A DNA stretch of 43,389 nucleotides, taken from positions 1 to 43,389 of the forward strand of contig JAJZDN010000032.1 in the NCBI GenBank assembly GCA_021805985.1. Direction: 5' to 3'. Source of the stretch: Planctomycetota bacterium (GTDB lineage: Bacteria > Planctomycetota > Phycisphaerae > WQYP01). Below are positions 1 to 43,389 of the stretch, piece by piece. The notes beneath the pieces are model-generated. The model was given only the letters and a program-made list of their open reading frames with translations, made no database searches and had not been told where the DNA came from. The translations under genes were made by a program, and so were the position numbers. How positions within the stretch are numbered: position 1 is the stretch's first letter; every line of letters begins with the position of its first letter.

Positions 1-637
1 TGGGCTTTGAAATAGCTGGCCTTATAGACAGGCATACGGCCGCAAAGGCTGAACGGTTCCACCACAACGGCACAAAGGGATTAAAAGCCACAGAGGTTAC
101 AGAGGGCACAGAGACGGAAGATCCACAGATTTCACAGATTCCACAGATTGACGACGGAGGGATTCACCACAGAGGTAGGGGAGGTAGCGGAGGGACGGGT
201 GAACGACGAGGGGGGAGCGAATTGGGCCGTGGCCCAATAGAATAGGTGAATTTAGAGAGTTGAGCAGTAGAGCAAATAAGGCTGATAGCAAAAGGGCAGC
301 TGTCGCCGAAAGAGAAAACTTCTGCTGCGGCCAGTTTACTATCTACCGGTCCGAGGTTCGCGCAACCTGGATTTATGGCGACAGGTGGAATAATTTCGGC
401 GTCTTCCGCCCGCTCTCGCGATAGAAATTTCCGCCGTGCGCGCACGGCTGTACTGGCCGGGGAATCTGCGCAATCTAGAAAATCTGTGGATCGTTTTTCC
501 GGCCTCTTTGGCCGTCGTCTGCTTTCCTGGACCGCCAACTGTTGTGAATTCATCTCCAAGGGTATTTATAACTTGAACAGGCCCTGGGGAAAGCCGATGC
601 GGCAGCTGCGGGCGGAAGGCGGCCAAAAAAGGTAACG
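1..637. other. Non-coding stretch with low-complexity 'cacagatt' island
   Basis: No convincing gene is visible. Positions about 85-175 are built from reiterated short words (cacagag, ccacagatt, ttcacagatt), a kind of filler seen between genes here and again near 26548. Positions 455-492 hold a copy of a repeat that recurs at 1428-1463, on the other side of the toxin-antitoxin pair. The possible reading frames here are short and carry no recognisable domain. Confidence 0.6.
455..492. repeat. Dispersed direct repeat, copy 1
   Basis: About 36 nt beginning gccggggaatctgc and ending agaaaatctgtggat is shared with 1428-1463 with two mismatches by eye. Both copies lie in non-coding DNA and bracket the toxin-antitoxin module in the same orientation. 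Confidence 0.65.
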
Positions 638-982
638 CTACCGCCCATGGCGGCTGGCTTGAGCAAGTGCGCCTTCGATTTTCTCGATGGTACGGATATT
701 GGGCGTTTGGCCACCGCTTTCGACGTTGGCCACCGTAGCCTGCCGGATGCCGGCGGCGCTGGCGAGTTGTCGCTGGGACCACCCCAACGCCAGGCGGCCT
801 TGTAATACGTCCCGAGCGATGGAAGCCCGCAGCGAGCCGATGGCGTCATAATCGCCGTCAGGCCTGCGGAAACGTTCGGCGTTGTCGGGTGTGATTTGCA
901 TCCGCCATTTGGCAGGGATTTTCTTCCACCGCTCAATTGGCACGGCCACGTATTCGCGTCCATCAATAGTCAGTGTGGTCAT
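638..982 (-). CDS. XRE-family antitoxin (HigA-like) of a toxin-antitoxin pair
   Basis: A 114-aa protein with a C-terminal helix-turn-helix of the XRE/Cro type at about residues 62-105 (key words WSQRQLASAAG, TVANVESG, IRTIEKIEGAL). The N-terminal ~40 residues (TIDGREYVAVPIERW) resemble the beta-strand start found in some antitoxins and may contact the toxin. It starts 3 bp after the upstream toxin gene ends, so the two are almost surely co-transcribed, toxin first, as in higBA-type modules. By family knowledge it should neutralise the toxin and repress their shared promoter; the perfect palindrome at 1248-1267 is the obvious operator. Exact subfamily not determined. Confidence 0.85.
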   Translation of the reverse strand: MTTLTIDGREYVAVPIERWKKIPAKWRMQITPDNAERFRRPDGDYDAIGSLRASIARDVLQGRLALGWSQRQLASAAGIRQATVANVESGGQTPNIRTIEKIEGALAQASRHGR

Positions 983-985
983 GTT

Positions 986-1240
986 TTAGTCCTCGTAAAT
1001 ATCCTTCCGGTGACCGACTTTCACGATCCGGATCACCTGGTCCCTTGGTTGGAAGATGATCCGGTAATCACCCGTACGAATGCGGAATCGCCCGGCCCAC
1101 GGGCCTGTCAGGCGTTTATACCCACTGACTTCAGGCCAATGTCGCAACCGTTCGGCGGTCGCCAGCACGCGTGCCCGCACGGACAGTGGCAGTTCCATTA
1201 CCTCGGCATGAGCCTCGGGCGAAAACAGCACTTCCTTCAT
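986..1240 (-). CDS. RelE/ParE-superfamily toxin
   Basis: An 84-aa protein with the usual length and layout of RelE/ParE toxins: an N-terminal helical pair (EAHAEVMELPLSVRARVLATAERL) followed by the beta-sheet core YKRLTG, GRFRIRTGDYRIIFQ and a final strand IRIVKVGHRKDIYED. Basic/aromatic residues in the RIRTGDYRI strand and the His-Arg near the C-terminus are those usually implicated in RelE-type mRNA cleavage. It is the first gene of the pair with the XRE antitoxin. No Shine-Dalgarno sequence is visible before its ATG, and the predicted -10 box lies only six bases upstream, so its mRNA may be leaderless. RelE-like (mRNA interferase) versus ParE-like (gyrase) activity cannot be decided here. 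Confidence 0.87.
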   Translation of the reverse strand: MKEVLFSPEAHAEVMELPLSVRARVLATAERLRHWPEVSGYKRLTGPWAGRFRIRTGDYRIIFQPRDQVIRIVKVGHRKDIYED

Positions 1241-1246
1241 GCTGTT

Positions 1247-1275
1247 ATGATACGCTTTGGCGTATCAGATAGCAA
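1247..1275 (-). promoter_or_regulatory. Toxin-antitoxin promoter overlapped by a perfect palindrome
   Basis: Reading leftwards, a -35-like TTGCTA (1270-1275) and a -10-like TATCAT (1247-1252) are separated by exactly 17 bp. The arms TGATACGC (1248-1255) and GCGTATCA (1260-1267) form a perfect 8-bp inverted repeat with a 4-bp centre covering the spacer and the -10. Such placement is typical of toxin-antitoxin autorepression; binding by the XRE protein is inferred. Confidence 0.65.
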
Positions 1276-1784
1276 CTTCCAGTTCGTCCAATGCCCAGGC
1301 GATCCAGATTCGCGCAGGAGGAGATCGCAAGGTCTGGATCACCTTCTTGGCGGATGCTCTGGGCGATTTCGCGCCTGCGGCTGGCGAGGGGGATAAACAC
1401 GAGATTCTGAGTGCTGGAGTACAGCCTGCCGGGGAATCTGCTCAATCCAGAAAATCTGTGGATGTCTACAATCTCCACGGATCAATGACCACGGATCAGC
1501 AATCTGGAATCTTCGAAAATCTGTTCATTGCTCATTGGCCATTGAGCGAAGCGCCGATGCCGATGGCAGTACGCGTATGCTCGTGAATTCGAGTGGCAGG
1601 ATGGGGATTGGCTTGCGGAATTCTCTGTAAACTTGCCGGGTGTTGACCGCGGGAAACAATTGCGCGCCGCAGCAGGTACCGGGCGCGACGGGGCGAACGT
1701 GTCGTGGCATCAGATCCTATTTTCGCGGACAACTCGACGCTGCCGCATCGAGCTAATGCCGCGCATTATCGTGGGTGCGACTGG
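1276..1784. other. Non-coding stretch between the TA module and the ubiB-like gene
   Basis: No supportable gene. It contains the second copy of the 36-nt repeat (1428-1463). The rest reads as degenerate intergenic sequence; short frames at 1525-1710 and 1633-1992 have no recognisable domain. The ubiB-like gene ends at 1785, so part of this may be its 3' region, but I see no clear terminator. Confidence 0.5.
1428..1463. repeat. Dispersed direct repeat, copy 2
   Basis: Matches 455-492 over about 36 nt with two mismatches, same orientation. Together the two copies flank the toxin-antitoxin operon at a distance of about 0.97 kb. Confidence 0.65.
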
Positions 1785-3458
1785 TCAATGCTTGGGTTTA
1801 TGCGATGAGTCGATGATTAATATTTGGATGATCATGGCAATGCCTCCGGCGGCGGCCAGCAGGAATAAAATAATGGCCAGTCCCGGGTACCCGAAGAGAC
1901 GAAAAGATGTCTTGATGCGCATCATCAAGGCAGCGCCAACAATAAGCGCCGCCAAAATCAACCCTTGGCTGATCCGGTTGGCCACCTTTTGAAATCCGGC
2001 CATCAGCTTATCTTCGTCAATGGCGTGTATCGTGAATTCCAGATCATTGTTGCCGATGGTGTCGAGAATACGATTTACCCGCATGGGGAGTTTCTCGGCG
2101 AACTCCTTAGCCTCCATGAGGGCGCTATAAACATTTCCGCTGGTCGCACCGTGCAATAGCCGACGTTGCAGTATGTGCGTGGCATTGCGGCGCAGGGATT
2201 CGTTGGGATTAAATTCGGGATCGAGTGTAGAACCCAGGCGATCAAGGTTCAACAGTGTCTTGCCCAGCATGGTAAATTCCTGCGGCATTCTGATGCCGCA
2301 GTCGGCGGTGATGGTGCCCAATTCCAGCACCACTCGCCCGACATTAATACCCTTCAGCGTGCTGTCTTTGTTGAGGGCAATTAAATCATTCACTGCGCGG
2401 TTTAACTTCTTTTCATTAAAATTCTCTTTTTTCTCCCCGACATCAATCAACCGGGTTACGACCGCGTCGGTTCGGCTCTCGCTGACGGCCAGAAGCAGGT
2501 GCAGAAGCTTGTCCTGAAAATGGGGTGAAATATGTGCCACCATTCCCAGATCCAGCAACGCGATACACGAGTCCTTTGTGAGCAGGACATTTCCCGGATG
2601 CGGGTCGGCGTGGTAGAAGCCATCGACCAGTATCTGTTGGAGATAGGCCTTAAAAAGTTCCTCGGCCAGCATGGCCCCGTCCAATTCGAGCCGCACCACC
2701 GGGCTTAATGCGGTGATTTTTTGGCCGGCGATGTATTGCATGGTCAGTACGCGCGAAGTGGAAAGGTCTGCAATGGGTGCCGGCACGCGCAAATGTTTGA
2801 ATTCTTTCAGATTGGCGCCCAGGGTTACGAGATTGCGTGCCTCCTGGCGGTAATCCAATTCGCTTAGAATCGTTCGTTCAAATTCTTCAACAATGGGGCC
2901 GAATTCGTAGCGCTTTCCCAGTTCGGTGTGCTGATCCAGAAAATGTGCAACCTCACGCAGAGATTCCATGTCGGCGGTGACGAGTTCACGAATGTCCGGC
3001 CGCTGGATTTTAATGACCACCTCGCGTCCGTCATGCAAGGTCGCACGATGGACTTGACCCAGAGAGGCGGCCGCCAGGGGACGCGGCTCAATGTCCGCAA
3101 ATATTTTTGGCAGTCGAGCACCCATTTCTTCCGCCAAAATAGCCCGGGCCTCCTCGAAGGGAAACGGCTCAACCTTGTCTTGGAGGCGGCTGAGCGCCTG
3201 CAGATAGGCGGGCGGCATGATATCGGGCCGCGTTGAAAGCAGCTGGCCGAGTTTGATGAAAGTAGGCCCCATTTTCTCAAGATCATCGGCAAGTTGTGTG
3301 GCATCGGGTGAGTCGCCGGCGTCGGCAGGCTGGTCCTCGGGGTCCAGCATGGCCGATACGCCAGCGGCTTTAGCCCAGTCCGAGCGGCCATATTTGTAGA
3401 AGAGCCACACGATATCCTTGTAGCGGCTGAAATGCTTCGGTTTAAGGGAAAGGCTCAT
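1785..3458 (-). CDS. ubiB: UbiB/ABC1-family atypical protein kinase-like protein
   Basis: A 557-aa membrane protein of the ABC1/ADCK/UbiB family, needed in other bacteria for ubiquinone biosynthesis or lipid-quinone homeostasis. Visible family signatures are the KxGQ motif (KLGQ, residues 69-72), the Ala-rich loop replacing the Gly-loop (AAASLGQVH, 129-137), the invariant lysine in VIKIQRP (K150), the catalytic-type HADPHPGN (283-290) and the metal-binding DLG (303-305). Two hydrophobic helices close the protein (about 503-525 and 530-552), as in UbiB. The ATG has an excellent AAGGAG five bases upstream, fixing the start. It stands alone, with no quinone-synthesis genes beside it; the assignment to UbiB rather than another ABC1 member rests on the C-terminal anchor. 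Confidence 0.88.
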   Translation of the reverse strand: MSLSLKPKHFSRYKDIVWLFYKYGRSDWAKAAGVSAMLDPEDQPADAGDSPDATQLADDLEKMGPTFIKLGQLLSTRPDIMPPAYLQALSRLQDKVEPFPFEEARAILAEEMGARLPKIFADIEPRPLAAASLGQVHRATLHDGREVVIKIQRPDIRELVTADMESLREVAHFLDQHTELGKRYEFGPIVEEFERTILSELDYRQEARNLVTLGANLKEFKHLRVPAPIADLSTSRVLTMQYIAGQKITALSPVVRLELDGAMLAEELFKAYLQQILVDGFYHADPHPGNVLLTKDSCIALLDLGMVAHISPHFQDKLLHLLLAVSESRTDAVVTRLIDVGEKKENFNEKKLNRAVNDLIALNKDSTLKGINVGRVVLELGTITADCGIRMPQEFTMLGKTLLNLDRLGSTLDPEFNPNESLRRNATHILQRRLLHGATSGNVYSALMEAKEFAEKLPMRVNRILDTIGNNDLEFTIHAIDEDKLMAGFQKVANRISQGLILAALIVGAALMMRIKTSFRLFGYPGLAIILFLLAAAGGIAMIIQILIIDSSHKPKH

Positions 3459-3670
3459 AACAACTCCTTTTTCATTTGTGCATCGGATTGCCCCCTGCGT
3501 CCTGTGGTTCCGCCGTTACAGCGGCTGAGTCCCCTGAATTATAGCCCTGTAGTCCGCCCACAATGTTAAATCTATGCGAATGATCGCAAGGGGCGGGATT
3601 GGGTATAAACCGCAGGATTTTGGCGGTGGGCACGGCGTCTGAGGAAAATTTGACGCCGTCGCGGGCCGAC
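3459..3670. other. Intergenic leader and degenerate start of the 190-bp array
   Basis: Positions about 3620-3670 resemble the linker part of the 190-bp units (ending gacgccgtcgcgggccg, also seen just before the last unit at about 5049-5064). The array therefore begins with a partial unit. Nothing else recognised. Confidence 0.45.
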
Positions 3671-3860
3671 GCCAGCGGTGGATGAATCCACCGGCTAACA
3701 TGTATGCGTGCCGCAACGCATTGTTATTCTGATTTTCTTTTGGCGTATGTTAGCCGGCACATTTGATGTGCCGGGGGCGGCGCGGTGGGCACGATGAATG
3801 GGAAACCGATGCGGCGGCGTTGATGTGATTCGTGAGGGTGTGGCGTTGACGCGGGCCGGT
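3671..3860. repeat. 190-bp palindromic (REP/BIME-like) unit 1
   Basis: Starts gccagcggtgg. It holds a hairpin GGTGGA-TGAA-TCCACC (3677-3692), an 11-bp inverted pair CCGGCTAACAT (3691-3701) / ATGTTAGCCGG (3747-3757), and a second hairpin with arms CCGGCACA (3754-3761) and TGTGCCGG (3767-3774), then a ~85-bp linker. Confidence 0.85.
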
Positions 3861-4050
3861 GCCAGCGGTGGATGAATCCACCGGCTAACATGTATGCGTG
3901 CCGCCACGCATTGTTATTCTGATTTTCTTTTGGCGTATGTTAGGCGGCACATTTGATGTGCCGGGGGCGGCGCGGTGGGCGCGATGAATGGGAAACCGAT
4001 GCGGCGGCGTTGATGTGATTCGTGAGGATGTGGCGTTGATGCGGGCCGGT
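3861..4050. repeat. 190-bp palindromic unit 2
   Basis: Nearly identical to unit 1 and starts exactly 190 bp after it. It carries the same three inverted-repeat elements in the same orientation; the copy of the 3747-3757 arm reads ttaggcgg instead of ttagccgg. Confidence 0.85.
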
Positions 4051-4160
4051 GCCAGCGGTGGATGAATCCACCGGCTAACATATACGTTTGCGGCAACGCG
4101 TTGTTATTCTGATTTTCTTTCGGCGGATGTTGGCCGGCACATTTGATGTGCCGGGGGCGG
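4051..4160. repeat. 190-bp palindromic unit 3 (hairpin half only)
   Basis: Starts exactly 190 bp after unit 2 and contains the hairpin half up to ccgggggcgg. The usual linker half is missing; instead the stop codon of the RAYT gene follows 12 bp later. The transposase gene therefore sits inside the array. Confidence 0.85.
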
Positions 4161-4171
4161 CTTTGCCGCCG

Positions 4172-4798
4172 TTACGGCGGTGGCGCCACAAAATTCCATT
4201 TTTGGGGCGGCAGGCCGGCCTTGATGGGATTGGCTTGGACATAGGCAATGGCCCGCGGCAATTCAAATCGGTTTAGATATCCGCACCATTTGCCTTCGCC
4301 CCATATCGATGCCTGGGCCTTGCCGTCTTGCGCTTTCGGGCACGGGGAGATTCCTTCCTCATTGAGGCGACGGGCCGCCTGGGCTTTGAAGTGACCAATG
4401 GTTATGCCGAGAGTTCTGGATGGACAGCGCAGCACAAGATGAACATGGTCCGGCATGATTGCGCAGGCGTAAATATGGTAATTGGCTTCATGGCAAGCCA
4501 TCGCGAATCCGCGGGCGACCGCCCTGGCTTGGATGCCGGATAACGTTACCGGCGGGAATTTCAGTGCTGTCTTTACCGCAACGCGTAACATGTGATTATG
4601 CCGCGCTGCCGCCACAGATCGTAAATGTCTTGCGCCGGTGGCCGGTCCGCCGAGGTCGTATAAAGATTTTGCAGCGACGTACCGTGACCATGATCCGCGC
4701 GGATCATTGGGCAGCCAGAACCCATACATGCACATCACCAGATGCCACGCGATAATGGGTTCCTTGTCAGGGCGTGAGACATTTGTTCGCGTTGCCAT
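4172..4798 (-). CDS. REP-associated tyrosine transposase (RAYT, Y1_Tnp/IS200-like)
   Basis: A 208-aa single-domain HUH/Y1 transposase. The metal-binding HVH triad sits at residues 118-120 in the context IMPDHVHLVL, and the probable nucleophilic tyrosine is Y186 in AIAYVQANPIKAGL, matching the YxxxNP helix of the family. The N-terminal WHLVMCMYGFWLPNDPRGSW is typical of RAYTs. The reading frame continues upstream to 4906, but those codons lie in the flanking repeat, so the ATG at 4798 is chosen. It is flanked on both sides by direct copies of a two-hairpin 190-bp unit, the arrangement known for RAYTs that mobilise or maintain REP/BIME elements. It appears intact: both key residues are present and there is no frameshift. 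Confidence 0.9.
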   Translation of the reverse strand: MATRTNVSRPDKEPIIAWHLVMCMYGFWLPNDPRGSWSRYVAAKSLYDLGGPATGARHLRSVAAARHNHMLRVAVKTALKFPPVTLSGIQARAVARGFAMACHEANYHIYACAIMPDHVHLVLRCPSRTLGITIGHFKAQAARRLNEEGISPCPKAQDGKAQASIWGEGKWCGYLNRFELPRAIAYVQANPIKAGLPPQKWNFVAPPP

Positions 4799-4875
4799 AA
4801 TGCGGGGAATTTTACATGGTTTATGGGGGTTTGCCAGATGCCGTCGCGGTTGCCGACCCGGTTTTGCGGGCTGCG
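4799..4875. other. Spacer between the RAYT start and unit 4
   Basis: A short stretch upstream of the RAYT ATG. It presumably carries its promoter, but no clear -35/-10 pair was found. Confidence 0.4.
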
Positions 4876-5065
4876 GCCAGCGGTGGATGAATCCACCGGC
4901 TAACATATACGCATATCACAACGTATCGTTATTCCGATTTATTTTGGCGCATGTTAGCCGGCACATTTAATGTGCCGGGGTCGTGCGATGGCCGCACCAC
5001 GAACGGGAAACCGATGCCACGGCGCTGACGTGGTTCAGGAAGACGTGACGCCGTCGCGGGCCGCG
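4876..5065. repeat. 190-bp palindromic unit 4
   Basis: A full-length unit in the same orientation as units 1-3, more diverged (taacatatacgcatatcacaacg in the middle), with both hairpins intact. Confidence 0.82.
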
Positions 5066-5142
5066 GCCAGCGGTGGATGAATCCACCGGTTAACATATAC
5101 GTAGATCACAGTGTGGCGTTATTTTACTTTTGTTTGGGTTCG
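5066..5142. repeat. 190-bp palindromic unit 5, truncated
   Basis: Begins exactly 190 bp after unit 4 with the first hairpin (GGTGGATGAATCCACC) but loses similarity after about 75 bp, where the 3' end of the aldo/keto reductase gene begins. Confidence 0.75.
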
Positions 5143-6129
5143 TTATTTTCCCAGGCGTTCCATCATGGGGGCGGGGTAGCGCAGGCCGGCGGTGGCACCT
5201 TTTGGGGCGGCGGCGTTGAGGCGGGTGACATCGTCGGGGGCCAGAATCACATCTTGGGAGGCGAGATTTTCATGGAGATATTTGCTGCGGCGCGTGCCAG
5301 GGATGGGGATTACGTCGGTGCCGCGGGAAAGTACCCAGGCTAAGGCCAGTTGGCTGGGGGTGCATTGTTTTTCTTTGGCGAGTTCCTGAACTTTTTTGAC
5401 AAGTTCCAGATTTTTTTGAAAGTTTTCAATTTGAAACCGGGGATGGTTTCGGCGATTGTCATTGGCGGCTAAATCTTCGGGCTTTTTTATCTGACCAGTT
5501 AAAAATCCACGCCCCAGCGGACTATACGCCACGAAGGCGATCCCCAAATCCCGGCAAACCTGCAATACACCATCTTCAGGGTCGCGTGTCCAAAGGGAGT
5601 ACTCGCTCTGCAGGGCTGATATTTTATGAACTTTCGCGGCCCGGCGAATTGTTTCGCCGCCCGCTTCGGACAAACCCAGATATTTTACCTTCCCCGCCTG
5701 GACCAATTCGGCCATGGCACCTACTGTATCTTCAATGGCTGTGGAAGTATCCACGCGGTGCTGGTAGTACAAATCAATATGATCTATACCCAGGCGAAGC
5801 AGGCTGGCATCACAAGCCTTCTTAACATATTCCGGCGTGCCGCATACGCCCAGGAATTCCCCTTTAGGGCCGCGCACATTACCGAACTTGGTGGCGAGGA
5901 ACACTTTATCTCTGCGGTCTTTTATGGCCTTGCCGACGAGTGTTTCATTATGCCCTACGCCATACATATCCGCGGTATCCAGAAAGTTGCCCCCGGCAGC
6001 GAGATATTCATGAATGACCGCGACGGATTGAGCATCATCGGCGGGGCCGTAAAATTCACTCATTCCCATACAGCCCAAGCCGATAGCTGAAATGTGCGGG
6101 CCATTTTTTCCTAAAGATCGCATGTGCAT
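5143..6129 (-). CDS. Aldo/keto reductase (AKR13-like)
   Basis: A 328-aa NADP-dependent oxidoreductase of the aldo/keto reductase TIM-barrel superfamily. The family core is visible: [12 protein letters not shown] near the N-terminus, DTADMYG with the catalytic Asp and Tyr, ATKFG with the catalytic Lys, YYQHRVD with the catalytic His, the strand [29 protein letters not shown], and the cofactor-binding [12 protein letters not shown]. The ATG at 6129 is preceded by AAGGAA six bases upstream; the longer frame up to 6252 has no support. Physiological substrate unknown. It is similar throughout to the second reductase at 30965-31963, so the two are paralogues. Its stop codon abuts the truncated fifth palindromic unit. 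Confidence 0.93.
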
Positions 6130-6338
6130 TTCAGATTCCTTATTATTACAACACAAAATGTATCCTATGCACCGCAATACCCGAATGGCAAGCGCCGGCC
6201 GCGGAAGGTGGCGCACATTTGTTATCGCCTTATTAATTTTGTGGCATGACACTTTGCGAAGATACGGGCATAATTACGGTAGCGCGGTGCCGATGCTCCG
6301 CGGCGGCATTGTTTGCGGCGTAATGGCGTTGAGCAACC

Positions 6339-8129
6339 ATGGCAGATGAAATACCACAGATCCGCAGATTCAGCCTGGGCTACTGGGTCGGAACCATTCT
6401 GGTTCTGCTGGCGGCGGCGGTATTGGCGCGCATGCTGCATCCCTTTAACCATGTGAAATCACACGTGCCGGCAAGTGTGTGGCAGTTGCCGCAGGATGCG
6501 GCGTGGTCGTTTTTCCGCATGGTGGAGGCCTATATACTCTCTCTGGTATTTGCGATGAGTGTGGGCGTGTATGCTTACACTAACTTGCGAGCGCGGCGGC
6601 TGATTCTGCCTATTCTGGATATTTTGCAGTCCATTCCGATTGTGAGTTTTTTCCCCGCGGCTCTGGCGGTGGCGGTGTGGCTTTTCGGCGGCGGACGCTT
6701 GGGCTTTGAAATTGCCGCCGTGGTGCTAATTTTTACCGGCATGAGCTGGAACATGACGTTCAGCGTGTATGAAAGTCTGATCATGATGCCGCGGGAAACT
6801 ACGGAATGTGCCGAGAGTTTCGGCATACGTGGTGCACAAAGATTTTTCACCATCACGCTGCCGGTGTGCGTGCCGGGCCTGTTGTATAACAGCATTGTCA
6901 GTTGGGCGGCGGGCTGGTTTGCGTTAACGGCGTGTGAGATTCTTTCGGTGAATAACCAGAAAGTAGCATTGCCGGGGATCGGCAGCTTTCTGCAGCAGGC
7001 GGCCAATTCCAAAACGCATCCACTGGAACTGAATCTCTGTGGCGTGGCGGTGCTGCTGGGCATTATTATGATGATGGAATTTTTCGTCTGGCGGCCGCTG
7101 GCGGTGTGGGCCGAAATATTCCGATATGAAGTGGCGGTTTCCTCCATCACCCGTGGGCACACGGGGATACTGGGGTGGTATCAGCGCGGATGGCTGCCGC
7201 GGGCGTTTGTTAATTATGTGATTTTTCCATTGACCAACGGCGTTGCGGGTCTGGTGCGGTACACGCGGGGGTCGGCCAAAAAAATGGTATTGCCGCGCAT
7301 GGAAGTGCCGGCGCTAATTATTCGGGTATGGTCTAACATTCAACGGTTCGCCGGTTGGCTGCTGATTGCGGGCCTTGTTCTGGGCGGCGGCTATTACATC
7401 GTCAATATTTTTCGCCATCATCTGCTGCCTCCTCTGGCAGAAAAAATCCCGGCGTATATCGGGTTTTCCTTCCTGCGGATTCTCATTGCGTATGTACTTT
7501 CCATGCTATGGGTCGTGCCGGCGGTGTTGTGGGCGCGAACACGCCCCCGGGCATTTCGGCGATTATCCTCACTTTCACAAACCATGGCCGGTTTACCGCC
7601 CATTGCTCTGACGTTTATTGTGATCAGTATTTTTGTTGAACATTTGCATATGGGATATTGGGGAGTAGAAGCTGCCGGCATGGTACTTTTGATGAATGGG
7701 GTGCAATGGTATGTGTTGTTTAATATGCTGGGTGGAATCGCCAAAATTCCCGGTGATCTGAAGGAAGTATGCAATGCCATGGGGTTAAGCCGACGGCAAC
7801 AATGGAGATATCTGGTGATTCCGGCGATTCTTCCGTCGCTGTTTACCGGTACGATTACCGCGTTCGGCGGTGGTTGGAATACGTTGATTTTCAGTGAATT
7901 TATTACCTACTCCGGACATACTTACAATCTGCCGGGAATCGGATGGCTGCTGAATGTGGCCTCCGGGTCGGCCTTGCCGCCATCGGGCAAACCCCTGCCG
8001 GCAGCGCAGGCGCAGGCGTTGCTTTTTGCCGCAGTAGGTTGTTTGATTGTGCTGATCGTGGTATTGAATCGGCTGTTGTGGAAGCGGCTGCAGGCATGGG
8101 CGGCGGATCGCTTCCGTCTGGATTATTAA
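6339..8129 (+). CDS. ABC transporter permease, two fused NitT/TauT-type domains
   Basis: A 596-aa inner-membrane protein made of two binding-protein-dependent permease domains in tandem, about residues 50-250 and 345-590. Each half has its own EAA-type cytoplasmic loop that docks with the ATPase: ECAESFGIRGAQRFFTITLP in the first and EVCNAMGLSRRQQWRYLVIP in the second. About 12 membrane segments are expected. Relatives belong to the nitrate/taurine/bicarbonate class, where permeases are usually single-domain homodimers; this one carries both halves on a single chain. It is followed 39 bp downstream by the ATPase. No periplasmic substrate-binding protein is encoded nearby, so the substrate cannot be named. 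Confidence 0.9.
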   Translation: MADEIPQIRRFSLGYWVGTILVLLAAAVLARMLHPFNHVKSHVPASVWQLPQDAAWSFFRMVEAYILSLVFAMSVGVYAYTNLRARRLILPILDILQSIPIVSFFPAALAVAVWLFGGGRLGFEIAAVVLIFTGMSWNMTFSVYESLIMMPRETTECAESFGIRGAQRFFTITLPVCVPGLLYNSIVSWAAGWFALTACEILSVNNQKVALPGIGSFLQQAANSKTHPLELNLCGVAVLLGIIMMMEFFVWRPLAVWAEIFRYEVAVSSITRGHTGILGWYQRGWLPRAFVNYVIFPLTNGVAGLVRYTRGSAKKMVLPRMEVPALIIRVWSNIQRFAGWLLIAGLVLGGGYYIVNIFRHHLLPPLAEKIPAYIGFSFLRILIAYVLSMLWVVPAVLWARTRPRAFRRLSSLSQTMAGLPPIALTFIVISIFVEHLHMGYWGVEAAGMVLLMNGVQWYVLFNMLGGIAKIPGDLKEVCNAMGLSRRQQWRYLVIPAILPSLFTGTITAFGGGWNTLIFSEFITYSGHTYNLPGIGWLLNVASGSALPPSGKPLPAAQAQALLFAAVGCLIVLIVVLNRLLWKRLQAWAADRFRLDY

Positions 8130-8168
8130 TGGCTGGCAGATCCGTGAGCTGAAAAAGAGATTGACCTT

Positions 8169-8921
8169 ATGCTGCTGAAACTAGAAAACGTCACCAAGGT
8201 GTACCAGACCGACGGCCCGGCGGCCACGATTCTGGAGGATGTGAATTTACGTGTTGATTCCGGGCAATTTATATGCCTGGTTGGGCAATCCGGCTGCGGC
8301 AAATCAACGACGCTGCGTCTGATTAACGGCTTGATGCCCCCCAGCAGTGGAAAAGTTTATTTTAAGGATAAACCCCTGACGGGTATTAATTTACAATGCG
8401 GCATGGTATTTCAGAATTTTGCCCTTCTGCCCTGGATGACTGTTACGCAGAATATTCTTCTGGCGTTGGAGGCCCGGGGGATTGATCGAGCTGCCGCGGC
8501 AAAACGGGCGGCATTTTATATTGATAAGGTGGGTCTGGACGGGTTTGAAGCGGCCTACCCGCGGGAACTTTCCGGCGGGATGAAACAGCGTGTAGGCTTG
8601 GCTCGAGCCATGGCGGTGGAACCGGAATTGCTGCTGATGGATGAGCCATTCAGCGCACTGGACCCGCTGACCAGCATTAACCTTCGTGAGGAACTGCTGG
8701 ATATATGGGCGGATCCGAACTTGGCGGTCAGTACGGTGATTATGGTAACCCATAACATTGAAGAGGCGGTTGAATTGGCAGATCGTGTGGTGCTTATCGG
8801 CGGGCGGCCGGGGCATGTGGTGATGGATCTGGATATTACGTTACCCCGCCCCCGGCATAAAAACTCGGAAGCGTTTACTCGTCATGTGGATTCGATATTC
8901 AGCATGATGGCGGAAATTTGA
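8169..8921 (+). CDS. ABC transporter ATP-binding protein (NitT/TauT type)
   Basis: A 250-aa ATPase that powers the adjacent double permease. Complete motif set: Walker A GQSGCGKST (39-47), Q-loop MVFQNFALLPW, signature LSGGMKQ (134-140), Walker B LLLMDEP (154-160), and the H-loop His in MVTHNIEEA. The sequence around the signature and FSALDPLTSINLREELL groups it with SsuB/TauB/NrtD-type subunits. Its length is that of the bare nucleotide-binding domain. The C-terminal extension found in some relatives is not fused here but appears as the next gene. Co-transcribed with the genes on both sides (gaps of 39 and about 30 bp). Confidence 0.93.
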   Translation: MLLKLENVTKVYQTDGPAATILEDVNLRVDSGQFICLVGQSGCGKSTTLRLINGLMPPSSGKVYFKDKPLTGINLQCGMVFQNFALLPWMTVTQNILLALEARGIDRAAAAKRAAFYIDKVGLDGFEAAYPRELSGGMKQRVGLARAMAVEPELLLMDEPFSALDPLTSINLREELLDIWADPNLAVSTVIMVTHNIEEAVELADRVVLIGGRPGHVVMDLDITLPRPRHKNSEAFTRHVDSIFSMMAEI

Positions 8922-8952
8922 CCCCCCCGTGGATTATATGGAGAATAGCTCT

Positions 8953-9522
8953 ATGACAAGTTCAGAAAATCATCAACCCGTTGATCCGCCGCAAAGCGGT
9001 GAGGCCCCGGTGGTTCCCATACCCCCCACCGGCTTAAGCAAAGTGCTGGGGCTGCTGGAAATCCTTGATGATCATGGCGGCAAAGAAGACATCTACAAGC
9101 TGGCCCGCGAACTGCGCGACAGCTTTGGCGAGTTACTGCTGATTATCAAAGCCGCGGAAGTGCTGGCGTTTGTGGATACGCCCGGCGGGGATCTGGTCAT
9201 GCAGCCGCTGGGCAAGCAAATTATTGAATTGCCGGTCAACCAGAAAAAGAAACTCATTGCGGGGCAAATCGCTAAATTGCCCTTATTTGTCCATATTCGG
9301 GATTATTTGCTGCAGCGGACAGGACATTCAGCCTCACGTCAAGATATTATTGCGGAAATTGGCCGCGTGCTGCCTACAGAACGACCCAAACCGCAGTATG
9401 ACGCGCTGGTAAACTGGGGGCGTTATGCCGAGATATTCTCATACAGCCGTGATACGGACACCTTTCATCTTGTGGAACCGGTTGACAACACGGGCACTCA
9501 AGCGAACAATGAAATACCGTGA
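8953..9522 (+). CDS. AAA-associated C-terminal domain protein (ABC accessory)
   Basis: A 189-aa protein matching, from about residue 25 on, the AAA-associated C-terminal domain normally fused to nitrate/sulfonate-type ABC ATPases: GLLEILDDHGGKEDIYKLARELR, LLLIIKAAEVLAFVDTPGGDL, LTPLGK-like MQPLGKQIIEL, LPLFVHIRDYLLQ and a final winged-helix-like segment with YDALVNWGRYAEIFSY. In those fusions it is thought to sense a ligand or regulate transport; here it is a separate polypeptide. The ATG at 8953 is chosen because GGAG lies nine bases upstream; an in-frame ATG at 8938 is possible. The Pro-rich N-terminal 20 residues look disordered. Function in detail inferred only. Confidence 0.8.
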   Translation: MTSSENHQPVDPPQSGEAPVVPIPPTGLSKVLGLLEILDDHGGKEDIYKLARELRDSFGELLLIIKAAEVLAFVDTPGGDLVMQPLGKQIIELPVNQKKKLIAGQIAKLPLFVHIRDYLLQRTGHSASRQDIIAEIGRVLPTERPKPQYDALVNWGRYAEIFSYSRDTDTFHLVEPVDNTGTQANNEIP

Positions 9523-9549
9523 TACGGTCTTTGTGAAGGAGCGTGTATC

Positions 9550-10011
9550 GTGCGCAGGATGCAAATAACAAGTTTTTTGGGGCTGCTTTTAGCCACCACC
9601 CTGGCTGGATGCAGCCAGAATTCCGCGACACTTTTGCCGCCGGCAGCCAATCCACCGGTTGCTGATATCCCCATTCCCGCAGGCATGCACATTAATTTAG
9701 CCCGCTCACAAAGCACGTATGCTCCGGGTTCTAATGTCCGTCTGGTGAATGAAATGTACGTTGGTTCCGATCCGCGATTGAGCGTCGCGCGGTTCTTTTT
9801 GCATAATATGCCGACCTACAAATGGAAAATGCAGGAAGAACAACAAGGCCCGAGCGGAATACGCCTTGATTTTATTAAAAATCAGGAAGAATGCGTTATT
9901 ACCATTAAAAGGGGCTGGTTCAACACGCATTGTTATGTATCGGTGACACCGAAACTTTCCACTGGCGAGACATCCGCGACAACCACAACCGCACCGGCCG
10001 GCCAACACTGA
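9550..10011 (+). CDS. Small predicted lipoprotein
   Basis: A 153-aa protein starting at a GTG with AAGGAG nine bases upstream. The N-terminus is a lipoprotein signal peptide: MRRMQ, a hydrophobic stretch, then the lipobox LAGC, giving Cys21 as the lipidated residue. The mature part is Pro/Ala-rich at first, then a compact domain with PAGMHINLARSQSTYAPG, SVARFFLHNMPTYKWKMQEEQ and LDFIKNQEECVITIKRG; this pattern recalls small bacterial envelope lipoproteins in which a residual peptide height/solubility domain is repeated, but I do not recognise the family with certainty. It follows the ABC cluster by 27 bp on the same strand and could be an envelope partner; this is only contextual. Confidence 0.75.
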   Translation: MRRMQITSFLGLLLATTLAGCSQNSATLLPPAANPPVADIPIPAGMHINLARSQSTYAPGSNVRLVNEMYVGSDPRLSVARFFLHNMPTYKWKMQEEQQGPSGIRLDFIKNQEECVITIKRGWFNTHCYVSVTPKLSTGETSATTTTAPAGQH

Positions 10012-10038
10012 TTACGCGGACGGCGACAGGTTTTTTCC

Positions 10039-10509
10039 ATGGCTGATACGCATTTACCCATTCATCAGGAATCGCAAGAAGCGGAGCCATGGTATGCCAT
10101 GGGATTGCGCTTTAAATGCACGCAGTGCGGCAATTGCTGCGGGGGCGGCCCAGGATATGTCTGGCTGACGATAGAAGATATGACGCGCATTGCAGAGTTT
10201 CTTAACCTGGCGTTTGATGATTTCACACGCAAATTTGTGCGAAAAGCCAAAGGTGCTTACAGCCTTGTGGAACGCGCCAATTATGACTGCATATTTCTGA
10301 AACGTGCGGATGGCAAAGCCATGTGCGGCATTTACCCTGTGCGGCCCATGCAATGCCGGACCTGGCCATTCTGGGGCATGAACCTGGCAACACCTGATGC
10401 CTGGACGCATGCGGCATCACGTTGCCCGGGGATGTGCGATGGCGATGCACCCAAATATCCGCTGGAGCATATAGAAAAGTGCCGCACCCATCCGGAATCA
10501 CCGGAATAA
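10039..10509 (+). CDS. YkgJ-family cysteine-cluster protein
   Basis: A 156-aa protein of the zinc/iron-chelating domain family (YkgJ/UPF0153-like). The defining CxxCxxCC cluster lies at residues C27, C30, C33 and C34 in RFKCTQCGNCCGGGPG, and additional conserved cysteines occur at C84, C96 and C106 in DCIFLK, MCGIYPVRPMQCRTWPFW. The family binds a metal or Fe-S cluster; its cellular role is not established. It starts 27 bp after the lipoprotein gene and is probably the last gene of the forward cluster, meeting the respiratory operon tail to tail. Confidence 0.9.
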   Translation: MADTHLPIHQESQEAEPWYAMGLRFKCTQCGNCCGGGPGYVWLTIEDMTRIAEFLNLAFDDFTRKFVRKAKGAYSLVERANYDCIFLKRADGKAMCGIYPVRPMQCRTWPFWGMNLATPDAWTHAASRCPGMCDGDAPKYPLEHIEKCRTHPESPE

Positions 10510-10565
10510 ATTGCGATAGCCAGACGGCCGGGCAATGCGGAGAGCACGCGGCAGAAAAACTGTGG

Positions 10566-11252
10566 TTATCTAAACGTGATCAGCAGCGTGATGAGAATCA
10601 GAATCCAGGCGGCGTCGAGAAAATGCCAGTAGATCAAACAATAGCGCACGCCGGGCTGGTAGTTGCGGGAATATATCCCTTGCCGTGCCTTGACGTTGAC
10701 TACGCCCAGAGGGATTAAGCCGCCTGCAACGTGCAGGGCGTGCAGAACCGTGAAAAAGAAAAACGCAGCCAGAAGAGCTTTTTTCTCATACACCAGGGCG
10801 TGGGCCATCCGCATGCCGCCGATGGGGGATGCGTATTGCGGATTCAGGGCATTTAGCGCACGGTCGGCACTTTGTAAAGCGCCGTAAATTTCCGTCCAGT
10901 TCCAGATTTGCAGTCCAAGAAATGTCAGACCCAGAATCAGCGTGGCCAGAAGCGCCCGGCGGCACAAACGTTGTTGATCGTGGCGAATGGCGGCCCAGGC
11001 ACCGTGAATCGTGAAGCTGCTGATCAGCAACACGACAGTGCTTAACCACAGTCCCCAGGGCAAATGCACGGTCACGGGACGGGGAAAGGAGAACCAGTAG
11101 CAGATATAGCCGATGAGACTGGAGACAAAAAGAATAGACAGCGACACAACCAGCAGAGAAATGCCCAGCGTCCCGGCACCGGGAACGTGCAGGGGCTTGC
11201 CGCCATAGCGTTTGGATGAATCAGACGGTTCAGGTTGGTGTTCCCGGGTCAT
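10566..11252 (-). CDS. Second cytochrome c oxidase subunit III-like protein
   Basis: A 228-aa integral membrane protein with about five hydrophobic segments, homologous to heme-copper oxidase subunit III: HALHVAGGLIPLGVVN corresponds to the helix motif HxLHVxxG, and the C-terminal YWHFLDAAWILILITLLI is the classical subunit III ending. The middle segment IWNWTEIYGAL matches the helix before the periplasmic loop. The start at 11252 is chosen (GGGA upstream); the longer frame adds a Cys-rich tail unlike the family. It is the last gene of the respiratory operon, downstream of a canonical coxC and subunit IV, so the operon encodes two subunit III-type proteins. Confidence 0.85.
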   Translation of the reverse strand: MTREHQPEPSDSSKRYGGKPLHVPGAGTLGISLLVVSLSILFVSSLIGYICYWFSFPRPVTVHLPWGLWLSTVVLLISSFTIHGAWAAIRHDQQRLCRRALLATLILGLTFLGLQIWNWTEIYGALQSADRALNALNPQYASPIGGMRMAHALVYEKKALLAAFFFFTVLHALHVAGGLIPLGVVNVKARQGIYSRNYQPGVRYCLIYWHFLDAAWILILITLLITFR

Positions 11253-11360
11253 AAAAATCCCAGCTTTCGCCCGCAGCTTGCAGGCACCGCAATCCAGTGC
11301 AGGCCGAAAAGGCGGCAGCGGCATGCACGCGGTTCGTCGCACGGCCGGGATATGCCCGGC

Positions 11361-11789
11361 TTATTGTTTAACAGGTGCAGCGGCGGCGGCCTTGGGGGCA
11401 GCCGGCGGGGTGGAATTGGACCCCGCAACATGTTGTTCAATCTGCACCATTTCCTGAGCTTCGCCGGAATACATCTGCGGCTGATCGGCCTTCACATCAA
11501 TAATGACAAAAGAAATAAACAGCGTGATAAAGACCAGTGTGAGTAATAAAATGGCGACAGAAAAAAGGCTGTCATAGCGCAAGTGCATAAAATACAGCGC
11601 ACTGATGATGGCCATCATTACCGCCACGATCAACTCCACTGCGATGGTAGCTGAGCCCAAGCCCAGCCTGGCGACAAACAGATTGCCAACAGCCAAAGCG
11701 CACAGCAGGATCCACACAAAGACCAGCATTTGCACAGAGACAATGTGCGAGCGGGCGGGAACAATCGGTTTGGCATGATCAGAAGACAT
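11361..11789 (-). CDS. Cytochrome c oxidase subunit IV (prokaryotic type)
   Basis: A 142-aa protein with three membrane helices (about 20-42, 48-68 and 78-100) and the family word MMAIISALYFMHLRYDS, matching the small subunit IV of caa3/CyoD-type oxidases. This subunit assists assembly or stability of the CuB site in related enzymes. The C-terminal 40 residues form an Ala/Pro-rich, probably disordered tail unlike the usual ~100-aa family length. GAGGT lies just before the ATG. It lies between the two subunit III genes on the reverse strand. Confidence 0.87.
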   Translation of the reverse strand: MSSDHAKPIVPARSHIVSVQMLVFVWILLCALAVGNLFVARLGLGSATIAVELIVAVMMAIISALYFMHLRYDSLFSVAILLLTLVFITLFISFVIIDVKADQPQMYSGEAQEMVQIEQHVAGSNSTPPAAPKAAAAAPVKQ

Positions 11790-11834
11790 AAGACCTCGCG
11801 CTAAAGAGCTGCGCCTTGCATGGCGCGGTAGTTA

Positions 11835-12710
11835 TCAGTGAATGAGATACAACAACGGGAAAAGGAACATCCAGACCATGTCCACCACGCCCCAATACAT
11901 CCCGACGTATACAACAGGAGCATTGTAGCCGGGGCCGAATTCGCCCCGCAGAGAACGAATCAACAGCCAGCCGATGACAATAATACCGATGATCACGTGC
12001 AGGCTGTGCAGACCAGTCATGAGAAAGTAAATACCGAAGAAAATCTGAACATTGGCCGGCTGAAATGCGTTGGCCACCGCAGCAGGCTTTTGCGCCGGAG
12101 CCACGCCGGCTGGGCCGATTGACGCGGGCATGATTGCAGAGTGGGAAACAACAAAACCGGCCTTGCCCAGAGACTTAAGCGCATGCCAGCCTGAACTGGC
12201 AACAGGTTTGGGCTTGGCGACCAATGCGGCCAGACCCGTTATCGGGGCCACGGGTTTGCCATTGGGACCTACACTGGGTGCGTAATGGGTACCCCAGAGC
12301 AACTTGGCCTGACCGTTATCAAAATACTCTTTGGCGTGAATGGCCAAAAAGCCCACGCCGCCGAGCATGGTCAATGCGAGGCATAAACTTAAGGCCACGC
12401 GCTTTCCGGTTTGGGCAAAACGCACTGCCAGTGCCATGGTCAGGCCGCTGGTCAGCAGAATCAGGGCGTTAATCAGGCCGGAAACCGGGTCCAGATATTG
12501 GCCGGCGTATTTGAAAACTTCCGGGTGCGTAGCGCGAAATACCGCATAGGCGCAGAACAAACCGCTGAACAGCAGCATTTCAGTGGCCAGAAACATCCAC
12601 ATGCCCAGCGTGCCGGCATCAAATTGCTGCTGCGGCGTATCAAAATGATGAGCCAAATGGGCACGGGCCACCTGTTCGTCGGTCGGGTTTATCGCAATGG
12701 CTTCAGACAT
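11835..12710 (-). CDS. coxC: Cytochrome c oxidase subunit III
   Basis: A 291-aa membrane subunit of the terminal oxidase. Helices include GMWMFLATEMLLFSGLFCAYAVFR (35-58, containing the conserved TEMLLF Glu), NALILLTSGLTMALA, LCLALTMLGGVGFLAIHAKEY, and the C-terminal FFGIYFLMTGLHSLHVIIG and VGMYWGVVDMVWMFLFPLLYLIH. Between the third and fourth helices lies an extra ~75-residue Ala/Pro/Lys-rich segment (about 133-208) not present in ordinary subunit III. Follows coxA by about 117 bp on the same strand. Role: structural subunit near coxA, shielding the oxygen path. Confidence 0.93.
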   Translation of the reverse strand: MSEAIAINPTDEQVARAHLAHHFDTPQQQFDAGTLGMWMFLATEMLLFSGLFCAYAVFRATHPEVFKYAGQYLDPVSGLINALILLTSGLTMALAVRFAQTGKRVALSLCLALTMLGGVGFLAIHAKEYFDNGQAKLLWGTHYAPSVGPNGKPVAPITGLAALVAKPKPVASSGWHALKSLGKAGFVVSHSAIMPASIGPAGVAPAQKPAAVANAFQPANVQIFFGIYFLMTGLHSLHVIIGIIVIGWLLIRSLRGEFGPGYNAPVVYVGMYWGVVDMVWMFLFPLLYLIH

Positions 12711-12827
12711 GGAATCTCACAATAGAAACATACAGATAGCAATACATCAAGCTTTACATTGCCGGCCGCATAACCGCCTGCCGGGCAAGCCCTGCGACGG
12801 TCGCCGCCGCAGCCGCAGCATTACACG

Positions 12828-14564
12828 TCAATGCGTTGCGGTAACGGGAGCCAAGGAATCCGCAGGCTTTTCTATATGGACATATCCATTGACTGCGGGG
12901 TCAAACACCAGGTCGGAGTAATCATAAGGATCGCCGACGGATGGTGTGGTTTCAAAATTATTATGCGGCGGCGGCGAAGCGGTTTCCCATTCCAGCGAGC
13001 CGCTGCCCCATGGGTTTGCCGGGGCCTTTTTGCCATAGAACAGCGAGTGCATCAGATATCCTGCCATGGTCAGAAACGCCACGAGCTGAATATAGGCACC
13101 GATGGTGGAGGCAATCATATAAGGTTGATAAACAGGCAGATAGCTGGCATAACGCCGGGGCATTCCCTCGGCACCCACCACCAACTGTGGGAAAAACGTC
13201 AGGTTAATGCCGATAAACAAAACCACACAGGTCCATTGGGCAATGGTTTCATTGTACATGCGTCCGAACATTTTGGGCCACCAGTAGTGCATACCGGCGA
13301 TAAAGCCGATCAGCGTACCGCCCATCATGACATAATGGAAATGCCCTACCACAAAGTAGGTATCATGCAGAACGACATCTTCGGAAAGCGCCCCGAGCAC
13401 CACGCCCGTGAGGCCGCCGATGGTAAACAGGACGATGAAGGACAGAACATAGAGCATCGGGGTTTTAAGGACGATGGCTCCTTTGTACATGGTGGCCAGC
13501 CAGTTCCAAACTTTGATGGCGGAAGGGACAGCCACAATGAAGGTTAGAAAGCTGAACACGGCATCGAGTTCCGCGGATTGACCATTGACGAATATGTGGT
13601 GACCCCACACCAGAAAGCCGATCAATGCGATGGCCAAAGAGCTTAAGGCGATAAATTCATATCCGAAAATATGCTTACGGCTGAAGGTGGGAATAATTTC
13701 ACTGACAATGCCCATCGCGGGCAGGATCATGATGTAAACCGCAGGATGCGAATAGAACCAGAAAAATTCCTGGAACAACACCGGGTTCCCGCCCAGGGCA
13801 GGATTAAATATACCGATGCCCATGACCCGTTCCATCATCAGCAGCACAAAGGTGATGCCCACGACCGGTGTGGCGGCAACCTGAATCAGTGAGGTGGAAT
13901 AAATCGCCCAGAGGAAAAGCGGCATGCGGAACCAGCTCATGCCGGGCGGCCGGAGTTTGTGAATGGTGACCATGAAATTGATACCGGTGAAGATGGAACT
14001 GAACCCGACAAGGAATATGCCCAGCACCATGACCACGACATAGGATTCAGTCTGGATGCTAAACGGGGTGTAAAAAGTCCATCCGGTATCCACCGCGCCC
14101 AGCACGGTAGAAACAATCGCGAGAATGGCCCCGACAAGATAAAGATAATAGCTGATTAAATTGAGTTTGGGGAAGGCCACATCTTTGGCACCCAGCATCA
14201 GCGGCATGGCAAAATTGCCCAAAGCGCCGGGAACAATGGGAATCAGCACCAGAAACACCATGATGATGCCATGGAGCGTGAAAACCTGATTGTAATAACG
14301 GTACGCAGCATAACTGGACGCCACTGAACCGGTGCCATGAAAAATCAGGCCCTGCGGCACCAGCAACTGCGTGCGAATCACTTCCGCCAACATGCCGCCG
14401 ATGAAGAAAGCCAGCAACGCGGTGACCAGGTACATAATACCGATGCGTTTGTGGTCCAGCGTGAAGAGCCATGAGCCGATGGTTTTACCGTGTGTAAGAT
14501 AATTGTCCGGCTGGGCGGCCACAACTGGTGTGTCACCAAAATTATTTCCAGTAAATGTCGTCAT
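12828..14564 (-). CDS. coxA: Cytochrome c oxidase subunit I (A2-type heme-copper oxidase)
   Basis: A 578-aa catalytic subunit with 12 expected membrane helices, reducing O2 to water and pumping protons. Ligands visible: His98 for heme a ([10 protein letters not shown]), the CuB site H273 and the His pair 322-323 (GHHIF), and H408/H410 in [12 protein letters not shown] for heme a3 and heme a. Helix VI reads YSHPAVY (271-277) rather than GHPEVY, the marker of A2-type oxidases, in which Tyr-Ser replaces the glutamate at the end of the D-channel; Y277 is the expected cross-linked tyrosine. ATG 14564 has GGAG eight bases upstream. It lies between coxB and coxC in the operon. Confidence 0.97.
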
Positions 14565-14626
14565 TGTTTATTCTCCAGCACCATAAAACAGGGGTGCAAT
14601 TTTCCATTCAACTTTATATCAACCGC

Positions 14627-16219
14627 TTATTTGGATGCCGGAACATCCGGTACAGGAGGCTTAGTGGCCTTGCTGCTGCGGTTACTTAACGTATTAATAT
14701 ACCAGATGATCGCATTTAATTTATTCTCATGGGGATGCTTTTTTCCGGATAACTGGTATTTGTACATGACAGGCATAACGCCGGCGGGCGCGCCGGCAAT
14801 ATCCATCTTTCCCGGGTCCAGAATCATTGTGCGGAGAAATTTATAATTCGCGATCACCGTTTTGCCGGTGGTGAGTTTTTGCGGATAACCAGCCAGATTC
14901 TTCCAGGTTGGGCCTACGCCCGGATTGCCATTGACGGTATGACAACCGATACATCCCAGGGACTTATAAAGTTTTGCGCCCAAAACATGTAACGCCATCG
15001 GCTGGGGGCCAGCCGGCACTTTGGCGACGGGGGCGGCCGGGGTCTTGGCAGTTGCCGAAGCGGCGGTGGCAGCTGGTGTCGCGGTCTGCGAGGTTTTAGC
15101 GGTCGCCGGGGCCGCGGTTTTCGGGGACTTGGACGATGTCGCAGGCTCGCTGCCCTTGGGTTTATTGGGTACGGGCGGCTGAGACGCTTTATTGGAATTC
15201 TTGCTTAGGCTGTTGATGTACCAGATAACGGCATAAAGATTTTTCACATTTTTACCGGTAAAGCGTGAGCCGTAGCTGGGCATAACTCCGGCGGGAAATC
15301 CTTTGATCAGCACGCGGCCGGGATGCGTAATCATCGTTTTCAAAAACGCATAATTCACCGGTACGGTCTTACCATTGGCGAGAACTTCTTTGGAACCAGC
15401 CAGATTTTTCCAGCTCGGGCCGGTGCCCTTGGAGCCATCCACCGAGTGGCAGCCTAAGCAGCCCAGCGTGGTGTAAAGCTTTTTACCCACGGTTGCCAAG
15501 GGTAGCGGTTTGCCACCCTGTTCAAAAATATTGGCTGCGGCAACAATCTGCTGCTGGAATTTGGGATAGGCTTCCACGACGACATGCGCCCGCATTTCCG
15601 AGTGGCCGTCACCGCAATATTCAGCGCATTGCAGCCAATAGGTACCAGGCTTGGTGGCCTCAACCCACGTGGTCATGACGCGCCCGGGTACGACATCGCG
15701 CTGGATGGAAAGATCAGGAATCCAGAATCCGTGCAGCACGTCTTTGGAGGTCATGTTTAATTTGACGGGTTTGTTAACGGGCAGATAAAGCGTGTTGCTG
15801 ATGGCTCCGTTTTCATAAACAAATGTCCAACTCCACTTCTGGGCAATGACGTGGATGTTGTAGCTGTTGGCGGGCGGAGAATCCATGTTCATGTATTGCG
15901 TAAAGCCCAGTGCAAAAATTACCATCACGATAATCAGGGGGATCGCGGTCCAGGTAATTTCCAGCGGGTTGTTATGCGAGGGAGAGTCCTCGGCGATGGT
16001 TCGATCCTTGGTATGCCGATATCGAATCGAAAAGAACACCACCAAGCCGACGATCAGAACTGTGAAAAATACCGATATCCAGTACCACAAGTTCCAGAGA
16101 AACTGCACTTGCGGGCTGAATGTGGATTCTCCGTGCGGCAGCCAGAGTGCGGCTGTGACGCGGCTTAAATCCATCTGGTTAAGGTGTCCAAGTATATGCG
16201 AAATAGTTGTCACGCCCAT
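14627..16219 (-). CDS. coxB: Cytochrome c oxidase subunit II with two fused cytochrome c domains
   Basis: A 530-aa electron-entry subunit. Two N-terminal helices (about 43-65 and 90-108) anchor a cupredoxin domain whose binuclear CuA ligands are visible: His163, Cys198, Cys202, His206 and Met209 in CAEYCGDGHSEM. Two c-type cytochrome domains follow: CLGCH at 254-258 and CIGCH at 423-427, each with a later methionine (GVMPSYG, GVMPVMY) as likely sixth ligand. They are joined by a long Ala/Pro/Thr/Lys-rich linker (about 349-406). One fused heme is normal for caa3 oxidases; two is unusual. The last ~120 residues are very similar to those of the cytochrome c encoded at 17311-18105. AGGAG precedes the ATG. 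Confidence 0.96.
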   Translation of the reverse strand: MGVTTISHILGHLNQMDLSRVTAALWLPHGESTFSPQVQFLWNLWYWISVFFTVLIVGLVVFFSIRYRHTKDRTIAEDSPSHNNPLEITWTAIPLIIVMVIFALGFTQYMNMDSPPANSYNIHVIAQKWSWTFVYENGAISNTLYLPVNKPVKLNMTSKDVLHGFWIPDLSIQRDVVPGRVMTTWVEATKPGTYWLQCAEYCGDGHSEMRAHVVVEAYPKFQQQIVAAANIFEQGGKPLPLATVGKKLYTTLGCLGCHSVDGSKGTGPSWKNLAGSKEVLANGKTVPVNYAFLKTMITHPGRVLIKGFPAGVMPSYGSRFTGKNVKNLYAVIWYINSLSKNSNKASQPPVPNKPKGSEPATSSKSPKTAAPATAKTSQTATPAATAASATAKTPAAPVAKVPAGPQPMALHVLGAKLYKSLGCIGCHTVNGNPGVGPTWKNLAGYPQKLTTGKTVIANYKFLRTMILDPGKMDIAGAPAGVMPVMYKYQLSGKKHPHENKLNAIIWYINTLSNRSSKATKPPVPDVPASK

Positions 16220-16225
16220 AAACTC

Positions 16226-17143
16226 CTAAACCTTCCCTGAAGCTTTCGATTTTTTCGTGCGATGTTTGTGTTCCCACCAGACCATGCTTCCCAGAAACGC
16301 TCCCAGGCTAAGTACCACGCCTACTCCGCCCAGCAGCATGACACGCCGTGCAACCGCGGTGTATTTTCCGGTGTAGGGATCAAACTGGCAGCATAACAGC
16401 AGGATCTGATCAAAGACGTTGGTAATTTTACGGTTGCCCGCCGCCACCAGTGCCAAACGCAAATCCGCCGGATTATAGTGAATGCCATAAAAATAATTGG
16501 CCAGCCGGCCGCCGGGGGTTGCAATATAAATCGCGGCGGCATGGTTGTAGGTATGGGATGCAGGATAAAACACGTAATGGAATCCCACCGCTTTGGTGAT
16601 GGCTTTGATGGTAGATTCCCGGGCGGTAAGAAAGTGCCAATGCGCGGCCAAAGCCTTTTTAAATTTTTGTGAAGCCACCGCGATATAACCAGCCTTTTTA
16701 TCCGCGGCGGAAGCAGGTGTATCGGTGGGATCAAAGCTGATGGTGACGACATCATAGTCTGTGCCCAGGCTGGCGGGCATTTTTTCCATGGAGTGCAGCA
16801 GCCCCAGTTCAACAAAGGGACATACACCGGGGCAGCGAAAATAGACAAAATTAAAAATTACCGGGCGGCCTTTGTGAAAATAATCACTAAGCCGGACCTG
16901 CTGATTGTGCGAATTAACAAATTCAAGGCTTAATGGAAGCCGGGCGCCGGGATGCGGCGTGATTCCCGCATTATGGGCGTCGCGCGATTTCTGCGAAGCG
17001 GATTGCAAGTTTTCAAAGGCACTGCCCGAAGCGGGGGCAACCATGAGCATAAAAGCCAGCGCAGCAACAAACGCTGCGGCGGTTACACCCCACAATTGCA
17101 GGGACCTGCGAAAAGCAAGTCGTGTTTTGTTCAGCACGTTCAT
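16226..17143 (-). CDS. SCO1/SenC-family copper chaperone
   Basis: A 305-aa membrane-anchored thioredoxin-fold protein that delivers copper to, or reduces, the CuA site of oxidase subunit II. The copper-binding CxxxC appears as FRCPGVCP (C104, C108), and the distal histidine is probably H201 in SHTYNHAAAIYI. A signal/anchor helix covers about residues 18-38 and a second hydrophobic segment near the C-terminus (about 275-295) provides another anchor, an architecture common in SCO proteins encoded next to caa3 genes. The start at 17143 is used; the upstream extension would need a TTG and looks unlike the family. It sits directly upstream of coxB, ending 7 bp before it. Confidence 0.93.
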   Translation of the reverse strand: MNVLNKTRLAFRRSLQLWGVTAAAFVAALAFMLMVAPASGSAFENLQSASQKSRDAHNAGITPHPGARLPLSLEFVNSHNQQVRLSDYFHKGRPVIFNFVYFRCPGVCPFVELGLLHSMEKMPASLGTDYDVVTISFDPTDTPASAADKKAGYIAVASQKFKKALAAHWHFLTARESTIKAITKAVGFHYVFYPASHTYNHAAAIYIATPGGRLANYFYGIHYNPADLRLALVAAGNRKITNVFDQILLLCCQFDPYTGKYTAVARRVMLLGGVGVVLSLGAFLGSMVWWEHKHRTKKSKASGKV

Positions 17144-17310
17144 CAACAAACCATTCTTACCATGACACTGCGCTTTTTCGCACCCTGGCAATGCGCTGCG
17201 CACCAGTGTTTTGGTGGCATCCGCAGGAACCAAAACAATCCGCAATTATAGCAAGCGCCCGCATCGTATGCGAGCTATACCAGCAGGCTATAACACGTGG
17301 CCTGGCCCGG

Positions 17311-18105
17311 TCATTTAACCGGATTATCGGGCACGGGCGGTTGCGTGGCCTTGGTGCTCCGATTGCTAAGCGTATTGATGTACCAGATGATCGCGTTAAG
17401 CTGGGTTTCATGCGGATGCTTGGGACCCGACAACATCGGGCCGTACGTGGCGGGCATGACGCCGGGCGGCGCACCGGCGACCAGCAGTGTGCCGGGATGA
17501 AGAATCATCGTACGGAGAAATTTATAGTTGGCGATAACCGTTTTGCCCGTGGTGAGTTTTTGCGGATAGCCGGCGAGGTTTTTCCATGACGGCCCGACGG
17601 TGGTCGTACCATTGACGGTATGGCAAGCGATGCAACCCAGGCTGGCATAAAGTTTGGCACCAAGAACATGCAGTGCCACCGTGGGACGTTTTTTACCCGC
17701 GGCCGCGGATTGCGGGGATGCCGGCAGAAGAACAGGTTTGGCATGAGGTGTGTATTGGGCAACGACCATATCCTCGGCAAGTTCAATGCCCACCGTGGCG
17801 CGCTTATGACTTTTCCCCACCCAGTGCGGTGCGATAGAGGCCATCTGCCGCTGATGGATGGCTAATGACCAGTTACTTACAGAAGCCTCTTTCTGGGCCT
17901 CAAGTGCGTGGCGGTACCGATGAAAAAAGGCGATAACCGAAAGTACCAGCACGACGACAAACAGTGCCAGAAATGATCCCACCAGCAGGAGGTTAAAGGA
18001 ATCAACATCATCTTTCTGGGTGTGGGCGCCGACTTCCGGGCGCACCGGATGAGGAATATGTTCGGGCGGCAAATTGTGTGTCTTGTCGTAGGGATTGTTA
18101 CTCAT
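17311..18105 (-). CDS. Membrane-anchored monoheme cytochrome c
   Basis: A 264-aa protein with a single N-terminal membrane helix (about 38-62) and one C-terminal cytochrome c domain carrying CIACH, with GVMPATYG as probable methionine ligand region. Its final ~120 residues match the last domain of coxB at roughly four of five positions by eye, including long identical stretches such as KLTTGKTVIANYKFLRTMIL, suggesting a recent duplication or gene conversion. It lies between actF and the SCO gene, ending near 17311 before a 168-bp gap. Likely role: electron shuttle or bridge between ACIII and the oxidase; inferred from position. Confidence 0.92.
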   Translation of the reverse strand: MSNNPYDKTHNLPPEHIPHPVRPEVGAHTQKDDVDSFNLLLVGSFLALFVVVLVLSVIAFFHRYRHALEAQKEASVSNWSLAIHQRQMASIAPHWVGKSHKRATVGIELAEDMVVAQYTPHAKPVLLPASPQSAAAGKKRPTVALHVLGAKLYASLGCIACHTVNGTTTVGPSWKNLAGYPQKLTTGKTVIANYKFLRTMILHPGTLLVAGAPPGVMPATYGPMLSGPKHPHETQLNAIIWYINTLSNRSTKATQPPVPDNPVK

Positions 18106-18112
18106 AAAAACC

Positions 18113-19414
18113 TCACGTACTTTCGATTGCCAAAGCCTCAGCGAGTTTAGGATCGCCGATGGGCATCAAGGCATAGCGCCGCAGCAGAAAAGCCGTGTGC
18201 GCAACCCATAATCCACCAATACCGACCAGACACAGTGCGTCTAAAACCAGGGACATCGGGCGCAAGGGGTTGCCGACGATTTTTTCCACCGCCCCCAGAA
18301 GCTTATAAGGATCATGATTCTTAGCCACAGCCGCTAAGCCCAAATGGGTATTGATCCAGACGATGGGCTGTACCTGCCAGAAAATATCCAGATAACCAAA
18401 GAACAGCAGCCAGATGCACCAGAACGCCAGCAGGCCCTTGTGGCGTTTGACATGGCGCGACATTAAACCGAAGAACGGCACGATAAAGTGCCCGAACAGC
18501 AAGGCGATGGTGATGATCATCCATGGCCCCACGGTGCGCAACAGGAAAAAGGTGGTTTCTTTCGGGACGTTGGCATACCAGATGAGCATATACTGGGCAA
18601 AGCCAATATAGGCCCAGAACATGGCCCAGCCGTATAGCCATTTTCCCAGATCATGGTAATGCTCGGTGGTAATGGAATTAACCAGTTTGCCTTTGCGCTG
18701 AAACCAGAGGGCCACCAGCGGAAGCACCGCATAAACAGCCATACCCACGCCGGAGAAGAAAAATCCCGGTTCCATGTAGCTAAGCCATTTGGGCTGAAGC
18801 GACATGACATAATCAGCCCCGGCGAAGTTCATAATCCAGAAGACGGCCAAAAATCCCCAACCCGCATGTTTTTGCAGTTGCCGCATGCGGGAAACACTAT
18901 GGTCCTGATCCTGCGCGATGGACATGGTGCGGAAATAGAGGCTTAGCCCAATGAGAAACGCAAAGTAAATCACGCTGCGGATCATAAAAAACGGAACATT
19001 GAGATAACTGATTTTGTTAACCAAATTCGGATCCGAGTGCATGTATGTGTAATGCGTCCAGATGAATATTTTACGGAATCCCAGCAGCAGCGGAATGGCC
19101 AGAATCAGCAAGGGAATAAAACTGCAACTCATGGCTTCCGCCAGTCGACGGACCACGACACTCCAGGAAGCACGAAATAAATGGTGGCCCAGCACAAAAA
19201 ACAGGGCGCTGGCCGAAATAATAAAAAACAGCAGCCATGCTGTGAGATAACTGAACAGGAATTGCCGCCAGCCATCGTTCATGGCAACGCCCAACCCCGC
19301 AGCGGCCGCCAGGGACAAAATACCTGCAATCAGGCCGCCGCTGATGATCGGCGCACCGAGTTCATCGAGATAGAACTGATCCTTCGGCCCCAGTTGTATG
19401 ATTTTATTCGACAC
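18113..19414 (-). CDS. actF: Alternative Complex III subunit ActF
   Basis: A 433-aa polytopic membrane protein with about ten hydrophobic helices, related to ActC/NrfD-like quinone-interacting subunits but in the shorter ActF form. Features include PIISGGLIAGILSLAAAAGLG, FRASWSVVVRRLAEAMSCSFIP (helix III with conserved SWSVVVRRxAE), LGFRKIFIWTHYTYMHSDPNLVNKISYLN, FFMIRSVIYF and WAMFWAYIGFAQYMLIWYANVPKET. The start is read as the GTG at 19414, which has GGAG about ten bases upstream; the frame extends further but would overlap actE. In ACIII, ActF sits beside ActC in the membrane arm. Follows actE by 16 bp. Confidence 0.92.
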   Translation of the reverse strand: MSNKIIQLGPKDQFYLDELGAPIISGGLIAGILSLAAAAGLGVAMNDGWRQFLFSYLTAWLLFFIISASALFFVLGHHLFRASWSVVVRRLAEAMSCSFIPLLILAIPLLLGFRKIFIWTHYTYMHSDPNLVNKISYLNVPFFMIRSVIYFAFLIGLSLYFRTMSIAQDQDHSVSRMRQLQKHAGWGFLAVFWIMNFAGADYVMSLQPKWLSYMEPGFFFSGVGMAVYAVLPLVALWFQRKGKLVNSITTEHYHDLGKWLYGWAMFWAYIGFAQYMLIWYANVPKETTFFLLRTVGPWMIITIALLFGHFIVPFFGLMSRHVKRHKGLLAFWCIWLLFFGYLDIFWQVQPIVWINTHLGLAAVAKNHDPYKLLGAVEKIVGNPLRPMSLVLDALCLVGIGGLWVAHTAFLLRRYALMPIGDPKLAEALAIEST

Positions 19415-19430
19415 GTTATTCACGCTCCAA

Positions 19431-20186
19431 TTACTTGAGCCTGTTTCGCACGGACTTGGGCAGCCGGCCGGCTGCAACTTTCTTCTGAGAAAGCTGCAAC
19501 GCCCGGACATAAGCCACAATGGCCCAACGGTCCACAACGGGCACCTGATCTTTATAGGCGGCCATGACGGCAATGCCATTGGTAATTACATTGTAAATGC
19601 CGCCATCCGGCATAAATTTAACACCCGGACCTGTCAGGTCTGATGGCTGAACCCAGGAGCCAGCATCGGATGACCCGGCGGCACGCAATTTATTGACATA
19701 TTGGTTGACCGTTCCGTTGCCCATACCATTAAAGCCGTGACAGGGCGTGCAGAAAATGTCAAATTCTTTCTGGCCGCGCAAGACCAGGCGGCGGGTGACA
19801 GGAACAGGGATTCTGGTAATAAATTGTCCCTTGCCATTTACCAGCTTTTGACCGAGCATAACACGGTCATATTGCGCGGCGTTGCGGATGGCGACATGGT
19901 CCTTAGGCCAGTTCCCGGGATAAGCCCGCGCTTCCGCCATGTTCACAAACGTAAAATCCTGCTGGGCCATGGTGCCGGCGATATGCGGGCGCATGCCGCG
20001 GTCATCGGCAAAAACCGGACTGCGGCGCTGCGGTTTAAGGTAAGGCATGCGGTCCATATCCTGAATAATTGCGAAGCGCGGGACGGTGGTGTACGAGTAG
20101 CGCCGCATGGCAATAATTCCAAATGGAATCAGCGCCAGGAGCACCAGATCACCCATGATATAAAAATTTCTTGTTCTGGCTTTCAT
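19431..20186 (-). CDS. actE: Alternative Complex III monoheme cytochrome c, ActE
   Basis: A 251-aa envelope cytochrome c of ACIII. An N-terminal hydrophobic segment (about 9-27) serves as signal or anchor. One heme-binding motif CTPCH lies at 146-150 in EFDIFCTPCHGFNGMGNG, with VKFMPDGGIYNVITNGIAVM downstream as the region of the methionine ligand, then YKDQVPVVDRWAIVAYVRALQLSQ, the usual ending of this domain. The ATG 20186 overlaps the leader of actD closely, only 4 bp from its TAA stop, and AGGGA precedes it. By family knowledge ActE receives electrons from ActA and passes them to the oxidase's cytochrome domains. Confidence 0.94.
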   Translation of the reverse strand: MKARTRNFYIMGDLVLLALIPFGIIAMRRYSYTTVPRFAIIQDMDRMPYLKPQRRSPVFADDRGMRPHIAGTMAQQDFTFVNMAEARAYPGNWPKDHVAIRNAAQYDRVMLGQKLVNGKGQFITRIPVPVTRRLVLRGQKEFDIFCTPCHGFNGMGNGTVNQYVNKLRAAGSSDAGSWVQPSDLTGPGVKFMPDGGIYNVITNGIAVMAAYKDQVPVVDRWAIVAYVRALQLSQKKVAAGRLPKSVRNRLK

Positions 20187-20190
20187 CGTA

Positions 20191-20757
20191 TTAATCCCTG
20201 ATTTCTTCAACAGCGGCCGCGCCCAGCTTGGTGAGCAATTGCGACGTGGCTGACGGACTGTAAGACGGATCTGTAGCCTCAACGGCGATAAACATGCCGT
20301 CATCGGTTACCCGACGGAAGCGTTCCGCAGTAAACAACGGATGATAAAACTGGGGCAGGCGTGCCAGCACGAACAAGCCATGCACGACAAATACCGTACC
20401 GCCGAGGATACCCAGCGCAAACGCCATGGGGATATGGCCGGGCATTCCCCAGTAGGGTTTTCCGGAAAATATCATGGGATAAAGAAACGCGTTGCACAGC
20501 GGAGCCAGTGCGAGAATGGTAAACACGCCTCCCAAAGCCCCGGCAAGTGCAATCCATGGCAGAATGCTGGGACGCAGACCCATGGCTTTATCCATGCCAT
20601 GGACCGGGAACGGCGTGTAACAATCCCATTTTTTGTACCCGGCTTTGCGCAAAGCAACCGCGGCATCCAGCAATGTTTGCACATCATGGAATTCTGCCAG
20701 CAGACCATACTTCTGCGGTTCCTTGACCACGGGTTCTACGTTGTGTGCGGTACTCAT
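20191..20757 (-). CDS. actD: Alternative Complex III subunit ActD (DUF3341)
   Basis: A 188-aa two-helix membrane protein of the ActD/DUF3341 family. The diagnostic start is YGLLAEFHDVQTLLDAAVALRKAGYKKWDCYTPFPVHGMDKAMGL, followed by the two hydrophobic segments (about 70-92 and 108-130). GTGAG lies nine bases before the ATG at 20757; the frame could also start three codons earlier at 20766. ActD anchors at the membrane side of the complex and has no cofactor. It sits between actC and actE with 4-bp spacing to actE. Confidence 0.94.
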   Translation of the reverse strand: MSTAHNVEPVVKEPQKYGLLAEFHDVQTLLDAAVALRKAGYKKWDCYTPFPVHGMDKAMGLRPSILPWIALAGALGGVFTILALAPLCNAFLYPMIFSGKPYWGMPGHIPMAFALGILGGTVFVVHGLFVLARLPQFYHPLFTAERFRRVTDDGMFIAVEATDPSYSPSATSQLLTKLGAAAVEEIRD

Positions 20758-20798
20758 AACCACCATCTCACTAAAATCAGATCAACGATCCGATTATA

Positions 20799-22244
20799 TT
20801 AATGTCCCGCCGCTGCGGCGGGTGAATCCTCATGCACATGGCCTTGGGCCTGTGGCAAAATACTCTTTACTTCTGACATTGCAATCATAGGCAAAAAGCG
20901 GCAGAACAATAAGAACAGCGTAAAGAATAACCCGATACTGCCGGCAAATGTCAACCAATCCACCCACGTCGGAGCGTAATTGTGCCAGGCACTGGGGAGA
21001 AAATCACGATTCAACACTGTGACGATAATAACGAAGCGTTCACTCCACATGCCAACAAGGCATAACAACGCCGCCGGCAGCGCCAGCCACCAGGTTGTAC
21101 GGGCAAATTTGAACCAGAAAATCTGCGGCACCACGCAATTGCAGAACAGAATCAACCAGCCCATGCGCCAATAAGGTCCCATGATGCGGGTAAGGTAGGC
21201 AAACTGCTCGTAGCCATTACCGCTGTAATAGGCGATAAAAAATTCCATCAGGTAGATGTAGGTAACAATGGATCCCATGACCAGCGTGATTTTCGCCAGG
21301 TTGTCCAGATGCCGTTTGGTGATTAAATCTTTAAGGCCAAAGAGTTCGCGGGCCGGGATCGCCAATGCCAGCACCAGTGCAAATCCGCTGAAAATAGCAC
21401 CGACGGTGAAGTATGGCGGGAAAATTGTTTCGTGCCAGCCCGGAAGCTGGGATACCGCAAAATCCGTACTGACCGTGGAACTGACGCCCAGCACCAGGGC
21501 GGTGGCCAAACCGGCCAGAATAAGGATGGTTCGCTCGTAGAGTTGCCAATGTTTCGCTGATCCACGCCAGCCCATTGCCAGAATGCCGTAAACGGTGTGC
21601 CGCAGACGCGTCTTGGAGCGATCGCGGAATGTGGCAAGATCTGGGATCATGCCGACATACCAGAACAGCAGGGACACGTTGGTATAGGTAAATACAGCAA
21701 TGGCATCCCATAGCAGCGGGCTGTAAAAGTTGGGCCAGGCACCCATGACGTTGGGCACTGGTGCCATCCAATAGGCGAACCAGGGGCGACCGACGTGAAT
21801 GCCGGGAAACAAGCCAGCGCAGACCACCGCAAAAACTGTGGTTGCTTCCGCGAAACGGTTGATGCCGGTGCGCCATTTTTGCCGGAACAAGAGCAAAATC
21901 GCGGAAATAAATGTCCCGGCATGGGCCAAGCCCACCCAGAACACAAAGTTAATAATCGGAAAGCCCCAGAACACGGGTGAATTGTTACCCCATACGCCCA
22001 CGCCGGTAAATATGGCGTAAGTAATCATGACTCCCAGCACGCCCACCAGAGAGGTGGAAATCGCAAAGGCCACATACCAGGCCATGGGCGCGCGCGGGGC
22101 TTCCGCCACGCGGCAGATTTTTCGCGTAACTTCACGGAACGTAGCTTCGCCAAGCACTAAAGGTGCCTGGCTTACGCCGTCATCGAGCGTATTGTCGAAA
22201 TCACCGGTCATGCCGGGAACCTGGGTTGTTGTCACCGATGCCAT
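20799..22244 (-). CDS. actC: Alternative Complex III quinol-binding subunit ActC (NrfD-like)
   Basis: A 481-aa NrfD/PsrC-type membrane protein with about ten helices, the proposed quinol-oxidising subunit. Recognisable segments are [67 protein letters not shown] (helix pair with the HAGTFISA motif), [16 protein letters not shown] and [27 protein letters not shown]-like [19 protein letters not shown]. GGAA precedes the ATG. The C-terminus carries a short His/Ala-rich tail ([13 protein letters not shown]). Positioned after actB with a 70-bp gap; together with ActF it forms the membrane arm. Confidence 0.96.
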   Translation of the reverse strand: [481 protein letters not shown]

Positions 22245-22314
22245 GAATTCATTTCCAAATCATCACAAAGCTCTATCCAATCAGGCAGGCCGGAAACCAT
22301 TCCCAGCCGCCCGG

Positions 22315-25300
22315 TTACATCAACCCTTTTGGCGAAAGCGTTTCTTCCGGCAATGCCGGGTTAGGGTTCCAAACCTTAGGCAAATAGCGCGTCCGAGGCT
22401 TGGTATACAATTCCTTGTTGAGAATTCCATACATCCGATCCTGCTTCATGAGTTTTGCCACGCGGCTGTTTTTATCACGGATGTCCCCAAATACCAAAGC
22501 CTGCGACGGGCACGCCTGGGCACAGGCCGGGGTAATTTCCCCGTCCCGAATTCGACGATTTTGCCGTTCCGCCACCACGCGCACGGTTTCAATGCGCTGC
22601 ACACAGTAGGTGCATTTTTCCATCACCCCGCGAACGCGGATGGATACCTGCGGATTTTTCTGTAAGGCGATCAGCGGATTCATTTCAGAACGCAGGAGAT
22701 TGGGCGTATACAAATTATTAAGTGTTCCGCTGTTGTAATCAAAGAAGTTGAAGCGGCGAACTTTGTACGGGCAGTTATTGGCACAATACCGTGTACCAAT
22801 GCAACGGTTGTAGGTCATCATGTTCAGGCCGTCAGCGCTGTGGCTTGTCGCCCCTACCGGGCAGACCGCCTCACATGGGGCGTTTTCGCACTGCATACAC
22901 AAAATCGGCTCGTGGACGGCCTGCGGATTTTCTGATTCCGGCCCACGGAAATAGCGGTCAATACGGAGCCACTGCATTTCGCGGCCTTTTAGCACCTGCT
23001 CTTTGCCGACAATGGGAATGTTGTTTTCTGCCTGACAGGCGACAACGCAACTGGAGCACCCCACGCATGTTGTGAGGTCCACTGCCATGCCCCATTGGTA
23101 GCCGGTGTCGTAATGGTGTTCCTCCCAGAGGGAAACCGCGGTTGATTTTTTGTGGCCCATACCAGGGTCTTTCTGGAATTGGGCAAACGTCCCCTGATGA
23201 ATAAGGTCCGGCACACGAGCGGCGATAGCGCGTTCACCGATCGTGCTGATAACAAAGTGATCCTGCGTGGTGGCCAGTTGATACGGCGTTTGAGTCACTT
23301 CCATTGCGACGCCTGAAAGCATGGTCATAGCATCGGTGGTGCGTAAGGTTCCAGCGTTAAATCCGGCGCCGTTGCCCACGTTGCCGCTATGGGTGCGGCC
23401 ATAGCCCAATGAGATGGAAATGGAATTTTCCGGTTGGCCGGGCATCATATAGGTGGCGATGGCCAATTCGCGGCCGCCAACTTTCAGACGGATGATCTGA
23501 CTTTCATGGCGGTTTAAGCCCATGGCCACGCCGGTTTTGGGATTAATTAGTGCGGCGTTATCCCAGGTCAGTCGCGTCATGGGATCAGAGAGTTCCTGCA
23601 ACCAGCCATTGTTGGCGAATCGCCCGTCAAACACTTTGGAATCCGTACGAAAGACGACTTCCAGATGCTGATGGTCCAGTTTAACCTGCGCATTTTTCGC
23701 GATCAATTGGGCCAGAGCGGCATTGAGATTGCCTGCGGAAAAGCTCCCATGCAGCGGCTGCCAGGCGGTTTTTTCAACCGTGCCGTCAAAGAGGGCTTTT
23801 TTCCAACGCCAATCCGTGGATTTGATGCCCAATGTGCGCTGGACAATATCGTAGGCCTTTTGCAGCGGGTCTTGAATAACCAGCGCCATCACTTCCACCG
23901 CGCTGCGTCCGCCGAAAATCGGCTGAATCAGCGGCTGGACAATGCTTACCGACATATCAAAGGTTCGAGCATCGCCCCAATTTTCAAGATACTGACTTTC
24001 CGGCAAATGCCAAGTGCACAGAGCCGATGTTTCGTCCACGTAATCAGCCAGATGCACGGTTAATGGGACAGCCGCCAACAACTTAGCAAAATCCATATCA
24101 GCCGGCGCGTTATAAACAGGATTTCCGCCCAGTATCACCAAGGCCGAAATTTCCTTTTTCTTGATCGCGGCCGCCAGAGCCTCCATGGAGGCCAGGTGCG
24201 TGGGGCGATCGGGATTCATGACCGGGTAATACGTGACCGTGCGGCCCGTGTTGCCTAACGCGTCATTGATGCCGGCAATCAAGCCATGCAGTTCCGGCGG
24301 TTGATTGGCACCGGCCACCAGCACGCAGCGGCCCTTATGGGCCAGCAGATCAGCAGCCATCACTTCCAGGGTTTGGTCACCAGCGCCGATATTCACGTTG
24401 CCCGGCGTCGGGATTTCCACGCCCAGTACCAAGCCCTGTTTTTTAAGTTCAGCCGCCAGCAGACAGGCAACAGCGGGAACATCTTTGGCGGGAACGGGAA
24501 TGCGATGCCGGGCATTTTCTGCCATGGAACCGGTCATGGTGAAAGTGGATTCCACCACATAAAGCCGATTCATGGACGTGGCACTTTGGCCATTTTCCGG
24601 ATTGGTTAATTGTCGGCCCTTGGCAAAGTCCCGCGCGAATTTTACCGCCAGCGGATCGCCAACGAAAAAGTCCTGATCGAACGAGACAATTACCTGCGCG
24701 GCCGAAAGATCGGGAACGGCTCGGGCGGCTTGCGCAAATACCATGCGGAGACCTTCTCGGCCTGCATCATCAGAGATTGACTCATATTCATACCATTGCG
24801 ATGCGGGCAGGGCATGAGCCATGCGTTTGTGCATATCCGCCAGGCTCGGCGATGAGGAACTGCCGGAAAGTACCGCCAGGCCTTTGCCGCCGGTTTTTTT
24901 GAAGCCGGCTAATTGTTCATTCCAAAAGGCTTCGAAGGTGGCCCAGTTGGAGTCCGCCGCTTTGCCTTGCGCATTGCGTTGCATAACAGAGCGGCTGCGG
25001 TCGGGATCATAGACATTCAGTACGCTGGCCTGCCCGTAGGCATCGCTGCCGCCGCGGTTAAGCACATGCTTGGGATTGCCATCGACTTTGATGGGCCGGC
25101 CATCAACACTGGTGACCAACATGCCTTGGGCCACGCCGCCAAGTTCCATGGCAGTGGTATATTGCACGGGTGTGCCGGGGTCACGGTTGGCGGGGCGATG
25201 GGCATAGGGCGCTAAAGTTTCCATGGGCCAGCGGCAACCGGCCAGTCCGGCCAGCGCAAAGGAAGCACCCATAATTTTCAGGAAGCGGCGGCGATTGGAA

Positions 25301-25431
25301 CTCAGGAATTCCGAAGCGTTATTGGTGAATTCACGATCCACAAATTCGCGGAATTCCGGCGTATCGGCCAACTCATTTAAGCTGCGCCAGTATTCCTTAC
25401 CGCTCAAATTATCCGTTTTCAGTGGTGGCAT
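22315..25431 (-). CDS. actB: Alternative Complex III subunit ActB (molybdopterin-like + Fe-S)
   Basis: A 1038-aa fusion: an N-terminal domain related to molybdopterin oxidoreductases, which in ACIII has lost the cofactor, and a C-terminal ferredoxin-like domain. The N-terminus has a Tat-type signal (RRR at 47-49, then FLKIMGASFALAGLAGC) with Cys66 in a lipobox. The C-terminal ~250 residues carry four cysteine clusters: CVGCSSCVVAC, CMQCENAPCEAVCP, CIGTRYCANNCPY and CTYCVQRI...CAQACP, one of which has the non-Cys spacing typical of a [3Fe-4S] site. Its ATG overlaps the last codons of actA by 13 bp, indicating translational coupling. Confidence 0.96.
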   Translation of the reverse strand: MPPLKTDNLSGKEYWRSLNELADTPEFREFVDREFTNNASEFLSSNRRRFLKIMGASFALAGLAGCRWPMETLAPYAHRPANRDPGTPVQYTTAMELGGVAQGMLVTSVDGRPIKVDGNPKHVLNRGGSDAYGQASVLNVYDPDRSRSVMQRNAQGKAADSNWATFEAFWNEQLAGFKKTGGKGLAVLSGSSSSPSLADMHKRMAHALPASQWYEYESISDDAGREGLRMVFAQAARAVPDLSAAQVIVSFDQDFFVGDPLAVKFARDFAKGRQLTNPENGQSATSMNRLYVVESTFTMTGSMAENARHRIPVPAKDVPAVACLLAAELKKQGLVLGVEIPTPGNVNIGAGDQTLEVMAADLLAHKGRCVLVAGANQPPELHGLIAGINDALGNTGRTVTYYPVMNPDRPTHLASMEALAAAIKKKEISALVILGGNPVYNAPADMDFAKLLAAVPLTVHLADYVDETSALCTWHLPESQYLENWGDARTFDMSVSIVQPLIQPIFGGRSAVEVMALVIQDPLQKAYDIVQRTLGIKSTDWRWKKALFDGTVEKTAWQPLHGSFSAGNLNAALAQLIAKNAQVKLDHQHLEVVFRTDSKVFDGRFANNGWLQELSDPMTRLTWDNAALINPKTGVAMGLNRHESQIIRLKVGGRELAIATYMMPGQPENSISISLGYGRTHSGNVGNGAGFNAGTLRTTDAMTMLSGVAMEVTQTPYQLATTQDHFVISTIGERAIAARVPDLIHQGTFAQFQKDPGMGHKKSTAVSLWEEHHYDTGYQWGMAVDLTTCVGCSSCVVACQAENNIPIVGKEQVLKGREMQWLRIDRYFRGPESENPQAVHEPILCMQCENAPCEAVCPVGATSHSADGLNMMTYNRCIGTRYCANNCPYKVRRFNFFDYNSGTLNNLYTPNLLRSEMNPLIALQKNPQVSIRVRGVMEKCTYCVQRIETVRVVAERQNRRIRDGEITPACAQACPSQALVFGDIRDKNSRVAKLMKQDRMYGILNKELYTKPRTRYLPKVWNPNPALPEETLSPKGLM

Positions 25432-26147
25432 GTCTCACAATCCGTCAAAAGCTTGGTGCTGGGAATATGGTAACGCTTCATAAGATACTGGCCTAAATTT
25501 TTGGGAAGCGTGGCCACGGTCAGGCCCAGGTCTCCGGCCAGTTTTACCTTGTTTTTTCCAGTCCAGTTCAAATTGGTCACTTCATTGCGCGGCCGCAGGT
25601 TGGGGCCGGGATTTTGATGGCAGCTAAGGCACCAGTCCATGCTTAGAGGCTTGGCCTGAAAAACCCGTGTCATGTGATTGACCTGCCCGTGGCACACCAG
25701 GCAACTGATGCCCGCGTTGACATGGGCGGCGTGGTTAAAATAGACGTAATCGGGCAGTTCATTTACCTGTTTCCACGGAATCGGCATACCCGCCATTTTG
25801 GGATTGCCGGTGCCGTAGCTGTTTCTAAGCCATTGAAGCTTGGCGCTATTGGCGGCAATTTGGGTGTGGCAATTCATGCAGGTTTGCGTGGGGGGAATGG
25901 CGGCAAATGCAGCCCGTTTAACATCGGAGTGGCAGTATTCACAGTTAATGCCCAGCTTGCCGGCATGGAAAGCGTGGCTAAAGGGGACGGGCTGAATGGG
26001 TTGGTAGCCGACGTTAAGGGTTCGGGCGCTCCAGCCAAACCAGATGATCGCAACGAGATAAACCGGCACGATGGCACCAACCGCCAAAGTCACCAGGACC
26101 GCGGTGTTCGACCACTTGGGGAAGACGAAGAACGGTTTTTCACTCAT
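25419..26147 (-). CDS. actA: Alternative Complex III pentaheme cytochrome c, ActA
   Basis: A 242-aa multiheme cytochrome, first gene of the operon. A hydrophobic segment at about 14-38 anchors it. Five CxxCH heme motifs follow at residues 69-73, 90-94, 149-153, 173-177 and 237-241, with the last at the very C-terminus. This is the standard ActA layout; ActA collects electrons from ActB's Fe-S clusters and passes them to ActE. The start at 26147 (MSEKPFF) fits the family better than an upstream ATG at 26198. A promoter and leader stem-loop lie about 130-180 bp upstream. Confidence 0.95.
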   Translation of the reverse strand: MSEKPFFVFPKWSNTAVLVTLAVGAIVPVYLVAIIWFGWSARTLNVGYQPIQPVPFSHAFHAGKLGINCEYCHSDVKRAAFAAIPPTQTCMNCHTQIAANSAKLQWLRNSYGTGNPKMAGMPIPWKQVNELPDYVYFNHAAHVNAGISCLVCHGQVNHMTRVFQAKPLSMDWCLSCHQNPGPNLRPRNEVTNLNWTGKNKVKLAGDLGLTVATLPKNLGQYLMKRYHIPSTKLLTDCETCHH

Positions 26148-26250
26148 GGTTCGCGTCGCATTCCTGTTTGGGCAACAATCTTCACCAGACTCTGCCATTG
26201 AGAGCTGTTAAAGTGCTGCGTTTTCGGCCTTGTCCCTTCAACCCTTCCAG

Positions 26251-26278
26251 AATCTTTCGTAAAAGACTGTGAAAGATT
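26251..26278 (-). promoter_or_regulatory. Stem-loop in the act operon leader
   Basis: Arms AATCTTTC (26251-26258) and GAAAGATT (26271-26278) form a perfect 8-bp inverted repeat with a 12-nt loop, in the 5' leader of actA. Just upstream in transcription lie two direct copies of TGCACAA (26278-26284 and 26289-26295), 11 bp apart, next to the -10 box. They could be operator sites or part of an RNA structure; function unknown. Confidence 0.45.
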
Positions 26279-26296
26279 GCACAAAGTCTGCACAAG

Positions 26297-26325
26297 ATAG
26301 TAATGCTGCGCTTTTCTTCCGTCAA
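26297..26325 (-). promoter_or_regulatory. Predicted promoter of the act-cox operon
   Basis: Leftward -35 TTGACG (26320-26325, 5 of 6 to consensus) and -10 TACTAT (26297-26302, 4 of 6) with an exact 17-bp spacer. It lies about 145 bp upstream of the actA start, in the correct orientation. Confidence 0.55.
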
Positions 26326-26330
26326 TACAC

Positions 26331-26799
26331 GCGACTCGGAATTGTTATGCCGAAGTAGAAGTGTCACCCCCCCCGCCTTAGCCGAAATAGAAGTGTCACC
26401 CCCGGAAAAGGTGTCAGGTACCATTTTTCCCACGGCCGATAGCAAACAATTACTGACGTCAGGCGGAAAATGGTACCTGACACCTTTGTTTCGGCCCTGA
26501 AATCCCGGCACGCGATCTGCAATTCAGATTAATCGGCAAAAAAACCGCGGATTACGCCGATTACGCGGATCAACGTCGGGCGTTAATGCTGCGAGACCGC
26601 CTCTGATACCCGGTGCCCGCTGGTTTGCGAATCTACTGCTACTTGAGGGAAATGGCTTGCTTATTGAAAAGTAAAGGAACATACTTGATATTGTCAATAA
26701 TATGATCAAGTGGACAGGCGGCGGGTGGTTGTTAATGAATGATGGCCGCAGCCGAGGCCTGAACGGGCGTTGGGTGTAAAAGAAAAGGAAGCGTGTTGC
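26331..26799. other. Intergenic region with palindromes and short tandem words
   Basis: Contains two copies of 'gaaatagaagtgtcacccc' (about 26345-26400), the large inverted repeat listed separately (26407-26487), a 'gattacgc' tandem island (about 26548-26572) and a 7-bp inverted repeat ACTTGAT (26683-26689) / ATCAAGT (26705-26711). No gene is supported here; the small membrane protein starts at 26800. Confidence 0.6.
26407..26487. repeat. 21-bp perfect inverted repeat with GGTGTCAGGTACC core
   Basis: Left arm 26407-26427 (aaaggtgtcaggtacc...) and right arm 26467-26487 are perfect reverse complements separated by 39 nt. The same core (GGTACCTGACACC) appears again at 34733-34758 and, in altered form, at 27134-27158. 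This looks like a family of mobile or maintained palindromes. Confidence 0.8.
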
Positions 26800-27027
26800 A
26801 TGAACTGGAAACTGGCGGTTGGAATCGTTCTAATTGTATTGGGCGGGGCAGCTTTAGCGTTTAAGGGTGTGACCTGGTATAGCCGCAAGCCGATCATTCG
26901 CATTGCCACGGTACACATGGATGTAACAGTCAAACATAAACTGTTTGCCGAACCGATTGTGGCCGGTCTGGCCATTGCTGCGGGCATAGTTCTGGTAGTG
27001 CTGAGCCGCAAGTCACCGCGTGGGTAA
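26800..27027 (+). CDS. Small two-helix membrane protein, unknown
   Basis: A 75-aa protein starting at the ATG with AGGAA nine bases upstream. Two hydrophobic helices (about 5-24 and 52-70) flank a middle with YSRKPIIRIATVHMDVTVKHKL. The layout resembles short DUF3185-like membrane proteins, but I cannot assign a family. It stands alone between intergenic islands, so context gives no function. The in-frame extension to 26770 has no ribosome-binding site and is not used. Confidence 0.7.
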   Translation: MNWKLAVGIVLIVLGGAALAFKGVTWYSRKPIIRIATVHMDVTVKHKLFAEPIVAGLAIAAGIVLVVLSRKSPRG

Positions 27028-27422
27028 AGGGAAAGTTTTTCGGAAAAGGGATGTCAGATGCCACTTTTGACCGGTGGCAATCGGCCACCGCTCGCCAACG
27101 ACAGTATTACTGATGCAGATAATTGCTGGGCCGGAAAAAGTGTCAGGTGCCTTTTTTTGTGGGCGCGATGCCGGATGTTTCTGGTACAGCGTAATCAGCC
27201 GGGGTTGAATAGCGATACCCAGCGGGATAGGGCATGCCGTTAGGGCTTTTCGCATGCAGTCGGTGGGATTTGCAAGGGGCTGATAAGGGTGTAGAATTCC
27301 GAGCATTGCTGGGCTTTTAAAACCGTCGGAATAATGGTCGTAACTCACTCCGCCGGGAACTGACCGGCCCCATCATTCTTCCGGGAGGTCAGCGCACGGT
27401 TTTCTGCAAAGGAAGTCCTACT
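27028..27422. other. Intergenic region with palindromic element remnants
   Basis: Holds a degenerate copy of the GTGTCAG element at about 27044-27067, a perfect 7-bp hairpin CGGTGGC (27072-27078) / GCCACCG (27084-27090), and another element copy at 27134-27158 (aaaaagtgtcaggtgcc...). AGGAAG lies eight bases before the next gene's ATG. No gene is supported. Confidence 0.6.
27134..27158. repeat. GTGTCAGGTGCC palindromic element (variant)
   Basis: A single copy of the GTGTCAGGTACC element family with G for A in the core, flanked by A- and T-runs so that the whole can form a hairpin. Confidence 0.6.
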
Positions 27423-30017
27423 ATGAATTGCATGCGATGCACGCTGCGTCTCCGGCGAGGGCTTCTCGGGCATGCGCGGGTACTGACTTGTGCGTTTGCA
27501 TGTGTCCTGATGCTGGCGCTTGGTTCCCAGAGGGCCATCGGCATGGACCTTCCGTCCTACAACCTCGATTCGCTGGCCTTCATGGCGCACGACATTGTAT
27601 CTGGCCGCATTGTTTCAGTACGCGCCGGTGTCGTTGAAGTAAAAATCGAGGTTATTTACGCAGGCAAGCTGCGGGCAGGCTCGGATATCTCCGTGGATCT
27701 ACCCAGCTTTTTTTTTGAGATCCCGCGCAGTGATGGCAAGGGCAGCGCGCCGGGCCCGGGAGATCGGCTCATTTTCTTCCTTATCAAGGGCCGTCCGGGG
27801 CTTTTCTTTCACCCCCCACCAGGCTCCTACGTTCTCGTGTCTTCCGGACTGAAGCTGATCGAGGGTCATCGGGTCTACGGGTTTTACCAGCTCACCAATC
27901 CGGGGGGATATCTCGGGGGGCCGAATGCGCCTTTTGGAAAGAAAGGGTCGCAAACCCTGAAGCGTTTCGTAGCGTCGCTGCAACAAAGTATTAAGCGGGT
28001 ACAAACTACAAAGACCTTCTTCGAGACACCGCCAAATCGGAAACAAATTCCGCGCCTACTCTCAATGCTGAAACGGCGGTCCGCCTTGGACGGAGGGAAC
28101 ATAGGCCCCGAGGATGCCATCGAGGATGCCGCGGCCGAACGACTGGCGCTTTTCCGCGATTGCCCCAGCGCGATCCTCCCTGCGATAACCTACGCAAGCC
28201 ACATTGGTTTTCAGGCATCAGTAGCACTCCCTTCGGCTTTGGCTACCCCCGCCGGCCGCGACCTGTGGTTGGCTTGGTTGGGAGACCCCAAAACGCCCAT
28301 GCGTGTTAAGGAGGCGCTTGCCGCGGGCGCTTCCGCTTTGGGCGTGAACTACTGGATGTATGGCTCGTATGGCGGTCCGGTGCTGAAGCAGGGTGCTGCG
28401 CGTGGCCGGCGCGTAACCCGCTCGGTCAACGGGAATTACATGGCAAGGCTGGCAACTCTGGCGTTGCGATTAAGGCGCAACAAGCCATTTTTTCAATGGT
28501 TGATGGGGCAATGGGATTTTCTAATCCGCTGCAATACCGGCGTTCCGCTCGGGCTGCCTGTCGCGAGTGTCCGGAGCGATATGACTCATGCTTATCTTAT
28601 CCTGGCGCGACGAGAAAAGGCCGGAGTCAATCGATGGCAAAAAACCGCGATTAACATGGTCCTACGGGATATGGCGGCATTTTTGTTCTGTTGCGATAAT
28701 TCCGGCAATGAGGCCAACCGGCCCTCCTACGATCTGGATTCTTTGGCCTTTCTTGCCCATGACATCGTATATGGTCGCATCGTCGCAATACACGATGATG
28801 ACGCCGTGGTTAAAATCCAGACCGTCTATTACGGAAACCTGCGAGAAGGGGCGGAAATTAAAGTTGCAACATGCAGTGCGTACAGAGTTGCAGACCGCAA
28901 ATACGCAACCAAGGGTTTCAAGACGATTCCTAGCCGCCGGACCCCGACGATCATGTTAGGTCTCAGACCACTGCAGCCTGGCGTTAATGTTTTTCTATTC
29001 CTGACCCCCATTAAATATCGGAGCCGGTGCATATTCAACTTGCCGGCAGGCACATTAGTGGAGCTTCCATCGGGTTTGGGACCGGCTCTGGAACATTTTG
29101 TCAGTGCGCACTCGCCGCCACTCTTCTCCGTCCCGGAGGGTGCACTGGTGCCGGTTCCTTCAGGCGTTCAGGTAGTCATGGCAGGTCGTGTCCGCCGATT
29201 TTTCTTCAGATCCGAGGGCCATAAGTATTATTTGGCTAACCCAACGTCGTTTGGGGAACATTCCTGGCCCACGGTGCACGCATTCGTCGGGGCGCTGAAG
29301 CGATCTTTGCAACGGGTCGGCCCCGTTCGTACGGATTTCAAATCCGCGCCTCAGGCAAAGCTGACACCGCGACTGCTTGCGCTGCTCCGAAGTCGGGAAT
29401 CCGTGCAGCGGTGGAACGGCGGCTATGCAGATAGCATGGCGTGGGCCGCCACGAGGGACATCGCACGGTCCCACAACCCGCAGGCAATAGCGGGCGCTCT
29501 TTCCAGTCCCCATCTGTGGAAGGCGGTTGAAGGGCATGCAAGGGCGTTTTTTTTCAAACTCGCAACACCCACGGGACGAAACCTATGCCTGAGTGTCTTG
29601 GGGGATCCAAAAGCACCGGGGGACACACGCTATTGGATCGCCGCGTATTTTTCGACGCTCGGCATGCAATTTTGGCGGGATGGGACAGGCAATACTGTCG
29701 TCCATGCGGAGCACAAACCTGCCAAGCCCTCGGAAAAGCATCGCGCCAACGGGCATTACATGGAGCGTGTTGCTCGTTTGACTCTCCGCATCAGGGACGA
29801 TAAGCGGGAGTTTGAGCCCCTCGTACGGTCTTGGAATGAGTTGATCCAGTCCTATACCGCAACGCCCGTTGCGACCAAAGATGGCGGCGTGAGGAGGGAT
29901 ATGGAACGCGCCGATGCTATTCTGAAGTCGGCTAAGCGCGGCGGGGTGCTCAACGTGTGGCAGAGCACCTCGGTGAAGAAACTCAGGCGAAGCATCGCAG
30001 CGTTTTTGCGGGAATGA
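27423..30017 (+). CDS. Secreted protein of two tandem ~390-aa modules, unknown
   Basis: An 864-aa protein with an N-terminal signal peptide (hydrophobic core about 18-37, cleavage near AIG-M41). Two full-length copies of one module follow: the first begins PSYNLDSLAFMAHDIVSGRIV at residue 44, the second PSYDLDSLAFLAHDIVYGRIV at 434, giving a 390-residue period. Shared later landmarks are LATPAGRDLWLAWLGDPK versus LATPTGRNLCLSVLGDPK, and NGNYMARLATLALRLR versus NGHYMERVARLTLRIR. Each module starts with a small beta-rich segment reminiscent of an OB/SH3-like fold (HDIVSGRIVSVRAGVVEVKIEVIYAGKLRAGSDI). I recognise no family. AGGAAG eight bases upstream supports the start. No co-directional neighbour within 300 bp. 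Confidence 0.8.
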   Translation: MNCMRCTLRLRRGLLGHARVLTCAFACVLMLALGSQRAIGMDLPSYNLDSLAFMAHDIVSGRIVSVRAGVVEVKIEVIYAGKLRAGSDISVDLPSFFFEIPRSDGKGSAPGPGDRLIFFLIKGRPGLFFHPPPGSYVLVSSGLKLIEGHRVYGFYQLTNPGGYLGGPNAPFGKKGSQTLKRFVASLQQSIKRVQTTKTFFETPPNRKQIPRLLSMLKRRSALDGGNIGPEDAIEDAAAERLALFRDCPSAILPAITYASHIGFQASVALPSALATPAGRDLWLAWLGDPKTPMRVKEALAAGASALGVNYWMYGSYGGPVLKQGAARGRRVTRSVNGNYMARLATLALRLRRNKPFFQWLMGQWDFLIRCNTGVPLGLPVASVRSDMTHAYLILARREKAGVNRWQKTAINMVLRDMAAFLFCCDNSGNEANRPSYDLDSLAFLAHDIVYGRIVAIHDDDAVVKIQTVYYGNLREGAEIKVATCSAYRVADRKYATKGFKTIPSRRTPTIMLGLRPLQPGVNVFLFLTPIKYRSRCIFNLPAGTLVELPSGLGPALEHFVSAHSPPLFSVPEGALVPVPSGVQVVMAGRVRRFFFRSEGHKYYLANPTSFGEHSWPTVHAFVGALKRSLQRVGPVRTDFKSAPQAKLTPRLLALLRSRESVQRWNGGYADSMAWAATRDIARSHNPQAIAGALSSPHLWKAVEGHARAFFFKLATPTGRNLCLSVLGDPKAPGDTRYWIAAYFSTLGMQFWRDGTGNTVVHAEHKPAKPSEKHRANGHYMERVARLTLRIRDDKREFEPLVRSWNELIQSYTATPVATKDGGVRRDMERADAILKSAKRGGVLNVWQSTSVKKLRRSIAAFLRE

Positions 30018-30146
30018 TAACAGCTTCATCGCCGTCTTAGGGTGGTGGGTCCTTTATGCCATGGGTCGCTGCAACTTCAGCCGCGGAGCGGCAAACAGTT
30101 GCACGGGCGGCGGCCAGCGATCGGGTTTTCCATAGGCATATATCGG

Positions 30147-30833
30147 TTAATTCTCTACGCGGTATCGCGTCCAGATAATGCCGCCAGGAAGTCGTTTGAT
30201 TGACTTGAGATGAAGCGCTTTCGCGTGGTGCGACGTATGCCCTTTTGGCGCGTCAAATACGATGGGTGATCCAATCGAACCGTCCGCAACCGGGACAATG
30301 ACGTGACTGATTTCATCGATGAGAGACGCTTGCAGGAACGCCCCCCACATAATCCCACCGCCATCTATGCGGATCGTCTTTACCCGGAAAACCTTGGACA
30401 ACTTTGTGACGGCTCGTTCCAGGTCGATGGAGGTTTTTCCGGCAAAGATATAAGACACCTGCTTTTCTCGGAGGTGTTTCAAGTACGCTGTCGAAACCTT
30501 TTCCGTCAAAACCTCAATAACATGCTCCGAACTGACCATGTTGGAATCCCAGAAGCATTTTCCACCCGGGTCAATCACCACGGCGTAGGTTTTTGCCGAA
30601 TGGCGGCCGACGAAGTCCTTCCTGGAAATTGACGCATCCGCCCGGCCGAGCCGGTGAGCCTTGCTGCTGGAAAATTCCTGCATGGTCTTGCGGCCTACCA
30701 CCCAGGCGTCTGACTTAAAAGTTTCGGCAGTGCGTTCAAATAGTCCCGCAAGATTCCGCACTGGCCAGTTGCGGGTTTGGATCCGTCCGTCAATGGAGCT
30801 AAGCATATGAGCGACGATGTACGGCTTGGTCAT
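30147..30833 (-). CDS. RibD C-terminal (dihydrofolate-reductase-fold) domain protein
   Basis: A 228-aa stand-alone reductase domain of the RibD_C/DHFR-like family. Signatures: PYIVAHMLSSIDGRIQTRNW at the N-terminus, DAWVVGRKTMQEF, SYIFAGKTSIDLERAVTKL, and the nucleotide-binding IRIDGGGIMWGAFLQASLIDEISHVIVPVADG. Domain alone lacks the deaminase and a second copy is fused in ribD at 34890-36023, so this one is unlikely to be needed for riboflavin synthesis and probably reduces another substrate. AAGGAG eight bases before the ATG fixes the start. Convergent with the upstream two-module protein. Confidence 0.9.
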   Translation of the reverse strand: MTKPYIVAHMLSSIDGRIQTRNWPVRNLAGLFERTAETFKSDAWVVGRKTMQEFSSSKAHRLGRADASISRKDFVGRHSAKTYAVVIDPGGKCFWDSNMVSSEHVIEVLTEKVSTAYLKHLREKQVSYIFAGKTSIDLERAVTKLSKVFRVKTIRIDGGGIMWGAFLQASLIDEISHVIVPVADGSIGSPIVFDAPKGHTSHHAKALHLKSIKRLPGGIIWTRYRVEN

Positions 30834-30964
30834 CTGAGGATCTCCTTGTGTTGGTCAGGATACTTCACAATTCCCTTGCGGGCCCAGGCGACTTGTAAGT
30901 GCCCATGCTCCAAGACATCTTAGGTTTCCGCAACCTGCGGGTCACTTGCGGCCGCTCGGGCGCT

Positions 30965-32372
<1,408 letters not shown>

Positions 32373-32441
32373 AAGGTGTCTCCAAAAAGACGACTCCGAT
32401 TTATTTTAGGCACTGCGCAAAGGCCACGCTCGTGCACCATC

Positions 32442-33368
32442 TCATCGCGCCTTGCGCATGGCGATGAGTATGCCCAGCGATGTCATGCGTCGAATGCGGT
32501 GATTGATGCGGCCGCGCTGATTTCGCACGGCGGCGCAGAAGATTTCTATGACGCTGTACAGGCCGAATTTCAGAGTATTTTCTACTATCAATTTAAGAGC
32601 CTTGGTGGCGGACAGCTGATCGGTCATTTGAATGCGGGCCAAGCCGTTGGCGTAGGCGGCGCGGCTCAAATAGTGCAATGTCACGCGTTCCGGAGTTACC
32701 CAATGACGGATTGCCGCACGCGGAGCATAAAACATGCGATGGCCGGTGTTCAGAGCCTGCGTAATAAAGTAAGTATCGCCACCAGCCAATACCGTGCGGC
32801 CCTGCCGATCCAGATCTGTGCGGAATGAATTTACATCTTGCAACACGCATCGGCGAATGGCCAAGTTGGCGGAAATGGCCTCTCCACCGGTAAATAATTC
32901 CCGCACCTCCTGCCCATAATCCACCGAACTAAGCAGATGTTCGGAGCGATGTGTAAGCCACGGCGGCTTTTCCACAGCCTGCCACCAGAGCGTCACTTTG
33001 CCCGCCACCACATCGGCAGGCCGGGTTTCAAACACTTCCATCAATCCCAAAAGCCACTGCCGGTCCACCCCCACATCATCATCCAGAAATGCCAGAATTT
33101 CCCCACGAGCTTCAGCCAAGGCACGGTTGCGCGCGTGGCTGGCCCCCGCCTGTGCTTCTACCACGCAGCGCAACGGGAACGGCATATTTTTTTCGGCGGC
33201 CTGGCAAACCGCTACGCTTTGATCCGTGCAGGCATTGGCGATAATCAGCAATTCCACCGTTTTACCAGAGGGAATTTCCAACTGCGAAATACTCTCCAGT
33301 GTTTGGCCCAGCAGTTCGGCACGGTTGTGCGTGGGAATAATGATGCTGATATGTATTTCTGAAACCAT
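32442..33368 (-). CDS. Family 2 glycosyltransferase
   Basis: A 308-aa GT-A-fold glycosyltransferase. The N-terminus ISIIIPTHNRAELLGQTLESI is the family nucleotide-sugar site; the DxD-type motif reads EILAFLDDDVGVDRQWL, and acidic/Trp residues in GKVTLWWQAVEKPPWL and GGDTYFITQALNTGHRMFYAPRAAIRHWV cover the acceptor side. No membrane helices. It likely adds sugars to an envelope polymer, but no polysaccharide genes surround it. Start at 33368 is used because the longer frame would run into the divergent trpS gene. Confidence 0.9.
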   Translation of the reverse strand: MVSEIHISIIIPTHNRAELLGQTLESISQLEIPSGKTVELLIIANACTDQSVAVCQAAEKNMPFPLRCVVEAQAGASHARNRALAEARGEILAFLDDDVGVDRQWLLGLMEVFETRPADVVAGKVTLWWQAVEKPPWLTHRSEHLLSSVDYGQEVRELFTGGEAISANLAIRRCVLQDVNSFRTDLDRQGRTVLAGGDTYFITQALNTGHRMFYAPRAAIRHWVTPERVTLHYLSRAAYANGLARIQMTDQLSATKALKLIVENTLKFGLYSVIEIFCAAVRNQRGRINHRIRRMTSLGILIAMRKAR

Positions 33369-33483
33369 GTTCACGGCCAAGATTCTACCGGAGGCTGGAG
33401 GGATTGTCTTTTTTGTGACAGCACCCGGGTTTACAATCCGGCAGCCTCGGGCATAATGCTTCCGCGTAGTAATTGGAGCCTTC

Positions 33484-34590
33484 ATGGAAAAATCTAAAGC
33501 ATCAGACAGCAACGCCAAGCCGCGGATTCTTACCGGTGATACCCCTACGGGCCGGCTGCATCTGGGCCATTTTGTCGGCTCACTGGAAAATCGGGTGCAA
33601 CTTCAGGATCAATTCGATTGCTACTTCATTATTGCCAATGCCCACGCGTTTACCACGCGGGCGGAGCAGCCGGCGGATATCCGGCAGAGTGTTATGGATA
33701 TTGCCGCCGATTATCTGGCTGCGGGCATTGACCCTAAAAAAAGCACCATCTTTGTGCAATCGGAAATTCCGGCCATTGCAGAACTGACTTTTTTCTTCAG
33801 CATGCTGGTGCCATTTTCCCGTCTGATGCGCAACCCCACCATAAAAGATGAAATCCGCGATAAAAATCTTGGTGACAGTTACAGCTTCGGCTTTCTGCTG
33901 TATCCCATTGGGCAAATTGCCGACATTCTGGCTTTTCGGCCAGCTTTAGTGCCGGTGGGGGAAGACCAATTGGCCCATTTGGAATTAACGCGCGAAGTGG
34001 CCCGGCGGTTTGACCAGATCTATTGTGGTGTTGATCCCCAAACGCCGGATGAACATTATGTGCAAAGCGGTGGATTATTTCCCGTCATTGAGCCGCGACT
34101 GGGCCGTGTGCGCCGGCTGGTGGGCACTGGCGGCCCCGGTCCGCACGGGCAGTTGCTTAAAATGAGCAAATCCCTGAATAACGCGATTTATTTAAGTGAT
34201 GATCCGGATAGCATCCGGAAAAAAGTCATGTCCATGTATACCGATCCCAACCGGAAAAAGGCTACCGATCCCGGCAGCGTGGAAAATAATCCGCTGTGGA
34301 TATTTCATGAAACCTTTAATCCAGACACCGCGTGGGTTAAGGAAACCGAGGAAAAATACCGCGCCGGAGGCATCGGGGATGTGGAATGCAAGAAAAAACT
34401 CGTTGAGGTGCTGGTGGCACTGATTGAACCCATGCGCCAGCGGCGTCTAACTTTTGAAAATGATCCGGCACAACTTCTGGCCGTGCTTCAGGACGGCACC
34501 GCCCGCGCCAACGCGGTTGCAGAGGAAACACTGCGCCTGGCCAAGATCGCCTTGAAGCAGGACTTTCTGCCCCGGAGCCTGTCTCATTAA
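33484..34590 (+). CDS. trpS: Tryptophanyl-tRNA synthetase
   Basis: A 368-aa class I aminoacyl-tRNA synthetase that charges tRNA-Trp. Both signature motifs are present: the HIGH-type HLGH at 26-29 in PTGRLHLGHFVGSL, and KMSKS at 226-230. Other family words are FIQSEIP-like IFVQSEIPAIAEL, FLLYPIGQIADILAF, VPVGEDQLAHLELTREVARRFD and YTDPN. Essential housekeeping gene, complete. GGAG is six bases before the ATG. It diverges from the glycosyltransferase; the shared intergenic region holds a TACAAT box at 33432-33437 that could be its -10. Confidence 0.97.
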   Translation: MEKSKASDSNAKPRILTGDTPTGRLHLGHFVGSLENRVQLQDQFDCYFIIANAHAFTTRAEQPADIRQSVMDIAADYLAAGIDPKKSTIFVQSEIPAIAELTFFFSMLVPFSRLMRNPTIKDEIRDKNLGDSYSFGFLLYPIGQIADILAFRPALVPVGEDQLAHLELTREVARRFDQIYCGVDPQTPDEHYVQSGGLFPVIEPRLGRVRRLVGTGGPGPHGQLLKMSKSLNNAIYLSDDPDSIRKKVMSMYTDPNRKKATDPGSVENNPLWIFHETFNPDTAWVKETEEKYRAGGIGDVECKKKLVEVLVALIEPMRQRRLTFENDPAQLLAVLQDGTARANAVAEETLRLAKIALKQDFLPRSLSH

Positions 34591-34889
34591 CCACCGGGTT
34601 GCGCCGGCGTGATTTGTTCATCTTGGGGGAGCATCGCGTCAGAGCACCGTGGTGATAACCCGGTGGTTGGTTGGCGGCACTGGATCAACCACCGGATTGC
34701 CATCCGGTGCTCGGCAGCACGACCCGCTAAATAAAAAAGGTACCTGACACCTTTTTTTAATCGGTGGACGCGGAGCACCGTGGTGACAACCCGGTGGTCG
34801 GTTGGCGGCAGGAGCGATACCACCGGCAGAGCCGGCGGCTATGTGGAATACGGCAGATTTACTTTTTTTTAAGAGCGATCTGGGGCTGA
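34591..34889. repeat. Repeat-rich trpS-ribD intergenic region
   Basis: Two direct 38-bp repeats (34642-34679 and 34773-34810), both beginning gagcaccgtggtga, differ at two positions and are 131 bp apart. Between them lies a GGTACCTGACACC element (34733-34758) with A- and T-runs forming a hairpin. A further hairpin, ccggcagagccgg, lies near 34823-34835. No gene is supported. Confidence 0.7.
34733..34758. repeat. GGTACCTGACACC palindromic element
   Basis: Reverse-complement orientation of the core in the inverted repeat at 26407-26487, flanked by AAAAAA and TTTTTT so that arms AAAAAAGGT and ACCTTTTTT can pair. Confidence 0.75.
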
Positions 34890-36023
34890 TTATGCTTCGT
34901 TTTTTTGCCAGCGAAGCAGGATGTCCGGGCCGACGCATTGGGGCTTTGCGAATTTTACTCCGGCGGCTTGGTTGATGGAGTCTAAGCGGATGCCTTCCAC
35001 GGCGTGCCGGGCGTTTTGATCTCCGGCAAGTTTGGGCGCAATAAATACCAGGCCTTCATCCAGCAGGTTTTTTTGCAGCATGGAACCCAGTACTTTCGGG
35101 CCGCCTTCTACCAGGATATTGGTGAAGTTGTGCCTTCCAAGTTCCGTGAGTGCTGCTGCCGGGTCAAGGGTGCCATTTTTATCCACGCCAATGCCGATGC
35201 ACTGTACGCCAAGTTGCATTAATTTTCGCGCTCGGCGCAAGCCTGTCCCCGTTAAGGATTTGTGGTGAAATACCAGGGTGGCGGTTGTGGCGGCGGTGCG
35301 TACCAACTGCGAATTCAACGGCAAGCGGCATTGGCGGTCCAAGATAATACGCGTTGCTGTGCGGCAAACAGGCCGCTTGGCCGGCCGGGCGGTAAGCACG
35401 GGATCATCGGCGAGAGCCGTGCCGATGCCCACCATAATGCCATCGACTCGGCCGCGGAGTTGATGCACCAGTTCGCGTGATTCGGGGGAACTGATCCATT
35501 GAGATTTGCCGTTGCGGTCCGCGACGCAGCCGTCGAGTGTCTGGGCCCATTTGGCGATAACATAGGGCTGCTGCGTGGTGATCCATTTTATAAAGGGTCG
35601 GTTTAATTCCCGGGCTTGGGCCTCGAGGGTGCCAAGGTCCACAAGAATTCCCGCCCGACGCAACTCAGCAATTCCTTTGCCGCACATCAGAGCATTGGGG
35701 TCCTGCATAGCCACAACAACGCGTTTAATTCCTGCCGCGATAATAGCCTGCGTGCAGGGGCCGGTCTTGCCGGTGTGGCAGCAGGGTTCCAGCGTAACGT
35801 AAAGCGTGGCATTGCGTGGCGCCGCGGTGTTGGCTAGAGCGTTTATTTCCGCATGGGGGCCGCCAAAACTGTGATGCCAGCTTTGCCCAAGGATGGTGGC
35901 ATTCCGCACCAGCACGGCCCCGACCATGGGATTAGGCTCTACCCACCCCTGCCCCCGCCGCGCTAACCGCAGGGCCAGGGCCATATAGTGGGAGTCGAGG
36001 GCAGATAATTCGCGAAAGGGCAT
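34890..36023 (-). CDS. ribD: Bifunctional riboflavin biosynthesis protein RibD
   Basis: A 377-aa two-domain enzyme of riboflavin synthesis: an N-terminal pyrimidine deaminase and a C-terminal reductase. The zinc site of the deaminase is visible as GGPHAEINAL and EPCCHTGKTGPC; the reductase begins at KWAQTLDGCVADRNGKSQWISSPESR and includes the Gly-rich ILVEGGPKVLGSML. The loop usually written DPNPxVxGKG reads DPNALMCGKG. GGAG five bases before the ATG at 36023 fixes the start. Only ribD is present here; the rest of the pathway must lie elsewhere. No FMN riboswitch is visible upstream. Confidence 0.95.
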   Translation of the reverse strand: MPFRELSALDSHYMALALRLARRGQGWVEPNPMVGAVLVRNATILGQSWHHSFGGPHAEINALANTAAPRNATLYVTLEPCCHTGKTGPCTQAIIAAGIKRVVVAMQDPNALMCGKGIAELRRAGILVDLGTLEAQARELNRPFIKWITTQQPYVIAKWAQTLDGCVADRNGKSQWISSPESRELVHQLRGRVDGIMVGIGTALADDPVLTARPAKRPVCRTATRIILDRQCRLPLNSQLVRTAATTATLVFHHKSLTGTGLRRARKLMQLGVQCIGIGVDKNGTLDPAAALTELGRHNFTNILVEGGPKVLGSMLQKNLLDEGLVFIAPKLAGDQNARHAVEGIRLDSINQAAGVKFAKPQCVGPDILLRWQKNEA

Positions 36024-36093
36024 TATTTCTCCAATATTCGAATATAGGGTCAGCGAATGCGGCCCCACGCGGCATCCGGAATTTTGTTTACTT

Positions 36094-36116
36094 TATAATA
36101 TCATACTGGATATAAT
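36094..36116 (+). promoter_or_regulatory. A/T-rich promoter region with two TATAAT boxes
   Basis: TATAAT occurs at 36094-36099 and 36111-36116, upstream of the 36158 gene (AGGAG seven bases before its ATG). No good -35 partner at 17 bp was found for either, so the start site is uncertain. Confidence 0.35.
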
Positions 36117-36157
36117 CCATTAGAGGCCTATGGTTAACTTTTTATAGGAGTCTGATC

Positions 36158-36949
36158 ATGACGCACTTTTCAGGAAGAAGACAAATCGGCAAATGGCTGG
36201 TTGCAACTTGTGTGGCGGCGGTAATGGCAACGGCATGGGGTGGTGCGTCGCAGCAGGCTTCCGCCGCTCGGCAGGGAGTGTCCACGGCAGCGCTGATGGA
36301 CATGGTCTTACCCAACACCGTCATGCACGCAGTGCCCATGCGCGACGCTGTACAGTATCTGCGCAACATGACCGGCGCGAACATATTTGTGAACTGGAGC
36401 GCACTGGAAGGTGCGGGCATTACCAATATTGCGCCCATTACTCTGCATCTGCGGAATGTCTCCATGCGGAAAATTTTGTCCGTCATGCTGCAGGAAGCGT
36501 CTCCCAGTGCGGGGTTGGTGGATTATGTCAGCCAGAATGTTCTGACCATCACCACGCGTCAGGAGGCCAACACGCACCTGGTTACCAAAGTTTATCCGGT
36601 AGGCGATCTGGTCATGACTGTCCCTAATTTTACCGCACCAACGTTTAATTTACAGAATCAGAGCAGTACCAGCGGTGTGCAAGTCAGCAGCGGTTCCAGC
36701 GGCGGTGGCGGGGGAGGCGGCGGAAATTCTAATCTATTCGGCACCACCGGCAGCGGAGCTGGTGGCACCAATACCCCCGTGCAAAGTACCACCCAGCGGG
36801 CGAAGTCGCTAGTGGCGCTTATTGAGGGTACTGTGCAGCCCAATATCTGGACGTCCAACGGCGGCCCGGCGACGATTATTTATTTTAATCGCGAACTTGT
36901 GGTCAGCGCGCCGGTTTATATTCAGCAGATGATCAGCGGAAGCAATTAA
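36158..36949 (+). CDS. Exported secretin-N-domain-like protein A
   Basis: A 263-aa protein with a Sec signal peptide (MTHFSGRRQIGKW, hydrophobic core about 13-30, cleavage near ASA-A36). Residues about 45-150 resemble the small STN/secretin N-domain: VLPNTVMHAVPMRDAVQYLRNMTGANIFVNWSALE, ITLHLRNVSMRKILSVMLQE and YVSQNVLTITTRQEA, then KVYPVGDLV. A Gly/Ser-rich spacer (about 177-206) leads to a second conserved block SLVALIEGTVQPNIW and LVVSAPVYIQQMISG. No membrane beta-barrel domain is present, so it is not a complete secretin. AGGAG precedes the ATG. Its paralogue follows 115 bp downstream. Function unknown; it may act as an envelope complex adaptor. Confidence 0.75.
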   Translation: MTHFSGRRQIGKWLVATCVAAVMATAWGGASQQASAARQGVSTAALMDMVLPNTVMHAVPMRDAVQYLRNMTGANIFVNWSALEGAGITNIAPITLHLRNVSMRKILSVMLQEASPSAGLVDYVSQNVLTITTRQEANTHLVTKVYPVGDLVMTVPNFTAPTFNLQNQSSTSGVQVSSGSSGGGGGGGGNSNLFGTTGSGAGGTNTPVQSTTQRAKSLVALIEGTVQPNIWTSNGGPATIIYFNRELVVSAPVYIQQMISGSN

Positions 36950-37063
36950 AGTCCCCAAATCCATTCCCGACTTGGGCGACACTGTCGCACGGCACCGCCG
37001 GTAGAGTCGGCGGCTTTGTAAGGGGCGGATTGTCTATCCCATGCTTTTTTTGGCGGTCTGGTT
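36950..37063. other. Spacer between the paralogues with a short hairpin
   Basis: Arms CCGCCG and CGGCGG around gtagagt (about 36996-37013) form a hairpin similar to the one near 34823, followed by ctttgt; a weak terminator or dispersed hairpin element. Confidence 0.35.
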
Positions 37064-37969
37064 GTGAAGACCTTTACACCAGTTTTGCGAGCTATTTTTT
37101 TTACAGTGATATGCTCCACGCTGGCGGGAGCTTCGCGGAGCCTGTACGCGGGCGCATCCACAACATCGGGTGGTACCACAGCAAAAACGGTTACTGACGT
37201 TACCAAGACCCCTCCAGCATCCCCGGCGACTACACGACCGGATGCCGCGTTGCCAAAAGATCGGAATTACCGGCCGGCGCAAATCGGGCAAGTTATTTTT
37301 GTGCTCAACGATCCATCGCTGCTGGAACACTCCTTGCCGGCCGTAACTTTTCATCGCAAAACGCTTTCAGAGATGCTTAGCACATTCAGCAATTTAACAA
37401 ATACCAACGTTGCAGCGGGTTGGGCCGCGATGGCCCAGGCGGGCATTAAGGCCAAAGACCGGGTCACGCTGGTTTTGCCGAGGCAGGGATATAAATTAGA
37501 TCTGGTGGCCGTACTCAAAAAATTCGCACCGCATATCCACATGGTGATTTCCGCGGATCAGAATGTTATTTTTCTCACTACCCAGGCTGCGGATAATCAG
37601 CATTTAATCATGCGAACGTATTGGCTGGAGGATTTAATTGCCAATCTTCCACGTTATGTAAATCCCAAGTCATTTGAAAAGAAAAAAGCCCAGGCGGAAA
37701 AATCGCAGCAATCTGCTGCGGGCACCGCGGAAAGCCAGAAACATTCCTCCGGTGAAAATAATAATCGCGATACCCAAAGCAACATTGTGCAACTGATCAG
37801 CAATCATGTTGAGCCGAAGATATGGCTGGATCATGGAGGCAAAGCCAGCATCAGTCAGGTGGGCAACAAAGTCATTGTCATTGCCCCGGCCAGCGTGCAG
37901 GCCCTGCTTCAAGGTCCCGCGCACTACAACCCCAATGCCGCTCCACTTTTTATGACATTCTCATATTGA
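37064..37969 (+). CDS. Exported secretin-N-domain-like protein B
   Basis: A 301-aa paralogue of the preceding protein, starting at a GTG with only a weak ribosome-binding site. The signal peptide core is about 8-25. A Thr/Pro-rich linker (about 35-70) precedes the N-domain-like part: FHRKTLSEMLSTFSNLTNTNVAAGWAAMAQAGI, VTLVLPRQGYKLDLVAVLKKFAPHIHMVISADQNVIFLTTQ and MRTYWLEDLIANLP. A charged Lys/Gln/Ser-rich segment separates this from the C-terminal block SNIVQLISNHVEPKIWLDHGG and VIVIAPASVQALLQG, which aligns with the same block of protein A. Overall the pair look like tandem duplicates that diverged in their linkers. Function unknown. Confidence 0.72.
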   Translation: MKTFTPVLRAIFFTVICSTLAGASRSLYAGASTTSGGTTAKTVTDVTKTPPASPATTRPDAALPKDRNYRPAQIGQVIFVLNDPSLLEHSLPAVTFHRKTLSEMLSTFSNLTNTNVAAGWAAMAQAGIKAKDRVTLVLPRQGYKLDLVAVLKKFAPHIHMVISADQNVIFLTTQAADNQHLIMRTYWLEDLIANLPRYVNPKSFEKKKAQAEKSQQSAAGTAESQKHSSGENNNRDTQSNIVQLISNHVEPKIWLDHGGKASISQVGNKVIVIAPASVQALLQGPAHYNPNAAPLFMTFSY

Positions 37970-37976
37970 AGGCGCA

Positions 37977-40298
37977 TTACTTCATGCTCGCCTGTTTGAG
38001 TATCAGCTTGGAGGCCTGATTGCTGGCCACGTTCAAAGCACCGAGTGTTTCCGCGGCGGCAGAGCGTACCTTCGCATTGGTTTCATGCGAGACCTCATGG
38101 ATCAGGCTGTCAATTTGCGAACTGCCAAGATGGTTGCCCAAGTTTCGGGCCGACTGGGCTAAGCTCATATAAAAAGCGTAGCGGACGCTTTCAGGATTTG
38201 ACTGGCTGTTCAAAGCCGCATGCGCCAGAATCCGCTGAGCCTCTGGATTGCGAATTTGCCCTAACGTTCCCGCTACGGCAATAATCACCTTGTTGTTTTG
38301 CGATTGCAGTGCCAGCTTCAGGGCCGGTATCGCACGGCTCACATCATAAAGGCAGGAGCGGTTCATAGCCATGAGCTTTAATTCATGGGCCGCGGTTACT
38401 GCGAAGCGTACCGATTCCTTGCTGCTGATGGGCTTACTGCCCAGGCGGGTCAAGATTTCGGTATAGGCCTGACCGATGGAGCCGGCCGTGGCCCCTGTCG
38501 GGATTTCTCCGATAGCGGGTGCATTGACAAATTGTGCGTGCAGCTTGGGCAGGTCAGAGGCGGACCCCATGACCAGAACCGGGGTGGACCGCAGCCGGTA
38601 ATCGGTGGCGGCATATTGCTGATATTGTGCGACCGCCGCTCCGCCCGGCACAATCACCAGTCCGATGTAGGGCGCGCCCATGGATTCAGTGACAGCCTGG
38701 GCTACGGAAGCCGCACCAATGACCTGATAATTGGTTCGCAGACGAGCCTTCATCTCGTTACGGACTTGAATATCGGGATCCACCAGCAACAACACTGGCT
38801 TGGTGGACTGTGCGATGGCTTGGGCCAGCGTTGGAATGACTTCATCTGAACCGGTGAACGCTTTGGCCGGATTGGCCCGAGCCAAAGCACTGGCGGCTTG
38901 AAATCGGACGGCTGGATCTGGGTACGCCAAAGCCTGAATTAAAGGTGACGGCGTTTTCCCCTTACCCACCAGGCCATCCACGCCGCCGGTCTGCTGCAAC
39001 GCCCTAAGCGTTTTTAGAACCAGCGGGCTGTTATCTGCGCCTAAGGCAATATGCAATACAGGATTAAGATAGCGGGGGCCGGCGGCAACTGCGTAATAAT
39101 GGGCATTGGGCATGCCAGGCTTCACGGTCGGATCTTTGGCTCCGGCCGGCAGATCCACGCCGCGTCGTAAGTCAGCGGCCAGCCAAAGGCTGATGGCCGC
39201 TGAGTTTTTGGGATCCAGCTTCAGCACGGCCTCGCAGGCTCGCATGGTTTGAATATCTTTCCAGATCGGGGTCGGAACAGGTACGCCGATAACATCGTTG
39301 AGGCCTTGGTCATAATACCAGACCGGGTTGGTGGCCTCATTGGGATTATTAGCGGCAACGGATGGCTCATTGTGATAGTAGCTCTCAGCGAGCCACAGAT
39401 ACAATTCCGCAGCCGAGAGGTGATTAAATCGCCCGGTAGGATCAATTTTGGAAATGGCGATTCGCGCCGCTTTTTGGAGATCAGGCGGGGTATTTTTATC
39501 GTTAGCAATTTGCACCAGATACGGCAACGCCTGGGGGTAGCCGATGTTACCGAGCACCTGAACAATTTGAATTTTTTCCGGGGTTGACGGCGTCGCGAGT
39601 TGCCGCACCAATGGATTTATAAGCGACTTGCCAATATCACTCATCATTTGAACGATGGTGGGGCCATAGCTGGAATGAGATGGGCTGTTGAGAAAATGAA
39701 TGAAGAATGGCACGGAAAATTCACCGGCGGCGTTCAGCCGCTGACGGGAAACGACATACGCGCGGGGACTATTTACCATCACTTTGATCGCTGCGATGAT
39801 GCGATCTGGGTTGCGGGCCACCATCAGGTGCCCCTTTTGCACCAATGCGGATATGGTTGCGGAAACCTTTTTCAGAGGCTTATTCTGCTGGTTGCCAATA
39901 AGTATTTCCGAAACGTTCCGGCCGTTGGCCGCGGCCTCAAACGCCCGCATCGCGACAACTGGTGACGGGCTGGCCGCTAAGAACGCTTTCCCGCAGTCTT
40001 GTGCGAGCTTTTCCTTGCCTAAAAGGGAATAGTGTAAAAATAGATCAGCATCATTAATGAGTTTGGCCGAGGGCTTGGCAGCCATCATGGCGGCGGAGGC
40101 CTGCTGCGCCTGGGCCTGATGGGCGGGTATGGCGGTAATCAGCAACGCTGCAGCTAAGGCGGCACTGCCGAGCAGGCGCTGGATCAACCGAGTTCTTTTT
40201 TCCGGTTGCCCTTTGGCGACACTTGGCAGCGGGACTGAATTTCCCGACAGGTTGTAACCCATTTGTTGCGCCCGTTGGGTAGAGAGGGATTTGAGCAT
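37977..40298 (-). CDS. Exported HEAT-repeat protein with embedded degenerate receiver domain
   Basis: A 773-aa protein with an N-terminal basic region and one hydrophobic segment (about 42-58) followed by AHQAQAQQA, a probable signal peptide or anchor. HEAT-type repeats are visible at about 211-290 (VRQLATPSTPEKIQIVQVLGNIG, LPYLVQIANDKNTPPDLQKAAR), 450-475 (LIQALAYPDPAVRFQAASAL) and 650-765. In between, about 500-620, lies a receiver-like alpha/beta domain: PVLLLVDPDIQVRNEMKARL, GLVIVPGG, STPVLVMGSASDL and AIGEIP. The first acidic pair survives as D507-D509, but the phospho-acceptor Asp and the lysine near the end are missing, so it cannot signal by phosphorylation. GGAGG four bases before the ATG supports the start. 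It converges on the secretin-like pair. Confidence 0.75.
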   Translation of the reverse strand: MLKSLSTQRAQQMGYNLSGNSVPLPSVAKGQPEKRTRLIQRLLGSAALAAALLITAIPAHQAQAQQASAAMMAAKPSAKLINDADLFLHYSLLGKEKLAQDCGKAFLAASPSPVVAMRAFEAAANGRNVSEILIGNQQNKPLKKVSATISALVQKGHLMVARNPDRIIAAIKVMVNSPRAYVVSRQRLNAAGEFSVPFFIHFLNSPSHSSYGPTIVQMMSDIGKSLINPLVRQLATPSTPEKIQIVQVLGNIGYPQALPYLVQIANDKNTPPDLQKAARIAISKIDPTGRFNHLSAAELYLWLAESYYHNEPSVAANNPNEATNPVWYYDQGLNDVIGVPVPTPIWKDIQTMRACEAVLKLDPKNSAAISLWLAADLRRGVDLPAGAKDPTVKPGMPNAHYYAVAAGPRYLNPVLHIALGADNSPLVLKTLRALQQTGGVDGLVGKGKTPSPLIQALAYPDPAVRFQAASALARANPAKAFTGSDEVIPTLAQAIAQSTKPVLLLVDPDIQVRNEMKARLRTNYQVIGAASVAQAVTESMGAPYIGLVIVPGGAAVAQYQQYAATDYRLRSTPVLVMGSASDLPKLHAQFVNAPAIGEIPTGATAGSIGQAYTEILTRLGSKPISSKESVRFAVTAAHELKLMAMNRSCLYDVSRAIPALKLALQSQNNKVIIAVAGTLGQIRNPEAQRILAHAALNSQSNPESVRYAFYMSLAQSARNLGNHLGSSQIDSLIHEVSHETNAKVRSAAAETLGALNVASNQASKLILKQASMK

Positions 40299-40631
40299 AA
40301 AGCCTCCGAAATATGTTTCGCGTTCTATATAATGTAAAGAGTCGGTTTTACCCGCTCCGCCTAACAGCTTCCCCGGTCACATCGGCTTGACAGAATCGCC
40401 CTACCTAAGCACGCGAAGGCATTATTTCTCCACGCGCTTGGGCTGCGGCGCTATCGCACCAGTCAGTGCCGTGGTCAAAAATGGAACCTTCCCTGCCACG
40501 GCGAGTGCCGATTATAGACCACTGGGGCAGGGTGTCAAAGAAAAAAGCAACCAGGAATCCGGAATCCGGAATCTGCCAGGCCTCCAAGCGGCCTCTTCAA
40601 CCCCCTTGACACTCCGGTTATGCTGGATTAA
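40299..40631. other. Intergenic region upstream of the helicase and the HEAT protein
   Basis: Divergent promoter region of about 330 bp. AT-rich words (tatataatg, reading leftwards ttacattatatag) just before the HEAT protein start could be its -10, but no convincing -35 was found. A frame at 40387-40812 overlaps the helicase and is rejected. Nothing else recognised. Confidence 0.45.
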
Positions 40632-42773
40632 ATGCAAACTGATGCCCGCCATTTTCTATCCCCGGACGGCCCCGTGGCCCGTCGTCTTAAAAACTTTGAA
40701 CTCCGCCCGGAACAGGTCGAAATGGCCGCTTCCGTGGATGAAGCCTTTGAGAATAACCACCATCTTGTGGCCGAGGCCGGCACGGGTGTGGGAAAGTCAT
40801 TCGCCTACCTGATACCGGCCATCCGGCAAGTGGTGGAACACAACCGCCGGGTCGTTATTTCCACGCATACCATCAGTCTGCAGGAACAGTTAATAGAAAA
40901 AGACATTCCTTTTTTACGAGCCGTTGGCGGCCAGGAATTTTCGGCGGTGCTGTGTAAAGGGCGGGGCAATTATCTTTGCCAGCGCCGCCTGGAGCAATCG
41001 TTAACCAAGATGGAAGTGCTGTTTCCGGATATGCGCCAGCGCGATGATCTGGAAATGATTCAACGCTGGAGTGAAACCACAACCGATGGCTCGCTTTCAT
41101 CCCTGCCGCGGCAACCCTTGTGGCAAACCTGGGATAAGGTGGCGGCGGAGCACGGCAACTGCATGGGGCGGCGCTGTAAATATTATGACAAGTGTTTTTA
41201 CCAGGCCAGCCGCCGAAGAATTCAACACGGCCAGATTCTCATTTGCAACCATGCGATGTTTTTCGCTGACCTGGCTTTGCGCCGCGTGGGATCAGGCATT
41301 TTGCCAAAATATGATCTGGTCGTACTGGATGAGGCCCATACCATTGAATCGGTTGCGGCTGATCACCTGGGGCTGAAAGTATCTGAATCGCAAGTCGAGT
41401 ATCTCTTGGGAAATCTTTTAAGCGCTCGTCAGGATCGCGGCTTTCTGATGTCACTGCAGGACAAACTGGCGTTGCCCGCAAAGATGGCGGTGGACGCCAC
41501 GCGCGCGGAAGCGGAAAAGTTTTTTGAAAGTTTAGCGCATTGGAGAAAAGAAAAAGCTCCCTCCAACGGCCGCATCCGCGATAAGGATATTGTGGATAAT
41601 AAGCTGTCGGCATCTGTTGATTCTCTTGAGAAATCTCTGCGGGTTATTCTCCATGAATTGACCCGCCAAAGTACCATTGACTTCGGAGAAGTTACCGATG
41701 ACCCGACAGAAGGCGCTCCCGCCACGGGCAAACAGCAGCAAATTGAACGCGATATTTTTGAGCTTACCAGCCTGGCCAACCGTTGCCACGCGATGTCCGT
41801 TTCCGTCAAAGCGCTTATAGAACAGGAGCAGCCCGATTCCGTTTACTGGATTGAGGAAACCGGCAAAACGTTCCGGAAAATCGCGTTGAATTCCAGCCCC
41901 GTGGATGTGGCGGCCCACCTGAACGCCAATTTGTTTAATTCCGATCAGATTAAATCGGTGATACTTACAAGTGCGACGTTGGCGGTGGGCCGCGGGGAGC
42001 AGGGTAAGGCAAAGCATGGTGCTGAACCCGCAAATTCCAACGCCGGAGAGATGAAAAATCTGGAATCAAAGCCCGTAAAAGCTGATAATCGGTCCAACTC
42101 GCCGTTCGCATTTTTTCGCAAGCGGATCGGTTTGGATACAGGCAAGGAGATACAACTCGGTTCGCCGTTTGATTATCCGAATCAGGTCACGCTATATCTG
42201 GAAGGCAGCTTGCCCGATCCGGAAGAACCGGCATTTCTCCATGCTGCCATGGAACGCGCGATGCACTACATCCGGGAAAGTCAGGGGCGGGCGTTTATTT
42301 TATTTACAAGTTACGCGACGCTGGGAAAAGCATCGAAAATTCTAGCACCGCAATTATCCGCATTGGGCTATCCCATGCTGGTCCATGGCGGGGAACTGAC
42401 GCGCGGGCAGCTTTTGGCGCAATTTAAGGCGGAAGACCACAGCGTTTTATTGGGCACCGATTCATTCTGGCAGGGTGTGGATGTGCCGGGTGAGGCGTTA
42501 TCTAATGTCATTATTACACGCTTACCTTTTTCTGTACCAGATAAGCCCATTGTAGAAGCGCGGATTGAATCCATAAAAAGCGCGGGTGGTCATCCCTTCA
42601 AAGAGTATTCAATTCCTGAAGCCGTGATAAAATTTCGCCAGGGCTTTGGCCGCCTGATCCGCACGCGGCAGGACAAAGGCATCGTCGTGGTGCTGGACAA
42701 ACGCATTGTCACCCGCAGCTACGGCCGCTCCTTTCTCGAATCACTACCCCCCTGCCGCGTTGTGCGCGTTTAA
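40632..42773 (+). CDS. dinG: DinG/XPD-type Fe-S DNA helicase
   Basis: A 713-aa superfamily 2 helicase. Walker A is GTGVGKS at 50-56; the DEAH box is at 233-236. The four Fe-S cluster cysteines are visible as C116 (NYLC) and C177, C182, C188 ([12 protein letters not shown]), the pattern of DinG/XPD enzymes. Later motifs include [23 protein letters not shown] and the arginine-finger motif [15 protein letters not shown]. No N-terminal exonuclease domain, so it is the bacterial DinG form. A Lys/Glu/Asn-rich insertion (about 458-490) lies before [10 protein letters not shown]. Role: 5'-3' unwinding of D-loops, R-loops or stalled-fork structures. It faces away from the 16S gene. Confidence 0.95.
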
Positions 42774-42885
42774 ACCATTCCCCGCACGTCACGTAGCGCA
42801 TGCCCACAGTATGAGGAGGTGGGAAACAGCCACATTCGTGGCACCAAGGATATTTTATAGCGAAAGGAGGGGCGTTTGTGGGTAC
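42774..42885. other. Spacer between dinG and the terminator
   Basis: About 110 bp with a Shine-Dalgarno-like gaaaggaggggcg at 42861-42873 followed by a GTG, but the frame is only 19 codons and runs into the terminator; no gene called. Confidence 0.4.
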
Positions 42886-42922
42886 AAAAAAAACCGGCCA
42901 AGGCGTAAGCCTTGGCCGGTTT
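42886..42922 (-). terminator. Strong intrinsic terminator downstream of 16S rRNA
   Basis: Perfect 14-bp arms AAACCGGCCAAGGC (42891-42904) and GCCTTGGCCGGTTT (42909-42922) with loop GTAA. Reading leftwards the hairpin is followed by a run of eight T (complement of 42886-42893), so it terminates reverse-strand transcription, i.e. the 16S transcript. Confidence 0.85.

Positions 42923-43389
<467 letters not shown>

Follow-up and report, generated by a model that had tools for sequence, protein, structure and literature searches.

A probable REPtron in the Phycisphaerae: a RAYT gene within a tandem array of TTAG-tagged REPINs

The repeat array at the 5' end of the window, which is the whole stretch of 43,389 nucleotides analyzed here, is very probably a REPtron, the name used for a RAYT gene flanked by REPs and for clusters of REPs adjacent to a RAYT gene (PMC6006769). 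More specifically, we favor the interpretation that the locus consists of one vertically inherited RAYT (TnpA-REP) gene with its cognate REPINs, which carry TTAG-type tags, on both sides. This reading is based on the inverted and tagged hairpins in the array, the matches of the protein to a RAYT model and to the structure 4er8, the orthologous loci in related species, the TTAGC feet observed throughout the class, the dispersed REPINs and the published precedents for such an arrangement. Counting against it are the low number of dispersed copies compared with classical REPs (more than 100), the TTAG tag in place of GT[AG]G and a match to the NCBIfam model that falls below the cut-off.

Structure of the Array

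The array is located between a gene for a UbiB-like kinase (minus strand, 1785–3458) and a gene for an aldo-keto reductase (minus strand, stop at 5143), and contains the following features.

3642–3670, no strand: outer flank of unit 1, a remnant of the same spacer (match over 3642–3675 at 85%)
3671–3781, plus strand: unit 1, complete REPIN (covariance model 131.7 bits); REP-a with hairpin 3676–3693 on the minus strand and TTAG tag 3695–3698; REP-b with TTAG tag 3750–3753 and hairpin 3754–3774 on the plus strand
3782–3860, no strand: spacer 1, 79 bp, belonging to the 190-bp repeat
3861–3971, plus strand: unit 2, complete REPIN (97% identity with unit 1 across 190 bp)
3972–4050, no strand: spacer 2
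4051–4161, plus strand: unit 3, complete REPIN located 3' of the RAYT gene; the REP-b tag is TTGG
4172–4798, minus strand: RAYT-type HUH/Y1 gene, 208 aa (matches to PF01797, NF047646 and PDB profiles including 4er8)
4876–4985, plus strand: unit 4, complete REPIN located 5' of the RAYT gene, with an orthologous unit in the congeneric genome G007
4986–5065, no strand: spacer between units 4 and 5 (87% identity with the G007 spacer), similar to the degraded 3' end of a DNA-methylase-like gene
5066–5100, minus strand: unit 5, half unit with the REP-a hairpin alone (5071–5088) and the tag TTAA; the matching half unit in G007 is also single

The unit starts (3671, 3861, 4051, 4876 and 5066) and the exact steps of 190, 190, 825 and 190 bp between them, which had been described in an earlier note on this DNA, were confirmed with Tandem Repeats Finder (period 190, 94% matches and zero indels across 3660–4161) and by unit alignments. 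Each 190-bp period consists of a REPIN of 111 bp, that is two inverted REPs, and a spacer of 79 bp. Four of the five units are complete, with a length of about 111 bp, two inverted hairpins and a TTAG-type tag before each hairpin; the homology of unit 5 ends at about 5100 and only its first hairpin has been kept. Unit 2 shows 90% identity to unit 3 across 111 bp and 79% identity to unit 4 across 188 bp. Our results also support the inference in the note of a RAYT-type gene, of two-hairpin units of the REP/BIME type and of a tandem array that includes the gene. However, the description of the gene as embedded in one unit is inaccurate, since the gene lies in an interval of 714 bp (4162–4875) that separates unit 3 from unit 4 and takes the place of a 79-bp spacer. 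The suggestion that the 825-bp step corresponds to one unit plus about 635 bp of the gene is numerically close, in that the difference between 825 and 190 is 635 and the coding sequence is 627 bp, but this is partly a coincidence.

The two REPs of a unit have the foot TGTTAGCCGG in common and differ in their stems, with REP-a on the minus strand reading TGTTAG-CCGGTGGATTCATCCACCG and REP-b on the plus strand reading TGTTAG-CCGGCACATTTGATGTGCCGG, separated by about 45 bp. Because REP-a and REP-b are mutually inverted, their outer arms can also pair. Two inverted tagged REPs per unit is the design of a REPIN. It was previously stated that all units have the same hairpins in the same orientation; this applies to the units, which are co-oriented, but not to the hairpins inside a unit, which are inverted with different stems, nor to unit 5 with its one hairpin. 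When folded as single-stranded DNA, units 1 and 4 obtained z-scores of −4.3 and −3.3, and 0 and 1 of 200 shuffles, respectively, folded equally well; unit 5 folded no better than the shuffles (z −0.6). At a maximum of one mismatch, the foot was found 12 times in the window, as compared to an expected 2.6, and nine of these 12 are inside the array. The tag in the array is TTAG with the exception of TTGG and TTAA in two REPs, and no GTAG or GTGG foot, the GT[AG]G signature of the GTAG superfamily, was present in the array. An Rfam scan of the window gave no match at the array.

We also considered the possibility that the hairpins serve mainly as transcription terminators or stabilizers of mRNA 3' ends between the UbiB-like, RAYT and reductase genes, given that they are strong, intergenic and placed downstream of both the reductase stop codon and the RAYT gene. 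We find this unlikely as their main function, because it leaves unexplained why the TTAG tag is conserved, why the hairpins are paired and inverted and why each RAYT lineage has its own specific stems. REPs can, however, have terminator or stabilizer roles secondarily.

The RAYT Gene and Its Protein

The RAYT gene is an open reading frame on the minus strand that starts with the ATG at 4798 and ends with the stop at 4172. The encoded protein contains the HUH motif PDHVHLV and the motif AYVQANP, which holds the catalytic tyrosine plus NP (Y---NP), and has a long N-terminal extension with the motif YGFWLPNDPRGSWS. It was matched by the Pfam domain Y1_Tnp (PF01797, E 4.1e-6), by an IS200 model and by the NCBIfam model for REP-associated tyrosine transposases (NF047646, E 9.8e-15), the latter with 54.7 bits and thus under the curated cut-off of 80. 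Furthermore, a profile of 12 homologs matched solved Y1 transposases as well as the E. coli TnpA-REP (4er8), with E-values of 8.5e-4 for the whole chain and 0.096 for the best stretch. Judged by its sequence, this is an HUH protein with a single tyrosine (Y1) that is related to TnpA-REP. An AlphaFold model from three sequences had a pLDDT of 39, too low to be informative. By analogy with the E. coli TnpA-REP, either REP would, as a tagged single-stranded hairpin, be a substrate that the protein binds and cuts.

The PF01797 domain, the match to the IS200 model and the hairpins on both sides of the gene could alternatively be indicative of an autonomous insertion sequence of the IS200/IS605 type with subterminal hairpins. 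Members of this group are autonomously mobile, multi-copy elements with a class 1 transposase that has the motif Y---Q, whereas the gene studied here occurs once per genome, is syntenic in three species and has its tyrosine in the motif Y---NP, as in the class 2 TnpA-REP proteins (PMC6006769). The inverted hairpin pairs moreover form units that also occur without the gene, and we regard an insertion sequence as very unlikely. The RAYT gene is the sole close copy in the genome, with a second homolog at 29% identity.

Orthologous Loci and the History of the Array

Orthologs of the RAYT protein were identified in two congeneric species, G007 (91% identity) and G006 (82% identity), where the genes again neighbor the same aldo-keto reductase gene and have tagged hairpins to their left and right, partly degraded in G006. 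In two other congeneric genomes, G002 and G004, the reductase is present (79% and 78%) with neither a RAYT gene nor TTAG hairpins adjoining it. A RAYT locus that is common to three species but missing from two indicates that the REPtron marks a sub-clade at this site. Tandem repeats assemble poorly and the genome is a draft of 197 contigs, which might raise the suspicion that the array is an assembly artefact of a metagenome-assembled contig; we consider this extremely unlikely because the units differ from each other and because the orthologous contigs of the two other species show the gene between REPIN units.

Units 3 and 4 flank the gene, so that inverted REP hairpins are found on both sides of it. 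On the reductase side, G007 has a full unit in addition to a half unit, the two being 189 bp apart. It has one unit only on the other side, which implies that units 1 and 2, specific to the window genome and counted there from a single assembly, were gained here or else lost in G007. The G007 locus is about 86% identical to the one in the window, and the divergence of 3% between units 1 and 2, as compared to about 14% between the species, argues for a recent duplication of these units. The locus also serves as a dated example of REPIN array growth beside a RAYT gene. A second partial RAYT-like open reading frame, with 42% identity to residues 101–208 and in the opposite orientation, was observed just past the RAYT array in G007 (contig C23, 2896–3213).

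Our model for the growth of the locus is tandem duplication of the 111-bp REPIN together with 79 bp of flanking DNA, which could have been mediated by RAYT catalysis or by ordinary recombination or slippage. It may even be that the array expanded solely by homologous recombination or replication slippage between the direct 190-bp repeats, with the RAYT protein uninvolved and the array as neutral baggage. The chances of this are in our opinion evenly balanced. The duplicated unit takes in spacer DNA and the duplication is local and direct, as slippage or unequal crossing-over predicts, but exact-period hairpin arrays beside other RAYT homologs of the class suggest, although they do not prove, a process linked to the RAYT protein. 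These arrays consist of 8.5 copies of 43 bp (L034, 2121–2487), 2.5 copies of 77 bp (L045, 1147–1337) and 6.9 copies of 32 bp (L038, 2107–2328), and the adjoining RAYT homologs belong to other families of the class. Growth by slippage or recombination is compatible with a REPtron and bears only on the mode of array growth.

Origin of the Spacer

Similarity to the G006 sequence outside the REPIN was observed for two parts of the locus, the unit 4-5 spacer and the outer flank of unit 1, with local alignment scores of 42 and 32 as compared to shuffle means of 17 and 16, scores that 0 of 500 shuffles reached in each case. This G006 flank includes a stretch of 34 codons that can still be recognized as the C-terminal end of a DNA-methylase-like protein (IYGLTEQEFAHMLSTFPLVPQEAKDAALAEFRKI) and that is 76% identical to the tail of the intact gene nearby. 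Likewise, the solitary REPIN on contig C132 of G007 adjoins a methylase-like tail of the same kind. Spacers 1 and 2 match the unit 4-5 spacer at 75–76%, and their similarity to the methylase-like tail was below significance on their own. In the likeliest scenario, a REPIN would have inserted immediately downstream of a methylase-type gene, and the DNA flanking the REPIN would then have been carried along during the formation of the array.

Two other origins of the spacer were rejected. A deletion derivative of the RAYT gene finds no support in comparisons of the RAYT 5' leader with homologs of the spacer flank, which were at chance level save for one marginal case (8 of 500). For an independent dispersed repeat, one weak match was obtained beyond the array and G007 (contig C73 of the window genome, 73%, E 3.7e-4).

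Copies Outside the Array

Pattern, BLAST and covariance searches of the 4.68-Mb draft genome were used to count copies outside the array, and recovered one full REPIN (G000:C130:7195) and three solo REP-b elements (contigs C73, C27 and C81), which corresponds to a low copy number. With up to three mismatches, REP-a had six and REP-b seven matches in the 4.68 Mb, the majority of them in the array. The abundance of more than 100 genomic copies that characterizes the GTAG superfamily was not reached in this genome. Cognate REPs and REPINs are thus dispersed at low number, with one dispersed REPIN in the window genome and two in G007. The question raised in the earlier note of whether the genome holds further copies can be answered by a weak yes, and its idea of a source locus, although possible, gains little support from these few elements. 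A clean empty site was sought for the dispersed REPIN on contig C27 of G007 and none was obtained; the intergenic gap measures 157 bp in G007 as compared to 45 bp in the window genome, a difference of 112 bp or about one REPIN, and since the residual sequences are unalignable the comparison fits gain and loss of one REPIN alike.

In six of the eight congeneric genomes, REP-b had a copy number of 7 to 22, as compared to 0 for the control. Its tagged form is present 12 to 22 times in G003, G005 and G006, in some cases with the common upstream context ccgggcgacctcatccgtaat, and G003 and G005 carry it although they have no close RAYT ortholog. Yet another element, GAGCCGGTGGGTTTATCCCACCGGGAATGTTAGCCGGCACATTTAATGTGCCGG, of about 62 bp with two hairpins in the same direction, the second of which is REP-b, recurs in G007 (L118, L120, L121 and L122) and is possibly a separate family of REP dimers.

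Variation of the Tag Across the Class

A survey of 30 loci with RAYT homologs from the class, in which perfect stems of at least 7 bp were required, identified TTAGC-footed hairpins at 18 loci, with 51 of the 57 matches situated within 400 bp of the gene. The controls near the gene, which were the reversed pentamer, the reverse complement, GTAGG and GTGGG, gave 0 matches. The stems vary by lineage yet remain palindromic; as the scan demands perfect stems, it is the foot and not the palindromes that provides independent evidence. GTAG-C feet were found beside only three of the 30 homologs (L030, L031 and L036), which fall on two distinct branches of the protein tree, and GAAG-C feet at two sister loci (L035 and L042). 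The final AG of the tag is kept across these feet, which would fit the published role of A3G4 in the selection of the CT cut site (PMC8266576).

One hypothesis, to which we assign slightly less than an even chance, is that a single clade of RAYT proteins in the Phycisphaerae has switched its guide tetranucleotide several times, mostly using TTAG, with GTAG on two branches and GAAG on another, while always keeping the AG and changing the stems with each lineage. The label clustering in the tree was not significant beyond modest levels and nine loci have no assigned foot, and several tag switches should therefore be seen as a lead and not as a demonstration. If true, the switches would constitute a natural series for decoding how RAYT proteins recognize the tag and select where to cut. 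Whereas E. coli tolerates no alteration of GTAG, other RAYTs are more flexible (PMC8266576), and a clade in which TTAG, GTAG and apparently GAAG all occur as tags may hence offer matched pairs of protein and tag for studies of tag recognition.

Relation to Known REPtrons

The suggestion in the earlier note that the arrangement is unusual is not supported, since tandem REPINs with flanking DNA and REP clusters adjacent to RAYT genes have been published (PMC3116915; PMC2817692; PMC6006769). In P. fluorescens SBW25, REPINs are tandemly repeated with flanking DNA and REPIN clusters are located beside RAYT genes; the tandem arrays have steps of 112 + 72 bp (period 184 bp), and the largest cluster contains four REPINs and one REP (PMC3116915). 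BIMEs surround a third of the rayt genes examined, and REPs can be concentrated near their own rayt gene (PMC2817692). Together with the exact-period arrays across the class, these published clusters indicate that our locus is a member, in a new lineage, of a known arrangement. It shares with the SBW25 clusters the direct repeats of REPIN and flanking DNA and the proximity to the RAYT gene (PMC3116915), and differs in having the gene inside the array, a spacer that resembles a gene tail and a host from the Phycisphaerae.

The REPtron of E. coli MG1655, with three REPINs, likewise has one HUH/Y1 gene, syntenic and low-copy, with inverted pairs of REPs around it and a tag tetranucleotide directly 5' of the hairpin. 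In contrast to E. coli, the tag here is TTAG instead of GTAG, the stems are short and perfect without the E. coli bulge, dispersed copies are few and the RAYT protein has the long N-terminal extension. The superfamily of GTAG-tagged REPs (PMC3733652), which has been reported from the PVC superphylum, also combines a tetranucleotide tag with a hairpin and forms tail-to-tail dimers, but our locus departs from it in its TTAG tag and low abundance. Atypical REPs with non-canonical feet are also known from the TnpA-Y1 proteins of class 3 and subclass 2.6 (PMC6006769). Class 3 occurs mainly in Planctomycetes and Acidobacteria, and has a Y-Q type motif and a CnGA foot (PMC6006769), as opposed to Y---NP and TTAG here.

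The locus is a variant of the REPtron because it lacks the GT[AG]G tag. Its unusual part is the TTAG tag, in a class where REPtrons have been little described; neither TTAG-tagged REPs nor this protein motif were described in the full-text literature that we searched. Our findings would extend the REPtrons to a RAYT lineage of the Phycisphaerae with a TTAG tag.

Elsewhere in the window, Tandem Repeats Finder reported 2.2 copies of a 20-bp repeat at 5381–5424 within the aldo-keto reductase gene, which probably arose by chance, and the 3' end of a 16S rRNA gene is situated on the minus strand at 43283–43389, where it is cut by the end of the contig.
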